Assembly: GCA_002898375.1 (NCBI GenBank)
Contig: BEIN01000001.1
Coordinates: 62,001 to 126,000, forward strand
Direction: 5' to 3'
Origin: a bacterium HR37
GTDB taxonomy: Bacteria; Desulfobacterota_D; UBA1144; Nemesobacterales; CSP1-2
Length of the DNA stretch: 64,000 bases
Shown: piece after piece, positions 1 to 64,000 of the stretch
Layout of the letters: each line of letters opens with the position of its first letter
How positions within the stretch are numbered: the first letter of the stretch is position 1
Notes under the pieces: model-generated
Seen by the model: the letters and a program-made list of their open reading frames with translations, nothing else
What the model was told of the DNA's origin: nothing
The model's database searches: none
Translations under genes and position numbers: made by a program

Positions 1-693
1 AGACTAAAGCAAGAGGCCCAACCCGGGGTTTCAACCTGGGATCTTGATAGGATTGCCGAGGAGCTCTGTATAAGTATGGGTGCAGTGCCGGCTTTTAAGG
101 GGTATAGAAACTATCCGGCTTCGGTTTGCTTTGCCATTAACAGCGAGGTTGTTCATGGGATTCCTTCTAAGAAGAAGATTCTTAAAGAGGGTGATATACT
201 GGGTATGGACTTCGGTGTGTGTTTGGATGGGTTCTACAGCGACTCGGCTATCACTATCCCTATAGGTCATGTGTCTCCCATAGCTCAAAGACTTTTAGAG
301 GTTACAAGAAATTCTCTCTACAGGGGAATAGAGAAGGCATACCCACACAATCGGCTTTTTGATATCTCCCATGCTATAGAGAGTTATGTGGAGCAGGAGG
401 GGTTCTCAGTTGTAAAGACATTTGTTGGACATGGGATAGGAAGAAGTCTTCATGAGGAACCCCAGGTACCTAACTTTGTTCCCCATAATGGGAACTGGAG
501 TAAAGGGATAAGATTAAAAGCCGGGATGGTAATTGCAATTGAGCCCATGGTAAATGTTGGAAGACCGGATGTAAGGATTCTGGATGATGGTTGGACAGCA
601 GTTACGGTAGATGGTTCCCTCTCAGCTCACTTTGAACATACCGTTGCAATACTTGAGGAAGGACCGGTTATTTTAACTCAGTTTGAAGAGTAA
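1..693 (+). CDS. map: Type I methionine aminopeptidase, 5' end cut by window
   Basis: Removes the N-terminal Met from nascent proteins in the cytosol. The reading frame is open from base 1, so the start lies outside the window; 230 residues are visible, close to full length for the short bacterial form. All five dimetal ligands can be seen: Asp in GMDFGV, Asp in YSDSA, His in GHGIGRSLHEEP, Glu in AIEPM and Glu in FEHTV. It sits directly upstream of infA (9 bp gap), the usual spc/alpha operon order. The first ATG inside the window (76) is internal, because conserved sequence (LDRIAEEL) precedes it. Function is certain; only the start is missing. Confidence 0.97.
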   Translation, partial: RLKQEAQPGVSTWDLDRIAEELCISMGAVPAFKGYRNYPASVCFAINSEVVHGIPSKKKILKEGDILGMDFGVCLDGFYSDSAITIPIGHVSPIAQRLLEVTRNSLYRGIEKAYPHNRLFDISHAIESYVEQEGFSVVKTFVGHGIGRSLHEEPQVPNFVPHNGNWSKGIRLKAGMVIAIEPMVNVGRPDVRILDDGWTAVTVDGSLSAHFEHTVAILEEGPVILTQFEE

Positions 694-702
694 AGGAGAG
701 AT

Positions 703-924
703 ATGGGAAAAGAAGAAAGATTGGAGTTTGAAGGTGTAGTGGTTGAGGCACTTCCCAACGCTATGTTTAGGGTTGAGATTGAAGGAGGGCATAAGATACT
801 TGCTTATGTATCTGGTAAGATGCGAACCAACTTCATACGCATTCTACCGGGAGACAAAGTAAAGGTTGAGCTTTCACCTTATGATCTTACAAAGGGTAGA
901 ATTGTGTACAGGTTAAAAAAATAA
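703..924 (+). CDS. infA: Translation initiation factor IF-1
   Basis: A 73-residue single OB-fold (S1-like) protein that binds the 30S A site during initiation. It has the family's usual length, with the conserved [16 protein letters not shown] start of the fold and a C-terminal [12 protein letters not shown]. The start ATG follows a clear AGGAG Shine-Dalgarno (positions 694-698). It lies between map and rpmJ, the typical order at the spc/alpha junction, and is probably cotranscribed with the ribosomal protein genes. Confidence 0.97.
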
Positions 925-943
925 TTACACAGGAGGTTTCGGG

Positions 944-1057
944 TTGAAGGTAAGAGCCTCGGTAAAAAAGATATGTGATAAGTGCAAGATAATCAGGAGA
1001 AAGGGTACTATACGCGTAATCTGTGAAAACAAGAAACACAAACAAAAGCAAGGGTAG
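944..1057 (+). CDS. rpmJ: 50S ribosomal protein L36 (bL36), zinc type
   Basis: A 37-codon gene starting with TTG after a strong AGGAGG (931-936). The product has the universal [14 protein letters not shown] start. Its zinc ligands follow the C-X2-C-X12-C-X4-H pattern (C11, C14, C27, H32), so this is the zinc-binding C+ form, not the zinc-free paralogue. Its place between infA and rpsM is the standard operon position. Length and sequence are ordinary for the family. Confidence 0.95.
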
Positions 1058-1068
1058 GAGGAGAAAAG

Positions 1069-1449
1069 ATGCCAAGGATAGCCGGTGTGGATATACCTGC
1101 GGATAAGAGAATAGAGGTTGGGCTTACATACATATACGGTATAGGTCGTTCGACCTCTAGGAAGATTCTGGCTGAAGCAGGTATAGATATGAACAAGCGC
1201 GGACACGAACTTACTGAGCAGGAAATTGCCAAGATAAGAGAGATCATTGAGCAGAATTACACCGTTGAGGGAGAGCTAAGAAAAGAAATCCAAAACAACA
1301 TTAAACGTCTCATAGAGATAGGCTGCTACAGGGGTATAAGGCACAGGCTTCACTTACCCGTTCGTGGGCAGAGGACTCGTTCTAATGCAAGGACAAGAAA
1401 GGGGCCAAGGGGTGCAGCTATTGCTAAAAAGAAGAAGACCAAAGGATAG
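1069..1449 (+). CDS. rpsM: 30S ribosomal protein S13 (uS13)
   Basis: Binds 16S rRNA in the 30S head and contacts L5 and the P-site tRNA. The 126-residue product carries the N-terminal [10 protein letters not shown], the helix-two-turn-helix region ([10 protein letters not shown]) and a basic C-terminal tail containing [14 protein letters not shown]. The ATG follows GGAGG at 1057-1061. It begins the rpsM-rpsK-rpsD-rpoA-rplQ alpha operon block. Confidence 0.97.
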
Positions 1450-1463
1450 AGTGGAGGTAAAAG

Positions 1464-1847
1464 TTGGCTAAGAAAAAGGGAGCTAAAAAAACCAAAAAGT
1501 TTGTAGAACATGGTATAGCACATATTCAAGCCACATTTAACAACACCATAGTTACGATAACCGATCCTCAGGGTAATGTGGTTGCTTGGTCGAGTGGTGG
1601 TGTAAAGGGGTTTAAGGGAACGAGGAAGGGAACACCATTTGCGGCTCAGGTAGCCGCTGAGGATGCTGCTAGGAAGGCTTCTTCAATGGGAATGAAGAGT
1701 GTAGCAGTTTATGTTAAAGGACCTGGTCCAGGTAGGGAACCTGCAATAAGATCTCTTCAGGCTGCAGGACTTAAGATAACTCTTATAAGAGATGTTACAC
1801 CTATACCTCATAACGGGTGTAGGCCACCTGGTAGACGAAGGGTCTAA
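1464..1847 (+). CDS. rpsK: 30S ribosomal protein S11 (uS11)
   Basis: A 127-residue platform protein of the small subunit. Diagnostic segments are [36 protein letters not shown] and the C-terminal [11 protein letters not shown]. The start is TTG, 14 bp after rpsM and behind GGAGG (1452-1456); no in-frame ATG fits the conserved N-terminus better. Confidence 0.97.
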
Positions 1848-1885
1848 TTTGAATGATCTAGTATTTGATAAGGAGGTTTATATAA

Positions 1886-2518
1886 GTGGCAAGATATACA
1901 GGGCCAGTTTGTAGACTTTGTAGAAGAGAGGGGATGAAACTTTTTCTAAAAGGGGAGAAATGCTATACCCCCAAGTGTCCTGTTGAAAGACGTCCGGAAC
2001 AGGCTCCAGGGGAACACGGACTTTTGCGTCCAAAGTTTTCGGAGTTTGGAATAAGGCTTAGGGAAAAACAAAAGGTAAAGCGTATTTACGGATTGACAGA
2101 GAAGCAATTTAGCAGGTACTTCGAAAGAGCCTCTCGCGTTAAAGGTGTTACAGGTAAGCTTCTTATATCCCTTCTGGAGAGGAGGTTGGATAACGTTGTG
2201 TATAGGCTTGGATTTGCCAGCTCCAGAAAAGAGGCTCGTCAGCTGGTTCGTGCTGGGCATATACTGGTAAACGGTAAAAAGGTTGATATTCCATCATACG
2301 AGATAGAAGTGGGAGATGTTATCGAGGTAGCGGAGAAAAGCAGAGGCATGGAGAGGATAAATCAATCACTTGAAGGACTTGCACGCAGAGGTTTGCCTGA
2401 GTGGCTTGAGCTGGATAGGGAAAACTACAGAGGGGTGGTAAAGAGATTGCCTGCTAGGGAAGACGTTACAATTCCAATAGAAGAGCAGCTTATAGTTGAG
2501 TTCTACTCCAGAGTTTAG
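1886..2518 (+). CDS. rpsD: 30S ribosomal protein S4 (uS4), zinc-finger form
   Basis: A primary 16S rRNA-binding assembly protein. The 210-residue sequence starts at GTG behind AAGGAGG (1870-1876). The N-terminal domain keeps four cysteines (C9, C12, C26, C31 in the VCRLCRREG...CYTPKC region), which marks the zinc-binding form that many mesophilic proteobacteria have lost. The S4 RNA-binding fold ([20 protein letters not shown]) lies in the middle. In many bacteria S4 represses the alpha operon; no leader pseudoknot was checked here. Confidence 0.97.
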
Positions 2519-2578
2519 GGTTGTTTTTGCTTTTGTTTTTCAAGCTCCTAAAGATAAACAAAAGGGAGGGATGTTAAG

Positions 2579-3619
2579 TTGAAGGATTTTCAAAGAAACT
2601 GGCAGGATCTTATAAAACCAAAGAGGATTGAAAAGGAAGAAAAAACAGCTACTCCTTTTTACGGTAAATTTATATGCGAACCACTTGAGAGAGGATACGG
2701 GATAACCTTGGGAAATGCCCTAAGAAGGGTGCTTCTCTCTTCAATCCAGGGACCTGCTATTACATCGGTTAAAATTGAAGGGGTGTTGCATGAGTTCTCT
2801 ACCATTCCCGGGGTTAAAGAGGATGTAACCGAGATTATACTCAATCTAAAGGGTGTGTGTCTGAGGATGCACACATATGAGCCCCAGATACTCAGGGTAA
2901 GTGCAATGGGTGAGTGTGAGGTTAAAGCAGGGGATATAATAACAACACATCAGGTTGAGGTTCTAAACCCTGATCACCATATTGCTACCCTTTCCGAAGG
3001 AGCTAAGCTTGTTATGGAGATGAAAGTGGAGATGGGACGTGGATATGAACCGGTGGAGAGAAGGGAGGATACCCAACGAGAGGTGGGGGTTATCCCAATT
3101 GATGCTATTTTCTCTCCCGTAAGGAAGGTAAACTTTACCGTTACAAATGCAAGGGTTGGTAGAAGAACGGATTATCAAAGACTGACGCTGGAAATCTGGA
3201 CAAATGGTTCTATCCTTCCTGAGGATGCTTTGGCATATTCTGCCAAGATTATTAAGGAGCATTTAAATGTTTTTATAAACTTTGATGAGAAGGAAGTGGA
3301 TCAGGTAACTACCAGTGTGGAGGGTAAAAAGGAGATAAATGGAACAGAAGATATTCTCTTTACCTCTATAGAAGAGTTGGATCTCTCTGCCAGGTCTTTA
3401 AACTGTTTGAGGAAAGCAGGGGTTCAGTACACAGGTGATTTAATTCAAAAAACTGAAGACGAGCTTTTGAATCTGGAAAACTTTGGTAAACGTTCTCTTG
3501 TGGAGATAAAAGAGAGGCTTGCGGAGTTGGGTCTTAGTTTGGGTATGAAGATTAACAGGGAGGTTTTTGAATCTGAGAAGCTCAGGCGTATAAATGCGGA
3601 AAAGAGAGCATCCCATTAA
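2579..3619 (+). CDS. rpoA: DNA-directed RNA polymerase subunit alpha
   Basis: The 346-residue alpha subunit nucleates core RNA polymerase and reads UP elements. The N-terminal dimerisation domain (about 1-235) includes RGYGITLGNALRRVLLSS. The C-terminal domain (about 262-325) has LDLSARSLNCLRKAG and NFGKRSLVEIKERL, the DNA- and activator-contact helices. Translation starts at TTG behind GGGAGGG, after a 60 bp gap from rpsD. It is slightly longer than the E. coli protein because of the linker and a short C-terminal tail. Confidence 0.98.
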   Translation: MKDFQRNWQDLIKPKRIEKEEKTATPFYGKFICEPLERGYGITLGNALRRVLLSSIQGPAITSVKIEGVLHEFSTIPGVKEDVTEIILNLKGVCLRMHTYEPQILRVSAMGECEVKAGDIITTHQVEVLNPDHHIATLSEGAKLVMEMKVEMGRGYEPVERREDTQREVGVIPIDAIFSPVRKVNFTVTNARVGRRTDYQRLTLEIWTNGSILPEDALAYSAKIIKEHLNVFINFDEKEVDQVTTSVEGKKEINGTEDILFTSIEELDLSARSLNCLRKAGVQYTGDLIQKTEDELLNLENFGKRSLVEIKERLAELGLSLGMKINREVFESEKLRRINAEKRASH

Positions 3620-3649
3620 TCTCTAAGAAGTTTAACTTGGAGGCTTTAA

Positions 3650-4216
3650 ATGCGGCATAAAAAAAAGGGACGAAAACTGGGTGTTGTTACAAAACACAGG
3701 AAGGCGATGTTAAGAAATATGGTTACGGATTTTTTTCGTTACGGAAGAATTAAGACAACTGATACAAGGGCTAAGGAACTTAGAAGGTTTGCAGAGAAGA
3801 TAATAACCATTGCAAAAGAAGGAACCCTCCATGCCAGAAGGCAGGCAGCAGCTCTCCTACGTGATAAGGGAGTGCTAAAGAAGCTATTTGATGAGATTGC
3901 TCCAAGGTATAAGAACCGCCCTGGTGGGTATACAAGGATAATAAAGCTCGGGGTAAGGCGAGGTGATAGCTCTCCGATATCGATGTTAGAGCTTGTTGAG
4001 GAAGAGCTTAAACCCAAGCGTAGGAAGAAGTCAAAGGAGGCAACTCAAAGGCAAGCTCCTGCTCCTGAGACAACAGAGGCTAAGAGCAGAAAGAAAGAGG
4101 CTGCAGAGGAACTCGGTTTAATTGAGGCTGATAAAAAAACCGATCAGGGAAGTTTAGAAGAGTCCAGGCAAGAGCAAGACGAACCAACACAATCGAATAG
4201 AGAACCCCAGCAATAA
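3650..4216 (+). CDS. rplQ: 50S ribosomal protein L17 (bL17) with long charged C-terminal tail
   Basis: Residues 1 to about 120 are a standard L17 (start [11 protein letters not shown]; central [25 protein letters not shown]). About 65 further residues follow, rich in Lys, Glu, Gln and Pro and with little hydrophobic content, so probably disordered. Bacterial L17 is usually 115-130 residues, so 188 is long, though tailed forms are known in several phyla. It closes the ribosomal block, and the next gene starts 10 bp after its stop. Confidence 0.95.
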
Positions 4217-4226
4217 CCTTTTATTT

Positions 4227-5240
4227 ATGCATGATACAGGACTTATACTCGATTCCAAAAGCATCTCTGGTTTGGTTGAGCTTGCCCGGGAAGCAGAAGA
4301 TGCTGGGTTTCATTCTGTATGGACAACAGAGCTCTATAGGAGTTCCTTTCAACAACTTGCTCCTGTAGCGTGTTCTACCAGTAGGGTACATGTGGGAACT
4401 GCTGTTGCTTTGGCCTTTGTAAGAACTCCTTTTATTACCGCACTTACTGCGCTTGATCTCGATGAGATATCATCTGGCAGGTTAATACTTGGACTTGGAA
4501 CAGGTGCAAAACGTGCAAATGAACTCTGGCATGGGGTAAGTTATGGTAAACCTACTGTTAAAATAAGGGAATGTATAGAAGTAATAAGGTTGATCATAGA
4601 TAAATGCACATCTGGAGAACCCATCCTCTATAATGGAGAGTACTACAGTGTGAATATTAAAGGGTATCATCGCCCTTTTAAACCAGTAAGAGGCAGAATA
4701 CCTATATATCTTGCCGGTGTTGGTAAGTACATGACAAGGACTGCAGCAGAGGTGGCTGATGGATATATAGGGCATGTTGTTTGTTCTTTAAGGTATATAA
4801 AGGAAGTGGTTAGCAAGAACATAGAGCTTGGTCTTAAGAAAGCAGGTAAGGATCGCAAGGATTTTAAGGTTGCTTCAATTATAACATGTGCTGTATCAAA
4901 TGATAAAAGAAGAGCAAGGCAGGCAGCAAGGGCTACAATAGCCTTTTATGCTACTGTCCGTACTTATGAGCCTCCATTTAAGCTACACGGATTTGAGAGG
5001 GAAACCATACAGATAAGAGAGGCATTTCTTAAGGGTGATATTGAGTCTATGATTCAAGGTGTAAGTGATGATATGATTGATGCTTTTGCAGTGGTTGGGA
5101 CTCCCGATGAGTGCAGAAAAAGGATAAAAGAGTATATGGATCACATAGACCTACCTATTCTCAGTGCCCCACATTATTTTTTAGACTTCGAAGAGGTAAG
5201 GGAGTATCAGAGGGGTTTACTGAACACGTTTGGAAAGTGA
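4227..5240 (+). CDS. Luciferase-like (LLM class) flavin-dependent oxidoreductase
   Basis: A 337-residue TIM-barrel protein of the bacterial luciferase family, which uses FMN or F420. Family signs are the N-terminal LVELAREAEDAGFHSVW, the RVHVGTAVALAFVRTP strand and RLILGLGTGAK. The sequence recalls F420-dependent methylene-H4MPT reductase-like members, but cofactor and substrate cannot be fixed from sequence. The ATG has no clear Shine-Dalgarno and lies 10 bp after rplQ, so it may be read through from the ribosomal operon. A TTG overlapping its stop is not the start of the next gene. Confidence 0.85.
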   Translation: MHDTGLILDSKSISGLVELAREAEDAGFHSVWTTELYRSSFQQLAPVACSTSRVHVGTAVALAFVRTPFITALTALDLDEISSGRLILGLGTGAKRANELWHGVSYGKPTVKIRECIEVIRLIIDKCTSGEPILYNGEYYSVNIKGYHRPFKPVRGRIPIYLAGVGKYMTRTAAEVADGYIGHVVCSLRYIKEVVSKNIELGLKKAGKDRKDFKVASIITCAVSNDKRRARQAARATIAFYATVRTYEPPFKLHGFERETIQIREAFLKGDIESMIQGVSDDMIDAFAVVGTPDECRKRIKEYMDHIDLPILSAPHYFLDFEEVREYQRGLLNTFGK

Positions 5241-5286
5241 TTTTTACTTTCTGGTTTCCCGTGCTAACCTTTTAGTTAGTCTTAAT

Positions 5287-6675
5287 ATGAAGAAAGAGGT
5301 CTTTACCTACCGAACACGTATTGAAGCTCCTTTAGAGCTTGTTTTTAGGTGGCATACCACCTCTGGGGCATTGGAGCGTCTTATGCCACCCTGGGAGCGA
5401 TGGGAGATACTTGAGCAGCCAAGTTGTATAAAGGATGGAGCCAGAGCTGTTATAAAGCTAAAGATAGGTCCTTTTTCAAGACGTTGGGTTGTAGAACACA
5501 GAGGCTACAGAGAGGGAGTTGGATTTAAGGATGTTCAGGTTTCCGGTCCTTTTAAGTTATGGGAACACAGCCACCTCTTTGAACCTGATGGGCCTTCTGG
5601 GTGTTTTATCGAGGACCGGATTGAGTATGTTCTTCCTTTTGGCTGGATTGGTAGTATTGTTGGAGGCTCATTTGTAAGGAATAAGTTAAAAGCTGTATTT
5701 AGCTACCGCCATCGGATTATAAAAGAAGATATAGAGATATATAAAAGATACGGAGAGGGGAATATGAAGGTATTGGTTACCGGGGCAGGTGGTCTTATCG
5801 GCTCTGCCCTTACGGCCTTCCTTAGAGCGGGTGGACACGAGGTTACACAGCTTCGTCACTCAAAGCGTATTGGGGAAGTTCCTTCTGGCAGAAAGGAAAT
5901 TTTCTGGGATATAGAAGCAAAAAGAATAGACCTTAACGGTATTGAAGGACACGATGTTGTGGTACATCTTGCTGGTGAAAACATTGCGGGTATGTGGACT
6001 GGGGAAAAGAAAAGAAGAATACGAGAGAGCAGGGTTGAGGGAACCAGGTTCTTATGTGAGTCTCTCTCAAAGCTTGGGGAGCCTCCACAGGTTTTGGTCT
6101 GCGCTTCGGCTATAGGGTACTACGGAGACCGAGGTGATGAGATCCTTACTGAGGAGAAGCCAAAGGGGAAGGGGTTTCTTGCGGACGTGTGTTCGGAATG
6201 GGAATCCGCAGTTGAGCCTGCAGTTAAAAGGGGAATAAGGGTTGTAAACCTTCGCTTTGGTATAGTGCTTAGCCCAAAAGGAGGAGCCCTTGGTATGATG
6301 CTCCTTCCTTTTCGATTGGGATTGGGCGGAAGAATAGGAAGTGGAGAGCAGTACTGGAGTTGGATTGCTTTGGATGATACAATCGGAGCCATTTATCACG
6401 CAATTAAGAAAACGGAGCTTGAAGGGCCTGTAAACGTTGTTTCTCCAAATCCTGTTACAAACAGGGAGTTTGTAAAAACCCTGGGTAGGGTACTGGGTCG
6501 GCCAGTTTTTATTCCGTTGCCTGAATCCTTGGTTCGGTTAGTAGCTGGGCAGATGGGTGAGGAAATGTTGCTTGCAAGTGTTAGGGTTATGCCCAAGAGG
6601 CTTTTGGACTCTGGCTATGAGTTTCACTATCCGAATCTGGAAGTTGCCTTAAGACATCTTCTTGGAAGAATGTAG
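5287..6675 (+). CDS. SRPBCC domain fused to TIGR01777-type NAD(P)-dependent epimerase
   Basis: A two-domain protein of 462 residues. Residues 1 to about 155 form a SRPBCC/cyclase-like hydrophobic-ligand fold (FTYRTRIEAPLELVFRWH start). From residue 160 an extended SDR begins with MKVLVTGAGGLIGSALTAFL, a Rossmann GxxGxxG. It continues with VVHLAGENIAG, SAIGYYGDRGDE and a C-terminal DUF1731-like end, as in YfcH/TIGR01777 proteins. The ATG at 5287 is preferred over a TTG at 5230, which would overlap the upstream stop and add non-conserved residues. The substrate is unknown. pdxH follows after 2 bp. Confidence 0.88.
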   Translation: MKKEVFTYRTRIEAPLELVFRWHTTSGALERLMPPWERWEILEQPSCIKDGARAVIKLKIGPFSRRWVVEHRGYREGVGFKDVQVSGPFKLWEHSHLFEPDGPSGCFIEDRIEYVLPFGWIGSIVGGSFVRNKLKAVFSYRHRIIKEDIEIYKRYGEGNMKVLVTGAGGLIGSALTAFLRAGGHEVTQLRHSKRIGEVPSGRKEIFWDIEAKRIDLNGIEGHDVVVHLAGENIAGMWTGEKKRRIRESRVEGTRFLCESLSKLGEPPQVLVCASAIGYYGDRGDEILTEEKPKGKGFLADVCSEWESAVEPAVKRGIRVVNLRFGIVLSPKGGALGMMLLPFRLGLGGRIGSGEQYWSWIALDDTIGAIYHAIKKTELEGPVNVVSPNPVTNREFVKTLGRVLGRPVFIPLPESLVRLVAGQMGEEMLLASVRVMPKRLLDSGYEFHYPNLEVALRHLLGRM

Positions 6676-6677
6676 TT

Positions 6678-7370
6678 ATGAAAATGGCTAAGGTTAAAAC
6701 AAACTCGATTGCAAGGAGAAATCTCATGAAGTTGTCCGTTGGTGGTGTAAACAGAGAATATGGTCTTTTTGAATTAAATGAAGAGGATCTTGATCCAGAT
6801 CCGTTTAAGCAGTTTGAGAAGTGGTTTAATGAGGCTTTGGAAGCTAACCTGCTTCTTCCAAATGCTATGGCACTTGCAACAGCAACGAAAGAGGGCAGGC
6901 CATCGGTTAGGATGATGCTGCTTAAGGGTTTTGATGAGAGAGGATTTTTGTTCTATTCAAATTGTAAAAGTAGAAAGGGAATTGAGCTGGCTGAGAATCC
7001 CTATGCAGCCGTTGTATTCTGGTGGGCTGAGCTTGAGCGTCAGGTAAGAATAGAGGGAAGTGTCAGTGTGGTTCCAGATGAGGAAGCAGATGCTTATTTT
7101 GCAACCCGTCCAAGGGGAAGTCAGATTGGAGCTTGGGTTTCCAATCAAAGCCAGGTTATAAGTGGTAGGGAGGAGATAAATCACCGATTTAATGAGTTGG
7201 AGATTAAATATAAGGATCAGGATATACCCCGTCCACCTTACTGGGTAGGGTACTGCCTCTCTCCTGTATCTTTTGAGTTCTGGCAGGGGAGGCCAAATCG
7301 TTTACATGACAGACTCCGCTACCGTTTGCTTGACAACGGGAATTGGGTCATAGAACGCCTAGCCCCATAG
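6678..7370 (+). CDS. pdxH: Pyridoxamine/pyridoxine 5'-phosphate oxidase
   Basis: An FMN enzyme that oxidises PNP/PMP to pyridoxal 5'-phosphate. Typical segments are DPDPFKQFEKWFNEA, ATATKEGRPSVRMMLLKG (FMN phosphate contact), YSNCKSRKG, VFWWAELERQVRIEG and the C-terminal FEFWQGRPNRLHDRLRY with substrate-binding Arg and His. At 230 residues it has the expected length. The ATG at 6678 is 2 bp after the previous stop; an ATG at 6684 is an alternative that does not change the domain. It ends 9 bp from the convergent SDR gene. Confidence 0.96.
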   Translation: MKMAKVKTNSIARRNLMKLSVGGVNREYGLFELNEEDLDPDPFKQFEKWFNEALEANLLLPNAMALATATKEGRPSVRMMLLKGFDERGFLFYSNCKSRKGIELAENPYAAVVFWWAELERQVRIEGSVSVVPDEEADAYFATRPRGSQIGAWVSNQSQVISGREEINHRFNELEIKYKDQDIPRPPYWVGYCLSPVSFEFWQGRPNRLHDRLRYRLLDNGNWVIERLAP

Positions 7371-7379
7371 GGTTTATCT

Positions 7380-8114
7380 CTATATTCCCCAGGCACCACT
7401 CAGGTATATATTTGCACCATTTATGTATCTGGCTTCGTCTGAGAGAAGAAAACAGGTGATAGAGACGGCATCCTGTGTGCTTCCAATGTATCCTGCTGGT
7501 ATAAACCTTACCATCTTTGAAAGCTCTTCTTCAGGTGCACTTCCAGAGTTTATGAATCCAGGTGATATGGTGTTTACTGTTATTCCATGAGGGGCAAGTA
7601 CACGTGCAAGTGCTCTTGTTAAAGCAATTACCCCTATTTTAGCTATATAGTGTGCGGTTATATCAGGCTGTGCAGAGAGTTTATCTGCGTTTGCCATGCT
7701 AAAAGTTACAATCCTTCCCCATTTTCTTTCTTTCATACCGGGTGCTACAGCTTTACTTAGGTAGAAAACAGGGTGGAGATTGTTATTAAACATTGAGTGC
7801 CATCCCTCAACCGTTTCCTCAAGTATGTTTACACGGTGGTAAGGACCTGCACAGTTTATAAGTGCATCAATGCGACCCCACATGTTTTCTACTTTTTTTA
7901 CAAGGCTCTCAGCAGCCTTTGGATCTGATACATCACATCTTGCTTCAAATCCTTTAGCTCCTTTTTTCTCTATCTCCTCTACGGTTTCTTTTGCCTCTTT
8001 TTCACTTTTTCTGTAGCAGATAGCTACAGACCATCCCTTCTCAGCTAGAGCAAGGGCGATTGCTCGTCCTATCCCACGAGCACCACCTGTTATTAACGCA
8101 ACCTTTCCACCCAT
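7380..8114 (-). CDS. Short-chain dehydrogenase/reductase, FabG-like
   Basis: A 244-residue classical SDR with the NAD(P) motif ITGGARGIGRAIA near the N-terminus, an NNxHP-like segment and a YxxxK active site (HYIAKIGVIALTRAL). The likely catalytic Ser (TFSMANAD) lies 17 residues before the Tyr, not the common 12-13, implying a small insertion in the active-site loop. It could be a 3-oxoacyl-ACP reductase or a related keto-reductase; the substrate is not determinable. It is the last gene of the metF-ubiE-SDR operon. Confidence 0.88.
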   Translation of the reverse strand: MGGKVALITGGARGIGRAIALALAEKGWSVAICYRKSEKEAKETVEEIEKKGAKGFEARCDVSDPKAAESLVKKVENMWGRIDALINCAGPYHRVNILEETVEGWHSMFNNNLHPVFYLSKAVAPGMKERKWGRIVTFSMANADKLSAQPDITAHYIAKIGVIALTRALARVLAPHGITVNTISPGFINSGSAPEEELSKMVRFIPAGYIGSTQDAVSITCFLLSDEARYINGANIYLSGAWGI

Positions 8115-8143
8115 CTTTTGGTACCTCCCCTTATTGTACTAAC

Positions 8144-8824
8144 TTATTTTTCCTTTATTCCTATATATATGATTACAGCTCCCATGGTGAGTTCTAGAGA
8201 TTGTAAAACCTTGAATCCAGCTTCATTCATAAGTTTTGAGAATGACTCTCTTTGAGGAAAGTTCTGAATGGAATCTGCCAGATACCTGTATTCTTCCCTT
8301 CTTCCGAAAATTGAGCCTATAAGTGGTAGGATATTTTTTATATAGAACATGTAGATGGGTGAGAAGAAGGGTTTTTGTGGAACAGCAAATTCAAGAACAC
8401 CTATTTTGCCTCCAGGTTTTAAAACCCTTTTCATCTCGCAAAGTGCTTCGAGGGGATCAATGGTGTTTCTTATGCCAAAGGCTATGGTAACGGCATCAAA
8501 TACCCCGTCTTTAAAGGGTAAATCTTCAGCAAGTCCCTGAATAAGGGTAATTCTGTTTCCTAATCTTAGTGAGTTTATCTTCTTTTGGGCTAACTTTAGC
8601 ATGTGTGGACTTGGGTCAAGCCCTATTACATGTGGTACTTTTTGTCTGGCAATCTCTAGAGCTACTTCAGCAGTTCCTGTTGCTATATCAAGAACAAGTG
8701 TTGAAGAGGATACGTTTTCTGCAAGTTTTCTTCTCCAGAGCCTATCTATTCCGAAGCTAAATAGGGTATTTAGCGTGTCATAGTATCTTGCAACCCTGTT
8801 AAATATCGGTTTGGTTTCAGGCAT
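8144..8824 (-). CDS. ubiE: Demethylmenaquinone/ubiquinone C-methyltransferase
   Basis: A SAM-dependent class I methyltransferase of 226 residues that makes menaquinone (or ubiquinone) from its demethyl precursor. It shows the family's N-terminal FNRVARYYDTLNTLFSFGIDRLWRR, split here by normal variation, the SAM motif VLDIATGTAEVALEIA, and FKDGVFDAVTIAFGIRN with the conserved GIRN. It lies 12 bp downstream of metF and 29 bp upstream of the SDR, so these are probably cotranscribed. Which quinone is used cannot be told; menG would be the alternative name. Confidence 0.93.
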   Translation of the reverse strand: MPETKPIFNRVARYYDTLNTLFSFGIDRLWRRKLAENVSSSTLVLDIATGTAEVALEIARQKVPHVIGLDPSPHMLKLAQKKINSLRLGNRITLIQGLAEDLPFKDGVFDAVTIAFGIRNTIDPLEALCEMKRVLKPGGKIGVLEFAVPQKPFFSPIYMFYIKNILPLIGSIFGRREEYRYLADSIQNFPQRESFSKLMNEAGFKVLQSLELTMGAVIIYIGIKEK

Positions 8825-8836
8825 GATAGGGAAAAC

Positions 8837-9745
8837 CTAGCTCTTAGGATATATGTATGGTTTAATAGCGCTCATTATACGGCTTATGTGTTGTGATTTG
8901 TTAAGGACATAAAAATGAAGACCCGGCACTCCGTTTTCTAAAAGCTCTCTTGCCTGCTTTATGCATTGTCGTATCCCAATCTCGCTTGCCTTTTCATCAT
9001 CGTCTATGGCCTCTTCAAGTTCCTCCTGAAGAGAAGGGGGGATGGTAGCTCCACACATGGAGGTAATACGTTTGATCTGTCTTACCGAAACAATTGGCAT
9101 AAGGCCGGGTATTATAGGAACTGATATATTTAAGGCCTTTGCTTTTTTTACAAAATTGAAATAGAACTCGTTATTAAAGAAAAGCTGTGTAATAACAATG
9201 TCAGCTCCAGCCTCTACTTTTCTTTTAAGGTGCAAAATATCTTCTTCAAGGCTTGGTGCTTCTATGTGTTTCTCGGGGTAACCTGCAACTGCAATTCCAA
9301 AAAAGTTCTCCTGTCCTATAAATGTCTTTTCAAATCGGCGAATGTGTTCAACCAGTTGGTATGCATAAGAGTAACCATCTGCAGGGGCACTAAAATCTCT
9401 CTCTCCTCTAGGGGGGTCTCCTCTTAGTGCTACTATGTTTTGTATTCCGGCCTTATATATTCGCATAAGTATGTTATCAATCTCCCTTTGTGACGCTCCT
9501 ACACATGTAAGATGACAAGCAGTTTCCATATTGTAGTGCTGTTTTATAAGGGAAGCTATCTCAAGGGTTTTTTCCCTTGTAGAGCCCATTGCACCGTAGG
9601 TTACCGTTATGTAATCTGGAGAAAGCTCTATTAGCTCTGGTATAACCTGAAGCAGATTCTCTAGTGCCTTTTCCGTTTTTGGTGGAAAAATCTCAAACGA
9701 GATTATCGGTCTTTTTGCACATTTAAAGAAATCTGGAAAGCGCAT
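8837..9745 (-). CDS. metF: 5,10-methylenetetrahydrofolate reductase
   Basis: An FAD enzyme reducing methylene-THF to methyl-THF for methionine synthesis. The 302-residue barrel has SFEIFPPKTEKALENLL at the N-terminus, VTYGAMGSTREKTLEIA, the folate/FAD contact VALRGDPPRGE and ADIVITQLFFNNEFYF. Length matches bacterial MetF. It is the first gene of a minus-strand operon with ubiE and an SDR. Its ATG lacks a strong Shine-Dalgarno. Confidence 0.96.
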   Translation of the reverse strand: MRFPDFFKCAKRPIISFEIFPPKTEKALENLLQVIPELIELSPDYITVTYGAMGSTREKTLEIASLIKQHYNMETACHLTCVGASQREIDNILMRIYKAGIQNIVALRGDPPRGERDFSAPADGYSYAYQLVEHIRRFEKTFIGQENFFGIAVAGYPEKHIEAPSLEEDILHLKRKVEAGADIVITQLFFNNEFYFNFVKKAKALNISVPIIPGLMPIVSVRQIKRITSMCGATIPPSLQEELEEAIDDDEKASEIGIRQCIKQARELLENGVPGLHFYVLNKSQHISRIMSAIKPYIYPKS

Positions 9746-9842
9746 GGGTATTGTTAATAGGGCTTTAGATTTTTACCCCGATAGGTTACTTTATTAATTC
9801 TACTCATTCAAGAAGCAAGCTTGGTATTTTTACAATCTTGGT

Positions 9843-9870
9843 TTGACCTTGTAAGGGATTTAGGTATCCT
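9843..9870 (+). promoter_or_regulatory. Possible promoter for the 9930 gene
   Basis: A -35 TTGACC (9843-9848) is separated by 16 bp from a -10 TATCCT (9865-9870), inside the 184 bp divergent gap between metF and the small gene at 9930. The match is moderate and untested. Confidence 0.35.
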
Positions 9871-9929
9871 AGTGGCTTGGTTGTTTGCTTATCTTATCTA
9901 ACTGTAACCTAGGTTGTAAGGAGATCTTT

Positions 9930-10163
9930 ATGAGTGAGTCGTGTATAAGAAAGACGCTGGCTACCTTTCCTTACGGAAATATTCAGGAGTGTAGTTGCGG
10001 GGGATACTATGTTACCTTTGGCTATGTAACCCTTAGATTAAGTTATAAGGAACTTAAGTCCTTCACCGAGGCTCTGGAGAGTGTTGTGAATCTGGTAGAG
10101 TCTGACTCTCAGGCTACATCAAGGGGTTTTAGGTATAAGGGTAACTCTTTCATAGAATCCTAG
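9930..10163 (+). CDS. Small CxCG-containing protein of unknown function
   Basis: A 77-residue protein with no recognised family. The ATG at 9930 follows AAGGAGA (9919-9925); an in-frame start at 9885 lacks a ribosome site. Its middle reads IQECSCGGYYVTFGYVTLRL, a CxCG turn between beta strands, followed by an amphipathic helix (YKELKSFTEALESVVNLVE). The lone CxC pair could bind metal with another Cys (near the N-terminus, SCIRK). It stands just upstream of the apbE promoter and Fur-like site, but nothing shows a shared role. Confidence 0.7.
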   Translation: MSESCIRKTLATFPYGNIQECSCGGYYVTFGYVTLRLSYKELKSFTEALESVVNLVESDSQATSRGFRYKGNSFIES

Positions 10164-10194
10164 TTTTTTAAAGATAACCAGGAGGCTTTTTCTA

Positions 10195-10223
10195 TTGACA
10201 TTTCCAGGTGGGGAGGGTATTTT
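10195..10223 (+). promoter_or_regulatory. apbE promoter
   Basis: A perfect -35 TTGACA (10195-10200), 17 bp spacer and -10 TATTTT (10218-10223). The same -35 and -10 hexamers occur before the porin gene at 11309-11336. The expected start of transcription, about 10230, lies at the edge of the palindrome at 10233-10257. Confidence 0.65.
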
Positions 10224-10232
10224 TTAACCCAT

Positions 10233-10257
10233 AAAAATGAAATTGAATTTCATTTTT
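10233..10257. promoter_or_regulatory. Fur-like operator: perfect 25 bp palindrome before apbE
   Basis: AAAAATGAAATT and its exact complement AATTTCATTTTT flank a central G at 10245. The core TGAAATT-G-AATTTCA is a 7-1-7 inverted repeat, the geometry of Fur-family boxes. It begins about 10 bp downstream of the -10 box and ends 10 bp before the apbE ATG, so bound repressor would block initiation. Regulator identity (Fur, Zur, PerR or other) is inferred. Confidence 0.65.
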
Positions 10258-10267
10258 AGAACTAAGA

Positions 10268-11275
10268 ATGAGTTTGATAACACTATTTCTTAGCTTGTTG
10301 TTAACCCAATTGGATCTGGTTGTTGTTGAAAGGGCGTTCTTCGTCATGGGAACCATTCTCGAGTTTGAGCTCTATTGTGAGAACAAAAAGAGTTGTAACG
10401 ATGCGGTATTTGAAGCTTACTCTGAAGTAAAAAGATTAGATGATATGCTAAGTAACTACAAACCTGATAGTGACCTATCTAAGCTAAACTCAGTTGCAGG
10501 AAAAAGGGCAGTAGTTGTCCCTGAAGAGTTCTTTGATATTACCAGAAGATCTATCTATTTTTCCAGGATAACGAATGGGGCTTTTGATATAACTGTGGGA
10601 GAGTTGGTACGGTTGTGGAAGGAAAGTGAAAGTAAAAACGTTATTCCCGATGAAAACACTGTAAAAAAGATCGTCTCTGAGTGTGTGGGTTTCGATAAGA
10701 TAATGCTATATCCTAGGGAACGGAAGGTTTTTTTTAACTCTTCCTGTCTTTCCATAGACTTTGGCGGAATAGGTAAGGGGTATGCAGTTGACAGGGTGGT
10801 GGGGATTCTAAGGGAAAGAGGGATAAGAAGGGGAATAGTGAATTTTGGTGGAAATATTTATGCTATGGGTTCACCTGTTGGGAAGAGTGCGTGGAGAATA
10901 GGAATTAGAGATCCCTGGAATAAAGACAAAGTCATCAGTTATATCGAGATTAGCGATATGGCAGTATCCACTTCCGGAGATTATGAAAGGTATTTTGAGA
11001 TAAAGGGAAGGCGATTTTCTCATATAATTGATCCAAGAAGCGGTTTTCCAGTAAGTGGAGTTCATTCTGTAACTGTGCTTGCTAAAAGTGCTACCGAAGT
11101 GGATGCACTTTCTACTGCTATATCGGTTATGGGAATTGAAAAGGGAGCCGAGTTTGTAGATAGGCTCTCTAGCGTGGGTGTTATGATGGTTGCTGGAGAT
11201 TCAAAAAGTGCTCTTGTTTACAGGAACGATGCGTTTAAGAAGTTTGAGCTAAACCACGCTCTTAACAATCCTTAG
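10268..11275 (+). CDS. apbE: FAD:protein FMN transferase
   Basis: Transfers FMN from FAD to a Ser/Thr of exported flavoproteins, outside the inner membrane. The 335-residue product opens with a hydrophobic export segment (LITLFLSLLLTQLDLVVV). It then has FDITVGELVRLWK, the core FGGIGKGYAVDRVV, NFGGNIYAMG and the metal-site segment ATEVDALSTAISVMG. Its likely client is the FMN-binding protein at 12846, which has the target motif. The gene is behind its own TTGACA promoter and a palindromic operator. Confidence 0.95.
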   Translation: MSLITLFLSLLLTQLDLVVVERAFFVMGTILEFELYCENKKSCNDAVFEAYSEVKRLDDMLSNYKPDSDLSKLNSVAGKRAVVVPEEFFDITRRSIYFSRITNGAFDITVGELVRLWKESESKNVIPDENTVKKIVSECVGFDKIMLYPRERKVFFNSSCLSIDFGGIGKGYAVDRVVGILRERGIRRGIVNFGGNIYAMGSPVGKSAWRIGIRDPWNKDKVISYIEISDMAVSTSGDYERYFEIKGRRFSHIIDPRSGFPVSGVHSVTVLAKSATEVDALSTAISVMGIEKGAEFVDRLSSVGVMMVAGDSKSALVYRNDAFKKFELNHALNNP

Positions 11276-11308
11276 GTATTTGGTTTTTTATCTTTTTTGC
11301 GTGTGATA

Positions 11309-11336
11309 TTGACAAGTGGGGTGTTTTTGGTATTTT
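11309..11336 (+). promoter_or_regulatory. Porin promoter
   Basis: -35 TTGACA (11309-11314), 16 bp spacer, -10 TATTTT (11331-11336). The hexamers are identical to those of the apbE promoter and are likewise followed at once by a Fur-like repeat. Confidence 0.6.
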
Positions 11337-11341
11337 GATTA

Positions 11342-11356
11342 TGAAAATGATTATCA
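11342..11356. promoter_or_regulatory. Fur-like operator before the porin gene
   Basis: TGAAAAT-G-ATTATCA is a 7-1-7 inverted repeat with one mismatch and is close to the classic Fur core (TGATAAT-N-ATTATCA). It lies between the -10 box and the ribosome site of the porin gene, the same arrangement as upstream of apbE. Confidence 0.65.
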
Positions 11357-11379
11357 ATTTTAATAAAGGAGGGTAAGCT

Positions 11380-12780
11380 ATGAAGAACGCCTTTAGCAGT
11401 ATGTGGAGGATTGGTGGTATTTTTCTTTTGATTCTTTTTCTATTTCCATCCCTAGATGCGTTTTCTGAGGATAAACCTGAGGAACGCATAAGGGAGTTGG
11501 AAAAAAGGATTCAGCTACTTACGGAGGAAATTCAGAAAATGAAGTCAGAAAAACCTACTGAGAAGCAGGATAAGATTGAGGAGATAGAGAGAAGGTTGGA
11601 GATACTTGCAGAGGAGATCCAGGATATTAAGTCTGCAGCTGTAGTTGAGGAGCCTACCTACGAAAGAGCTTTTGGATTAGGACCTGCTGCCTCTAAGGTA
11701 TACAGAATAAACAGAGGGCTTTCCATTGCAGGGTATGGCGAATTGGCAGTTAGTCAGTTCAGGGAGGATGAAGATAATATAATCGATGCTCAAAGGCTTA
11801 TTCTCTACGCCGGTTATAAGTTTAGTGACAGAATTATATTTAACTCCGAAATAGAGTTTGAACATGGAACAACGGAAGAAAACCTCGATGAAAGAGAAGG
11901 GTCTGTATCAGTTGAGTTTGCAAGTCTTGATTTTCTCATAAATGATTACTTTAACCTCCGCGGAGGATTGCTGCTCGTTCCCTTTGGGATAATTAACGAA
12001 GTCCATGAGCCAACCACATTTTTTGGTGTTCTAAGACCTGATGTTGAAAGGTTTGTGATCCCAACAACCTGGAGGGAAAGTGGTGCAGGTATCTTTGGAG
12101 AGGTAAGTGATATCATTCCTGGAACACTTAGTTACAGAGCCTATGTTATTAACAGCCTTGATTCAAGGGGATTTAGTGCTTCTGGTAACAGGGATGCAAG
12201 ACCAAGTGGAAACAGGGCAAGGTTTAATGATTTTGCCTTTGTATCCAGACTTGAGTATGACCCTTTCCCTGGAATTAAGTTTGGTGGTTCGTGGTTTATT
12301 GGGCAGACCGGTCAGAATGAAAGGGTAAATGGTAGGAAGATAGATGGGCTCTTTCAAATGTATGAAGCTGATATGCAGCTTCTGTGGAAAGGACTAGAGG
12401 CAAGGGCACTTTTTGTATATAGCTTTTTGGATGATGCAGACCTTATAAATATTAATAACGGGCTTGAAGGGAATGAATCTGTTGGGGATGAGCAATTTGG
12501 ATGGTATGTTGAGGCTGGCTATAATCTGTTTTCTCTGGTTGACTGGGGGGAATATCTACAGTATTTTGCTCCTTTTATAAGGTTTGAGAAGTTTGATACA
12601 CAAAAGAGTGTTCCTGCTGGTTTTACCAGAAATCCTGCTAATGATAGGCAGACCCTAACCGTTGGATTTAGCTACAAACCTATTCCTCAAGTGGTTATAA
12701 AGGCTGACTATCAAAGGAGAGATAACGAAGCCGATATTAGCAGTGATCAGTTTAACCTTGGGCTTGGATTTGTGTTCTAA
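11380..12780 (+). CDS. Outer-membrane porin with N-terminal coiled coil
   Basis: 466 residues: a signal peptide (GIFLLILFLFPSLDAFS, cut near residue 30), and a coiled coil at about 30-90 of Glu/Lys-rich heptads (ERIRELEKRIQLLTEEIQ). A beta-barrel region follows with alternating hydrophobic strands and a terminal Phe (LGLGFVF), the BAM recognition signature. It resembles OprO/P-like or iron-responsive porins, but the solute is not determinable. A strong GGAGG precedes the ATG. With the Fur-like box at 11342, iron-regulated uptake through this pore is a reasonable inference. Confidence 0.87.
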   Translation: MKNAFSSMWRIGGIFLLILFLFPSLDAFSEDKPEERIRELEKRIQLLTEEIQKMKSEKPTEKQDKIEEIERRLEILAEEIQDIKSAAVVEEPTYERAFGLGPAASKVYRINRGLSIAGYGELAVSQFREDEDNIIDAQRLILYAGYKFSDRIIFNSEIEFEHGTTEENLDEREGSVSVEFASLDFLINDYFNLRGGLLLVPFGIINEVHEPTTFFGVLRPDVERFVIPTTWRESGAGIFGEVSDIIPGTLSYRAYVINSLDSRGFSASGNRDARPSGNRARFNDFAFVSRLEYDPFPGIKFGGSWFIGQTGQNERVNGRKIDGLFQMYEADMQLLWKGLEARALFVYSFLDDADLININNGLEGNESVGDEQFGWYVEAGYNLFSLVDWGEYLQYFAPFIRFEKFDTQKSVPAGFTRNPANDRQTLTVGFSYKPIPQVVIKADYQRRDNEADISSDQFNLGLGFVF

Positions 12781-12796
12781 CTCAGGTTAAATATTC

Positions 12797-12830
12797 CCGG
12801 AGTGTGTGGGAGCACACTCCGGTATCTTTT
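12797..12830 (+). terminator. Hairpin terminator/attenuator after the porin gene
   Basis: A perfect 10 bp stem, CCGGAGTGTG paired with CACACTCCGG (12797-12806 and 12813-12822), with a 6-nt loop, followed by TATCTTTT. It lies between the porin stop and the FMN-binding gene, so it would reduce readthrough rather than divide unrelated genes. Confidence 0.7.
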
Positions 12831-12845
12831 CCCGGGTTTCTATCT

Positions 12846-13394
12846 ATGATTAGAGTAAGTTTTGCAGTTATATGCTTTTTATTCCTTTCTCTGGCCTCTA
12901 CGTCTTTTGCCAAGGTTTATTTGACAAAGGATGAGGCTTTAGAACTGGCTTTTCCAGATGCAGATACGGTTGATAAAAAGGTCTTTTTTCTTACAGATGA
13001 TCAGGTTAAGGAGATTGAGTCCTTATCCAGAACAAAGGTTGACTCAAAGATATTTGTTTCTTTTATTGGCAAGAAAGGGGAAAAAGTTTTGGGTTATGCT
13101 GTTATAGATACTCATACCGTGAGAACAATGAGTGAAACGGTTATGGTTGTTATAAACCAGGATGGAACTGTTAGGCAGGTAGAGATACTTGCCTTTTTTG
13201 AGCCCCCTGATTATATGCCAGGGGAAAAATGGCTTGAGCTTTTTCAAGATAAGAAACTCTCTACATCTCTAAGACTTGGTGGAGATATTCCCAGGATTAC
13301 AGGGGCAACAATAACCTCAAATACCATAGTAAAAGTGGTAAGGCGCATACTTGCAACATTCCAGGTTGTTACCAAGGGGGTAATTATAAATTGA
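12846..13394 (+). CDS. Exported FMN-binding domain protein with flavinylation motif
   Basis: 182 residues from the ATG at 12846. A GTG at 12804 is in frame but lies inside the upstream hairpin and adds residues before the signal peptide. The N-terminus (VSFAVICFLFLSLASTSFA) is a signal peptide. The C-terminal FMN-binding domain has DIPRITGATITSNT at about 148-160; its T-G-A-T-x-T matches the ApbE target in NqrC/RnfG, so T157 is the probable covalent FMN site. The gene overlaps the next by 4 bp, implying coupled translation. Role inferred: a one-flavin electron carrier in the periplasm. Confidence 0.88.
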   Translation: MIRVSFAVICFLFLSLASTSFAKVYLTKDEALELAFPDADTVDKKVFFLTDDQVKEIESLSRTKVDSKIFVSFIGKKGEKVLGYAVIDTHTVRTMSETVMVVINQDGTVRQVEILAFFEPPDYMPGEKWLELFQDKKLSTSLRLGGDIPRITGATITSNTIVKVVRRILATFQVVTKGVIIN

Positions 13395-13864
13395 GGTTCT
13401 TTATATCAAACGATATAAGAACAAATAGTTTACTGAAGCTGATTATAGTTTTTACCCTGGTTTTCTTTCTTTTTCTTTGGGTTACCAATTTGTTGTTATA
13501 CCTCAAGATAGGTTTAAGCTATAATTCAGTTGTCGAGTATTATCGAGGAAATGAAGAGGCGTTTAGGCCCCCTAAAAGCTATATAGGATTGCTTGAAGAG
13601 GCCCATTTTCACTTCTTCTCTATGGCTGTTATACTTGTGACATTAAATCACCTTATTTTATTTGCTCGGATAAAAAACTCCTGGAAGTTAATGCTTATTC
13701 TTTCTTCATTTGTATCTGCCTTTGGTGATATTATCAGTGGGTGGTTTATCAGGTATCTAAGTCCTTTATTTGCTTATTTAAAGATTATCTCTGTTGTTGT
13801 TCTTCAGGTTTCTCTGGCCTTATTGCTTTTGTTGATTACTAGGTTTCTTTATGAAAAGAAATAG
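13391..13864 (+). CDS. Four-helix membrane protein with clustered histidines
   Basis: 157 residues starting at a TTG that overlaps the FMN-binding gene's stop. About four hydrophobic segments are visible (near 16-38, 75-92, 100-120 and 125-152). The segment EEAHFHFFSMAVILVTLNHL holds H72, H74 and H87 at the start and within a helix, where haem or metal ligation is possible. I do not recognise a named family. Translational coupling suggests it is the membrane partner of the flavoprotein, possibly passing electrons to it, but this is inference. Confidence 0.75.
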   Translation: MRFFISNDIRTNSLLKLIIVFTLVFFLFLWVTNLLLYLKIGLSYNSVVEYYRGNEEAFRPPKSYIGLLEEAHFHFFSMAVILVTLNHLILFARIKNSWKLMLILSSFVSAFGDIISGWFIRYLSPLFAYLKIISVVVLQVSLALLLLLITRFLYEKK

Positions 13865-13867
13865 CAA

Positions 13868-15517
13868 TTAAAAGTTTCTTGATTTCAGTATGGAGATTAT
13901 CAACCAGATACCTAAAAGAAAACCAGCTAAAAGCCATACCACACTAAAGGATACCATCCAGAGGGATTTTGAAAGAACAAAAAGTATTATGGAAACTGCG
14001 ATACATAGACAGGTAAGGAAGGCAATTATAACACGGTTTACTATCCTCTCCAAGGTGAATACCTTTTTGTGCTCCGGTATATCGTTTGTTTTTACTCCCC
14101 CTCTTTCTATACTGTTTATTGTTTCCTTTAACTGAGGCGGAATTTCTTGAAGCAGTTGGGAGACCGTTACAAAAGCGGTTACAAGGTCTTTTGAGAGTCT
14201 GTTTAAGCTGTATCTTTTTTTAAATATATCTGTCAGGTAAGGATAAGCTTCCTTAAAGATATTTAAGTCCGGATCCAGCTTTTTTCCAACACCCTCCATG
14301 GTGATAAGGGCCTTACACATAAGCGCGTATTCATGTGGTATTCGTATCCTGTGCCTTAAAGCTCCCTCTAAGAGATCCTTTATGAATGTTCCCAGTTCAA
14401 TAAACTTTAGCGGCTTTCCAAAATGCCTTTCACATATATCTACTACATCTGAGCGAAACTCCTCCATATCCACCCTGTCTTCTTTTATCCCTATCTTGTA
14501 GAATATGCGGGTAACCTCTTCAAAGTCTTCTCTAATTATAGCAAGAAGCAGCATTAGCATTTTGTCTCTTGTAGCTTCGCTTACCCTTCCAACTAGTCCT
14601 AGGTCCAGGTAGGCAAGTCTACCGTCCTTTGTTACAACTACATTTCCAGGATGAGGATCCGCGTGGAAAAAACCATCTCTAAATATCATCTGAATGACTG
14701 CTCTAAGTCCGCATCTTGCCAACTCTCTTGGATCATAACCGGATAAAGGGGCCTCTGTTATCTTTACACCATCTATAAAATCCATGGTTAAAATTCTTTT
14801 GCTAGAGAACCTATCGTGGACTTTTGGAAAACATATATCGGAGCTTGAATAGAAATTTCTCCTAAACCTTTCTGCGTTTGCAGCTTCAATTGTGAAATCA
14901 AGCTCTTTCTCTATAGCTCGTTCAAATTCCCTTATTATCTTTACAGGATTGTAGAGCTTAAGCTCAGGTATGCTTGTTTCAGCAATGCGGGCAAGTATGT
15001 AGAGCAAATCAATATCGCTTTTGATAAGAGGTTTTATCCCGGGGCGCTGAATCTTTACAGCAACCCGGGTTCCATCTTTCAAAGTGGCTCTGTAGACCTG
15101 TGAAAGAGAGGCTGAAGCTATAGGGGTTGAATCAAACTCCAAGAATGCTTCCTCGAAGCTGTATCCAAGCTCTTTTTCGAATGTTTCTCTAGCTTCCTCA
15201 AGAGGAAAAGGAGACACCTTGTCTTGAAGCTTTGAAAACTCTTCAATATAGGTATGGGGTATTAAGTCAGGCCGTGTACTTAGTACCTGACCCAGTTTAA
15301 CAAAGGTGGGACCTAGCTCTTCAAAGGCCCTTCGAAGTTGTTCTGGATCGGAAGGAGATTTTATACTTGGTTGTGGCAGAATTACACCAAGGAGCCGTGA
15401 ACTCTGAAGACCCATTCTTTCAATAACGTGACCATAGCCATACTTTGCAAAGACTTTAAGAATTTGCCTTAACCTTTGTATATCCTGAACCCTGGCAATT
15501 AAAGAAAGGACACCCAA
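13868..15517 (-). CDS. ubiB: ABC1/UbiB-family atypical protein kinase-like protein
   Basis: 549 residues. It carries the family's KxGQ region (FVKLGQVLSTRPDLIP), the Ala-rich nucleotide loop (ASASLSQVYRATLKDG) with the ATP lysine in VAVKIQRPG, the HADPHPGNV catalytic segment and the metal-binding YLDLGLVG. Two C-terminal transmembrane helices anchor it. UbiB proteins support quinone biosynthesis or lipid trafficking, which fits ubiE in the same window. It starts at TTG, 2 bp after the SEC-C gene. Confidence 0.9.
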   Translation of the reverse strand: MGVLSLIARVQDIQRLRQILKVFAKYGYGHVIERMGLQSSRLLGVILPQPSIKSPSDPEQLRRAFEELGPTFVKLGQVLSTRPDLIPHTYIEEFSKLQDKVSPFPLEEARETFEKELGYSFEEAFLEFDSTPIASASLSQVYRATLKDGTRVAVKIQRPGIKPLIKSDIDLLYILARIAETSIPELKLYNPVKIIREFERAIEKELDFTIEAANAERFRRNFYSSSDICFPKVHDRFSSKRILTMDFIDGVKITEAPLSGYDPRELARCGLRAVIQMIFRDGFFHADPHPGNVVVTKDGRLAYLDLGLVGRVSEATRDKMLMLLLAIIREDFEEVTRIFYKIGIKEDRVDMEEFRSDVVDICERHFGKPLKFIELGTFIKDLLEGALRHRIRIPHEYALMCKALITMEGVGKKLDPDLNIFKEAYPYLTDIFKKRYSLNRLSKDLVTAFVTVSQLLQEIPPQLKETINSIERGGVKTNDIPEHKKVFTLERIVNRVIIAFLTCLCIAVSIILFVLSKSLWMVSFSVVWLLAGFLLGIWLIISILKSRNF

Positions 15518-15519
15518 CT

Positions 15520-16869
15520 TTACTCAAGCCTGAGTTTCTTACGGAGTTTTTCTACATCGTAGTAAGGTTCACCACGTTCTTTTGCATGCTGGTAAACGTT
15601 TTCAAGCTCCCTAAGTACGTATTCTAGTTTTTCTCTTCCCTTTTTTGTTTTCAGCGCTTCTCTAGGGGTTTTCCCTTCAAGGATCTGAAGGGGGGTATCT
15701 ATCCATTTATCGTAGTATTCATCCAGTATGGTATCCAGTTCGCTTGAGCTTTTTACACCAAAAGGAAGCTTCTTTATCTTTTGGGTTTCTGAGGGGGGGG
15801 ATTTAAGAAGTGATTCAAACTCCTTGATTCTATCCTCTCTGTGGGTAACGAGTCCATGAAGTTTCCTTTCAATCAGGTTCTTGGCTTTAGCAAGTAAGCT
15901 AAGGGAGTAACCTTCTATTGTAAGTCTATCCTTTTCTAGTTCTATAGTGCCTGATAGCTTGTGTTTACCCTTTGTTATCCAGGAAAAAACCCTCAATTCA
16001 TCTGTTCCGCCACTTATCTCATTTAGCGTTTTTATCTTTCTGAGCCTATTTAAAACCTTCTTGTAATCTGAAATCTCGTAGATCGCTGAGGCAAATACAA
16101 GCTCATCTCCTTCAGATGTAAGGAACCTGGGTTTTTTCACAATATCCTCTATATACTGCCCAATTAAGTATCCCCAGTCCTTTAGGTATTCTTGGTAAGT
16201 GCGTTTTCTACCAAATGTTTTCTTATATTCTTTAAACTCTCGACTAACAAAGTCTATGATAAGAGTTTTAAAGGCCTGAGGATAGACCGATATTACCCCC
16301 GAGAAATAAACGTTGTTTCCGGTCTTAAGCAATCTGGCCCCTATTATATCCATTCGAGAAAGCTTATTGGAGGCTGAGGAGTCTTTTACTTGGACAACTT
16401 CTCCGGTAAATATGTCTCTTATATAACAACCCTCTTTTTCTATTATATCCTCAACTTCAAAGAAGCTGTAGGTATTACCCATCCAATCTTTTAGGATGGT
16501 TCTTTCCGTATCTGAAAGTGTTTCACCGTACTCTTCATAAAATCGTTCAAGAAGCCTTTTCCCGCTGTCTAAGAGCTTAAAATCGAATATGAACCAGTCA
16601 AAGAACCTTTCAAAGGTTTGGTCATCTATATCCTCTTCGTTGAGATCTGCTAGAGAAAGTTCCGGATCGTTTTTCCATATGTAAAATGCCTCACCGAGTT
16701 GTGCCTGAATCTCGGGACGGTGGGAAAAATCAACAAGCTTTATCCTGAGCTCTCTTTCTGCCTGATCAAATCTATACTGGGTAAGGTCTACCACCGAGGC
16801 ATCTCTATAGCAGCACTCTTCAGCTTTTTTCCCGCTACCACAGTAGCATCCAGATTTCATGTTCTTCAT
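15520..16869 (-). CDS. SEC-C zinc-motif protein of unknown function
   Basis: 449 residues with an N-terminal SEC-C motif (GCYCGSGKKAEECC; C8, C10, C19, C20), a zinc clasp known from SecA and many other proteins. The rest is mainly alpha-helical with no domain I recognise. A C-terminal segment (DTPLQILEGKTPREALKT) resembles the short end module seen in other SEC-C proteins. The gene lacks a Shine-Dalgarno, and a good promoter ends 8 bp before its ATG. It is probably cotranscribed with the ABC1 kinase downstream. Confidence 0.8.
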   Translation of the reverse strand: MKNMKSGCYCGSGKKAEECCYRDASVVDLTQYRFDQAERELRIKLVDFSHRPEIQAQLGEAFYIWKNDPELSLADLNEEDIDDQTFERFFDWFIFDFKLLDSGKRLLERFYEEYGETLSDTERTILKDWMGNTYSFFEVEDIIEKEGCYIRDIFTGEVVQVKDSSASNKLSRMDIIGARLLKTGNNVYFSGVISVYPQAFKTLIIDFVSREFKEYKKTFGRKRTYQEYLKDWGYLIGQYIEDIVKKPRFLTSEGDELVFASAIYEISDYKKVLNRLRKIKTLNEISGGTDELRVFSWITKGKHKLSGTIELEKDRLTIEGYSLSLLAKAKNLIERKLHGLVTHREDRIKEFESLLKSPPSETQKIKKLPFGVKSSSELDTILDEYYDKWIDTPLQILEGKTPREALKTKKGREKLEYVLRELENVYQHAKERGEPYYDVEKLRKKLRLE

Positions 16870-16877
16870 AGTAATTT

Positions 16878-16906
16878 AAGTTATATTATGTTGGCTTTTG
16901 TGTCAA
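16878..16906 (-). promoter_or_regulatory. Promoter of the SEC-C gene; predicts a leaderless mRNA
   Basis: On the minus strand, -35 TTGACA (16901-16906), 17 bp spacer, -10 TAACTT (16878-16883). Only 8 bp separate the -10 from the ATG at 16869, so transcription should start at or within 1-2 nt of the start codon. Confidence 0.55.
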
Positions 16907-16931
16907 TTTTTGGATGTTACCCCTAGGGAAA

Positions 16932-18137
16932 CTATTCCAAAGAGTCTGTATCGGGTGGTTTTGGTAAGCCCATATATGCCCAGGCCGCTAGTATAACAAG
17001 CCCGAGGATAAGGGGAGTCCTTTGATTTAAATGATACAAAAACCCTGCAAACATTCCTCCAAAAGACGCTCCCAGAAAACCAAGCAGGTTGTATATTCCT
17101 GTAGCAGAACCACGGCTTTCCCATGAAACCCTTTGGGTGAGAAAGGCTGGAAGGAGTGATTGAAACAGGGTATGACCAAGAAAAAAGATTCCGCCTATGG
17201 TATAGAGTAGCCATTCATTATGTGCACCAAATAGATACAACAGGAGGCCAATTGAAATAAAGGTCCATCCACCGATTGTCGTTGGCTGAAGCTTTCTCTT
17301 TTTTTCAGCATAACGGACGTATGGAAATACAAGCAAGATGCTTGGAAGAGAGGTGACCAAATAAACCTTCCAGAGTTCTGCTCTGGTAAGCCCAAGTTCT
17401 GTCCAGCTTAGGGGATAGATAAATAGAAAGAAGTTTAGCATGAAAGAGAGTATAAATGCTGCAATGTATATTTTTCGGATCTCGTTTCCCGATGTTATAT
17501 TCCCCAGTTTTGGGGTAACTTCCTTGAGTTTTCTCTCGTTTGTTTGTGGGAAGAAAAGTGCCGTTATAATAAACGAAAAAAAACTTAGACCTGCCAGTAT
17601 GTAGAACAGAGAGTGAAATCCGAACTTACCTGCAAGGAAGGGACCACCTAAAATGCCTATTAAAAAGGCTGCACCTATACTGATACCGGTCAGGGTAAAG
17701 GCTTGGGCTCTTACCTGAGGACGGCTCAGGTCACCAAGGGCTGCCATTGCCACAGCACTTACAGCACCACATCCTTGGATTACACGAGCAAATATTAATT
17801 GGTATATGTTCTCGGCCATACCGCATATAAGACTTCCCAAAGCAAACAAAAAAAGACCAATGAGAAGAATAGGTTTTCTGCCAATTCTATCGCTTGCCCA
17901 TCCAAAGGGAATCTGTAACAGGGACTGAACGAGGGCATATATACCAAAGGCGATTCCTACAAGTGGTGTTGTTGCATCAGGGTATTTAATTGCGTATACG
18001 CTAAATATGGGAAGAACAAGAAATATTCCTAGAAGTCTAAGTGCAACTATAAAACTTACAACTATGATTGCCTGGGTTTCCTGTGGGTTTAATCCGTTAT
18101 CGACTACTTGCTGTTCCTCTGCGGTTAGGTTTCTCAT
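16932..18137 (-). CDS. MFS transporter
   Basis: 401 residues with 12 predicted membrane helices and the MFS motif A (GWASDRIGRKP) after helix 2, followed by the motif-B-like RVIQGCGAV. This resembles drug/metabolite:H+ antiporters of the DHA1 type. Substrate is unknown. It is 153 bp downstream of the PfpI gene on the same strand and 62 bp upstream of the SEC-C gene, which has its own promoter. Confidence 0.9.
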   Translation of the reverse strand: MRNLTAEEQQVVDNGLNPQETQAIIVVSFIVALRLLGIFLVLPIFSVYAIKYPDATTPLVGIAFGIYALVQSLLQIPFGWASDRIGRKPILLIGLFLFALGSLICGMAENIYQLIFARVIQGCGAVSAVAMAALGDLSRPQVRAQAFTLTGISIGAAFLIGILGGPFLAGKFGFHSLFYILAGLSFFSFIITALFFPQTNERKLKEVTPKLGNITSGNEIRKIYIAAFILSFMLNFFLFIYPLSWTELGLTRAELWKVYLVTSLPSILLVFPYVRYAEKKRKLQPTTIGGWTFISIGLLLYLFGAHNEWLLYTIGGIFFLGHTLFQSLLPAFLTQRVSWESRGSATGIYNLLGFLGASFGGMFAGFLYHLNQRTPLILGLVILAAWAYMGLPKPPDTDSLE

Positions 18138-18290
18138 AAGTTTACTTCATTCCAGTTGGTCTCTAAGAGATAAGACTTTACCATAAAGTTGCGTTTTGTC
18201 AGGTGTCTTAATATAAGAGCAGGTAGAGAAAAAACAGCATACCTCTACTCCTCAGATTTATAACTGTTTTTTTATAGGTCTGATTGAGAT

Positions 18291-18872
18291 CTAGGGCTCT
18301 ATTTTTGTACCCAACGCCTTTAGAAATTTTGCAAGCCAATCTGGATGTGCAGGCCAAGCAGGAGCCGTTACAAGATTCCCATCTACATGTGCTCTGTCCA
18401 TAGGTACATTTACATACTCACCGCCTGCCATTCGTACATCTGGTCCTATTGCCGGGTATGCTGAACAGCTTCTCCCTCTAACAACATCTGCTGCTATTAG
18501 AACCTGTATCCCGTGACAAATTGCTGCTATTGGTTTGTTTTCTTTGGCAAAGTGGCGAACTATCTGCAGTACCTTATCGTTAAGACGTATGTATTCAGGG
18601 GCACGACCTCCAGGGATTACAAGAGCATCGTAGTCTTCAGCCTTTACCTCATCAAAGGATGCGTTAAGTGTAAAGTTATGTCCACGTTTTTCCGTATATG
18701 TTTGATCCCCTTCCATATCGTGAACGGCTGTTCTTACAAATTCTCCAGCCTTTTTCCCAGGACATACTGCATGAACACTATGCCCAACCATCTGAAGTGC
18801 TTGAAAGGGAACCATAACCTCATAGTTCTCAACATAGTCTCCTACGAGCATCAGGATCTTTTTAGCAGCCAT
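18291..18872 (-). CDS. DJ-1/PfpI family protein
   Basis: 193 residues from the ATG at 18872, chosen because AGGAGG (18881-18886) lies 8 bp away. The GTG at 18881 and ATG at 18878 are too close to it. The nucleophile-elbow motif [10 protein letters not shown] holds the family Cys and His, and the acidic partner is expected near the N-terminus ([17 protein letters not shown]). Members are proteases, deglycases or stress proteins; which applies cannot be told. Confidence 0.88.
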
Positions 18873-18993
18873 AGGCATCACCTCCTCTCGCTTGATGGAT
18901 ACATTGTATAACTACAATATTAGCAAAAACCGTTTTTCATTGTCAATTGATTTAAAATTGCTACTTTTCCTAATGTGTGTTACCTTAAATAAG

Positions 18994-20514
18994 ATGTATC
19001 CAAAAAGGGTTCCAAACAATATAGAGATTGATTCTTTCGATAAGGAACGTTTTGAAGAACTAGAAGCCAATTCTGAAGAACTTAAAGAGGTTATAAAAAA
19101 AGGCTCAAATCTTTTGCCCAATTTCCGTTCTCTCCTGCTTGACCTGTTTGCTGGCTTTTATAAGTACAATGTCATCTTTCTTCCCGAGGATAAGGTAAAG
19201 AGAAGCGCACTTATCAACAGGAAGCTACTGGAGAGGGCCTTGTCCAGTGAGGTTTATAATAATCTTAGAGAAGAAACCATACTAGACGAATTTAAAGCCG
19301 CTATTGCTACTGTTACTTTGGCAGGTGAGGTTATAAAATGGATAAAGTCTGAAGAGGGGCTCTCTGAACGGTCTCTTATAAAGGAATGGGAACTGGAGAA
19401 GTCAGAGCAGGAGTACGAGGAGTTTGCAGAAGAAATGGAAACATGGAAGGAGCTTGAAGAAAAAGAGGGTATTGGTAAACCGTTTGAGTATGTAAAGAAA
19501 AAGGTAAAGTTTGAGATAAGAAGGAAGGAGGAAGAGCTAAAGGAGCTTGAAGAAGAGCAGAAAGACATACTTGAACGTGCAGATATGAAGCTTCAAAACC
19601 TTATCCGTTCTGCACTGCATAAAGCCCATCAGAGAGCTGAAGAATCCGAGCGAGAGCTTATGCAGTGGGCGACTTCTATGGGGGTTCCTCAGGAAAGGGC
19701 AGTTGGTGAGAAACTTGACCTTGCTGCCAAGCTCTTTAAGAGTGAAAAGCTTAGAAAGCTCACTATGATGGTTGGGAGTCTTAAGGAAGAGATGTTCTCT
19801 ACGAGAAGAAAGGTTTGGGCCAAGAGAGGAAGTGAGGTTTACGATATATCGATTGGAGACGACTTGGGACGTGTTATACCCACTGAACTTGTGTTTCTAA
19901 GGCATAGGGTATTAAGAAAGGACTTCTTTAAGAGGTTTGTTGAGGAAAAGCTCCTTCAGTACTATCTAAGGGAAGAAAAGGGAAGGGGTCCTATTGTTGT
20001 TTGTGTAGATGGTAGCTCTTCAATGGATGGTAACAAGGAAATATGGTCTAAGGCTGTTTGTTTGACCATACTTGAGATTGCAAGAAGGCAGAGAAGGAAG
20101 TTTGGTGTAATTGTTTTTTCATCGAAAGGTTCCCCTCTTAGGGTTTTTAACTCTGATCTAAGGGAAGGTTGGGGTATGAAAGAAGGTGATATACTGGAGC
20201 TTGCAGACTATTTCCCTGGAGGTGGAACAGATTTTGAGGACCCGCTTAATAAGGCAGTTGAACTCCTGCAGATGTCGAAATTCAAAAATGGAGATATAGT
20301 TTTTATCACCGATGGTGAGTGTGATGTAAGTGATAGTTGGCTTAGTGAGTTTCTCGACAAGAAAAAGGAACTTAGTTTTAAGGTGTTTTCAATTCTTATA
20401 GATCTAACAGGTAGAGAGAGTATAGAATCGTTAAGAAAGTTCAGTGATAGAGTAACTGCGATCTCAAGGCTTACATCCAAAGACGCAAGAGATATATTTA
20501 TTGCATTGGACTGA
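18994..20514 (+). CDS. VWA-domain protein, ViaA-like
   Basis: 506 residues from the ATG at 18994. A longer in-frame start at 18892 would add a hydrophobic stretch lying in the divergent promoter region. The middle is a Glu/Lys-rich coiled coil (about 130-230). The C-terminal von Willebrand A domain has a MIDAS motif (CVDGSSSM), with FPGGGTDFEDPL and FITDGECD completing the metal site. This arrangement matches ViaA, normally paired with the MoxR-type ATPase RavA, but no such ATPase lies next to it. Confidence 0.82.
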   Translation: MYPKRVPNNIEIDSFDKERFEELEANSEELKEVIKKGSNLLPNFRSLLLDLFAGFYKYNVIFLPEDKVKRSALINRKLLERALSSEVYNNLREETILDEFKAAIATVTLAGEVIKWIKSEEGLSERSLIKEWELEKSEQEYEEFAEEMETWKELEEKEGIGKPFEYVKKKVKFEIRRKEEELKELEEEQKDILERADMKLQNLIRSALHKAHQRAEESERELMQWATSMGVPQERAVGEKLDLAAKLFKSEKLRKLTMMVGSLKEEMFSTRRKVWAKRGSEVYDISIGDDLGRVIPTELVFLRHRVLRKDFFKRFVEEKLLQYYLREEKGRGPIVVCVDGSSSMDGNKEIWSKAVCLTILEIARRQRRKFGVIVFSSKGSPLRVFNSDLREGWGMKEGDILELADYFPGGGTDFEDPLNKAVELLQMSKFKNGDIVFITDGECDVSDSWLSEFLDKKKELSFKVFSILIDLTGRESIESLRKFSDRVTAISRLTSKDARDIFIALD

Positions 20515-20531
20515 TTTAACAGTTTTGTGAG

Positions 20532-21620
20532 ATGAGACCTACTTGGGCTGAAATAGACCTAAATTCCCTTAAATTCAATTTTAATCAGGTAAAGAGGATA
20601 GTTGGAAGTGACGTCTGTGTGCTTTCTGTTGTGAAGGCAGATGCCTATGGGCATGGCTCCATAGCAGTAAGCAGAGCGCTTGTTGAAGCTGGTACCGATA
20701 TGCTAGGTGTTGCTACTGTTGAGGAAGCAATTGAGCTCAGGGAGTCAGGTATTAAAGTACCAATTGTGCTGCTTGGTGGAGTTCAACCGGAAGAAGCTGA
20801 ACTTGTAGTTAGGTATGCTCTAACCCCCTCTATTTTTTCCCCATCTTCTGCTGAGGCTATTAACAGATACGCATATAGGGTCGGTAAAAGGGTAAGGTTT
20901 CACCTTAAAGTGGATACCGGTATGAACAGATTGGGTTTGGGTGTGGATGAGGTTTATTGTTTCTTAAACTGCCTTACCTCGTTAAGGAATCTGGAGCTGG
21001 AAGGAGTATTTACCCACTTTGCCAGTGCCGATAGTGATTCCAGAGATTTTACACTTAAGCAGATATCCTCTTTTAATTTGGTTATTTATACCTTAAAAAA
21101 GGCAGGGTTTTCCCCCAGGTATATGCACATGGCAAACAGTGCGGGAATTCAGAGATTCCCAGAGTCTCATATGAATCTTGTACGTCCTGGCATAATGCTT
21201 TATGGCTCTGGTAAGCTGGGACAGTGGGAGTTAAAACCGGTAATGAAGCTAAAAACCCGAGTGGTTCAACTCAAGAGCCTTCCGGTTGGTAGTCCTGTAA
21301 GCTATGGGGGAACATTTGTTACAAAAAGGCCAACCCTTATTGCTACCCTTCCTATAGGGTACGGTGATGGGTATATGAGGAGGCTTTCCAATCGCGCCTT
21401 TGTCTCAATAAAGGGGTTTAGGGTTCCAGTTATCGGAAGCGTATGTATGGATATGACCATTGTTGATGTTACAGATGTACCAGATGTAAGGGTTGGGGAT
21501 GAGGTGGTTCTTTTTGGCGATGATGGGATTAAGGTTGAAGATATAGCAATGTGGGCAGATACTATCTCCTACGAGATTCTTTCTATCATTGGAAAAAGGA
21601 TACCACGCATTTATGTATAA
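20532..21620 (+). CDS. alr: Alanine racemase
   Basis: A PLP enzyme making D-Ala for peptidoglycan. 362 residues with the PLP lysine K35 in VVKADAYGHG, DTGMNRLGL, the catalytic-Tyr region VSYGGTFVTKRPT and ATLPIGYGDGYMR, and the C-terminal GSVCMDMTIVDVTD. Length is standard. The ATG lies 17 bp after the VWA gene, so they may share a transcript. Confidence 0.96.
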   Translation: MRPTWAEIDLNSLKFNFNQVKRIVGSDVCVLSVVKADAYGHGSIAVSRALVEAGTDMLGVATVEEAIELRESGIKVPIVLLGGVQPEEAELVVRYALTPSIFSPSSAEAINRYAYRVGKRVRFHLKVDTGMNRLGLGVDEVYCFLNCLTSLRNLELEGVFTHFASADSDSRDFTLKQISSFNLVIYTLKKAGFSPRYMHMANSAGIQRFPESHMNLVRPGIMLYGSGKLGQWELKPVMKLKTRVVQLKSLPVGSPVSYGGTFVTKRPTLIATLPIGYGDGYMRRLSNRAFVSIKGFRVPVIGSVCMDMTIVDVTDVPDVRVGDEVVLFGDDGIKVEDIAMWADTISYEILSIIGKRIPRIYV

Positions 21621-21674
21621 TGTGTTTTTGCGACCCGGTACCTGGGCTTTTATCTGGGTATGAGAGGGATTGAG

Positions 21675-23144
21675 ATGATGCAACTATTCCTATTTTTCCT
21701 ATCTATCTGTTTTTTCTTAATAAGTGCTCCTGTCTTTTCAGAGGAGGTAGTAAATCTAGGACCGCTTTTAAACATGAGAGAGGATGGATCCAGGGAGGTA
21801 AAGGAGGTAGAGGCACTTGGACCGTTTATTACCTATCAGAGGGAAAAACAGAGAAAAGAGTTTGGATTGCATCCCTTTTTTTACCTTCTTATGGACAAGG
21901 AAAAGGATCTTTCTGAGTTTGAATTTCTCTATCCGATTGTAACTTATAAGAGAAATGAGGAAAGCAAAAAATTTCAGATGCTTCTGTATCTTCTCTCGTA
22001 TGAGTCAGGTTTAAAGGAGGGTAAATTTAGGGAAAAGGATTTTACGCTCTTCCCTCTTATCTTTGCCAGAAAATCAGAGGATAGCGGTAGGAGTTTTTTT
22101 GCTTTTTTCCCAATTTACGGGGATATGAGGGATAAGTTTTCAAAAGACGAAATTGAGTTCTTTCTTTTTCCTTTGTTTTTGAGAACCACAAATGATAAGT
22201 TTGTAAATTACAGCTTTCTTTGGCCTTTTTTTGGATACTATACTGGAGAAGGGCAGGAGGGTTTTAGATTCTGGCCTTTTTTCGGATATAGGAAAAGAGG
22301 GCAGACCTTAAAGGAGGATTTTATCCTTTGGCCTCTCTATGTATCTAAGCACTGGGTTTACTATGGTAAGGAAACGGACTACCTTTCTTTTTTTCCTTTT
22401 TACTCTACATTTAGATCTTCTGAAAGAGAACAGAACACCTATCTATGGCCTTTTTTTAGCTACCTTAGGGATAGGGATAAAAATATTGAAAGGTGGGATG
22501 TGCCCTGGCCGATTCTAAACATTACAAGGGGATCAAAAAGTGAGAATAGGTTTTTCCCTTTCTATGCAAACGAAAAGGGAAAAACCTATGAAGAAGGCTT
22601 TTTTCTCTGGCCTCTTTACAGGTACGAGACCCTTACGCTTGAGGACTTTGTGAGAACAAGAAGAGACTTTTTGTTATTTTTGTATTCGGATATAGAAGAA
22701 AAGCCGATTCTGGAAGGTGGAAGGGAAGGAAGAAGAATTTCCCTCTGGCCAATTTTTACCTATAGGAGAGACAGAGAGGGTAACAAGAACTTTTTCATGT
22801 TCTCTTTATTTGAGCCTTTTTTGTCTAATAAAAGACTCGATAGAAACTATGCCTCCTTGTGGAGGATCTATCAGTGGCAAAGAAGTAAAGATGGGAATTG
22901 GTTTATGTCTTTTTTCTGGAATACCATAAGGTTCCAGAATGAAGAGGATCAAATAGAGATCAAGGTTCACCCTATTGTACCCCTGTTTTCTTTGGAGTCT
23001 TCAGAGAAAAGATCCAAGATTTATCTTCTAGGGGGTTTTTTAGGATACAGGTCAAGTGAGCACGAAAAGACAATAAAGCTCTTTTACATACCAGTTAGTT
23101 TTTCCAGAAAGACAGAGGAGGTAAAGGAGGGATTTGAGCAATGA
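21675..23144 (+). CDS. Exported protein with about 15 WP(F/L)F-type beta repeats
   Basis: 489 residues; ATG at 21675 has AGAGG 7 bp upstream (an ATG at 21660 does not). A signal peptide (LFLFFLSICFFLISAPVFS) is followed by a chain of short aromatic repeats: LWPFFGY, FWPFFGY, LWPLYV, FFPFYS, LWPFFSY, LWPIFTY and others. They sit about 20-35 residues apart, each followed by a charged turn such as RDRD. This pattern suggests repeated beta hairpins, perhaps an outer-membrane barrel. The stop overlaps the start of mlaE by 4 bp, so a role in the lipid-transport system is likely but unproven. Confidence 0.78.
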   Translation: MMQLFLFFLSICFFLISAPVFSEEVVNLGPLLNMREDGSREVKEVEALGPFITYQREKQRKEFGLHPFFYLLMDKEKDLSEFEFLYPIVTYKRNEESKKFQMLLYLLSYESGLKEGKFREKDFTLFPLIFARKSEDSGRSFFAFFPIYGDMRDKFSKDEIEFFLFPLFLRTTNDKFVNYSFLWPFFGYYTGEGQEGFRFWPFFGYRKRGQTLKEDFILWPLYVSKHWVYYGKETDYLSFFPFYSTFRSSEREQNTYLWPFFSYLRDRDKNIERWDVPWPILNITRGSKSENRFFPFYANEKGKTYEEGFFLWPLYRYETLTLEDFVRTRRDFLLFLYSDIEEKPILEGGREGRRISLWPIFTYRRDREGNKNFFMFSLFEPFLSNKRLDRNYASLWRIYQWQRSKDGNWFMSFFWNTIRFQNEEDQIEIKVHPIVPLFSLESSEKRSKIYLLGGFLGYRSSEHEKTIKLFYIPVSFSRKTEEVKEGFEQ

Positions 23145-23908
23145 ATGGTCTTACATCCTTTTTTCAAACCACAGGAGAGATACTTAGATTGTTTCTAGAG
23201 AGCATATATTGGTCTAAATCGGCCTGGAGATCTCGTGATAAGGTTTTTATGCAGATGATGGAGATTGGAAACAATACCCTTCCTGTAGCTGCCCTTATTT
23301 CGCTTTTTATAGGTGGTGTGTTGGCCCTTCAATCCGGACCGCAGCTTGCCCAGTTTGGAATAGAGGAAAACATTGGAGGAATTGTTGGTCTTTCCATGGT
23401 AAAGGAACTCGGTCCAGTTATGGCTTCTATCCTCGTTACAGGACGGGTGGGTTCGGCTATGACTGCAGAAATTGGTTCTATGAGCGTTTACGATGAAATC
23501 GATGCCTTAAGAACAATGGATATAAACCCTGTACGTTTCCTTGTTATGCCAAGGTTTCTTGCAAGCTTTTTAACACTTCCTTTTCTGGTTATCTACATGG
23601 ATATAATAGGCTGGTTTGGTGGTGCTGTGGTCTCAGCTGTAAATCCTGATATACACGTTAGTTTTAGTGTATACTATAGGAATCTCTCGGAGCTGGTGGA
23701 CTTTTCAGATGTGGTAAATGGGCTGGTTAAGGCTATGGTTTTTGGTATTGTGGTTTCTGTTGTGTGTTGTTATGTTGGTCTTAAGACAAAGGGTGGACCT
23801 AGGGAAATAGGAACTTCTGTAACAAAGGCAGTGGTTCTATCCTTTATTCTTATCTTGATCTTTGATTATTATATAACCAGGCTTTTGATGTTGGTTGGTT
23901 TGGATTAG
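23141..23908 (+). CDS. mlaE: MlaE-family ABC permease
   Basis: A 255-residue integral permease of the Mla phospholipid transporter. It has the usual N-terminal amphipathic helix, then the membrane helices with the conserved GPVMASILVTGRVGSAMTAE and MSVYDEIDALRTM. It is followed 12 bp later by mlaF and then mlaD, the normal E-F-D order. It overlaps the upstream WP-repeat gene, pointing to an operon. Confidence 0.95.
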   Translation: MNGLTSFFQTTGEILRLFLESIYWSKSAWRSRDKVFMQMMEIGNNTLPVAALISLFIGGVLALQSGPQLAQFGIEENIGGIVGLSMVKELGPVMASILVTGRVGSAMTAEIGSMSVYDEIDALRTMDINPVRFLVMPRFLASFLTLPFLVIYMDIIGWFGGAVVSAVNPDIHVSFSVYYRNLSELVDFSDVVNGLVKAMVFGIVVSVVCCYVGLKTKGGPREIGTSVTKAVVLSFILILIFDYYITRLLMLVGLD

Positions 23909-23920
23909 AATTGGGGTAAA

Positions 23921-24718
23921 ATGGCTATAAGAACTGAGGAAAAAGAATCGGTTGCTACTTCTAAACCTCTCTTTAAGTATAGAGAGGCAAGACCAGTAGG
24001 GGTACGGATAGTAAACCTTAACAAATCCTTTGGGGATAATCACGTTTTGAGGGATCTAAATCTGGAGATACTGCCGGGTGAAACCCTGGTTATCTTGGGG
24101 AAGAGTGGTTCTGGAAAAAGCGTTTTACTTCGTCATATAGTGGGCCTTGAAAAACCAGATTCCGGAAAGATCCTTATAAATGGTGAAGATATAAACGAGG
24201 CGAGATCAAAGAGGAAATACGTTATAGCAATGGTATTTCAGTCATCGGCCCTTTTTAACTCGCTTACGGTAGAGGAAAACGTAGCTCTGTACTTAAGGGA
24301 ACATGGCATAGTTAAAGATGAGGATGCTATAAAGAAAATCGTAGGAAGTGTTCTCTCGGTAGTTGGTCTCGAGGGTAAGGAGAAGGTTATGCCTTCAGAG
24401 CTCAGTGGGGGTATGAAGAAAAGAGTTGCTATAGCTAGAGCCCTTGCAATGAATCCGGATCTTATACTCTTTGATGAGCCAACTGCAGAGCTTGATCCCA
24501 TGATGACCCGTACTATAGGGGATGTGATAAAAAATCTTAGAAGGCATTTTGAGGTTACACAGGTTGTGGTTACACATGATGTTGACCTTGCCTTCTATAT
24601 TGCTGATAGAATAGCGGTGTTAAGCGATGGAAAGATTGTAGAAGTTGGAACTCCTGAGGAGGTTCGGAAAAGTGAAAATCCGGTTGTAAAGGGTTTTATA
24701 AATACACGTTTTGAATAG
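23921..24718 (+). CDS. mlaF: MlaF-family ABC ATPase
   Basis: 265 residues. It has Walker A GKSGSGKS, signature LSGGMKKR, Walker B LILFDEPTAEL and a switch His in VVTHDVD. About 30 extra residues at the N-terminus precede the core. It powers MlaE-mediated lipid movement between the membranes; the direction is debated for this family. Confidence 0.95.
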   Translation: MAIRTEEKESVATSKPLFKYREARPVGVRIVNLNKSFGDNHVLRDLNLEILPGETLVILGKSGSGKSVLLRHIVGLEKPDSGKILINGEDINEARSKRKYVIAMVFQSSALFNSLTVEENVALYLREHGIVKDEDAIKKIVGSVLSVVGLEGKEKVMPSELSGGMKKRVAIARALAMNPDLILFDEPTAELDPMMTRTIGDVIKNLRRHFEVTQVVVTHDVDLAFYIADRIAVLSDGKIVEVGTPEEVRKSENPVVKGFINTRFE

Positions 24719-24738
24719 GAGGAAAAAGGAGGTAGCCC

Positions 24739-25734
24739 ATGAAAACAGAATTTAAAGTTGGCGTATTTTTTATAGTGGGTTTGGTGATACTTCTTGCAGT
24801 CTTTGAGTTCGTGGGAGAAATACCGTTTCTCAGAAAGGAGTATACGTTAAAGACGTACTTTAGATCCGTGGGTGAGCTTAAAGAGGGTAATCCTGTTAAA
24901 CTTCAGGGGGTTGAGGTTGGAAAGGTATCCGGAATTCGTATTGTTGATGGAAAGATTGAGGTAACAATGAGGATTAAAAAAGATGTGCCGGTAAGAACAG
25001 ATTCTGTTGCCACAATAAAGCTTACCAGTCTTCTTGGAACAAGCTATATAAACTTAACTTTTGGCTCCCCCACAAGTCCGCTGGCTACTCCAGGAAGCGT
25101 GCTGGCTAGTAAAGAGCCCGCAGATATAAGTGAGATGCTTGTTAAGCTTGAATCTGCAATAAGTTCCGTGGAGAGTACAGTGGGTTCTATTGAGTCTGTG
25201 TTTACGGAAAACAGAGAGAAATTAGATAGCATACTTACCGGCTTGGATTCGGTATTTGGCAGTATGTCCCGTGGTGAAGGGACCCTTGGTAAGCTTCTTA
25301 AAGATGATTCACTTTACAACGAGGTAAAACTGGTTCTTGCCAACCTAAGAGAGATATCGGCCTCTATAAAAGAGGGAAAAGGAACCCTGGGTAAGCTTGT
25401 AAGGGATGAGGCTCTCTATAATGAGACAAAAAGAACCATGGAAAATCTTGGTAATCTTGCCAGTAAACTCAACAGTTCTCAGGGAACGTTTGGTAAGCTT
25501 ATGAATGATGATACGCTCTATGATCAGGCAGCACAGGCGGCTACAAGGTTAAACTCGATACTTGATAAGATAAACAGAGGAGAAGGTACACTAGGCAAGC
25601 TTGTAAGTGATGACTCTCTGTATTTTGATACAAAAAATGCGGTTAAGAGGGTTGAGAGGTCTATAGATGTTCAGGAAGATTTAGCTCCAGTAAGTACCCT
25701 TGGAGCTATTCTGGGGGTGATTACAATATTTTAG
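24739..25734 (+). CDS. mlaD: MlaD/MCE-family lipid-binding protein with C-terminal repeats
   Basis: 331 residues: one N-terminal membrane helix (VGVFFIVGLVILLAVF), one MCE domain (about 35-120; VGELKEGNPVKLQGVEVGKV), then a helical tail. The tail has four near-identical copies of GxGTxGKLxxDxxLY at about 179-193, 213-227, 248-261 and 281-295, a period near 34 residues. Such motifs occur in other single-MCE proteins. The tail may extend the complex across the periplasm. The start follows GGAGG. Confidence 0.93.
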   Translation: MKTEFKVGVFFIVGLVILLAVFEFVGEIPFLRKEYTLKTYFRSVGELKEGNPVKLQGVEVGKVSGIRIVDGKIEVTMRIKKDVPVRTDSVATIKLTSLLGTSYINLTFGSPTSPLATPGSVLASKEPADISEMLVKLESAISSVESTVGSIESVFTENREKLDSILTGLDSVFGSMSRGEGTLGKLLKDDSLYNEVKLVLANLREISASIKEGKGTLGKLVRDEALYNETKRTMENLGNLASKLNSSQGTFGKLMNDDTLYDQAAQAATRLNSILDKINRGEGTLGKLVSDDSLYFDTKNAVKRVERSIDVQEDLAPVSTLGAILGVITIF

Positions 25735-25740
25735 TTTTTC

Positions 25741-26058
25741 CTATCTGCGACCTATCTCTTTTAGGAACTCATCGAGATCATAAGGTGGACTCCAGTCTTT
25801 ATCGGTATAGATGGTAAGCTTCTGGTCGGGATAGATTCTATTTTTGTCCTTTATAGTGCTGGAGTTCCATAAGTATATCATGTGCCACTTCCTTGCATCC
25901 AGCAGGTAGTATGAGGCAAGTAGATGCAGTTCTTCTCCTTTTTTTACAGTGTGTGTGATGACTTGCCCCTGATATTGTGGGTTGTTCTCGTTGGCCTCTA
26001 ATTTGGGTGTTATAATGAGTAAGAATGACAATATCAATATACCAAATATGGTACCCAT
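25741..26058 (-). CDS. Small exported LysM-like protein
   Basis: 105 residues: a signal peptide or N-terminal anchor (FGILILSFLLIITPKLEA), then a LysM-like fold (VITHTVKKGEELHLLASYY...YPDQKLTIY), a glycan-binding module. The stop is 6 bp from the convergent mlaD stop. LysM targets peptidoglycan, but no enzymatic domain is attached. The divergent dtd gene starts 71 bp away. Confidence 0.82.
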   Translation of the reverse strand: MGTIFGILILSFLLIITPKLEANENNPQYQGQVITHTVKKGEELHLLASYYLLDARKWHMIYLWNSSTIKDKNRIYPDQKLTIYTDKDWSPPYDLDEFLKEIGRR

Positions 26059-26129
26059 AGTGTAATTCTCCTTTTGGTTGGTATTATTAATTTTAATCCC
26101 TTTTTTATTAAGTTAAAGGAGCTTTTGAA

Positions 26130-26579
26130 ATGCGTGCTGTCATACAAAGGGTAAAAGAGGCAAGAGTTGAAGTAGATGGAGATGTGGTTGGCAGGATCGG
26201 AAAAGGAGTGGTTGTTTTTATCGGGATTGGCAAAGATGATACTGAGGCCGATATTAAATACCTAGTGGATAAAATAACCGGACTAAGGATATTTGAGGAC
26301 AAAACAGGCAAGATGAATCTCTCTGTAAAAGAGATAGGAGGGGAAATACTGGTAATTTCACAGTTTACGTTATATGGAGATTGTAGAAGAGGAAAACGGC
26401 CTTCGTTTGATAAAGCAGCTCCTTTTGATAGGGCTTGGGCTCTTTATAACCTTTTTGTAGAGGAGATAAGGAGAAGCGGGTTAAAAGTAGAAGCCGGGAT
26501 ATTCCGTACCGTTATGGATGTGTTTATTGTAAATTCAGGACCTGTTACCCTTCTACTTGATAGCAAAAAGGTCTTTTAG
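26130..26579 (+). CDS. dtd: D-aminoacyl-tRNA deacylase
   Basis: 149 residues; removes D-amino acids from mischarged tRNA. It begins [17 protein letters not shown] and has the [17 protein letters not shown] motif and the cross-dimer Gly-Pro element (NSGPVT). Length is typical. AAAGGAG lies upstream. A strong bidirectional hairpin follows the stop. Confidence 0.96.
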
Positions 26580-26583
26580 CCAA

Positions 26584-26622
26584 GATATCAGGCCCTCCTT
26601 GGTGAGGGGCCTGATATCTTTT
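26584..26622. terminator. Bidirectional intrinsic terminator between dtd and the radical SAM gene
   Basis: A perfect 12 bp stem, GATATCAGGCCC (26584-26595) with GGGCCTGATATC (26607-26618), an 11-nt loop, and a short T run (TTTT) after it on the plus strand. On the minus strand only a brief T-rich segment follows, so termination of the minus-strand gene may be weaker. Confidence 0.75.
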
Positions 26623-26638
26623 CTGGTAAATTTAAACC

Positions 26639-28519
26639 CTAAGCTTCTTTTGGTTTACCGTTGGCTTTCCCGTTTGTTCTTATATTTGTTACAAGATTTA
26701 CAGGAACGCCCTGAGGTTCTTCTGGCAGAGGAATGGGTTTTGGCTTTTTGCTTGCATAGATTGGATGCCTTCCGTGCTCTCTGTACCACTCTCTAAGTGA
26801 AGCTGTTCTAAACTCCTTCTCCACTATCCATCGCCATCCTATTCCTGTATTGTAAGCACAGAATGAAATCTCTCCAAGTTGTGTACCATAGGGTATCACA
26901 CATCTTTCGGTTCTTCTGAAATCGTAGTTGTATACATCTTGGAACCACATGGCTGCTATAAACTGGACACTCCAATCATATTTATCCGGAGGTATTGGTA
27001 CTCCAAAGTTTTTAACACCTGATTGATCAAGAAATAGCTGTATTAAGGTGTGAAGATCTAGGCCCTTTGGTGCTGCATCGGGATTGTAGTTTCTCATAAG
27101 GGAAAGGGCCATCTGTGCTATTGCCCATTTTTTACCTCTGTAGTGATCAGATATAAATTGCATATCCTTTAGCATCTGTTTGAGGTTTATAAACTTGGTT
27201 ACAGGTACTGCCTCTTTGGTCTTCTTGTTAACCAGAAGAACGAATCCAGCTCCACAGTTTGGATGGCAACCGCATTTCATTGATCCCCATGATGCATCCA
27301 GTCCCCTGGTCATATCAACGGCATCTGCAAACGGTGCTAGTGCTGAAAGCGGAAACCAATCCCTCATGGGATCTACAAGCCCATCTCTCCATTTTGCTAT
27401 ATCGTGGGCAAGGTGAGAGGTTGTGTATCTTTCCCTCCTTCTCTGTTCTTCGGGTATATCATCATCACGACCTGTAAATGAAACTGGCTGGAAGGCTATT
27501 CCTGCTAGCTTCCCAGCATTCTGAACTGCAAATTCTACTATTGGTACAACCTGATCATTGTTTACCGTATTAACTATCGTTGGGACAAGCATAACATTAA
27601 TTCCGGCCCTGTGCAGATTCTCTATTATCCTAAGCTTGACGTCATAGAGATTTGCGATCCTTCTGTGGGCATGGGCTTCATTCCCTATGCCGTCAAATTG
27701 AAGATAGACTATCCTAAGACCTGCCTCCTTTGCCTTGTAAGCAAATTCAGGTTCAAGTGCAAATCTAAGCCCATTTGAAGCAGCCTGTATTGAGAAGAAA
27801 CCAAGTTCTTTAGCTAACCTGCATGCATCTAGAAAGATAGGGGAAAGCGTTGGTTCCCCTCCTGAAAACATAACAGCGGTCTGACGTCTTGGTTTGAAAT
27901 TGGCTGCGTCTGTAAGTATCTTCCTTACATCGTCCATGGTAAGCTCGTGGACATAACCAACCTGGTTTGCATCCATAAAGCAGGGTCTACACATCATGTT
28001 ACATCTGTTTGTGAGGTCAACTATCATACATCCCCCTCTGCTGTACTTTATAGATGATGCTCCGTGATTGCGAAGAGTACGTAGTATGTTTTCAGGAATC
28101 TGTGGGTCATCTCCCATGAAAAGGGATTCTATATGTAGGAAGAACTTGGGATCTATTGAGATTAAATCCTCAAACCGTCCATGTTTTTCGCAGGTCTTTT
28201 CCATAATAACCTTTCCGTCTTTTTCGTATATGTAGGCCTTTATCATAGCTGGGTTCTCTTTTATGATATCCCTCCAGTCTTTCCTGTCCTGCTGTATGTC
28301 CTCTCTTAGCTCCTTTACGCACCCCGGACATAACGAGTCTGTTTCCCTTGGAAGGCCAAGTGGGGGTTTTGTTCTCTCACTTGACTTCGGGAAAGGTGCA
28401 TGTGCCCATACAGGCTGGAAAGGTTTTGAAGGAATAATTTCGTTTATTATTCCCAATCCCTTCCATGTTATGTCTGAAGTTTTACTTAAGGTCTTTTCTA
28501 GTAACCTAATAACCTCCAT
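26639..28519 (-). CDS. Radical SAM protein of the tetraether synthase (Tes) family
   Basis: 626 residues. The radical SAM cluster motif is CNMMCRPC (C173, C177, C180), with SGGEP downstream. Additional cysteines lie in an N-terminal LCPGC (C64, C67) plus KTCEKHG (C110), the layout of a rubredoxin-like site. There is also C164, a CGCHPNC cluster near residue 425, and later cysteines. This whole arrangement matches archaeal Tes (MJ0619 type), which couples lipid tails into GDGT. Bacterial homologues are proposed to make membrane-spanning lipids. It has its own promoter and neighbours lipid genes. The exact reaction in this organism is not known. Confidence 0.85.
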   Translation of the reverse strand: MEVIRLLEKTLSKTSDITWKGLGIINEIIPSKPFQPVWAHAPFPKSSERTKPPLGLPRETDSLCPGCVKELREDIQQDRKDWRDIIKENPAMIKAYIYEKDGKVIMEKTCEKHGRFEDLISIDPKFFLHIESLFMGDDPQIPENILRTLRNHGASSIKYSRGGCMIVDLTNRCNMMCRPCFMDANQVGYVHELTMDDVRKILTDAANFKPRRQTAVMFSGGEPTLSPIFLDACRLAKELGFFSIQAASNGLRFALEPEFAYKAKEAGLRIVYLQFDGIGNEAHAHRRIANLYDVKLRIIENLHRAGINVMLVPTIVNTVNNDQVVPIVEFAVQNAGKLAGIAFQPVSFTGRDDDIPEEQRRRERYTTSHLAHDIAKWRDGLVDPMRDWFPLSALAPFADAVDMTRGLDASWGSMKCGCHPNCGAGFVLLVNKKTKEAVPVTKFINLKQMLKDMQFISDHYRGKKWAIAQMALSLMRNYNPDAAPKGLDLHTLIQLFLDQSGVKNFGVPIPPDKYDWSVQFIAAMWFQDVYNYDFRRTERCVIPYGTQLGEISFCAYNTGIGWRWIVEKEFRTASLREWYREHGRHPIYASKKPKPIPLPEEPQGVPVNLVTNIRTNGKANGKPKEA

Positions 28520-28562
28520 AGCCTCTTCCTCCTTATTGAGGAGATTTAAATCGGTTAACCAA

Positions 28563-28592
28563 ATTATAGCAAAGCTGGGATGTTTGTTTCAA
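28563..28592 (-). promoter_or_regulatory. Promoter of the radical SAM gene
   Basis: Minus strand: -35 TTGAAA (28587-28592), 18 bp spacer, perfect -10 TATAAT (28563-28568). It starts right after the stop of the lipid-kinase gene. A GGTTAACC palindrome lies between the -10 and a strong AAGGAGG. Confidence 0.65.
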
Positions 28593-28604
28593 GTGTTTTT
28601 ATCT

Positions 28605-29582
28605 CTAACTGCAAATTGAAGTTGGTTTGCCCTTAGGCGAGATTATCTTTATCTTTGGTCCTGCTTCTAATTTTACATATCCTTCCTTATCTGGATCATA
28701 GACCTCCCCGTCGAATGTGTATCCCCTGTTACCATCTACTGTAAGTGTCTTTGCAACCTGGCTTATAACGATCTTTGATGGGTCTGTGTTAATACCGAAG
28801 TAGAGGAGAAGAGGAATCCTGTAGAATGATTTCTGTAAAAATGAATACTTTACATATAGTACCCCAAAGTTTTCCCCTGTTTCTATCTTTTCTTTAAATA
28901 CACGGAACCCAAAAACAGTTTTTTCAAGACTAGAGGAAAATATAAGGAGGTGGCTTTGAAAAGGTATCTCTTCTGCATCAATGTAAACCTTTGATTTGAT
29001 CTCGCTAAAGTAACTGTTATTAGGGTTTATAAAGTAAAGAAAGGCTGTTTTAAACATCAGCTTTAGTGCTTTTGCTTTCCCACCTCCTTCTTTGTAGTAA
29101 TGTTTTATAAATCTGTAAATCAAACCATCTGCCCAAGAAAAGGCATATCTGGGGTGGCTGTATCGTAGGTCGGTTATTCTTAGAGTACCTTTTTCTATAA
29201 TAGGAACTGTCCCGTCTTCTAGGTATTTGCTAAGAATGATACAGGTCTCTGCTTGGTTTGTTTTGATACCAACCTCGCTGGCAACTATGTTCATCGTACC
29301 TCCTTTCATTGGAACAATTATAGGAACCTCCAGGTCACTAAAAGAGTTAATGTATGCTGAAACAACTGAGCTTATGGTTCCATCTCCTCCACTTATACCA
29401 ATTATCTTGATCCCTGCTTCTTTGAATTCTTTAAGTGCCGGAATTATGTCCTCCTGGCTCCATGTTACACGTACAAGGGCTTTTTCTCCTAGGATTTCCT
29501 CTATCAGGTGGATCTGCCTGTTTTTTTGCTCTCTGTTTATACGCGCATAGGGATTAAAGATAATACCAACAACGGGTTTCAT
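28605..29582 (-). CDS. Diacylglycerol kinase family lipid kinase
   Basis: 325 residues of the DAGK catalytic family. The nucleotide motif GISGGDGTISSVV (GGDGT) lies near residue 80, followed by the glycine-containing MKGGTMNIVA. The second beta-sandwich domain is present, with FDGEVYDPDKEG near the C-terminus. Members phosphorylate diacylglycerol, sphingosine or other lipid alcohols. It lies 3 bp downstream of the glycosyltransferase and 85 bp upstream of the Tes-like gene, so a modified-lipid substrate is plausible. Confidence 0.88.
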   Translation of the reverse strand: MKPVVGIIFNPYARINREQKNRQIHLIEEILGEKALVRVTWSQEDIIPALKEFKEAGIKIIGISGGDGTISSVVSAYINSFSDLEVPIIVPMKGGTMNIVASEVGIKTNQAETCIILSKYLEDGTVPIIEKGTLRITDLRYSHPRYAFSWADGLIYRFIKHYYKEGGGKAKALKLMFKTAFLYFINPNNSYFSEIKSKVYIDAEEIPFQSHLLIFSSSLEKTVFGFRVFKEKIETGENFGVLYVKYSFLQKSFYRIPLLLYFGINTDPSKIVISQVAKTLTVDGNRGYTFDGEVYDPDKEGYVKLEAGPKIKIISPKGKPTSICS

Positions 29583-29585
29583 AGG

Positions 29586-30761
29586 TCATTCTAATTCCTG
29601 TAACCTGTATCGCCTGCCTTTCCATGTAACTCCCTTTCCACTTACAACCTTGTATGCGGAGGAGAGGATAATCGCTATGTATATTGAGATTCCCAGGGGA
29701 AACGTAAAGGCATAGTAGCTGGGTAAACGGAAGAAACGTGTGCAACTCCAGGCATTATAGGTTACCAGTGTAAATAACACAAGACCTTCGGTCAGTGTAA
29801 TTAGCAAACTTGTTGGGTTTATCTGTGTGTAGAAAAAACCAAAAATGGACCATCCAAGCAATATAAATGGTGCAGATCCCCATAGAAAAAGAGTTATTGT
29901 AAAGTAGAGAAGCAGTCCCCATTTTTTGCCTATTCCCAAGAAAAGGTTTTTTGTCCACCCTTCCCATATTTCAGAAAAGCTTGTATACATTCTTGTTTTT
30001 ACCAGTTTTATTCCCCTAAGTACGATTAGTCGATAACCCCGTTCTTTAACCAGCTTTGCAAGGGCAAAGTCCTCAACTATCTTGTCTTTTATCGCAAGGT
30101 GTCCTCCTAGTTCCTGATAGACTGAGCGCTTAATTAGGATAAACTGACCATTTGCCGCAGCTGTTTTGCTTCTGGGATCGTTTACCTTTTTTCTGGAGAA
30201 GGCATAATGGATTGAGCAGAATATAACTGGTTGGATGACCCGTTCCCAGAACGTTTCCAGTATCTGGAAGGGAGATATGGAGAGCATGTCTATATTGTTT
30301 TTAACAACGTAGTTTATTACCGAAGGAAGCATGTTTGGATCAGATACGGTATCTGCATCGGTGAAAAGAAGCCACTCCCCTTTTGCGTATTGTACCCCCT
30401 GCCATATTGCATGGTTTTTCCCTACCCAGTCTTTAGGTAGAGGTTTACCCTCTACTACTTTAAGGTTGCTGTGCTTTGAAGCAAGCTCCTTAAGGATACG
30501 TAGGGTGTTATCTTCGGATCTATCATCTATGGCTATTATTTCAAAGATTGGATAATTCTGTGATAGAAGACTTTCTAAGCACCTTTTTGCATTACGTTGT
30601 TCGTTTCTCATGGGTACGATAATTGATACCATTGGGGTATTTTCTGGTAATTCATCTCCAGAGAGGGGAAGTATATCGTTTTGGCCTGTAGCATTTATAA
30701 CCCTGAGCAAAAGCACTGTAAGGAAAAGAAAGATGACTGTTGATACGGTAGGTACCAGCAT
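29586..30761 (-). CDS. Membrane glycosyltransferase, family 2
   Basis: 391 residues with one N-terminal helix, a GT-A domain (MVSIIVPMRNEQRNAKRCLE; DxD-type LLFTDADTV; acceptor-side KDKIVEDFAL) and about three C-terminal helices. The topology is like hopanoid or carotenoid/lipid glycosyltransferases (HpnI- or CruC-type). The acceptor cannot be fixed. It is 3 bp from both neighbours, in a minus-strand lipid operon. A Shine-Dalgarno AGAGGGG precedes the ATG. Confidence 0.88.
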   Translation of the reverse strand: MLVPTVSTVIFLFLTVLLLRVINATGQNDILPLSGDELPENTPMVSIIVPMRNEQRNAKRCLESLLSQNYPIFEIIAIDDRSEDNTLRILKELASKHSNLKVVEGKPLPKDWVGKNHAIWQGVQYAKGEWLLFTDADTVSDPNMLPSVINYVVKNNIDMLSISPFQILETFWERVIQPVIFCSIHYAFSRKKVNDPRSKTAAANGQFILIKRSVYQELGGHLAIKDKIVEDFALAKLVKERGYRLIVLRGIKLVKTRMYTSFSEIWEGWTKNLFLGIGKKWGLLLYFTITLFLWGSAPFILLGWSIFGFFYTQINPTSLLITLTEGLVLFTLVTYNAWSCTRFFRLPSYYAFTFPLGISIYIAIILSSAYKVVSGKGVTWKGRRYRLQELE

Positions 30762-30764
30762 ATT

Positions 30765-33314
30765 CTATTCCCCTCTTAGGTGTTTGCCTAGTCTCTTTAC
30801 TGCTTCTTCAACTTCCCTTGCAATTGCCACCGGATTTTTTGCTGCCGGGTAAATGGGTGATCCAAATACAACCCTTACGTGGCCTGGGCGTGGAAACCAC
30901 CATCTTCTGTGTAAAACCCTGTGTATGCCCTCTAGATATATTGGAACAATGGGGATCTTTAAAGAGGAGGCAATCATCCCTACACCTGGGCGAAAGGTTT
31001 TTATCTCACCGGATTCGGTGCGCTCTCCCTCTGGAAAGATTAGAATTGAAACCCCTTTTTCTGTAAGTTCTCCTATATATTTAAGGGTCTTACGTGTTTC
31101 AAATTGGCGCTGTGATATTGGAAAGGTGTTTAAAAACAAGGTTACCAAATAGTACTCTAGGCTATTTGCAAACCACTTGTACCATGGGTATCTGCTCGGA
31201 AAGAAATGAGCACTGAAGTGTTCTTTTATCATGGCTGTAGCAACCGAAAATCGCCATCTTGCTGGAAGAGATGATAAAATGGCAGGAACATCCATAACAC
31301 TTTGATGGTTTGCCGCAAATATTACCGGTCCTCTTATGGAACTTAGCTGATTCTTTCCCTCTACATGAATCCAGAGAAACATTCGGCAAATGGGTAAAAG
31401 CCATGTTATAAGGCTTGTGTTTCGAATCGCCCTAAAAAGCCAAAGTTGATTCCAGGTGGGAAACTCTTGGTGTTCTTCAAGGGTTGGTTCTGCAAGGGAG
31501 CGTTCTACTACGGAGCGAAGTTCTTTTAAGGTTTGCACACTTGCAAACGTTGATTCATCTATAGAGGTATCAAACCGCTTTTCAAACTCTATAAGTAACT
31601 CCACCCGTTCGAGTGAGCTTAGGCCCAATTCATCCAAGGTAGTGTCGGGTCTGGGAGTATGGTTTCCGGTGTACTTGGCCAGTATAGATTCTATGGAGTA
31701 ATCTCTAAAGCCCATTTGGGTGGTTTTTCCTTTCTCCAGCCATTCTTTAATTTCCAGGCGCTTGAGTTTCTGTGTGCCTTCTGTACGTGGTAATTTGGAG
31801 CCCGGCCATATCGTTATACCACGAATTTTCTGGTGATTTAAAAGCCTTTTGTTTGCGGTTCTCATTACCTCATCTGGTTCAATCAATGGCTTTCCCTCTG
31901 AATCATACTCAGGCACAATTACAGCATATACATGCTCTTGTCCGTTATTTGAGATTCCAACAACTGCAGATTCCCTTACTCCCGGTATTTCATTAAGAAC
32001 ACATTCTACATCTTCTGGAAAAACATTTAATCCCTCTGCTGTAACTATTACTTCTTTTTTCCGTCCCACTATGTATAGGTTGCCTTCCTCATCTAAGGTT
32101 CCTATATCACCTGTGTGGAGCCAGCCACCTTCAAAGGTCTTATCTGCTTGGTTGACCTGGTAGTAACCCGGGGTTACGTTCTCACCGCGAACCAGAATCT
32201 CTCCATTTGGTGCTATCTTTATCTCTGTGGTGGGCAGCACCTTGCCCACAGAACCCCTTCGAATGTTTAAGGGATGATTGAAGCTAACTATTGGGGCTGC
32301 TTCTGTAAGCCCGTAACCTTGGATTACAAGGAATCCAAGGTTAGACCAAAACTCTTCAAGCCTACGTTCAAGTGGGGCTGCCCCTACTATAAACCCAAAA
32401 AACCTTAGCCCAAATATGCGATGAACCCCAAGGTGTCTAAGCCATCTCAGAAGGAAGCTTTGTTTGCGCTCTGGGGTTCTGGATACAGAGGGTTTTATTT
32501 TTGCAAGATATTGACGCAACACATCGAGTATCTTTGGTACGCATACCGCAAACGAGATCTTATGCTTTTTAATCAGTTTAGTTATCTCCTGAGGGTTGTA
32601 GGTGTTTGTAAAAACGGCTGTACTGGAGAGCATTGGAATTATAAATACTGCCATAGCCTGTCCAAACATGTGACTAAGCGGTGGCAGACAAAGTATACGG
32701 AGTGGAAGAAACAGACGAATGTAGCTCTTTATCCTATCTATTTCCTGTCCTATTGGAATGAGATTTGCTATTATATTGCGGTGTTTTATTATAACCCCCT
32801 TGGGTTCAGCTGTAGCTCCAGAGGTAAACACTATCTCTACCGTATCATCAGGTGTTATGGGTTCTAACTCAGAGGTCTTTAGCTCTTGTTTTGAGATGCT
32901 ATCATTATCAGCAGGTATTTTGATTACCTCTGTTAGGTGCCAAATGGGTGTTTCTCCATTGATGTTGATATTTGGGGTTTCTTCCCCTACTAATATTAAG
33001 GAAGGGTTTACGGTATTGCGGATGCGGGTTAGGAATTCGGAAGAAGATTTTGAATCTATTGGTACAACAACAGCACCTATAAGGACACATCCCCAGAAAG
33101 CAACTACCCACTCTGGTCGGTTTTCACTCCATATTATTACCCTATCTCCCTTCTTGATATTTACCCTCCGTAGCTTTAGAGCAAAGCTAAAGGATGCATC
33201 CTCTATTTCTCTATAGGTATAACTCCAGCTTCTGAATCCGTTGTCATAGATTACAAATTCTTCCGATTTACCTGAGATTTCGTAAAATAGATCCACTAGG
33301 GTTTTCCACTTCAT
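30765..33314 (-). CDS. Acyl-CoA/ACP ligase, acyl carrier and PlsC acyltransferase fusion
   Basis: 849 residues with three modules. First is an AMP-forming acyl ligase (about 1-530; VFTSGATAEPKGVI P-loop, VIQGYGLTEAAPIV, GWLHTGDIG). Next is an acyl-carrier domain (about 545-620) with the phosphopantetheine Ser in LDELGLSSLERVEL near residue 566. Last is a PlsC-type acyltransferase with HX4D in NHQSVMD near 671 and FPEGERT near 760. It could activate a fatty acid, hold it on its own carrier and pass it to a lysolipid or glycerol lipid. It is first in the operon with the glycosyltransferase and lipid kinase. Confidence 0.92.
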   Translation of the reverse strand: MKWKTLVDLFYEISGKSEEFVIYDNGFRSWSYTYREIEDASFSFALKLRRVNIKKGDRVIIWSENRPEWVVAFWGCVLIGAVVVPIDSKSSSEFLTRIRNTVNPSLILVGEETPNININGETPIWHLTEVIKIPADNDSISKQELKTSELEPITPDDTVEIVFTSGATAEPKGVIIKHRNIIANLIPIGQEIDRIKSYIRLFLPLRILCLPPLSHMFGQAMAVFIIPMLSSTAVFTNTYNPQEITKLIKKHKISFAVCVPKILDVLRQYLAKIKPSVSRTPERKQSFLLRWLRHLGVHRIFGLRFFGFIVGAAPLERRLEEFWSNLGFLVIQGYGLTEAAPIVSFNHPLNIRRGSVGKVLPTTEIKIAPNGEILVRGENVTPGYYQVNQADKTFEGGWLHTGDIGTLDEEGNLYIVGRKKEVIVTAEGLNVFPEDVECVLNEIPGVRESAVVGISNNGQEHVYAVIVPEYDSEGKPLIEPDEVMRTANKRLLNHQKIRGITIWPGSKLPRTEGTQKLKRLEIKEWLEKGKTTQMGFRDYSIESILAKYTGNHTPRPDTTLDELGLSSLERVELLIEFEKRFDTSIDESTFASVQTLKELRSVVERSLAEPTLEEHQEFPTWNQLWLFRAIRNTSLITWLLPICRMFLWIHVEGKNQLSSIRGPVIFAANHQSVMDVPAILSSLPARWRFSVATAMIKEHFSAHFFPSRYPWYKWFANSLEYYLVTLFLNTFPISQRQFETRKTLKYIGELTEKGVSILIFPEGERTESGEIKTFRPGVGMIASSLKIPIVPIYLEGIHRVLHRRWWFPRPGHVRVVFGSPIYPAAKNPVAIAREVEEAVKRLGKHLRGE

Positions 33315-33408
33315 TTTCCCTAATTAAATTTTCTTTGAATTTGTCGGGTTTTTCAAACTGTGTTTTCCTCCTGGGTGGAATCTTTAGCTGGAACTAGAGT
33401 AAGCAGAT

Positions 33409-33436
33409 TTGATTTTAAGGCCTCAGTTGCTATATT
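33409..33436 (+). promoter_or_regulatory. smpB promoter; predicts a leaderless mRNA
   Basis: -35 TTGATT (33409-33414), 16 bp spacer, -10 TATATT (33431-33436). The ATG at 33445 is 8 bp after the -10, so the expected first nucleotide is at or next to the start codon. Confidence 0.55.
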
Positions 33437-33444
33437 AAACAGGG

Positions 33445-33897
33445 ATGGAAAAGGTTGTTTGCCAAAACCCAAAAGCACGAAGAGATTTTTTTCTTGAGGA
33501 GATCTACGAGGCGGGTATAGAGCTTAAGGGCTCTGAAGTTAAGTCTCTGCGGGAAGGGAAGGCAAGTATTAAGGAGAGCTTTGCGCTGATCCGGGGAGGA
33601 GAGGTCTTTCTTATAAACAGTTACATAGCTCCTTATGGTAGTGCCAACAGGTTTAATCATGACCCCACTAGGGATAGAAAGCTTCTTCTTCACAGACGGG
33701 AGATTAACCGTTTGATCGGAAAGACCCAGATTAGAGGATATACCCTTATTCCTGTAAGGATTTACTTTAAAAATGGACGTGCAAAGGTGGAGCTTGCACT
33801 TGCAAAGGGAAAGAAGCTGCATGATAGACGTGAAGATATAAAAAGACGAGAAGCCCAGAGAGAGATGGACAAGGTTTTAAAGAAGAGCCGCATGTAG
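33445..33897 (+). CDS. smpB: SsrA-binding protein SmpB
   Basis: 150 residues; binds the tRNA-like domain of tmRNA in ribosome rescue. It has the N-terminal NPKARRDFFLEEIYEAGIEL, the KSLREGKASIKESFALI segment and the basic C-terminal tail (KLHDRREDIKRREAQ) that enters the empty mRNA channel. It sits 67 bp upstream of ssrA, its partner RNA. Confidence 0.97.
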   Translation: MEKVVCQNPKARRDFFLEEIYEAGIELKGSEVKSLREGKASIKESFALIRGGEVFLINSYIAPYGSANRFNHDPTRDRKLLLHRREINRLIGKTQIRGYTLIPVRIYFKNGRAKVELALAKGKKLHDRREDIKRREAQREMDKVLKKSRM

Positions 33898-33899
33898 AT

Positions 33900-33928
33900 T
33901 TGAATGTGGTTTTTAATGTAGTTAAAAT
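33900..33928 (+). promoter_or_regulatory. ssrA promoter
   Basis: -35 TTGAAT (33900-33905), 17 bp spacer, -10 TAAAAT (33923-33928). The likely start is near 33935, about 30 nt before the mature 5' end, which RNase P would trim. Confidence 0.55.
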
Positions 33929-33964
33929 ACTATAGATAGACCTTTATTTGGTTCTTTGACAAGT

Positions 33965-34320
33965 GGGGGCGAAGAGGATTCGACGGGGAACGGGATAGCT
34001 CAAGCTGCATGCCGAGTTTCTGCTAACTCGTAAAACTGGCAGAGCACATAGAAGTGCCGAACCAATCAATGCACTCGCTGCTTAATTAAAGCAGCGACGT
34101 CTCTAAAAACCTCGCCCGTTGGGTTTTTACGAGGCGTCAGCTAGACGGGCTGGTCTTCAGGTGGTGCTTGGGACACCTGGGACGAGACTTGCTCCCAAGC
34201 TGGCAGTGAAAATCCTGTCCATCGGAGTTTTCACTGCGAGATCTAAAAGATGGACTAAGCATGTAGAGGCTGGGTAAAGCCCTTCTCCGGACCTGGGTTC
34301 GATTCCCAGCGCCTCCACCA
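33965..34320 (+). ncRNA. ssrA: Transfer-messenger RNA (tmRNA)
   Basis: One-piece tmRNA of about 356 nt. The 5' GGGGGCG pairs with the 3' CGCCTCC (one G-U), followed by ACCA. The T arm GGTTCGATTCC lies near the 3' end. The tag frame is GCC at 34056 to TAA at 34083, encoding A-E-P-I-N-A-L-A-A, ending in the ALAA degron; a second stop (TAA at 34087) follows in another frame. It is downstream of smpB. Confidence 0.95.
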
Positions 34321-34365
34321 GCTCTACTCTGTTATCGTATAACATTCAAAAGGGGTTTCAAGCAC

Positions 34366-35082
34366 ATGCGTTCAGATGGAAGAAAGTGGGATGAATTAAG
34401 GGAGGTAAAAATTACGCGTGGGGTAATGAAATACGCTGAGGGGTCGGCCTTGATTGAGATGGGGGAGACAAAGGTTCTTTGTGCTGCCACCATTGAGGAA
34501 GGGGTTCCTCCTTTCCTTCAAGGAAGTGGAAAGGGCTGGATTACAACGGAGTACTCCATGCTTCCAAGAGCTACCAGGGTAAGGACGGCTAGAGAATCGG
34601 TAAAGGGAAGGGTAGGTGGAAGAACCCAGGAGATTCAGAGAATAATAGGGCGTGCCCTCAGAGCTGTGGTCAACCTTGAGCATCTAGGAGAGAGAACTAT
34701 AATTGTTGACTGTGATGTGATTCAGGCTGATGGTGGAACCCGTACTGCCTCTATCACGGGTGCATATGTTGCTCTTAGCGATGCGGTTCAGTATCTTCTA
34801 AGGGAGGGAATTATTGAAAACAATCCTATAACCGATTTTGTTGCTGCAGTAAGCGTTGGAATTGTAAACGGTGAGCCTGTACTTGATTTGACCTATGAAG
34901 AGGACTCTATAGCGGAGGTTGATATGAATGTTGCAATGACAAGCGGCAGGCTTTTGGTGGAGGTTCAGGGAACTGCGGAAACAAAACCCTTTAGCAGGGA
35001 TAGCCTGAATGTGATGTTAAATCTTGCTGAAGAAGGAATATTAAAGCTTATAGCCAAACAGAAGGAAATACTGGCTGAGTAG
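34366..35082 (+). CDS. rph: Ribonuclease PH
   Basis: 238 residues; a phosphorolytic 3' exonuclease for tRNA ends. It carries [12 protein letters not shown], the RNA-contact [52 protein letters not shown] and the phosphate site. Length is standard. rdgB follows 2 bp after its stop, a common pairing. Confidence 0.97.
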
Positions 35083-35084
35083 CT

Positions 35085-37381
<2,297 letters not shown>

Positions 37382-37399
37382 TAATATCTGGGTTAAAGG

Positions 37400-39412
37400 A
37401 TGAAACAGGGTTCTAGACTCGGTGAGATCGTTGTTTTTAGAAAGAGAAAGGAGCCTTCTTTAGGAATGGTGTTAAGAGGACAGAATGGGAAGGTTGTTGT
37501 GTTTTCTGAGGAGGGTAAAGAGATAGAGGTTAATCCGGAAAGGGTTGTTCTCTCAACGAGAATAACCCTTGGAGAGGGATTAACCCAGTCTGAGAAAAAA
37601 CTGGAGTTAAGGAGGTTAAGAAGGGAGCTTGAGGAGAGGAAAGAAAGTATTGATCTAAAGACCCTTTGGGAATGTGTTTGTGAGTTTGAAACCGAGTTAG
37701 CACTTAAGGATCTTATGGATCTGTATTTTAGTGGTGATGAGATTGAGGATAAAGACCTTCTCCTGTTCTTCTGGGCTATTGATAAAGATGATATTTACTT
37801 TAAAAGAGGGGAGGGTGGGTACATACCAAGGAGCAAAGAAGAGATAAAAGAGATCTTGGTACGCAAGGAGCAAGAACATATAAAGCGGCTAAAACACGAA
37901 GCGGCCTTAAAGTGGGCAAAGGGGATTATGGAGAGCAATATAGAACTAGAGCGTTCTTCTGATTTTGCAGATTATCTAGAGCTTGTAAAAGGCTATGTTA
38001 TATACAGGGATAAGTTTGAGAGGGTAAGTGAAGCGCGTTCTTTTCTATCTGAGATTGGGATTAAGGATTTTGAAGGAGCAATAGAGTTTTTAATAAAGGC
38101 AGGAAGCTGGAAAGAGGATGACGATCCTTTGCTTATGAGATTGGGTCTTAATGAGGGGTTTCCTGAAGATGTTTTGAGAGAATCAGAAAACATAATTAAA
38201 GAACCTTTCCCCTTGGAAGGGGTAGAGGACCTTACCCATCTTGAGACGTATTCCATAGATGATGATACAACTGAAGATATTGATGATGCAATTTCAATAA
38301 CCGAGTCTTCAGAAGGTCTTATGGTTGGAGTCCATATTGCAGATGTTGGTAGCCTGATTCCAAAGTGGAGCTTGCTTGATCAGGAGGCACTAAGACGTGG
38401 AGAGACCATATACCTTCCAGAGGGGAACATACACATGTTTCCTCTGGAGCTTATAAGATCAAGGCTTAGTCTGTTTGAAGGTACACCCAGATTTGCTATT
38501 TCGCTTTTGGTTCTTTTTGACAACAATCTAAATATAAAGAGCTATAGGTTTACCAAATCCAAAATCCTTGTTAGAAAGAATCTAAGTTACTCTCAAGCAG
38601 AAGATTTCCTAAAGAGTAGCCATATGGGTTGCAGGCTGGTTGAAATAGCTCTGCATTTAAGAAAGAAAAGGATAGATGCTGGTGCCTTTATTGTTGAGCT
38701 CCCTGATCTTAAAATAGGGATTGGAGAGGACGGTAGTATAGAGATTAAAAAGATCTATATGAATACAATTGGGCATCTGGTCGTATCCGAATTTATGATT
38801 CTTACAAACTGGCTTTCTGCAAGGTTTTTCAGGGATAGAGGTATTCCTGCAATATTTCGTTCCCAACCTGAACCTGTTTCTGAGGAAGCTAAAGATCTGG
38901 ATGAAAACAACCCTTTGTTTCCTCTAAAGGTTGTAAGGTTCCTTAAACCTTCAAGGATGGGACTTTCTCCAGAACCACATTCTTTTTTGGGGCTTGATGC
39001 CTATGTGCAAATTACCTCCCCTATAAGAAGGTATCTTGACCTTGTTTTACAAAGACAGTTGCTCTCTGAACTGGAAGGGAGAGAACCCTGCTATACTGCG
39101 GAGGAACTTGAGAGGATTTATTTTCAGGTGGAAAGCAGTGTTCGAGAGAAAAGGATTGTCGAAAGGGCAAGGGAGAGGTACTGGCTTCTAAAGTACCTAA
39201 AGGGTATGGAGGGTGGATATATTATAGGTGTAGTGAGTTCTTTAAAGGAATCCACAGTGTCTGTTTATCTGCCCGATTACCTACTTGAGGTTCCTGTCTC
39301 TATTACCTCAGGGCTTAGTGTGAAAGAGGAAGATGTGGTAAAGCTAAAAGTAGAGCGGGTTGATCCCCTTAGAAGAAGGATCTTCCTCAATCTGGAATCC
39401 AAGGTTGAATGA
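37400..39412 (+). CDS. RNB-domain (RNase II/R family) exoribonuclease
   Basis: 670 residues. The RNB active site shows the Asp cluster in DDDTTEDIDDAISI; SPIRRYLDLVLQRQL is the family's C-terminal motif. A C-terminal S1-like domain closes it. The N-terminal third (about 1-270) is a helical extension with a short OB-like start, as in the RNase II-type proteins of plastids and some bacteria. Degrades RNA 3' to 5'. It ends 5 bp from the moeA stop. Confidence 0.92.
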   Translation: MKQGSRLGEIVVFRKRKEPSLGMVLRGQNGKVVVFSEEGKEIEVNPERVVLSTRITLGEGLTQSEKKLELRRLRRELEERKESIDLKTLWECVCEFETELALKDLMDLYFSGDEIEDKDLLLFFWAIDKDDIYFKRGEGGYIPRSKEEIKEILVRKEQEHIKRLKHEAALKWAKGIMESNIELERSSDFADYLELVKGYVIYRDKFERVSEARSFLSEIGIKDFEGAIEFLIKAGSWKEDDDPLLMRLGLNEGFPEDVLRESENIIKEPFPLEGVEDLTHLETYSIDDDTTEDIDDAISITESSEGLMVGVHIADVGSLIPKWSLLDQEALRRGETIYLPEGNIHMFPLELIRSRLSLFEGTPRFAISLLVLFDNNLNIKSYRFTKSKILVRKNLSYSQAEDFLKSSHMGCRLVEIALHLRKKRIDAGAFIVELPDLKIGIGEDGSIEIKKIYMNTIGHLVVSEFMILTNWLSARFFRDRGIPAIFRSQPEPVSEEAKDLDENNPLFPLKVVRFLKPSRMGLSPEPHSFLGLDAYVQITSPIRRYLDLVLQRQLLSELEGREPCYTAEELERIYFQVESSVREKRIVERARERYWLLKYLKGMEGGYIIGVVSSLKESTVSVYLPDYLLEVPVSITSGLSVKEEDVVKLKVERVDPLRRRIFLNLESKVE

Positions 39413-39417
39413 GCAGA

Positions 39418-40641
39418 TTACAAAAATACCTCTGGTAGCAGGTGAACCTTTACTGGGCTTCCTGGTGCAAGATAGGTTACGTCTGGTGGGACTACTATAA
39501 GACAGTTTGATAAGGCAAAGGATCTTAACATATGCGAACCCTGAGGGCCTGCAAGTTTTACATGCAAATGCTTCCCATCCCCTTGTATATATCCCCTTAA
39601 AAAATGGGTTTTGTTATCTGCCTTTTTCCTTATCTCTTCTGAAACCAGGGCATCTACCTCCACCGGAAACTTATTGTTTTTACCAAGCATTATACGTATT
39701 GAGGGCAGTACGTATTCATAAAAACAGACAAGCGTGGATGCAGGGTTTCCTGGAAGTCCAAAAACGGTGGTCAGATCTTTTCTCCCGAAGAAAAGGGGAC
39801 CTCCGGGTTTTTGTAAGACCTTCCAGAAAATGCTTCTTACACCTAGTGACTCTAGTACCTCCCTGACGTAGTCGTAATCCCCTGTAGAAACTCCACCTGT
39901 TACAACAACAACATCGCTTTCTCTTAAGGCTCTCTCCACTTTTTCCTCTATAGCGGATTTTCTGTCCCTTACCCTGTCAACTGATATAACCTCTGTAGGC
40001 TCTCTTGAAAGGGCAAACTTTAGAGTTACCGAGTTTGTATCCCTAATCTTTCCCGGTTTGGGTTCTTCATCTGGAGCCAAAAGCTCTTCCCCTGTTACCA
40101 CAAGAGAGATTTTTGGCTTTCTATAAACCCTTACCCTTTTTACATTTAATTCAGTTAAAAACCCTATAGATGCAGGGGTAATGACGGTTCCCTTTAAGAG
40201 AGCTACATCTCCCCTTCTTATTTCTTCTCCTTTGTATCTAATGTTTTCCCCTGGCTTTATCTCCTTTTTAACAACAAGTGTTTCTTCCTGTACTTCTGTG
40301 TGTTCGACCATTACAACTGCATCTGCCCCTGGTGGAACGGGGGCCCCGGTCATAACCTTTATTGCCTCTCCGTTTTTTAGCTCATAGTTGGCTGTATCTC
40401 CTGCTTTTATGATCCCCATTATTCTAAGAAAGGCAGGAAAACCCTCATGTGCCCCCTCTGTATCATAGCTCCTTAGTGCGTACCCATCCATTGCTGAGTT
40501 TGTAAATGCTGGAAGATCAAGAGGGCTTGTTATATCTTCGGCAAGTACAAGTCCTAGGGATTCTTCTAAGTTTACTTCAACTGGATCCAGAACATGTGTG
40601 TTTTCTAAAATTAGTCTTTTGGCTTCCTCTACCGAAATCAT
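39418..40641 (-). CDS. moeA: Molybdopterin molybdenumtransferase
   Basis: Inserts molybdate into molybdopterin-adenylate. From the ATG at 40641 (MISVEEAKRLIL) it has 407 residues. Upstream ATGs at 40650 and 40668 are in frame but sit at or before the expected transcription start. Motifs include PAFTNSAMDGYAL, VMTGAPVPPGADAVV, GGVSTGDYDYVREVL, KPGGPLFFG and GLPGNPASTLVCFYEYV. It implies molybdenum or tungsten enzymes elsewhere. No other moa/mob genes are near. Confidence 0.95.
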   Translation of the reverse strand: MISVEEAKRLILENTHVLDPVEVNLEESLGLVLAEDITSPLDLPAFTNSAMDGYALRSYDTEGAHEGFPAFLRIMGIIKAGDTANYELKNGEAIKVMTGAPVPPGADAVVMVEHTEVQEETLVVKKEIKPGENIRYKGEEIRRGDVALLKGTVITPASIGFLTELNVKRVRVYRKPKISLVVTGEELLAPDEEPKPGKIRDTNSVTLKFALSREPTEVISVDRVRDRKSAIEEKVERALRESDVVVVTGGVSTGDYDYVREVLESLGVRSIFWKVLQKPGGPLFFGRKDLTTVFGLPGNPASTLVCFYEYVLPSIRIMLGKNNKFPVEVDALVSEEIRKKADNKTHFLRGYIQGDGKHLHVKLAGPQGSHMLRSFALSNCLIVVPPDVTYLAPGSPVKVHLLPEVFL

Positions 40642-40653
40642 ACTGAGCATAGT

Positions 40654-40682
40654 ATTATAATGTATCAAGAATACCAGGTAAA
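40654..40682 (-). promoter_or_regulatory. moeA promoter
   Basis: Minus strand: -35 TTTACC (40677-40682), 17 bp spacer, perfect -10 TATAAT (40654-40659). The ATG at 40641 is 12 bp from the -10, which gives a 5' leader of only about 5 nt and no Shine-Dalgarno. Confidence 0.55.
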
Positions 40683-40747
40683 TGTGAAGCCTGGAATAAG
40701 CAATACTGTAATGATACGGTAAACTCAGGATTTATGGGGTGTAGATC

Positions 40748-43048
40748 TTGGGTAAACAGACCTCTGTAGAAAGAGCGGATTTTCACCTTAAGATTGTTCA
40801 GGAAATAGGAGAGCTTGTTAACCAGTCTGCTGGTCTTGATAACATCTTAAAAGGCGTTGTCGCTAAGATTGGTTCTTCCCTTCACTTTGATGTCGTGTCT
40901 ATCTATCTTTGGAGTGAAAAGGATGGAGAACTGATTTTAAAGGCTACGAGGGGATTAAAGGTTGATGATGCAAACCCTATACGTTTAAAACCAGAGGAGG
41001 GGCTAACCGGCCTTGTGTACCAGAGCAGGAGACCGCTTGTTGTTATGCCTGCCTCTAGTCATCCACGTTACAAGTATTTCCCAGAAATAGGCGAGGAAGA
41101 GTATGAGAGCTATATAGGGGTTCCTATACTGCTTCAGAATGTTTGTCTAGGTGTTTTGGTGGGCCAGACTAAGGAAAGGCGTCTGATAAATCCTGCTGAA
41201 GAGACCCTTTTTCAGATAATAGCTTCGCGTCTTGCTGGTGTACTGGAGGTGGCAGATAGACTTGAGCGGCTTAAAAGCCCAACAAAGCTTCTGGGTAAAA
41301 CAAGAAGTTATCAGGGGAAAGGGGTATCTGCAGGTTTTGCTGTAGGAGAGGCCTTTATCTTTCGGGATGTGTTTTGGGGAGTTGATACGGGTAAACTCAA
41401 GTTTTCGGGTTCCGATGAAGAGGTAAAAAGGCTTCACAAGGCCTTTTTAGACGTTGAGGAGGAACTTGGTGCCTTAATTAAAATGCTTAAGGAGGAAAGG
41501 GTTCTTCTTGAGAGTGAGATTGCTATATTTGAAGCACATTTACTGGTTGTAAAGAGTGTAACCTTTCAGGACTCTATTGCTAAAAGGATTAGGGACAAAA
41601 ACATTGTTGCAGAAGTTGCTGTAATAGAAGAGGTTGAGTCTATAGCAAGGCATTTTGAGGGAATGGAAGGAGCATATCTAAGGGAAAGGGCACAGGATTT
41701 TCGTGACATAGGAGTAAGGATCATTCAAGCACTTCTTAAATCAAGAGGGGAGAAGGAGTTTTCTTATCCAGTTCCTAAAGAAGGTTCTGTTATTGTTGCT
41801 TACGATATTGGTCCATCTGTTGTATCCATGCTTCTTAAGAGCAGGGTTTCTGCCATAGTGACTGAAAAGGGAGGTGAGACCTCTCATATCGTAATTCTTG
41901 CCAAATCCCTTGGAATACCAGCAGTTGTGGGTATAGAGAACGTTTGTAATCTTATAGAGCCTGGTGACAGGGTTTTGGTTGATGGAAAGACGGGTTTTAT
42001 TTTTTTAAATCCGGATGACAGCTTGGTTTCAGAGTATATAAGTGCATATCAAAGATTAACGAGGATAAAGGAGGTTATAGAGAGGGAGACAACTCAAACA
42101 GATAAGGCTGAGATAGGGATTATGCTTACAGCTAATATAGGTTTTCCTGTGGATGTGGATATGGCAAGGCAGTACAATATAAAAGATGTAGGTCTATTTA
42201 GGACGGAGTTTGCATTTGCACAGTATGAAAAATGGCCCAGTGTAGAGGAGCAGGTAAAGATTTACGAAACCGTTGGAAGGTATTTTGAGGGTTTTGTGAC
42301 CATAAGAACATTGGATATAGGGGCTGATAAACTCCTTCCCTATTTTTCCTTTCCCAAGGAGGAGAATCCGCTTTTAGGACTAAGAGCTATAAGGTTTTCT
42401 ATGGAATACCTTGATCTTTTTAGAGATCAGATAAAAGCTGTTCTTCTTGCTATGACAGAGGGAAAGAGATTTAGGATTCTTCTACCCATGATATCCAATC
42501 TATGGGAGGTTGAAACTGCAAGGGAGATAATGGAACAGGTAGGTATGGAGATAGGGATGACAAGCTCAGAACTGCCAGAATTGGGGGTGATGTTAGAGGT
42601 TCCTGCAACTTTTTACCAGCTAGAGGACTACGGTGATTTGGTTGATTTTGTATCTGTGGGAACAAACGATTTAGTTCAATACCTTCTTGCTGTTGATAGA
42701 AACTCCAATGTAGTTGGACATCTATACTCAAGCTTCCATCCTTCAATCGTTAGGATGCTTAAAGATGTTTTGGCCAAAGCGGAATCAGTTGGTAAGGAGA
42801 TATCTGTGTGTGGTGAGATGGCAGGAACTTCTCTTGGAGCTTTGTGTTTGGTGTCTCTTGGATACAGAATACTCAGTGTTTCTCCCTACCATGTTCCTGT
42901 TATAAGATACCTATGCAGCAGGGTAGATGAGGAGTTACTGGCCAGTGTCAGGTCAGTTGTTTTATCCGAGAAGAAGGAGTCTGAGATCAGGAGATATCTC
43001 CTTGAGGTTGTAGAATCCATAGACCCAAGGTTAATAGAGGTGGATTAA
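40748..43048 (+). CDS. ptsP: GAF-PtsI: phosphoenolpyruvate-protein phosphotransferase (EI-Ntr type)
   Basis: 766 residues: a GAF sensor (about 10-165), an EI N-terminal region with the HPr-binding helices, the swivelling His domain with the phosphorylated H380 in GGETSHIVILAKSLG, and a PEP-binding TIM barrel (LFRTEFAF; VSVGTNDLVQYLLAVDRN; Cys in CGEMAG). It starts the nitrogen PTS phosphorelay in response to ligands of GAF. Starts at TTG behind GGGGTG. NPr and EIIA-Ntr are not in the window. Confidence 0.95.
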   Translation: MGKQTSVERADFHLKIVQEIGELVNQSAGLDNILKGVVAKIGSSLHFDVVSIYLWSEKDGELILKATRGLKVDDANPIRLKPEEGLTGLVYQSRRPLVVMPASSHPRYKYFPEIGEEEYESYIGVPILLQNVCLGVLVGQTKERRLINPAEETLFQIIASRLAGVLEVADRLERLKSPTKLLGKTRSYQGKGVSAGFAVGEAFIFRDVFWGVDTGKLKFSGSDEEVKRLHKAFLDVEEELGALIKMLKEERVLLESEIAIFEAHLLVVKSVTFQDSIAKRIRDKNIVAEVAVIEEVESIARHFEGMEGAYLRERAQDFRDIGVRIIQALLKSRGEKEFSYPVPKEGSVIVAYDIGPSVVSMLLKSRVSAIVTEKGGETSHIVILAKSLGIPAVVGIENVCNLIEPGDRVLVDGKTGFIFLNPDDSLVSEYISAYQRLTRIKEVIERETTQTDKAEIGIMLTANIGFPVDVDMARQYNIKDVGLFRTEFAFAQYEKWPSVEEQVKIYETVGRYFEGFVTIRTLDIGADKLLPYFSFPKEENPLLGLRAIRFSMEYLDLFRDQIKAVLLAMTEGKRFRILLPMISNLWEVETAREIMEQVGMEIGMTSSELPELGVMLEVPATFYQLEDYGDLVDFVSVGTNDLVQYLLAVDRNSNVVGHLYSSFHPSIVRMLKDVLAKAESVGKEISVCGEMAGTSLGALCLVSLGYRILSVSPYHVPVIRYLCSRVDEELLASVRSVVLSEKKESEIRRYLLEVVESIDPRLIEVD

Positions 43049-43147
43049 GGAATTTGCTTTTTATTTCACAAAAAGTTTTGGTATTATTTATTGAGCTAAA
43101 ACGGCGTTTAACCGTTTAATCCCTTATGAGAAGAGATAATTTTGAAA

Positions 43148-44050
43148 ATGATCATAGGTAAGATACACATCTTTCTTTTCTTAATAACCCTTGTTACCAC
43201 CTTCCTTGCAGGTTTCCTTCAAGGTGGCAGTATAGTAGGTGGTGTCTCTTTCTCTGTAGCCCTTCTTTTTATTCTCGGCTCTCACGAGATGGGTCATTAT
43301 CTTTATGGAAGGAAACATGGGGTTGATATTTCCCCTCCCTACTTTATCCCTGCTCCACCCCTTATCTCTCCAATAGGGACATTTGGTGCATTTATAAAGA
43401 TCAGATCCCCCATATCCACACGAAGGGCTCTGTTTGATATAGGAGTAGCTGGTCCTCTTGCAGGCGTTGTTGCTTCGATCCCTGTTATAGTAATCGGTCT
43501 TAAGCTATCGGAGGTGGTAGAAACCCCTTCAAAGGATGGATTTCAGGGAATAGCTCTTGGCTCTCCTTTAATCTTTTCTGCTCTTTCTGAGTTGTGCTTT
43601 GGAAAGATTCCACAAGGGCAAGATATCATTCTTCATCCTGTGGCCTTTGCTGGTTGGATAGGGCTTTTTGTAACGGCATTAAATCTTATTCCAGCGGGTC
43701 AACTAGATGGCGGGCATATAATATATGCGCTTTTCTCAAGGAAGTGGTACAGTCGCACTTCCGTCTTTATGATCTTTGTGCTACTTTTTCTCGGTGTGGG
43801 AACGCGTCCTATAGTCAAATTGCTTGGCTTTGTTTTAAACAAACCTCCTTTTTCCTCTTACAGGGAGCTACTTGTTTTTGATGGATGGTTTGGGTGGATT
43901 ATGTGGGCGGTTATTCTTTCCCTTATCAGCACGAAACATCCCCCTACACTAAACGATGAGATTCCTCTTGATTGGCGGAGAAAGTTGATTGGGATAGTGG
44001 CGCTTGCGGTCTTTATAGGTTGTTTTACCCCGGTCCCTATAAAGATTTAG
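43148..44050 (+). CDS. Site-2 protease family (M50) intramembrane metallopeptidase
   Basis: 300 residues. The zinc motif HEMGH lies in LGSHEMGHYLYGRK, and the third ligand region is NLIPAGQLDGGH, as in S2P-like EGY1/Rip-type proteases. About seven hydrophobic helices are present. The ATG at 43148 is used; a TTG at 43142 would add two residues. Substrate unknown. No PDZ domain is present. Confidence 0.9.
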   Translation: MIIGKIHIFLFLITLVTTFLAGFLQGGSIVGGVSFSVALLFILGSHEMGHYLYGRKHGVDISPPYFIPAPPLISPIGTFGAFIKIRSPISTRRALFDIGVAGPLAGVVASIPVIVIGLKLSEVVETPSKDGFQGIALGSPLIFSALSELCFGKIPQGQDIILHPVAFAGWIGLFVTALNLIPAGQLDGGHIIYALFSRKWYSRTSVFMIFVLLFLGVGTRPIVKLLGFVLNKPPFSSYRELLVFDGWFGWIMWAVILSLISTKHPPTLNDEIPLDWRRKLIGIVALAVFIGCFTPVPIKI

Positions 44051-44204
44051 AGCAACTTGTGAAAATATTTTATTCTGGGTATTGTCTTGTAACAAGATTG
44101 AAGTTAATATTTTGTGTTACTGAACCGTTTTTGCAATCCTTGACCTGAATCGTTTTTGTTTAGTTGGTTGTTGTATAAAATCGTAGTATAAGGAGGATAA
44201 AGTT

Positions 44205-45494
44205 GTGGCTAAGGAGACCTTAACCATAATTGACAACAGAACCGGTAAAACCTATGAGATTCCAATAGAGCAGGGAACTATAAGGGCAATGGAGCTTAGG
44301 CGGATAAAGGTGTCTGAGGGAGATTTTGGTTTGATGAGCTATGACCCTGCTTTGATGAATACAGCATCCTGTAAAAGCAGGATAACTTTTATAGACGGAG
44401 ATAGGGGCATTCTGCTCTATAGGGGTTATCCCATTGAACAGCTGGCTGAACACAGTAATTACCTTGAAGTTGCCTATCTTCTGATCTACGGAGAACTGCC
44501 TACAAGGTCACAGTATGAAAAATGGTGCCACGATATAACCCATCACACCATTATCCATGAAAACATTAAAAAATTTATGGATGGTTTTCGCTATGATGCA
44601 CACCCTATGGGTATGCTTTTAAGCACTGTGGGTGCCTTATCCACTTTTTATCCGGAAGCTAAAGACATATTTAATCCTGAGGTAAGAGAGCTACAGATAC
44701 GCAGGTTGATTGCAAAAATGCCAACAATAGCTGCCTTTTCTTATCGTCATGCTATGGGTCTGCCTTATGTGTATCCGGACAATGACCTTAGTTATGCAGG
44801 TAATTTCTTGAACATGATGTTTAAAATGACAGAGCTTAAGTATAAACCTAACCCTGCTATAGAGAGAGCTATTGATATACTCTTTATTCTTCATGCGGAT
44901 CATGAGCAAAACTGCAGTACAAATGCAATGCGCAGTGTTGGTAGCTCTTTACCTGATCCGTATTCGGCAACCGCAGCAGCTATTGCAGCTCTTTACGGTC
45001 CACTCCATGGTGGAGCAAATGAGGAAGTTCTGCGTATGCTAATGGAGATTGGATCAAAGGATAGAATTCCAGAGTACATTAAAAGGGTTAAGGCAGGTGA
45101 GTTTAGGCTAATGGGATTTGGACATCGTGTGTACAAAGCCTACGATCCAAGGGCTAAGATAATCAAAAAAATTGCCCATGAGGTTTTTGAGGTAACTGGT
45201 AAGAATCCCTTACTTGATATTGCTTTGGAACTTGAAAGGATTGCTCTTGAGGATGATTATTTTGTTAAACGCAGGTTATACCCTAATGTGGATTTCTACT
45301 CCGGTCTTATATATCAGAGCATGGGGCTCCCACCCAGTATGTTTACGGTACTTTTTGCCATTGCTCGTACAGCAGGTTGGCTTGCTCAGTGGAATGAGAT
45401 GCTTCTTGATGAGGAAAGAAAGATTGTTCGTCCAAGACAGATCTACATTGGTCCGGAAAAACGAGATTTTATTCCCTTAGAACAAAGGAGTTAA
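44205..45494 (+). CDS. gltA: Citrate synthase
   Basis: 429 residues; condenses oxaloacetate and acetyl-CoA. Catalytic residues lie in HADHEQNCSTNAMR, GPLHGGANEEVL, FGHRVYKAYDPRA and YPNVDFYSG. Length fits the longer hexameric bacterial type. GTG start behind AAGGAGG. A TATAAA box lies about 30 bp upstream with a weak -35. Confidence 0.96.
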   Translation: MAKETLTIIDNRTGKTYEIPIEQGTIRAMELRRIKVSEGDFGLMSYDPALMNTASCKSRITFIDGDRGILLYRGYPIEQLAEHSNYLEVAYLLIYGELPTRSQYEKWCHDITHHTIIHENIKKFMDGFRYDAHPMGMLLSTVGALSTFYPEAKDIFNPEVRELQIRRLIAKMPTIAAFSYRHAMGLPYVYPDNDLSYAGNFLNMMFKMTELKYKPNPAIERAIDILFILHADHEQNCSTNAMRSVGSSLPDPYSATAAAIAALYGPLHGGANEEVLRMLMEIGSKDRIPEYIKRVKAGEFRLMGFGHRVYKAYDPRAKIIKKIAHEVFEVTGKNPLLDIALELERIALEDDYFVKRRLYPNVDFYSGLIYQSMGLPPSMFTVLFAIARTAGWLAQWNEMLLDEERKIVRPRQIYIGPEKRDFIPLEQRS

Positions 45495-45619
45495 CTCTAG
45501 TTTTTATATCTGCAATAGTTTTTGATTTGCTCTTTGTGGCTTTTTAGCTAGGTGGGTCTCTATCTGCTCATAGAGGGGTGTTTTCTTCTTAAGGTATAGG
45601 TGCGTGAATTCAAAAAGTA

Positions 45620-45649
45620 TTGACAATGTCTTGTTAATCTCTTTATAAT
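45620..45649 (+). promoter_or_regulatory. prkA operon promoter, near-consensus
   Basis: Perfect -35 TTGACA (45620-45625) and perfect -10 TATAAT (45644-45649), 18 bp spacer. The leader to the prkA ATG is about 138 nt. Confidence 0.7.
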
Positions 45650-45687
45650 TTTAAAGGGTTAAAAGGTCTTGGTGGTTTAGTTTGTAG

Positions 45688-45707
45688 GGTTCTTTGTAAA
45701 GCGAACC
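45688..45707 (+). promoter_or_regulatory. Hairpin in the prkA leader
   Basis: GGTTC (45688-45692) pairs with GAACC (45703-45707); inner TTT/AAA extends the stem. The hairpin stands in the 5' leader and could affect mRNA stability, but there is no T run to make it a terminator. Confidence 0.35.
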
Positions 45708-45793
45708 GTAGAGTTGACTGAATTATTAATCTCTTTCTTTTGTTTTCTATATAAAGAAAAAAAACTCTGTTTTTAAGGGGAGGATATAGTGGT

Positions 45794-47893
45794 ATGAAAG
45801 AAGAAGAAAGAATGGTGGAGATGGGGGAGAGAGGAGGTAGTAAGCTTTCTATCCTCATTAAAGAAAAGCTCCGCCCTGAGAGGTTTCAGGAGCTTTACTG
45901 GGAAGGAAGTTTTGAAGAGTATCTTGACATAGTCTATCAAAACCCAGGAGTTGCCCGCACTTCGTTTCAAAGGCTCTATGATATGATAGTTTCATATGGG
46001 GTGGAGGAGTATACAGAATTTAAACAGCGTGTTATTCACTACAGGTTCTTTGATGATCCGATCTCAAATGGGAGGGATGCGATATTTGGTTTGGATAAAT
46101 ACCTTATGAAGTTGGTTGATGTGATAAAAGCTGCTGCAAAAGGCTATGGTCCGGAACGGAGGATTATCCTTCTTCACGGACCGGTAGGCAGTTCTAAGAG
46201 CACGATTGTTAGGTTGTTTAAAAAGGGGCTTGAAGAGTATTCAAAAACAAAAGAGGGTGCGCTTTACTCTTTCTACTGGAATGTAAAGAATGAGAACGGT
46301 GTGCTTGAGAAAGTAGATTGCCCCATGCACGAAGAGCCCCTTAGACTTATCCCTCAGGATATAAGAGAAGAGGTTTTGGCCAGAATAAACCGGGAAAGAG
46401 AAGATGACAGGTTGATAAGGGTAGAAGGAGACCTCTGTCCCGTGTGTAGATTCTACTATAACCAGCTTATGGAGCTCTATAGGGGAGACTGGGAGAAGGT
46501 TATTTCACACGTAAGGGTTAAGAGGATAATCCTTTCGGAGATGAACAGGATAGGAATAGGAACTTTTCAGCCAAAGGATGAGAAAAACCAGGATTCTACT
46601 GAGTTAACGGGTGATATAAATTACAGAAAAATAGCACTTTATGGTTCTGACTCTGATCCCAGAGCCTTTAACTTTGATGGAGAACTAAACATTGCAAACC
46701 GTGGTATAGTGGAGTTTATTGAAATCCTCAAGCTTGATGTGGCATTTTTATATGATCTTCTAGGTGCTACTCAAGAACACAAGATCAAGCCAAAGAAGTT
46801 TGCCCAGGTGGATGTAGATGAGGTTATAATAGGGCATACGAATGAGCCCGAGTACAAGAAACTGATAAATAACGAGTACATGGAGGCTTTAAGGGATCGA
46901 ACCATAAAGATAGATATTCCTTATATAACAAAGCTTTCTGATGAGATAAAGATATACGAGAGGGATTTTAATCCTGAAAGGATAAAGGGAAAACATATAG
47001 CTCCACATACGCTTGAGATTGCGGCTATGTGGGCTGTACTTACACGGCTTGAGGAACCTAAGAAAGCTGGAATCACCCTTATGCAGAAGCTAAAGCTATA
47101 TGATGGAAAACTGATTCCGGGTTTTACAGAAGACACCATAAGGGAGCTTAGAAAGGAGGCGGAAAGAGAGGGGATGGAGGGTATTTCACCCAGATACATT
47201 CAGGATAAGATTTCAAATGCGCTGGTAAGCGATCTTAGTAAGAAATGCGTTAATCCTTTTATGGTGATGACGGAGATAGAAACCGGTCTTTCTCACCATT
47301 CCCTCATCTCAAGCGAGGCGCAGAGAAGAAGGTACAGGGAGTTGCTCACCCTTGTAAGACAGGAATATGAAGAAATAATAAAGAACGAGGTTCAACGTGC
47401 TATTGCTGCTGATGAGGAGTCAATTGCAAGGTTATGTGCAAATTACATTGATAATGTAAAGGCTTATGTTAGAAGGGAAAAGGTAAAGAATCCGTTTACC
47501 GGAGAGGATGAGGAACCGGATGAAAGGCTTATGAGATCTATTGAAGAGAAGATAGATATTCCCGAATCCAGAAAGGATGACTTTAGAAGGGAGATAATGA
47601 ACTATATAGCGGCTCTTGCTCTTGAGGGTAAGAGGTTTGATTACAAGTCAAATGAGAGACTAAGAAGGGCACTTGAGTTAAAGCTCTTTGAGGATCAAAA
47701 GGATTCTATAAAGCTTACAAGCCTGGTAACCAATGTTATAGACAAGGCAACCCAGGAAAAGATAGATATTGTAAAGAGCAGGCTTATTCGTGATTACGGC
47801 TACTGTGAATTCTGTGCAACAGACGTTCTTACTTATGTTGCAAGTATATTTGCAAGAGGAGATATAAAGGATTACAGGGAAAGAAGAAGGTAA
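45794..47893 (+). CDS. prkA: Serine protein kinase PrkA (AAA-type)
   Basis: 699 residues, slightly longer than the usual 640. AAA domain with Walker A in [16 protein letters not shown] near residue 130, and the C-terminal kinase-like region ([14 protein letters not shown]). In E. coli (YeaG) and Bacillus it works in stress and stationary phase; protease activity has been reported as well. It heads the prkA-yeaH-spoVR set, which is conserved in many bacteria. Confidence 0.95.
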
Positions 47894-47929
47894 TAATAAC
47901 GACAAAGTAACGAAACCAAGGGGGGGAAT

Positions 47930-49033
47930 GTGGTTCTTAAAATAGAGCAGGACTGGGGTCGTTTCAGGGAGATTGTTAGGGGGAAGATCAAAGAAAACCT
48001 TAGGAAGTATATAGTTCACTCCGAGCTTATAGGTAAGAAGGGAAAGGACATAGTAAGTATTCCAGTTCCCCAAATAGAGATTCCGCGTTTTGTCCACTCT
48101 CCTCAGAAGGCAGGAGGGGTTGGACAGGGTAAGGGAGAAGAGGGTACACCAATTGCAATAGGGGAGGGTGAAGGTGAGAGCAAAGCGGGTAATCAACCGG
48201 GAGAACATATACTTGAGGTGGAATTAACCCTTGAGGAGATGGCCCAGATCCTAGGAGAGGAACTTGAGTTACCAAATATAGAGCCTAAAGGGAAAAAGAA
48301 TATCAAGTCTTTTTCCGGGAGGTATACGGATATTCATACTGCAGGACCTGAGTCTCTTAGACACTTTAAGCGTACGTTTAAAGAGGCCCTTAAACGACAG
48401 ATTATTATGGGTGCCTATGATCCTGAAAATCCTGTTATTACCCCTATTTCAGAGGATAAACGTTATAAGGCTAGAGAACCTGTAGAAGAGCCTGCCTATA
48501 ATGCTGTTGTTATCTACATAATGGATGTAAGTGGTTCCATGGGAAGTGAACAAAAGGAAATAGTGAGGATAGAGTCTTTCTGGATTGATACATGGCTTAG
48601 GTATCAATACAAGGATATTGAAACAAGGTACATAGTACATGATGCTGTTGCACATGAGGTTGATCGAGACACCTTCTTTTCCGTTAAGGAAAGCGGAGGC
48701 ACAATTATCTCATCCGCATACAAGCTTTGCAGAAAAGTGATAATTGATCGTTATCCTCCACAGGAGTGGAATATATACGTTTTTCACTTCTCAGACGGTG
48801 ATAACTGGTCTCGCGATGATACCAGTGAGTGTATTGAGATTCTGGAAGAGTTCCTGCTTCCATCTGTAAATCTTTTCTGCTATGGTCAGGTTGAAAGCCC
48901 ATACGGTAGTGGGCAGTTTTATTATGACCTTGAGGATAACTTGGGGGACAAGGAGAATTTAGTTCTCTCCAAGATTCCCGATAAGGATGCAATATACGAT
49001 TCCATAAAGCAGTTTCTGGGGAGGGGGAGATGA
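47930..49033 (+). CDS. yeaH: YeaH/DUF444 family VWA protein
   Basis: 367 residues, GTG start. The VWA MIDAS motif is in [13 protein letters not shown], and the second metal loop in [14 protein letters not shown]. An N-terminal Gly-rich linker ([12 protein letters not shown]) is followed by helices. It pairs with PrkA in many genomes; its molecular task is unknown. The stop overlaps the spoVR start by 4 bp. Confidence 0.93.
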
Positions 49034-50505
49034 TTCCAAGTGAAATCCAAAGATATATAGAAGAGATAAAAAAACATGCCTTAGATTACGGTCTGGATTT
49101 TTTTGAGGTTGTATTTGAGGTGGTTGATTTTGAAGAGATGAACATGCTTGCTTCTTATGGTGGATTCCCCATAAGGTATCCTCATTGGCGTTTTGGTATG
49201 GAATACGAGAAGATATCCAAAAGTTACTCTTATGGGTTACACAAGATTTATGAGATGGTGATAAATAATGATCCCGCTTATGCTTACCTTCTTAAGGGTA
49301 ATACAGATATTGATCAGAAACTGGTTATCGCCCACGTGTATGGGCACGTAGATTTCTTTAAAAACAACCTGTGGTTCTCAAAAACCAACAGAAAAATGCT
49401 TGATGAGATGGCAAATCATGCGGTAAGGGTAAGGAGGTACATAGATAGATATGGTCCTGAAGAGGTGGAAAACTTTATAGATGTGTGTCTCTCTATAGAG
49501 GATCTCATAGATATTCATTCTCCCTTTATAAAGAGGCGTCATGAAAGGAAGGGTTTACTGGAAAGAGAGGATGAAGGTGAGAGAAAAGCCATATCGAAGT
49601 TGAGGAGTCCAAACGAGTACTTGGATGAATATATAAATCCTGAGGATTTTATAGAATGGCAAAAGAAAAAAGCGGAAGAAGAAAGGATTAGAAGAAAAAG
49701 GTTTCCTGAGTATCCTGAAAGAGATGTGCTTTTGTTTCTTATAGAAAACGCTCCGGTTGAGGAATGGCAAAGAGATATTCTCTCAATGATTAGAGAGGAG
49801 AGCTATTACTATGCTCCACAGATACAGACAAAGATTATGAATGAGGGATGGGCTGCGTATTGGCACTCTAAAATCCTTACGGAAAAGGTAATAACCGATA
49901 GGGAAATCATAGACTATGCGGATCACCATTCCGGTACCCTTGCTACAAGACCGGGTGTTATAAATCCTTACAAGTTGGGAATGGAGCTCTTTAAGGATAT
50001 CGAGGATAGGTGGAATAAGGGGAAGTTTGGAAGGGAATATGAAGAGTGTAACGATATAGAGGAGAAAAGGAATTGGGATAGAAAGCTCGGTCTTGGAAGG
50101 GAGAAGATATTTGAGGTAAGGAAGTTCTATAATGATGTAACTTTTATAGACGAGTTTCTTACTGAGGATTTCTGCAGGGAGCATGGCCTTTTTACCTACA
50201 CGTATAATAGGGCAACGGGCATGTATGAAATTGAAAGTCGGGATTTTAAGAAAGTAAAGGAGAAGCTTCTCTTCTTGCTTACAAACTGTGGGAGGCCTAT
50301 AATTGAGGTTGTGGATGGTAATTATATGAACAGGGGTGAGCTCTACCTGATTCACAGACACGAAGGAGTTGACTTAAAAATAGATTGGGCAAAGGATGTG
50401 TTAAACAACCTGAGCAAAATCTGGAAACGCCCGGTTTACCTTGAAACCGTTGTTGAAGGAAAGGTTAGAGTGTTTTCCGCTGATGCAGGTGCTCATAGGA
50501 AATAG
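49030..50505 (+). CDS. spoVR: SpoVR-family protein
   Basis: 491 residues. Family signs are the N-terminal [19 protein letters not shown], the hallmark [12 protein letters not shown], and [19 protein letters not shown]. Named for a Bacillus spore cortex role, but it is common in non-sporulating bacteria together with PrkA and YeaH. Overlap with yeaH suggests translational coupling. Ends 3 bp from yicC. Confidence 0.95.
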
Positions 50506-50508
50506 CCC

Positions 50509-51378
50509 TTATTCTATATTTTGAACCTGTTCTCTTAACTTTTCCATCTCGGATTTGAGTTTTATAACCAGGTGAGAGATTGTTGCTTTTTTCGATTTTG
50601 CAGAAATCGTAACTGCTTCCCTATGCATTTCCTGAATCAGAAAATCCAGTTCTTTACCAACTGGGCCAGTTCTGGTAAGCAGCTCTCTAAACCTGCTTAT
50701 GTGAGCCCTAAGCCTTGTAATTTCTTCTGTTATATCTGTTCTATCTGCAAGGAATGCAATCTCCTGATATAGCCTTGTTTCGTCTACCTGTATATTCTCT
50801 AATAGTTTTCTTATACGGTCTCTAAGTCTTTCCATAGTTTCCTTTGTAAAGTTTTTCCTCTCTCGTTCTATGCTTGTAACTATTCTCCCTATATTTGCTA
50901 TTCTCTGTTTAAGATCCTTTTGTAGTTTTCTTCCTTCTGCTGATCTAGTTTTATCAAGCCTTAGGATTGCACTTCTTAAGACTTCCTTTAGCTTTGTGTA
51001 ATCATCTTTTTTTAGATTTGGTTTTGTCTCAGATGAAAAAAACTCTTTTATCATAAGTATGTGTTCAAGTTTTATCTCCTCATTTATCTTAAGCTCTTTT
51101 TTTAATCTCTTAACGGTTTCGAGGGATTTCTTTGCAAGCTCTATGTTTATTGTGGGCAATCTGTTTTTTAAAGGCTCGTGGGATATTAAAATTCTTACCT
51201 TACCCCGTCTTATGTACCTTTTTATTATATCTGTTAGTTCTTGTTCTATAGGCAGGAAAATATCGGGGAGTTGAAAGTTTATATCAAGGAATCTGTGATT
51301 TTCGGTCCTTGCTTCAGCTGTTACCTTTCCAAGGCTGATTTTGCCTTCAGCCCTTCCAAACCCTGTCATACTTTTCAT
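50509..51378 (-). CDS. yicC: YicC/YloC-family endoribonuclease
   Basis: 289 residues starting MKSMTGFGRAE, the family hallmark, with FLDINFQLPD and the C-terminal ELDFLIQEMHREAVTISAKS. These are stress-linked RNA endonucleases. It overlaps the DUF4416 gene upstream by 4 bp, so the two are coupled. Confidence 0.94.
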   Translation of the reverse strand: MKSMTGFGRAEGKISLGKVTAEARTENHRFLDINFQLPDIFLPIEQELTDIIKRYIRRGKVRILISHEPLKNRLPTINIELAKKSLETVKRLKKELKINEEIKLEHILMIKEFFSSETKPNLKKDDYTKLKEVLRSAILRLDKTRSAEGRKLQKDLKQRIANIGRIVTSIERERKNFTKETMERLRDRIRKLLENIQVDETRLYQEIAFLADRTDITEEITRLRAHISRFRELLTRTGPVGKELDFLIQEMHREAVTISAKSKKATISHLVIKLKSEMEKLREQVQNIE

Positions 51379-51911
51379 TTGCCAAGTTCCTCTCGAAGAT
51401 CCGACATGTATTTTTTCCTTATCTCTCTAAATACACCTCTTAACTCCTCCCCCCTGTAATCAGGGTAGGTCCATTCAAGGGGTTGAAAATCTCTTTGCCT
51501 GTATATAAGCGTGAGATCTGCATAAACCCCTTTTCCAAGATAAGGACGGTGATAGTATCCTTTTCCTGTGGCAAGAATCAAGTGCTCGGGAGCAATGTAG
51601 CCCGGATCCAGATTAAACATTCTTTTCCCTTCAATTGAGAACTTCTCTTCTATCTCCGTTGTTGTTATTTTTATCTCAATTAGCTCTTCCCGCTTTATTA
51701 GCCTTTTAAAGCTGATTATTTGCCTAAGTAGATCTTTTCCCATTTCTTTTTCGTAATAAGAGGTAAAGTTAAAGGGCATAACTTCGCTTATAAAATCGAT
51801 TTCCCCAAATTTCTCTTTAAGTATATTAATACAGTCTTTAATTGGGGCATCTTTGCTGTATATTATCCCTATAAAGAGTTTCACTGGACGTGGCTCTATG
51901 AGCTTGCTCAT
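51375..51911 (-). CDS. DUF4416 family protein
   Basis: 178 residues of a family of unknown function; conserved segments are PVKLFIGIIYSKD, NLDPGYIAPEHLILATGKG and EWTYPDYRGEEL. Usually found beside yicC in some Gram-negative lineages, as here. No catalytic motif is evident. Confidence 0.85.
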   Translation of the reverse strand: MSKLIEPRPVKLFIGIIYSKDAPIKDCINILKEKFGEIDFISEVMPFNFTSYYEKEMGKDLLRQIISFKRLIKREELIEIKITTTEIEEKFSIEGKRMFNLDPGYIAPEHLILATGKGYYHRPYLGKGVYADLTLIYRQRDFQPLEWTYPDYRGEELRGVFREIRKKYMSDLREELGK

Positions 51912-51970
51912 ACTTTAATAATCATCGGTATTGTATGGGAGTTGTCAAGCTTTGAAAAAGAGCAGGTTCT

Positions 51971-52000
51971 TTGACATTGGGTGGTTTCTTTTAGTAAAAT
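51971..52000 (+). promoter_or_regulatory. Promoter of the 14-residue-repeat gene
   Basis: -35 TTGACA (51971-51976), 18 bp spacer, -10 TAAAAT (51995-52000), followed by GGAGG before the ATG at 52023. Confidence 0.6.
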
Positions 52001-52022
52001 GAGCTAGAAGGAGGAAGTAGCG

Positions 52023-52469
52023 ATGCCAAAAAAGAGTGCAAGGGACCCTTTTAGCGATTTTGTTAAGTTGCTAGAGAAACAAAGAAAGCAAATGGAGAAG
52101 CTTGCAAAGCCGCTTTGGGAGTATCCAAAGCGTATGGAGAAGGTTTTAAAACCTTTTATGGATTATCAAAAACAAAGCGAGAAGCTGGTAAAACCTGTTC
52201 TGCAGTACCATCAAAAGCTTTTAGAGGAAGTGGAGCAATTCAGGGAGCAGCTAACACAAAACGTTATAGAAACCCTTGAGAAAACTATAGACCAGATGTC
52301 GGAAGAGTATAAGAACCAGGTTCAAGAAACTAACAGACTTCTTTCGGAAACTGATATTCCTGATTACATCAGGGATTATCTCAAAAATACCAATAAAATT
52401 CAGGAGCGCTGGATAGAGAGCCTAAAGAAGACCCTTGGTATGATCAAGGGCTTTGCTAAACATAGGTAA
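52023..52469 (+). CDS. Helical protein with three 14-residue repeats
   Basis: 148 residues, very rich in Lys, Glu and Gln. Residues 24-65 are three exact-length repeats: MEKLAKPLWEYPKR, MEKVLKPFMDYQKQ and SEKLVKPVLQYHQK. Each has E-K-x-x-K-P and an aromatic. The rest is a long amphipathic helix with no signal or membrane segment. It recalls phasin- or PhaE-like helical proteins, but no synthase is near. I cannot assign a function. Confidence 0.75.
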   Translation: MPKKSARDPFSDFVKLLEKQRKQMEKLAKPLWEYPKRMEKVLKPFMDYQKQSEKLVKPVLQYHQKLLEEVEQFREQLTQNVIETLEKTIDQMSEEYKNQVQETNRLLSETDIPDYIRDYLKNTNKIQERWIESLKKTLGMIKGFAKHR

Positions 52470-52517
52470 GCAGATTAAAAGGTTTTATCTTAAGCTTTAC
52501 GTGTGGAGGTAACCTTT

Positions 52518-53924
52518 ATGAACGGTATAAGAGGTTTTTTTCGTTTGATTGTTCTTGCTCTTATAATAGCTGGAATCATTTACGTTATCCCGCAGGTTGA
52601 GTGGTATAAACCTTCTATAAGAATAAAGCTTGACTCGGATTACGTTGGCACTAACCCTTTTGATATAGAGGTAAAGGATAGAGGAAAGGGATTAAAAAGG
52701 GTTAGAGTTTCTCTTGTAGACGCTCATGGGGAATCAGAGCTGATCAGTAAGGATTATCCTGTACCTGTTAAAGAAGATATACTGCATATAAAGCTGGATC
52801 CTGTAAAGCTGGGAATTAAAGACGGACCTGCTGAAATACGGGTTCAAGCTGAGGATAGGTCGCGTATCAAGCTGTTTTCCGGTAACAAGGTAACTGTTTT
52901 TCAGAAGGTGGTGGTTGATATTACCCCTCCCAGGGTAGAGGTTCTAAGCAGGGAGCATTATGTTAATCTTGGTGGGTCAGGTCTTGTGGTTTATAAGGCA
53001 TCGAGTGATACGGTAAAAAGTGGGGTAAAAGTGGGAGAGTACTTTTTCCCAGGATACGGTGGCTACTTTAAAGATCCGGAAGTTCATATGGCGTTTTTTG
53101 CTTATCCTTATAATGTTGAGCCAAGCGAGGTACCGGTTATAGTTGCAGAAGATGCTGCAGGTAACCTTAGGACAACCAGTTTCTTCTTCAGACTAAAAAA
53201 GGTAGTGTATAGAAAGAGTACAATAAATGTAAGTGACGACTTTATTAAAAGTAAAGTGGCCTCACTCCTGCCTGCTGATTCTGTTAAAAATATGGATTTA
53301 AAGGAGTTATTTCTTAAGGTTAACAGGGAGCTTCGACAAAAGAATGAGGCACGGATTGGGGAAATAGGAAGGAACTCTGTTGTAAAGGAGATCTTATGGC
53401 ATGGGAAATTTCATCAACTCTCAAACTCCATGGTACAGGCAAACTTTGCTGATGAGAGAACTTATGTCTACAGGGGAGAGGTTATAGACCATCAGTATCA
53501 CCTAGGCTATGATCTGGCAGTTACAAGAAAATATCCTGTTGAAGCTGCAAATGATGGGGTGGTTGTTTTTGCAGGAGATTTAGGGATATATGGAAACACG
53601 GTAATAATAGACCATGGCTTTGGTCTCTCTACTCTTTACGGTCATATGAGCTCAATCGATGTTAACTTGGGGGATAGAGTTAAAAAGAAGCAGATAATAG
53701 GGAGAACTGGAGAGACAGGTCTTGCTGTTGGAGACCATCTTCACTTTGGTGTCTACATACACGGTGTTCCCGTACTTCCAGTTGAGTGGTGGGATGAACA
53801 GTGGATAAACAATAACATAATAAAGAAGATCAAGGAGGCAGAAGCAGAGTTTGGCGTTAATGAGAGAGTGGATAATAAGGAAGGTGTCTTCTTAGAAGGT
53901 GAAGAATCTGGAAAACAGAGCTAG
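52518..53924 (+). CDS. M23 (LytM-type) peptidoglycan endopeptidase, membrane-anchored
   Basis: 468 residues from the ATG at 52518, which has GGAGG 8 bp upstream; the GTG at 52503 lacks one. One N-terminal helix (FRLIVLALIIAGIIYVIP), a large extracytoplasmic region, and the C-terminal LytM domain with the zinc ligands in HQYHLGYDLAV and HLHFGVY. Cleaves peptide cross-bridges or, if inactive, regulates amidases; the motif appears intact. It may share the promoter of the gene upstream. Confidence 0.9.
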   Translation: MNGIRGFFRLIVLALIIAGIIYVIPQVEWYKPSIRIKLDSDYVGTNPFDIEVKDRGKGLKRVRVSLVDAHGESELISKDYPVPVKEDILHIKLDPVKLGIKDGPAEIRVQAEDRSRIKLFSGNKVTVFQKVVVDITPPRVEVLSREHYVNLGGSGLVVYKASSDTVKSGVKVGEYFFPGYGGYFKDPEVHMAFFAYPYNVEPSEVPVIVAEDAAGNLRTTSFFFRLKKVVYRKSTINVSDDFIKSKVASLLPADSVKNMDLKELFLKVNRELRQKNEARIGEIGRNSVVKEILWHGKFHQLSNSMVQANFADERTYVYRGEVIDHQYHLGYDLAVTRKYPVEAANDGVVVFAGDLGIYGNTVIIDHGFGLSTLYGHMSSIDVNLGDRVKKKQIIGRTGETGLAVGDHLHFGVYIHGVPVLPVEWWDEQWINNNIIKKIKEAEAEFGVNERVDNKEGVFLEGEESGKQS

Positions 53925-53937
53925 GATTTATTAGGAA

Positions 53938-58444
<4,507 letters not shown>

Positions 58445-58471
58445 GTTTTACGGGTTTTCTTAAAGATAAGT

Positions 58472-60157
58472 TTATTTAACCAAAAAAGCCGTTTCTACCT
58501 CATTTGAGTATTTCTTTATACCTGTAAATATTCCCTCAGCTATTTCTTCTATGTAGTTTCTGTCTCTGAGCCTTTTTTCCTCTCGGGGATTTGTTATAAA
58601 GGAGGTTTCTACCAGGATACTTGGAACGTCTGCACCAATAAGAACGATAAAAGGTGCCTTCTTTACTCCTTTGTTTCTGGTGTCTTTGTATTTCCTTGAT
58701 ATACGGCTTATAAGTGAACCTTGAACGTGGTTGGCAAGGCGTATGGACTCATCTATCTTTGAGCTTAAGAGATATTTTTTTATTATATCTTCCAGATCAC
58801 TTATACTTCTGGTTGTGGTTACATTTTCCCTTGCGGCAACGGCAAGGGACTCTGGGTCTTTTGTAAAACTCAGTATATAGGTTTCTATACCAAATGCGTT
58901 TTTATCCTTAGCAGCGTTACAGTGTATTGATATAAAAAGATCAGCATTGTGCTTTCTTGCTATTGCTGTTCTCTCCTCAAGGGGTATAAACCTATCGTCT
59001 TCCCTTGTAAGTATTACCCTTGTAATACCGAACTCTTTTCCGTTTTTCTCTATTTTCCTTTTTAACGCCTTGGCAATTGCAAGTGTTACGTCTTTTTCCT
59101 TAAGCCCTGTAGGCCCTATTGCTCCCGGGTCGTGTCCACCGTGGCCGGGGTCTATTACTATGGTTCTTACCTTAAGTCCCAGTACACCCCGCAGGCTAGA
59201 GACCTCCTTATCGAGCTGTTTAAGGGCACTGTTGTAGTCTTTATTCCGTACAAATAGATTGTTTTTGTTTTCTCCCCCGTAGATGTCCATAACGATTCTA
59301 AATGGGTCAAGAAGGGAAAAGACCCTATAATTTGTAAAGCTGTTTATATCTAGTACGACCCTTACAGTATCCGGTGAGTTTCTTGCAAATCTTATGTTCT
59401 CAAGTAGTCCTTTCTCTATTGGGGTTACTTTTAGGTCTTTCTCTATGGTGGTGTTTTTTATATCAACGTATAATCTGGGAGGTGTTCCCAGATCAAAATC
59501 TGCCTTGAGAAGGTGGGATTCAAAAGAGGCCTCTCTATCTAGATGTATCACAACCCGTGTGTACGTTTCTGAAGACCAGTGACGGATCTCTTTTACCCTG
59601 GCCAGTTCCTGGGATGCTTCTTTTGCAGGCTGGGAGGGGGTGGGTTTTGAAAGCCTGTAAGAGGAAAGCTCTTTTAGCTTTTTTCTTGCTGCATGTATCA
59701 TGTCTCCTTTGGGGTAGTTTTTCACTACCTTTTCGTACTCTTTATAAGCCTGGTACTTGTCTATTCTTTCCAGGATTCTTGCGATTCTGATCTGTGCATC
59801 GTCTGCAAGATTACTGCCTGGGAAAACCCTTATGAACTCTCTGGAGTATCTTACCGAGTTTTTTAAGTCCTCTGGGGAGTTAAATCTGTTTCCCATCTCT
59901 TCGTATACCTTGCCAGCGATAAATAGGGAGTTTGGAGCTTTGGGACTATCTGGATAATCTCTATAAATACTGTAGAAGCTCTGGGCTATAATATCCCATA
60001 TTTCGTAGTTGTTTATTTTTACAGGGTCTGAAAGTAAAGCTTTATAGAGCTTTACAGCTTCCTCAAAGAGTTGCTCACCCTTTCCCTTGGCAAAGATCTG
60101 CTGAGCAGTAAGCAAAACCAGAATGCTTAGGGTTAGAGTGGTTATCCTAATACTCAC
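58472..60157 (-). CDS. N-acetylmuramoyl-L-alanine amidase with TPR and AMIN domains
   Basis: 561 residues from GTG behind AAAGGTG. Signal peptide at the N-terminus (TLTLSILVLLTAQQIFA), a TPR-like region (about 25-165), an AMIN domain (about 190-300), and an Amidase_3 zinc domain with IDPGHGGHDPGAIG, the Glu in LTREDDRF and FISIHCNAAKD. Splits septal peptidoglycan like AmiC. First of a run with polX and ligA. Confidence 0.93.
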   Translation of the reverse strand: MSIRITTLTLSILVLLTAQQIFAKGKGEQLFEEAVKLYKALLSDPVKINNYEIWDIIAQSFYSIYRDYPDSPKAPNSLFIAGKVYEEMGNRFNSPEDLKNSVRYSREFIRVFPGSNLADDAQIRIARILERIDKYQAYKEYEKVVKNYPKGDMIHAARKKLKELSSYRLSKPTPSQPAKEASQELARVKEIRHWSSETYTRVVIHLDREASFESHLLKADFDLGTPPRLYVDIKNTTIEKDLKVTPIEKGLLENIRFARNSPDTVRVVLDINSFTNYRVFSLLDPFRIVMDIYGGENKNNLFVRNKDYNSALKQLDKEVSSLRGVLGLKVRTIVIDPGHGGHDPGAIGPTGLKEKDVTLAIAKALKRKIEKNGKEFGITRVILTREDDRFIPLEERTAIARKHNADLFISIHCNAAKDKNAFGIETYILSFTKDPESLAVAARENVTTTRSISDLEDIIKKYLLSSKIDESIRLANHVQGSLISRISRKYKDTRNKGVKKAPFIVLIGADVPSILVETSFITNPREEKRLRDRNYIEEIAEGIFTGIKKYSNEVETAFLVK

Positions 60158-60238
60158 CTTTGGCAGGATAAATATAGCTTAATTTTTTTCGATTATAAAT
60201 CATTTTGGCGTTATTGTAAATCGTTTCGTGTGTGGGTT

Positions 60239-60267
60239 TTGAAATAACATACACTTAATGCTAAATT
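60239..60267 (+). promoter_or_regulatory. Promoter of the MBL hydrolase gene; predicts a leaderless mRNA
   Basis: -35 TTGAAA (60239-60244), 17 bp spacer, -10 TAAATT (60262-60267). The ATG at 60274 follows after only six T's, with no Shine-Dalgarno, so the transcript should begin at its A. Confidence 0.55.
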
Positions 60268-60273
60268 TTTTTT

Positions 60274-61041
60274 ATGAGGATAGTAATCCTTGGATGTGCA
60301 ACATCCACCGGTGTTCCTATAATAGGTTGTAAGTGCAGGGTGTGTAGTTCTCCCAATCCTAAAAACAAAAGAACAAGAAGCTCTCTTTTAATACAGGCTT
60401 ACGGTAAGAATATCTTAATTGATACATCTCCTGACCTGAGATTCCAGGCACTGGCAAACAATATAACAAGGATAGATGCTGTCCTTTATACACATTCACA
60501 TGCAGACCATACTCATGGGATAGATGAGTTAAGGACGTTTAATTTTATTAACGGAAACATTATACCCTGTTACGGTAGTCCCCAGACAATTTCGAGTATT
60601 AAGAGGAACTTTGGTTATATATTTGATGGTTCCTTATCAATGGGTGGAAAACCACAGCTTAAGATGATTCCCGTTACTGATACATTTAATTTTGAGGGAA
60701 TAACCATTGTACCTTTAGAGGTTTTTCATGCTGACTGGGTTATATTCGGCTACAGAATAGGCAAGTTGGCCTATATTACAGACTGCAGTGGGATTCCGGA
60801 AAAGTCCTTTTCAAGGTTAGGTGGGCTTGACCTGCTTATAATAGATGCTTTAAGATATAATCCTCATCCTGCTCACATGAGCGTTGGGCAGGCCATTGAG
60901 GTTATTTGTAGGGTAAAACCGAGGCTTGCAGTATTTACTCATATGGGACACGAACTTGAATACGAAGAGCTTTTAAAACAGCTTCCAGAGGGCATTATGC
61001 CAGGGTACGATGGAATGAACCTCTATATAGAGGATCCCTAA
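60274..61041 (+). CDS. MBL-fold metal hydrolase, PhnP-like
   Basis: 255 residues. Metal site THSHADHTHG, with further ligands in VFHADWVIFGYRIG, ITDCSGIPE and FTHMGHE. The N-terminal STGVPIIGCKCRVCSSPNPKNKRTR is typical of PhnP and lipoate/phosphodiesterase-like members. Substrate unknown. It precedes apgM by 27 bp. Confidence 0.88.
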   Translation: MRIVILGCATSTGVPIIGCKCRVCSSPNPKNKRTRSSLLIQAYGKNILIDTSPDLRFQALANNITRIDAVLYTHSHADHTHGIDELRTFNFINGNIIPCYGSPQTISSIKRNFGYIFDGSLSMGGKPQLKMIPVTDTFNFEGITIVPLEVFHADWVIFGYRIGKLAYITDCSGIPEKSFSRLGGLDLLIIDALRYNPHPAHMSVGQAIEVICRVKPRLAVFTHMGHELEYEELLKQLPEGIMPGYDGMNLYIEDP

Positions 61042-61068
61042 ACCAAAATTGCCAATAAGGAGTAAAAG

Positions 61069-62292
61069 ATGCAGAAGGTAATTCGTGGTCTTATACGTTC
61101 TGGAGAAACAAAAGTGGTTTTATGTGTTTTAGATGGTCTGGGTGGGCTTCCTCTCAATGGAAAAACGGAACTAGAGACAGCCCATACTCCAAATCTAGAT
61201 GGCCTTGCAAGAGGCGGGGCCTGTGGTTTACACATACCTGTTGCGTACGGAATTACACCAGGAAGTGGTCCTTCCCATCTTGGGCTTTTTGGTTATGATC
61301 CGCTTCAATACGAGATAGGCCGTGGTGTACTTGAGGTGCTGGGGCTGGGTGGAGAACTCTCTCCCACAGACCTTGCGGTAAGGGGCAATTTTGCAACCGT
61401 AAGGTATGAGCAGGATGGACCGGTTGTTATTGACAGAAGAGCAGGAAGAATTCCAACAGAAGAGAACAGGAGGCTAACTGATAAGATTAGAAGTGAGATA
61501 AAAAGTATAGACGGAGTCAGGGTTTCTATAATCTCTGGGATGGAACATCGTTTTGCTTTAGTTTTTTCGTTTCCTGAACCACTTCCGGAGGGGGCCGATG
61601 ATATATCTGATACTGATCCTCAAAAAGAGGGAAACCACCCACTTAGGCCACTTCCCAGAAGAAAAGAGGCTGAGAAGGTTGCTTACGTAGTTGAAAGGTT
61701 TATAGAAAAGGTGGTTGAGATTATAAGGGATGAGAACAAAGCCAACTATATCCTTCTTAGGGGATTTTCCAAGTACCCAAACCTTCCGTCTTTCGGAGAG
61801 GTTTATGGGTTAAAGGCTGCAGCTATAGCTGTGTATCCCATGTACAGGGGGGTTGCAAGATTGCTGGGTATGGAGGTTCTTGAGGTAAGTGGTACTTCCA
61901 TAGAAAGCGAGGTTGAGGTATTAAAGAGGCATTTTAAAGATTTTGATTTTTTCTACTTTCATGTAAAAAAGACCGATAGCTATGGTGAGGATGGGAACTT
62001 TGATGCCAAGGTTAAGGTTATAGAAGAATTTGACAGTTTTATACCTGAAATCTTAAGCCTAAAACCCGATGTACTGGTCATTACAGGTGATCACTCTACC
62101 CCAGCTCTTATGAAATCCCACAGCTGGCATCCTGTCCCTTTCCTTCTTGTATCCCAATACACTCGTGGGGGGGGAAGTGGGGCCTTTTCTGAAAAGGAGT
62201 GTCTTAAGGGGGAATTGGGAATATTTAGGGCGACTGAGGCTATGGCCCTTATTCTTTCTCACGCAAGGAGGCTTAACAAGTTTGGGGCTTAA
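61069..62292 (+). CDS. apgM: 2,3-bisphosphoglycerate-independent phosphoglycerate mutase, ApgM type
   Basis: 407 residues of the archaeal/bacterial short iPGM family. Metal Asp in VLDGLGGLPL, the nucleophile region TPGSGPSHLGLFGYDP, YFHVKKTDSYGEDGNFDAK and TGDHSTPALMKSHSWHPVP. Interconverts 3- and 2-phosphoglycerate in glycolysis/gluconeogenesis. GGAG precedes the ATG. Confidence 0.95.
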   Translation: MQKVIRGLIRSGETKVVLCVLDGLGGLPLNGKTELETAHTPNLDGLARGGACGLHIPVAYGITPGSGPSHLGLFGYDPLQYEIGRGVLEVLGLGGELSPTDLAVRGNFATVRYEQDGPVVIDRRAGRIPTEENRRLTDKIRSEIKSIDGVRVSIISGMEHRFALVFSFPEPLPEGADDISDTDPQKEGNHPLRPLPRRKEAEKVAYVVERFIEKVVEIIRDENKANYILLRGFSKYPNLPSFGEVYGLKAAAIAVYPMYRGVARLLGMEVLEVSGTSIESEVEVLKRHFKDFDFFYFHVKKTDSYGEDGNFDAKVKVIEEFDSFIPEILSLKPDVLVITGDHSTPALMKSHSWHPVPFLLVSQYTRGGGSGAFSEKECLKGELGIFRATEAMALILSHARRLNKFGA

Positions 62293-62308
62293 TTAATCGG
62301 TTCTGCTC

Positions 62309-62336
62309 TTGCTTTTTATGTGTTGTATGCTAATTT
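62309..62336 (+). promoter_or_regulatory. Probable tRNA-Leu promoter
   Basis: -35 TTGCTT (62309-62314), 16 bp spacer, -10 TAATTT (62331-62336), ending 15 bp before the mature tRNA. Confidence 0.4.
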
Positions 62337-62351
62337 ATTTCTACTGGCAGT

Positions 62352-62438
62352 GCCGAAGTGGCGGAACTGGAAGACGCGCTGTCTTGAGGGGGCAGTGCCC
62401 ATTAGGGCGTGTGGGTTCGACTCCCACCTTCGGCACCA
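62352..62438 (+). tRNA. tRNA-Leu (anticodon GAG)
   Basis: 87 nt with encoded CCA. Acceptor GCCGAAG pairs with CTTCGGC; anticodon stem CTGTC/GGCAG encloses loop TTGAGGG with GAG at its centre; long variable arm (TGCCCATTAGGGCG) marks a class II tRNA; T loop GGGTTCGACTCCC. Reads CUC/CUU. Confidence 0.95.
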
Positions 62439-62441
62439 TAT

Positions 62442-62528
62442 CTATAACGTTTTAAAGATAAAGTAGATAAGAAGAGTACCTACCAGAAGACCAAGCACAA
62501 AGAAAAGAAAAAGAAAAGTAGTATCCAT
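62442..62528 (-). CDS. Possible 28-residue single-helix membrane peptide
   Basis: An ATG-to-TAG frame encoding a mostly hydrophobic peptide: MDTTFLFLFFVLGLLVG then a Lys near the end (IFKTL). The GLLVG stretch allows helix packing. Only a weak AGG precedes the ATG. It is downstream of the 23-residue-repeat gene on the same strand (90 bp). It may be chance, as T-rich sequence reads as hydrophobic codons. Confidence 0.35.
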   Translation of the reverse strand: MDTTFLFLFFVLGLLVGTLLIYFIFKTL

Positions 62529-62618
62529 CTAACCTGCCATTCCCTGCCTTATTCTAACACCTTAAGGTTAAAATTTAAATACTGTTCTGTATTTATGCTT
62601 ATGCTTTTTGGCTAAGTG

Positions 62619-63017
62619 CTAGGGATTTACCCACAGGGACCTTCCTTCTCTGTCGTAAACGGTTATCAGCGGATTCTTCTCTTGAAGGACAACCAGTTCT
62701 ATACGTACTTTACCATTGCCATCATAGACCTGTATAACGGGGCTTCCGTCTGAATACATGCCCAGTCTTATGGCTTTTTGATTTCTTGTGTTAAACAAAG
62801 TTATATCTGGGCTTCCATCTGATAGTACACTTAGGGATATACGGGAATTACCGTTTTTATCTACTACCTGTATTTGGTTTGCTAGTATAGCTTTTTCATA
62901 CCTTACCGTTTCCTGGGCCTTTGTGGAACTATACCTAAAGGTATCTAACAATAAGGAGCCAATAACTCCTCCAGAAAGTGCTACAAAGAAAAGGATTTTA
63001 ATGCTTTGCTTTTTCAT
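62619..63017 (-). CDS. Exported or anchored protein with 23-residue beta repeats
   Basis: 132 residues from the ATG at 63017, which has AAGGAGG upstream; an in-frame start at 63056 does not. N-terminal helix (ILFFVALSGGVIGSLLL) anchors or exports it. Residues 49-132 are three full and one partial repeat of exactly 23 residues, of the form IxVxDxxGxxRIxLxVxSDGSPx. This suggests a short beta solenoid. Function unknown. Confidence 0.75.
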   Translation of the reverse strand: MKKQSIKILFFVALSGGVIGSLLLDTFRYSSTKAQETVRYEKAILANQIQVVDKNGNSRISLSVLSDGSPDITLFNTRNQKAIRLGMYSDGSPVIQVYDGNGKVRIELVVLQEKNPLITVYDREGRSLWVNP

Positions 63018-63061
63018 TTTGCCCTCCTTATCGGTTTTGTTACCATATTTTAACATCTGTG

Positions 63062-63090
63062 TTGAGGCTGTTTGAACAGGAATCTATGTA
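63062..63090 (+). promoter_or_regulatory. Possible promoter of the OmpA-family gene
   Basis: -35 TTGAGG (63062-63067), 17 bp spacer, -10 TATGTA (63085-63090). Transcription would begin near 63097-63100, beside an in-frame ATT codon (see findings). Confidence 0.35.
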
Positions 63091-63132
63091 TGTGGTAAGA
63101 TTACTGAAAAAAACAGAGGTTGGAATCCTGTT

Positions 63133-64000
63133 GTGGTAGGGTTTTTCGGTTTTCTTTTATTGGGTTCAGTGGGTTTTGTGATTTCGGAAAACTACCCGGT
63201 TGTTTTTGCCACACCACCTTCTGGAGAAATAGCTCCTCTGGTTGATGAGGTTAAGTTTAAAGATGTGTTTTTTGATTCCGGCAAATACGATATAAGGCCA
63301 GATGCGGAGGTTGTTCTTAAGGAAAACGTGGAGGTATTTAACGATGTACTAAAGAAGGTGCCGGATGCTATCCTGGTAATCGAAGGATACTCTGATATTA
63401 GGGGAGCCGATACATACAATCTTGAGCTTGCAAGGAAAAGAGCAAATGAGGTAAAGAAGTATCTTGTAATACTTGGGATAAGCAGGGAGAGAATAGAGAC
63501 TGTAGCCAAGGGGGAAACGGATAAATTTGCTGAAGGAATCACAGATGAGGCTTTTTCTCTTAACAGAAGAGTACATATTTCTTTGAGGTTACCCGAACAA
63601 TCCATTGTAAATCTGCCACCGTTATCTGCTACGGGTAAGGAGGGCTATGGCCAGAATTTACCTTCAGCATCGGATTTAAAGGATTTTATAGGGGTTGAGC
63701 TTAAGAGGTTTGCCCCAAAGTATATAACCTTTACTGTCCCTCTGGAAATGAAGGTTGGGGTTTTCAGCAGTGTTGAAACAATGGTTGCCAAAGACATAAT
63801 TGGTACAATACAGGATAAGCTTAAATCTTACAAAGAAGCTACGGTTAAACTGAATCCATTAATGGGTGCTTACCTTAAAGGAAATAACTACTATATTGAG
63901 GCTTTGACACAGGAGGAACAGGAAGTAGGGAACAGAGATGATACAACGTGGAAGTGGAGGGTTATGCCATTAAAGGCAGGAAATCAGTCGTTAATCCTTA
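63133..64000 (+). CDS. OmpA-family peptidoglycan-associated protein, 3' end cut by window
   Basis: Open to the window end, about 289 residues visible from a GTG at 63133. A hydrophobic anchor (VVGFFGFLLLGSVGFV), then the OmpA C-terminal domain: FKDVFFDSGKYDIRP, IEGYSDIRGADTYNLELARKRAN and NRRVHISLR, the peptidoglycan (DAP) contacts. A second domain follows from about residue 200 (YITFTVPLEMKVGVFSS...WKWRVMPLKAGNQSL) that resembles a beta-rich module in various bacterial signalling proteins. No ATG fits. Sequence upstream of the GTG (TEKNRGWNP) also looks coding, so the start is uncertain. Confidence 0.8.
   Translation, partial: MVGFFGFLLLGSVGFVISENYPVVFATPPSGEIAPLVDEVKFKDVFFDSGKYDIRPDAEVVLKENVEVFNDVLKKVPDAILVIEGYSDIRGADTYNLELARKRANEVKKYLVILGISRERIETVAKGETDKFAEGITDEAFSLNRRVHISLRLPEQSIVNLPPLSATGKEGYGQNLPSASDLKDFIGVELKRFAPKYITFTVPLEMKVGVFSSVETMVAKDIIGTIQDKLKSYKEATVKLNPLMGAYLKGNNYYIEALTQEEQEVGNRDDTTWKWRVMPLKAGNQSLIL

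Follow-up and report, generated by a model that had tools for sequence, protein, structure and literature searches.

Genes and features of the locus

We report the analysis of a gene module from the genome of bacterium HR37, a relative of the Dadabacteria, which lies within a stretch of 64,000 nucleotides (positions 62,001-126,000 of contig 1) referred to throughout as the window. The module comprises apbE, preceded by its own promoter and operator, and an operon that encodes a porin, an exported FMN_bind protein and a small membrane protein (hereafter the TM protein), which is likewise preceded by a promoter and an operator. The features are listed here in order, with their coordinates in the window.

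9930 to 10163, + strand: DUF6686-like, Cys-containing small protein of 77 aa, 5' of apbE; paralogue of a small gene on contig 5 that has a Fur-type box
10195 to 10223, + strand: apbE promoter, assigned from the sequence, with TTGACA (10195-10200), a 17-nt spacer and TATTTT (10218-10223)
10232 to 10258, no strand: Fur-type operator of apbE, a perfect 27-bp palindrome TAAAAATGAAATTGAATTTCATTTTTA of 13-1-13 form, with the core TGAAATTGAATTTCA at 10238-10252
10268 to 11275, + strand: apbE, FAD:protein FMN transferase of 335 aa (Pfam ApbE PF02424, E=4.6e-84; NCBIfam PRK10461)
11309 to 11336, + strand: promoter of the porin operon, assigned from the sequence, with TTGACA (11309-11314), a 16-nt spacer and TATTTT (11331-11336)
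11342 to 11356, no strand: Fur-type operator of the porin operon, TGAAAATGATTATCA, a 7-1-7 repeat with one mismatched pair, kept in orthologous operons
11380 to 12780, + strand: outer-membrane porin of 466 aa, with a signal peptide, an N-terminal coiled coil and a 16-stranded barrel (AF2 pLDDT 84)
12797 to 12822, + strand: strong intercistronic hairpin, attenuator- or terminator-like, directly 3' of the porin stop codon (z = -3.4)
12846 to 13394, + strand: exported FMN_bind (RnfG/NqrC-like) protein of 182 aa (Pfam PF04205, E=1.7e-8), with a signal peptide in its sequence
13391 to 13864, + strand: TM protein of 157 aa, of an unnamed family, with four helices and invariant Y51, G53, E69, H72, H74, H87 and W118

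A preliminary description of this locus had named an FMN transferase, a coiled-coil porin, an exported FMN_bind protein with a T-G-A-T-x-T target and a His-containing membrane protein, and all of these identities are borne out by Pfam, AF2 and sequence. ApbE is encoded together with an exported FMN_bind substrate, a pairing that is conserved in the relatives, and the rnfG subfamily match of the latter falls below the NCBIfam cut-off. The FMN_bind protein carries ITGATITS, in which Thr155 of ITGAT is the predicted flavinylation residue, and the flavin acceptor position is T or S in 76 of 76 aligned FMN_bind proteins. The canonical motif D-x-x-[ST]-G-A-[ST] is matched in part: the [ST]GAT core is present and the first-position Asp is replaced by Pro, here and in most Dadabacteria; exchange of the Asp for Ala in the flavinylation motif has a minor effect only (PMC12052999). 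The FMN_bind and TM genes overlap by 4 bases (13391-13394). Orthologues of the DUF6686-like small protein occur beside the porin operon in relatives, and this protein is associated with the module.

The AF2 model of the porin places N-terminal helices at residues ~33-87, followed by 16 strands, and Foldseek relates it to the OmpU, OmpC and OmpF barrels (E 1e-13 to 1e-11), so that the predicted fold is that of a Gram-negative general porin. The sequence itself matches no Pfam family over the cut-off and gives weak porin matches only. Assignment to the phosphate-selective porin O/P family (PF07396) was rejected, with 2 of 29 porin members matching at a best E of 0.002. The preliminary description had the module 'feeding a pore', a direction that is probably wrong, in that an outer-membrane porin of general type would most likely admit iron complexes; porins of E. 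coli contribute to iron uptake (PMC7315122). The hairpin that follows the porin gene is found at the same spot, with a differing sequence, in most of the Dadabacterial relatives examined and is consistent with a higher expression of the porin relative to the downstream genes.

The TM protein yields a model (pLDDT 91) of four long helices and one short helix, in which Glu69, His72, His74 and His87 all lie on one predicted helix; judged by the positive-inside pattern, His72 and His74 would lie towards the periplasm and His87 towards the cytoplasm. It has no significant match in Pfam, NCBIfam, the PDB sequences or the PDB folds, and comparison of 48 homologues with Pfam gave no consistent match, whether to NapH, MsrQ, PepSY, DsbD, NQR/RNF or DUF4405. 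A plasmid homologue was sought and none was found. The invariant H72, H74 and H87 are compatible with a b-type cytochrome, and we lean slightly towards the view that the TM protein is a heme-b electron carrier; as the three conserved His sit on a single helix, heme could be ligated only in a dimer or with the help of further ligands.

Promoters and operators

The promoters of apbE and of the porin operon have identical TTGACA and TATTTT hexamers, as first described. Since a promoter scan of the window gives no signal over shuffled sequence (12 consensus promoters seen, 10.0 expected), we set this identity aside as evidence. Each operator closely follows its -10 hexamer and falls on or close to the position where transcription is expected to begin, which is where a repressor would act. 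The apbE operator was rightly called a perfect palindrome, though its length is 27 bp rather than 25 bp, and of the 7-1-7 repeats reported to follow each promoter, that of the porin operon is indeed 7-1-7, made imperfect by its one mismatched pair, while that of apbE has the longer 13-1-13 form.

The operator in the host genome and the Fur-family regulators

By pattern search, the exact 15-bp box TGADAWTNAWTHTCA occurs at nine sites in the 2.42-Mb host genome, against an expected number of 0.55 under a third-order Markov model of the window and none for a reversed-pattern control. The genome-wide counts cover exact sites only, because the boxes with one mismatch (L014-L019) lie mostly inside or between unrelated genes, and number 16 against 9 for the reversed control. 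Within CRISPR leaders lie four of the nine exact boxes; the other five are upstream of genes, namely apbE, the porin gene and the following three.

Cytochrome c-FTR1 iron permease (L009/L152), 747 aa: exact box upstream
Multicopper oxidase (L011/L153), 331 aa: exact box upstream
Small protein on contig 5, 73 aa: exact box upstream; paralogue of the small gene directly 5' of apbE

The expectation that the operator would recur before other iron genes is thus upheld by the permease and the multicopper oxidase, and the box is present at 0-1 mismatch in the FTR1 promoter of 9 of 12 Dadabacterial relatives.

Four Fur-family paralogues are encoded by the host genome (L001-L004). The best solved relatives of L001 in a PDB comparison are iron-sensing Fur proteins (E ~1e-29); L002 adjoins a CbiM/CbiQ-like transporter, as judged from the protein sequences, and the best solved match of both L003 and L004 is PerR (2fe3). 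Rodionov and colleagues have given the consensus WTGAAAATNATTTTCAW for the delta-proteobacterial Fur box (PMC545781), and the host operator agrees with this delta-proteobacterial consensus, a fit that makes Fur (L001) the likely ligand of the operators. The earlier suggestion that the regulator is a metal sensor therefore stands in so far as the genome encodes an iron-type Fur (L001) and the box fits WTGAAAATNATTTTCAW, the binding of Fur itself being a prediction. Judged on these sequences, the module is almost certainly under Fur control. FeoB_C and P19 (PF10634) are both absent from the host genome, which encodes one Plug-domain receptor; the lack of FeoB_C and the single receptor make an FTR1 route plausible in this host.

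Conservation of the module and its neighbours

The TM protein is present in 43 of 101 genomes searched. We drew 80 loci from a species-genome collection, whose hosts, by their record titles, include Dadabacteria, Methylococcaceae (Methylococcales), Myxococcota, Binatia (Binatota), Acidobacteria, Entotheonella and Rokubacteria and, further, Calditrichia, Latescibacterota, Handelsmanbacteria, Planctomycetia, Verrucomicrobiales and Oligoflexia. Upstream sequence of 2.8 kb or more is available for 61 loci; in 53 of these the porin, FMN_bind and TM genes follow one another in this order on one strand, and in 39 apbE is found in the same locus, which confirms that the gene set co-occurs elsewhere, as the preliminary description required. 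Some distant loci have a fusion of FMN_bind with ApbE. A described iron module of porin, FMN_bind and TM proteins was looked for in the open-access literature and none was found, an absence that is not proof.

Scored with up to one mismatch, the box stands 5' of the porin gene in all nine Dadabacteria of the window's own family and one sister family, as against none of 92 control upstream regions. In other phyla it does so at 18 of 35 loci, compared with none of the 701 regions that served as controls (Fisher p = 9e-27, a value that overstates independence, loci within one phylum being kin). The groups with the box are at least the Methylococcaceae, Binatia, Myxococcales/Deltaproteobacteria, Blastocatellia and Oligoflexia, and several of the genomes concerned have a GC content of 57-71%, against which an AT-rich box is conspicuous. 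Two other Dadabacterial families, f6 and f8, are without the Fur box and have another palindrome instead, GGATATT-N-AATATCC, which speaks against a uniform control of the module by Fur.

In these same two families FTR1 adjoins the module, an adjacency that is confined to one phylum, so that its loci do not represent separate events. Because FTR1 occurs in almost every genome of the order, its presence or absence was not used as evidence of co-occurrence. Elsewhere, FeoAB (L142) or FeoB (L141) lies beside the module, and a very distant homologue (L068) combines an FMN_bind-ApbE fusion and a TM protein with a DtxR-type iron-dependent repressor and FeoB. A Fur gene of the L001 (iron-Fur) type adjoins the module in the Myxococcota/Deltaproteobacteria (L119, L122, L124 and L133), and at L114 apbE is followed by a Bfd-like gene, which scores just under the Pfam cut-off, and by a gene of the ferritin family. 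Fur-type regulation and an iron linkage of the module are strongly supported, and we think it very probable that the module serves iron assimilation.

A proposed mechanism

From the operators and their conservation, the gene set, the iron-gene neighbours and the predicted folds, all of which were computed, we infer Fur binding, flavinylation, heme, an electron donor, ferric iron as the substrate and a coupling to FTR1 and the multicopper oxidase. Ferric reduction as the function is suggested by the protein families and their context; that such reduction would be flavin-based is quite likely. The full reading, which we hold to be likely, is that the module would act as a Fur-repressed, flavin-based assimilatory iron reductase that includes a new, putative cytochrome of the membrane and supplies FTR1 or FeoB.

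Under iron scarcity, Fur would be released from both operators. The hairpin after the stop codon of the porin gene would, we propose, cause the porin to be made in excess over the products of the downstream genes, and the porin would let ferric complexes cross the outer membrane. In the exported FMN_bind protein, Thr155 would receive FMN from ApbE. The TM protein, probably a heme-b protein (with His72 and His74 on the periplasmic side and His87 on the cytoplasmic side) and most likely a dimer, would take electrons from the cytosol or the quinol pool and hand them to this FMN, which in turn would reduce Fe(III) to Fe(II). In the host, Fe(II) would be imported by the Fur-boxed cytochrome c-FTR1, with the Fur-boxed multicopper oxidase as a possible ferroxidase; in other phyla FeoAB would take the place of FTR1.

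Alternative explanations

The TM protein might instead be a metal channel or permease, in which E69, H72 and H74 near the periplasmic face and H87 near the cytosolic face would bind Fe(II) and let it pass to the inside, while the FMN protein would supply reduced iron at the mouth. The invariant Glu/His set along one helix would suit such a channel, no known cytochrome matches the TM protein by family, sequence or structure, and the protein is kept in six marine genomes with no FTR1 match, which also speaks against the main reading. In many loci, however, it co-occurs with dedicated iron transporters (FTR1, FeoB), and H74 and H87 are 13 residues apart, a distance that fits two stacked b hemes. 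The flavinylation clusters described to date, moreover, mostly hold a transmembrane electron carrier (PMC8238504, PMC11334425). We consider a channel unlikely and retain the electron carrier as our reading of the TM protein.

A substrate other than iron for a Fur-controlled module, for example copper in the methanotrophs, or manganese, would find some support in the MauG-like di-heme protein that is encoded in or beside the cluster in some methanotroph loci (L100, L105, L112), yet the recurrent partners of the module are iron importers and genes of iron storage or regulation, and we regard such a substrate as very improbable. In other systems, pairs of FMN and membrane proteins serve in protein repair. 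Together with the two PerR-like paralogues of the host genome, this might point to an envelope redox-repair or peroxide-stress system, using quinol electrons in the manner of MsrPQ, under a PerR-type paralogue. Such a role is scarcely probable in view of the Fur-type box that is common to the module, FTR1 and the multicopper oxidase, of neighbours in other phyla that are FeoAB, Fur and ferritin/Bfd, with no repair enzyme recognised beside the module, and of the iron-Fur (L001) type of the adjoining regulator in the Myxococcota and their relatives. A respiratory role, in which electrons would leave the cell through a porin conduit and reach ferric minerals (extracellular electron transfer), is the remaining alternative; in outline, a porin, a flavoprotein and a membrane electron carrier do resemble such a conduit. 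This role is most improbable given a Fur repressor operator, the mark of assimilation and not respiration, clusters in which no multiheme cytochrome was recognised, methanotrophs and Myxococcota among the hosts and a porin model that is a plain 16-strand barrel.

Relation to known systems

In the reductive iron uptake of yeast, a flavin (and heme) ferric reductase, Fre1, a multicopper ferroxidase, Fet3, and the permease Ftr1 belong to one iron-responsive regulon. The logic proposed here for an iron-reductase module is shared with that system by analogy only, the reductase proteins of the module being unrelated and an outer-membrane porin being added.

Amongst bacteria, flavinylation systems have been linked to iron assimilation, and the PepSY-like ones are reported to be Fur-repressed in Shewanella and Caulobacter (PMC8238504). 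With the PepSY-like and MsrQ-like clusters of that report, the module shares ApbE, a (predicted) flavinylated extracytosolic domain, a putative membrane electron carrier and a link to iron import. It differs from them in having no PepSY, MsrQ, NapH, DsbD or NQR/RNF partner, its carrier being of an unrelated four-helix family that has no Pfam model, and in having a porin inside its operon, a word that is absent from PMC8238504. DUF4405 and FezC are small membrane proteins that bind heme b in the context of flavinylation or ferrosomes (PMC11334425), and the TM family is like them in small size, in conserved His and in its association with ApbE or iron; the heme sites of FezC are proposed to arise through homodimerisation. 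DUF4405, however, has six transmembrane helices and four His, as against four helices and three invariant His in the TM family, 48 members of which gave no DUF4405 match.

Boxes of the WTGAAAATNATTTTCAW type also precede the psp genes, which encode hypothetical porins, and the feoAB-linked OprB-type porin genes of Geobacter and Desulfuromonas, for which iron transport was suggested (PMC545781); that work gives them no flavoprotein or TM partner. The P19-FTR1 and FtrABCD systems (PMC8238504, PMC11966278) share an FTR1-type permease with accessory redox proteins, and some P19 clusters include an FMN-binding protein, whereas the present host has no P19, its FTR1 is a fusion with cytochrome c, and the genes of the reductase set lie at another place in the genome. 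The FTR1-type permease FtrC is reported to use Fe(II) (PMC11966278).

Significance

The module is a real and conserved system, almost certainly regulated by iron. It would be a variant of the known reduction of iron by flavinylated proteins, to which it adds one protein family of a new kind; its novelty lies in joining a dedicated porin to a putative four-helix carrier family that has no name, and in how widely this combination occurs. We find the case evenly balanced for a wider reading, in which this would be an undescribed iron-assimilation system of ten or more phyla. Its parts would be a dedicated porin, a periplasmic reductase with covalently bound flavin and transmembrane cytochromes of a new four-helix family with three invariant His. 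It would usually be Fur-repressed, would be coupled in modular fashion to FTR1 or FeoAB and, for many bacteria that are uncultured and poor in TonB receptors, would be a main reductive iron route independent of siderophores.

The module bears on the iron supply of bacteria that lack FeoB and have few TonB receptors, linking to Fur, in many phyla, a porin, a protein with predicted covalent flavin and a family of membrane proteins that has no name. The gains are a candidate family of heme proteins and a role for a porin hitherto called hypothetical, and in methanotrophs, Myxococcota and the Dadabacteria of the sea the module is a possible marker of iron uptake by reduction. The module suggests, furthermore, that bacteria can build the yeast-type logic of reductase, ferroxidase and FTR1 under a single Fur regulon.

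CRISPR-leader palindromes and a further promoter site in the host genome

The sequence TGAAATTGATAATTGATTTCA, together with a TTGACA promoter, lies upstream of a small gene of about 100 aa, and a ferritin-like gene is found on the other side of this site, on the opposite strand. Fur-box-like palindromes precede the array in four CRISPR leaders of this genome, reading TGATAATTATTTTCA in three of these and TGAGAATAATTCTCA in one; the repeat sequence of the fourth array differs from those of the others. The leaders are possibly contacted by a Fur-family protein or another dimer, though the palindromes could be coincidental.

Sites in the host genome
L013 1155-1510 (genome C1:132673): TGAAATTGATAATTGATTTCA site and small gene
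L008 1501-1515: CRISPR-leader palindrome
L010 1501-1515: CRISPR-leader palindrome
L012 371-385: CRISPR-leader palindrome
L150/L155 (genome C6:33599-33613): CRISPR-leader palindrome

Surroundings and variants of the porin module

The porin operon is adjoined by a family of DUF6686-like, Cys-containing proteins of 70-80 aa, whose genes often have a Fur box of their own. A hairpin lies directly 3' of the porin stop, conserved in position and differing in sequence between loci, which likely sets the expression ratio of porin to FMN_bind protein.

In methanotrophs a MauG-like di-heme protein is encoded within or adjoining the module. ApbE and the module are both retained in marine Dadabacteria, but the flavin motif there is degenerate (SGSTIS or SNSTIS), so that the efficiency of flavinylation in these organisms is uncertain. 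Two loci appear misassigned. L110 is titled as a Klebsiella pneumoniae MAG and is very similar to L106, which comes from an environmental delta-proteobacterial MAG; the locus L097, titled as a Methyloversatilis universalis MAG, resembles the Methylococcaceae loci.

The Fur box at the porin promoter is replaced by GGATATT-N-AATATCC in two families of Dadabacteria, a substitution that may represent either a regulator swap or an altered Fur specificity.

Features of the module loci
Window 9930-10163; L007 1208-1429, minus strand; L050, L054-L058, L067, L080: DUF6686-like small genes
Window 12797-12822; same place in L070-L072, L075, L076, L078, L080, L085, L104: post-porin hairpin
L100 5425-6750; L105, L112: MauG-like di-heme protein
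L087-L092, L094, L095, L126: degenerate flavin motif
L074-L076, L082, L083, L086, L135, L091, L126: GGATATT-N-AATATCC
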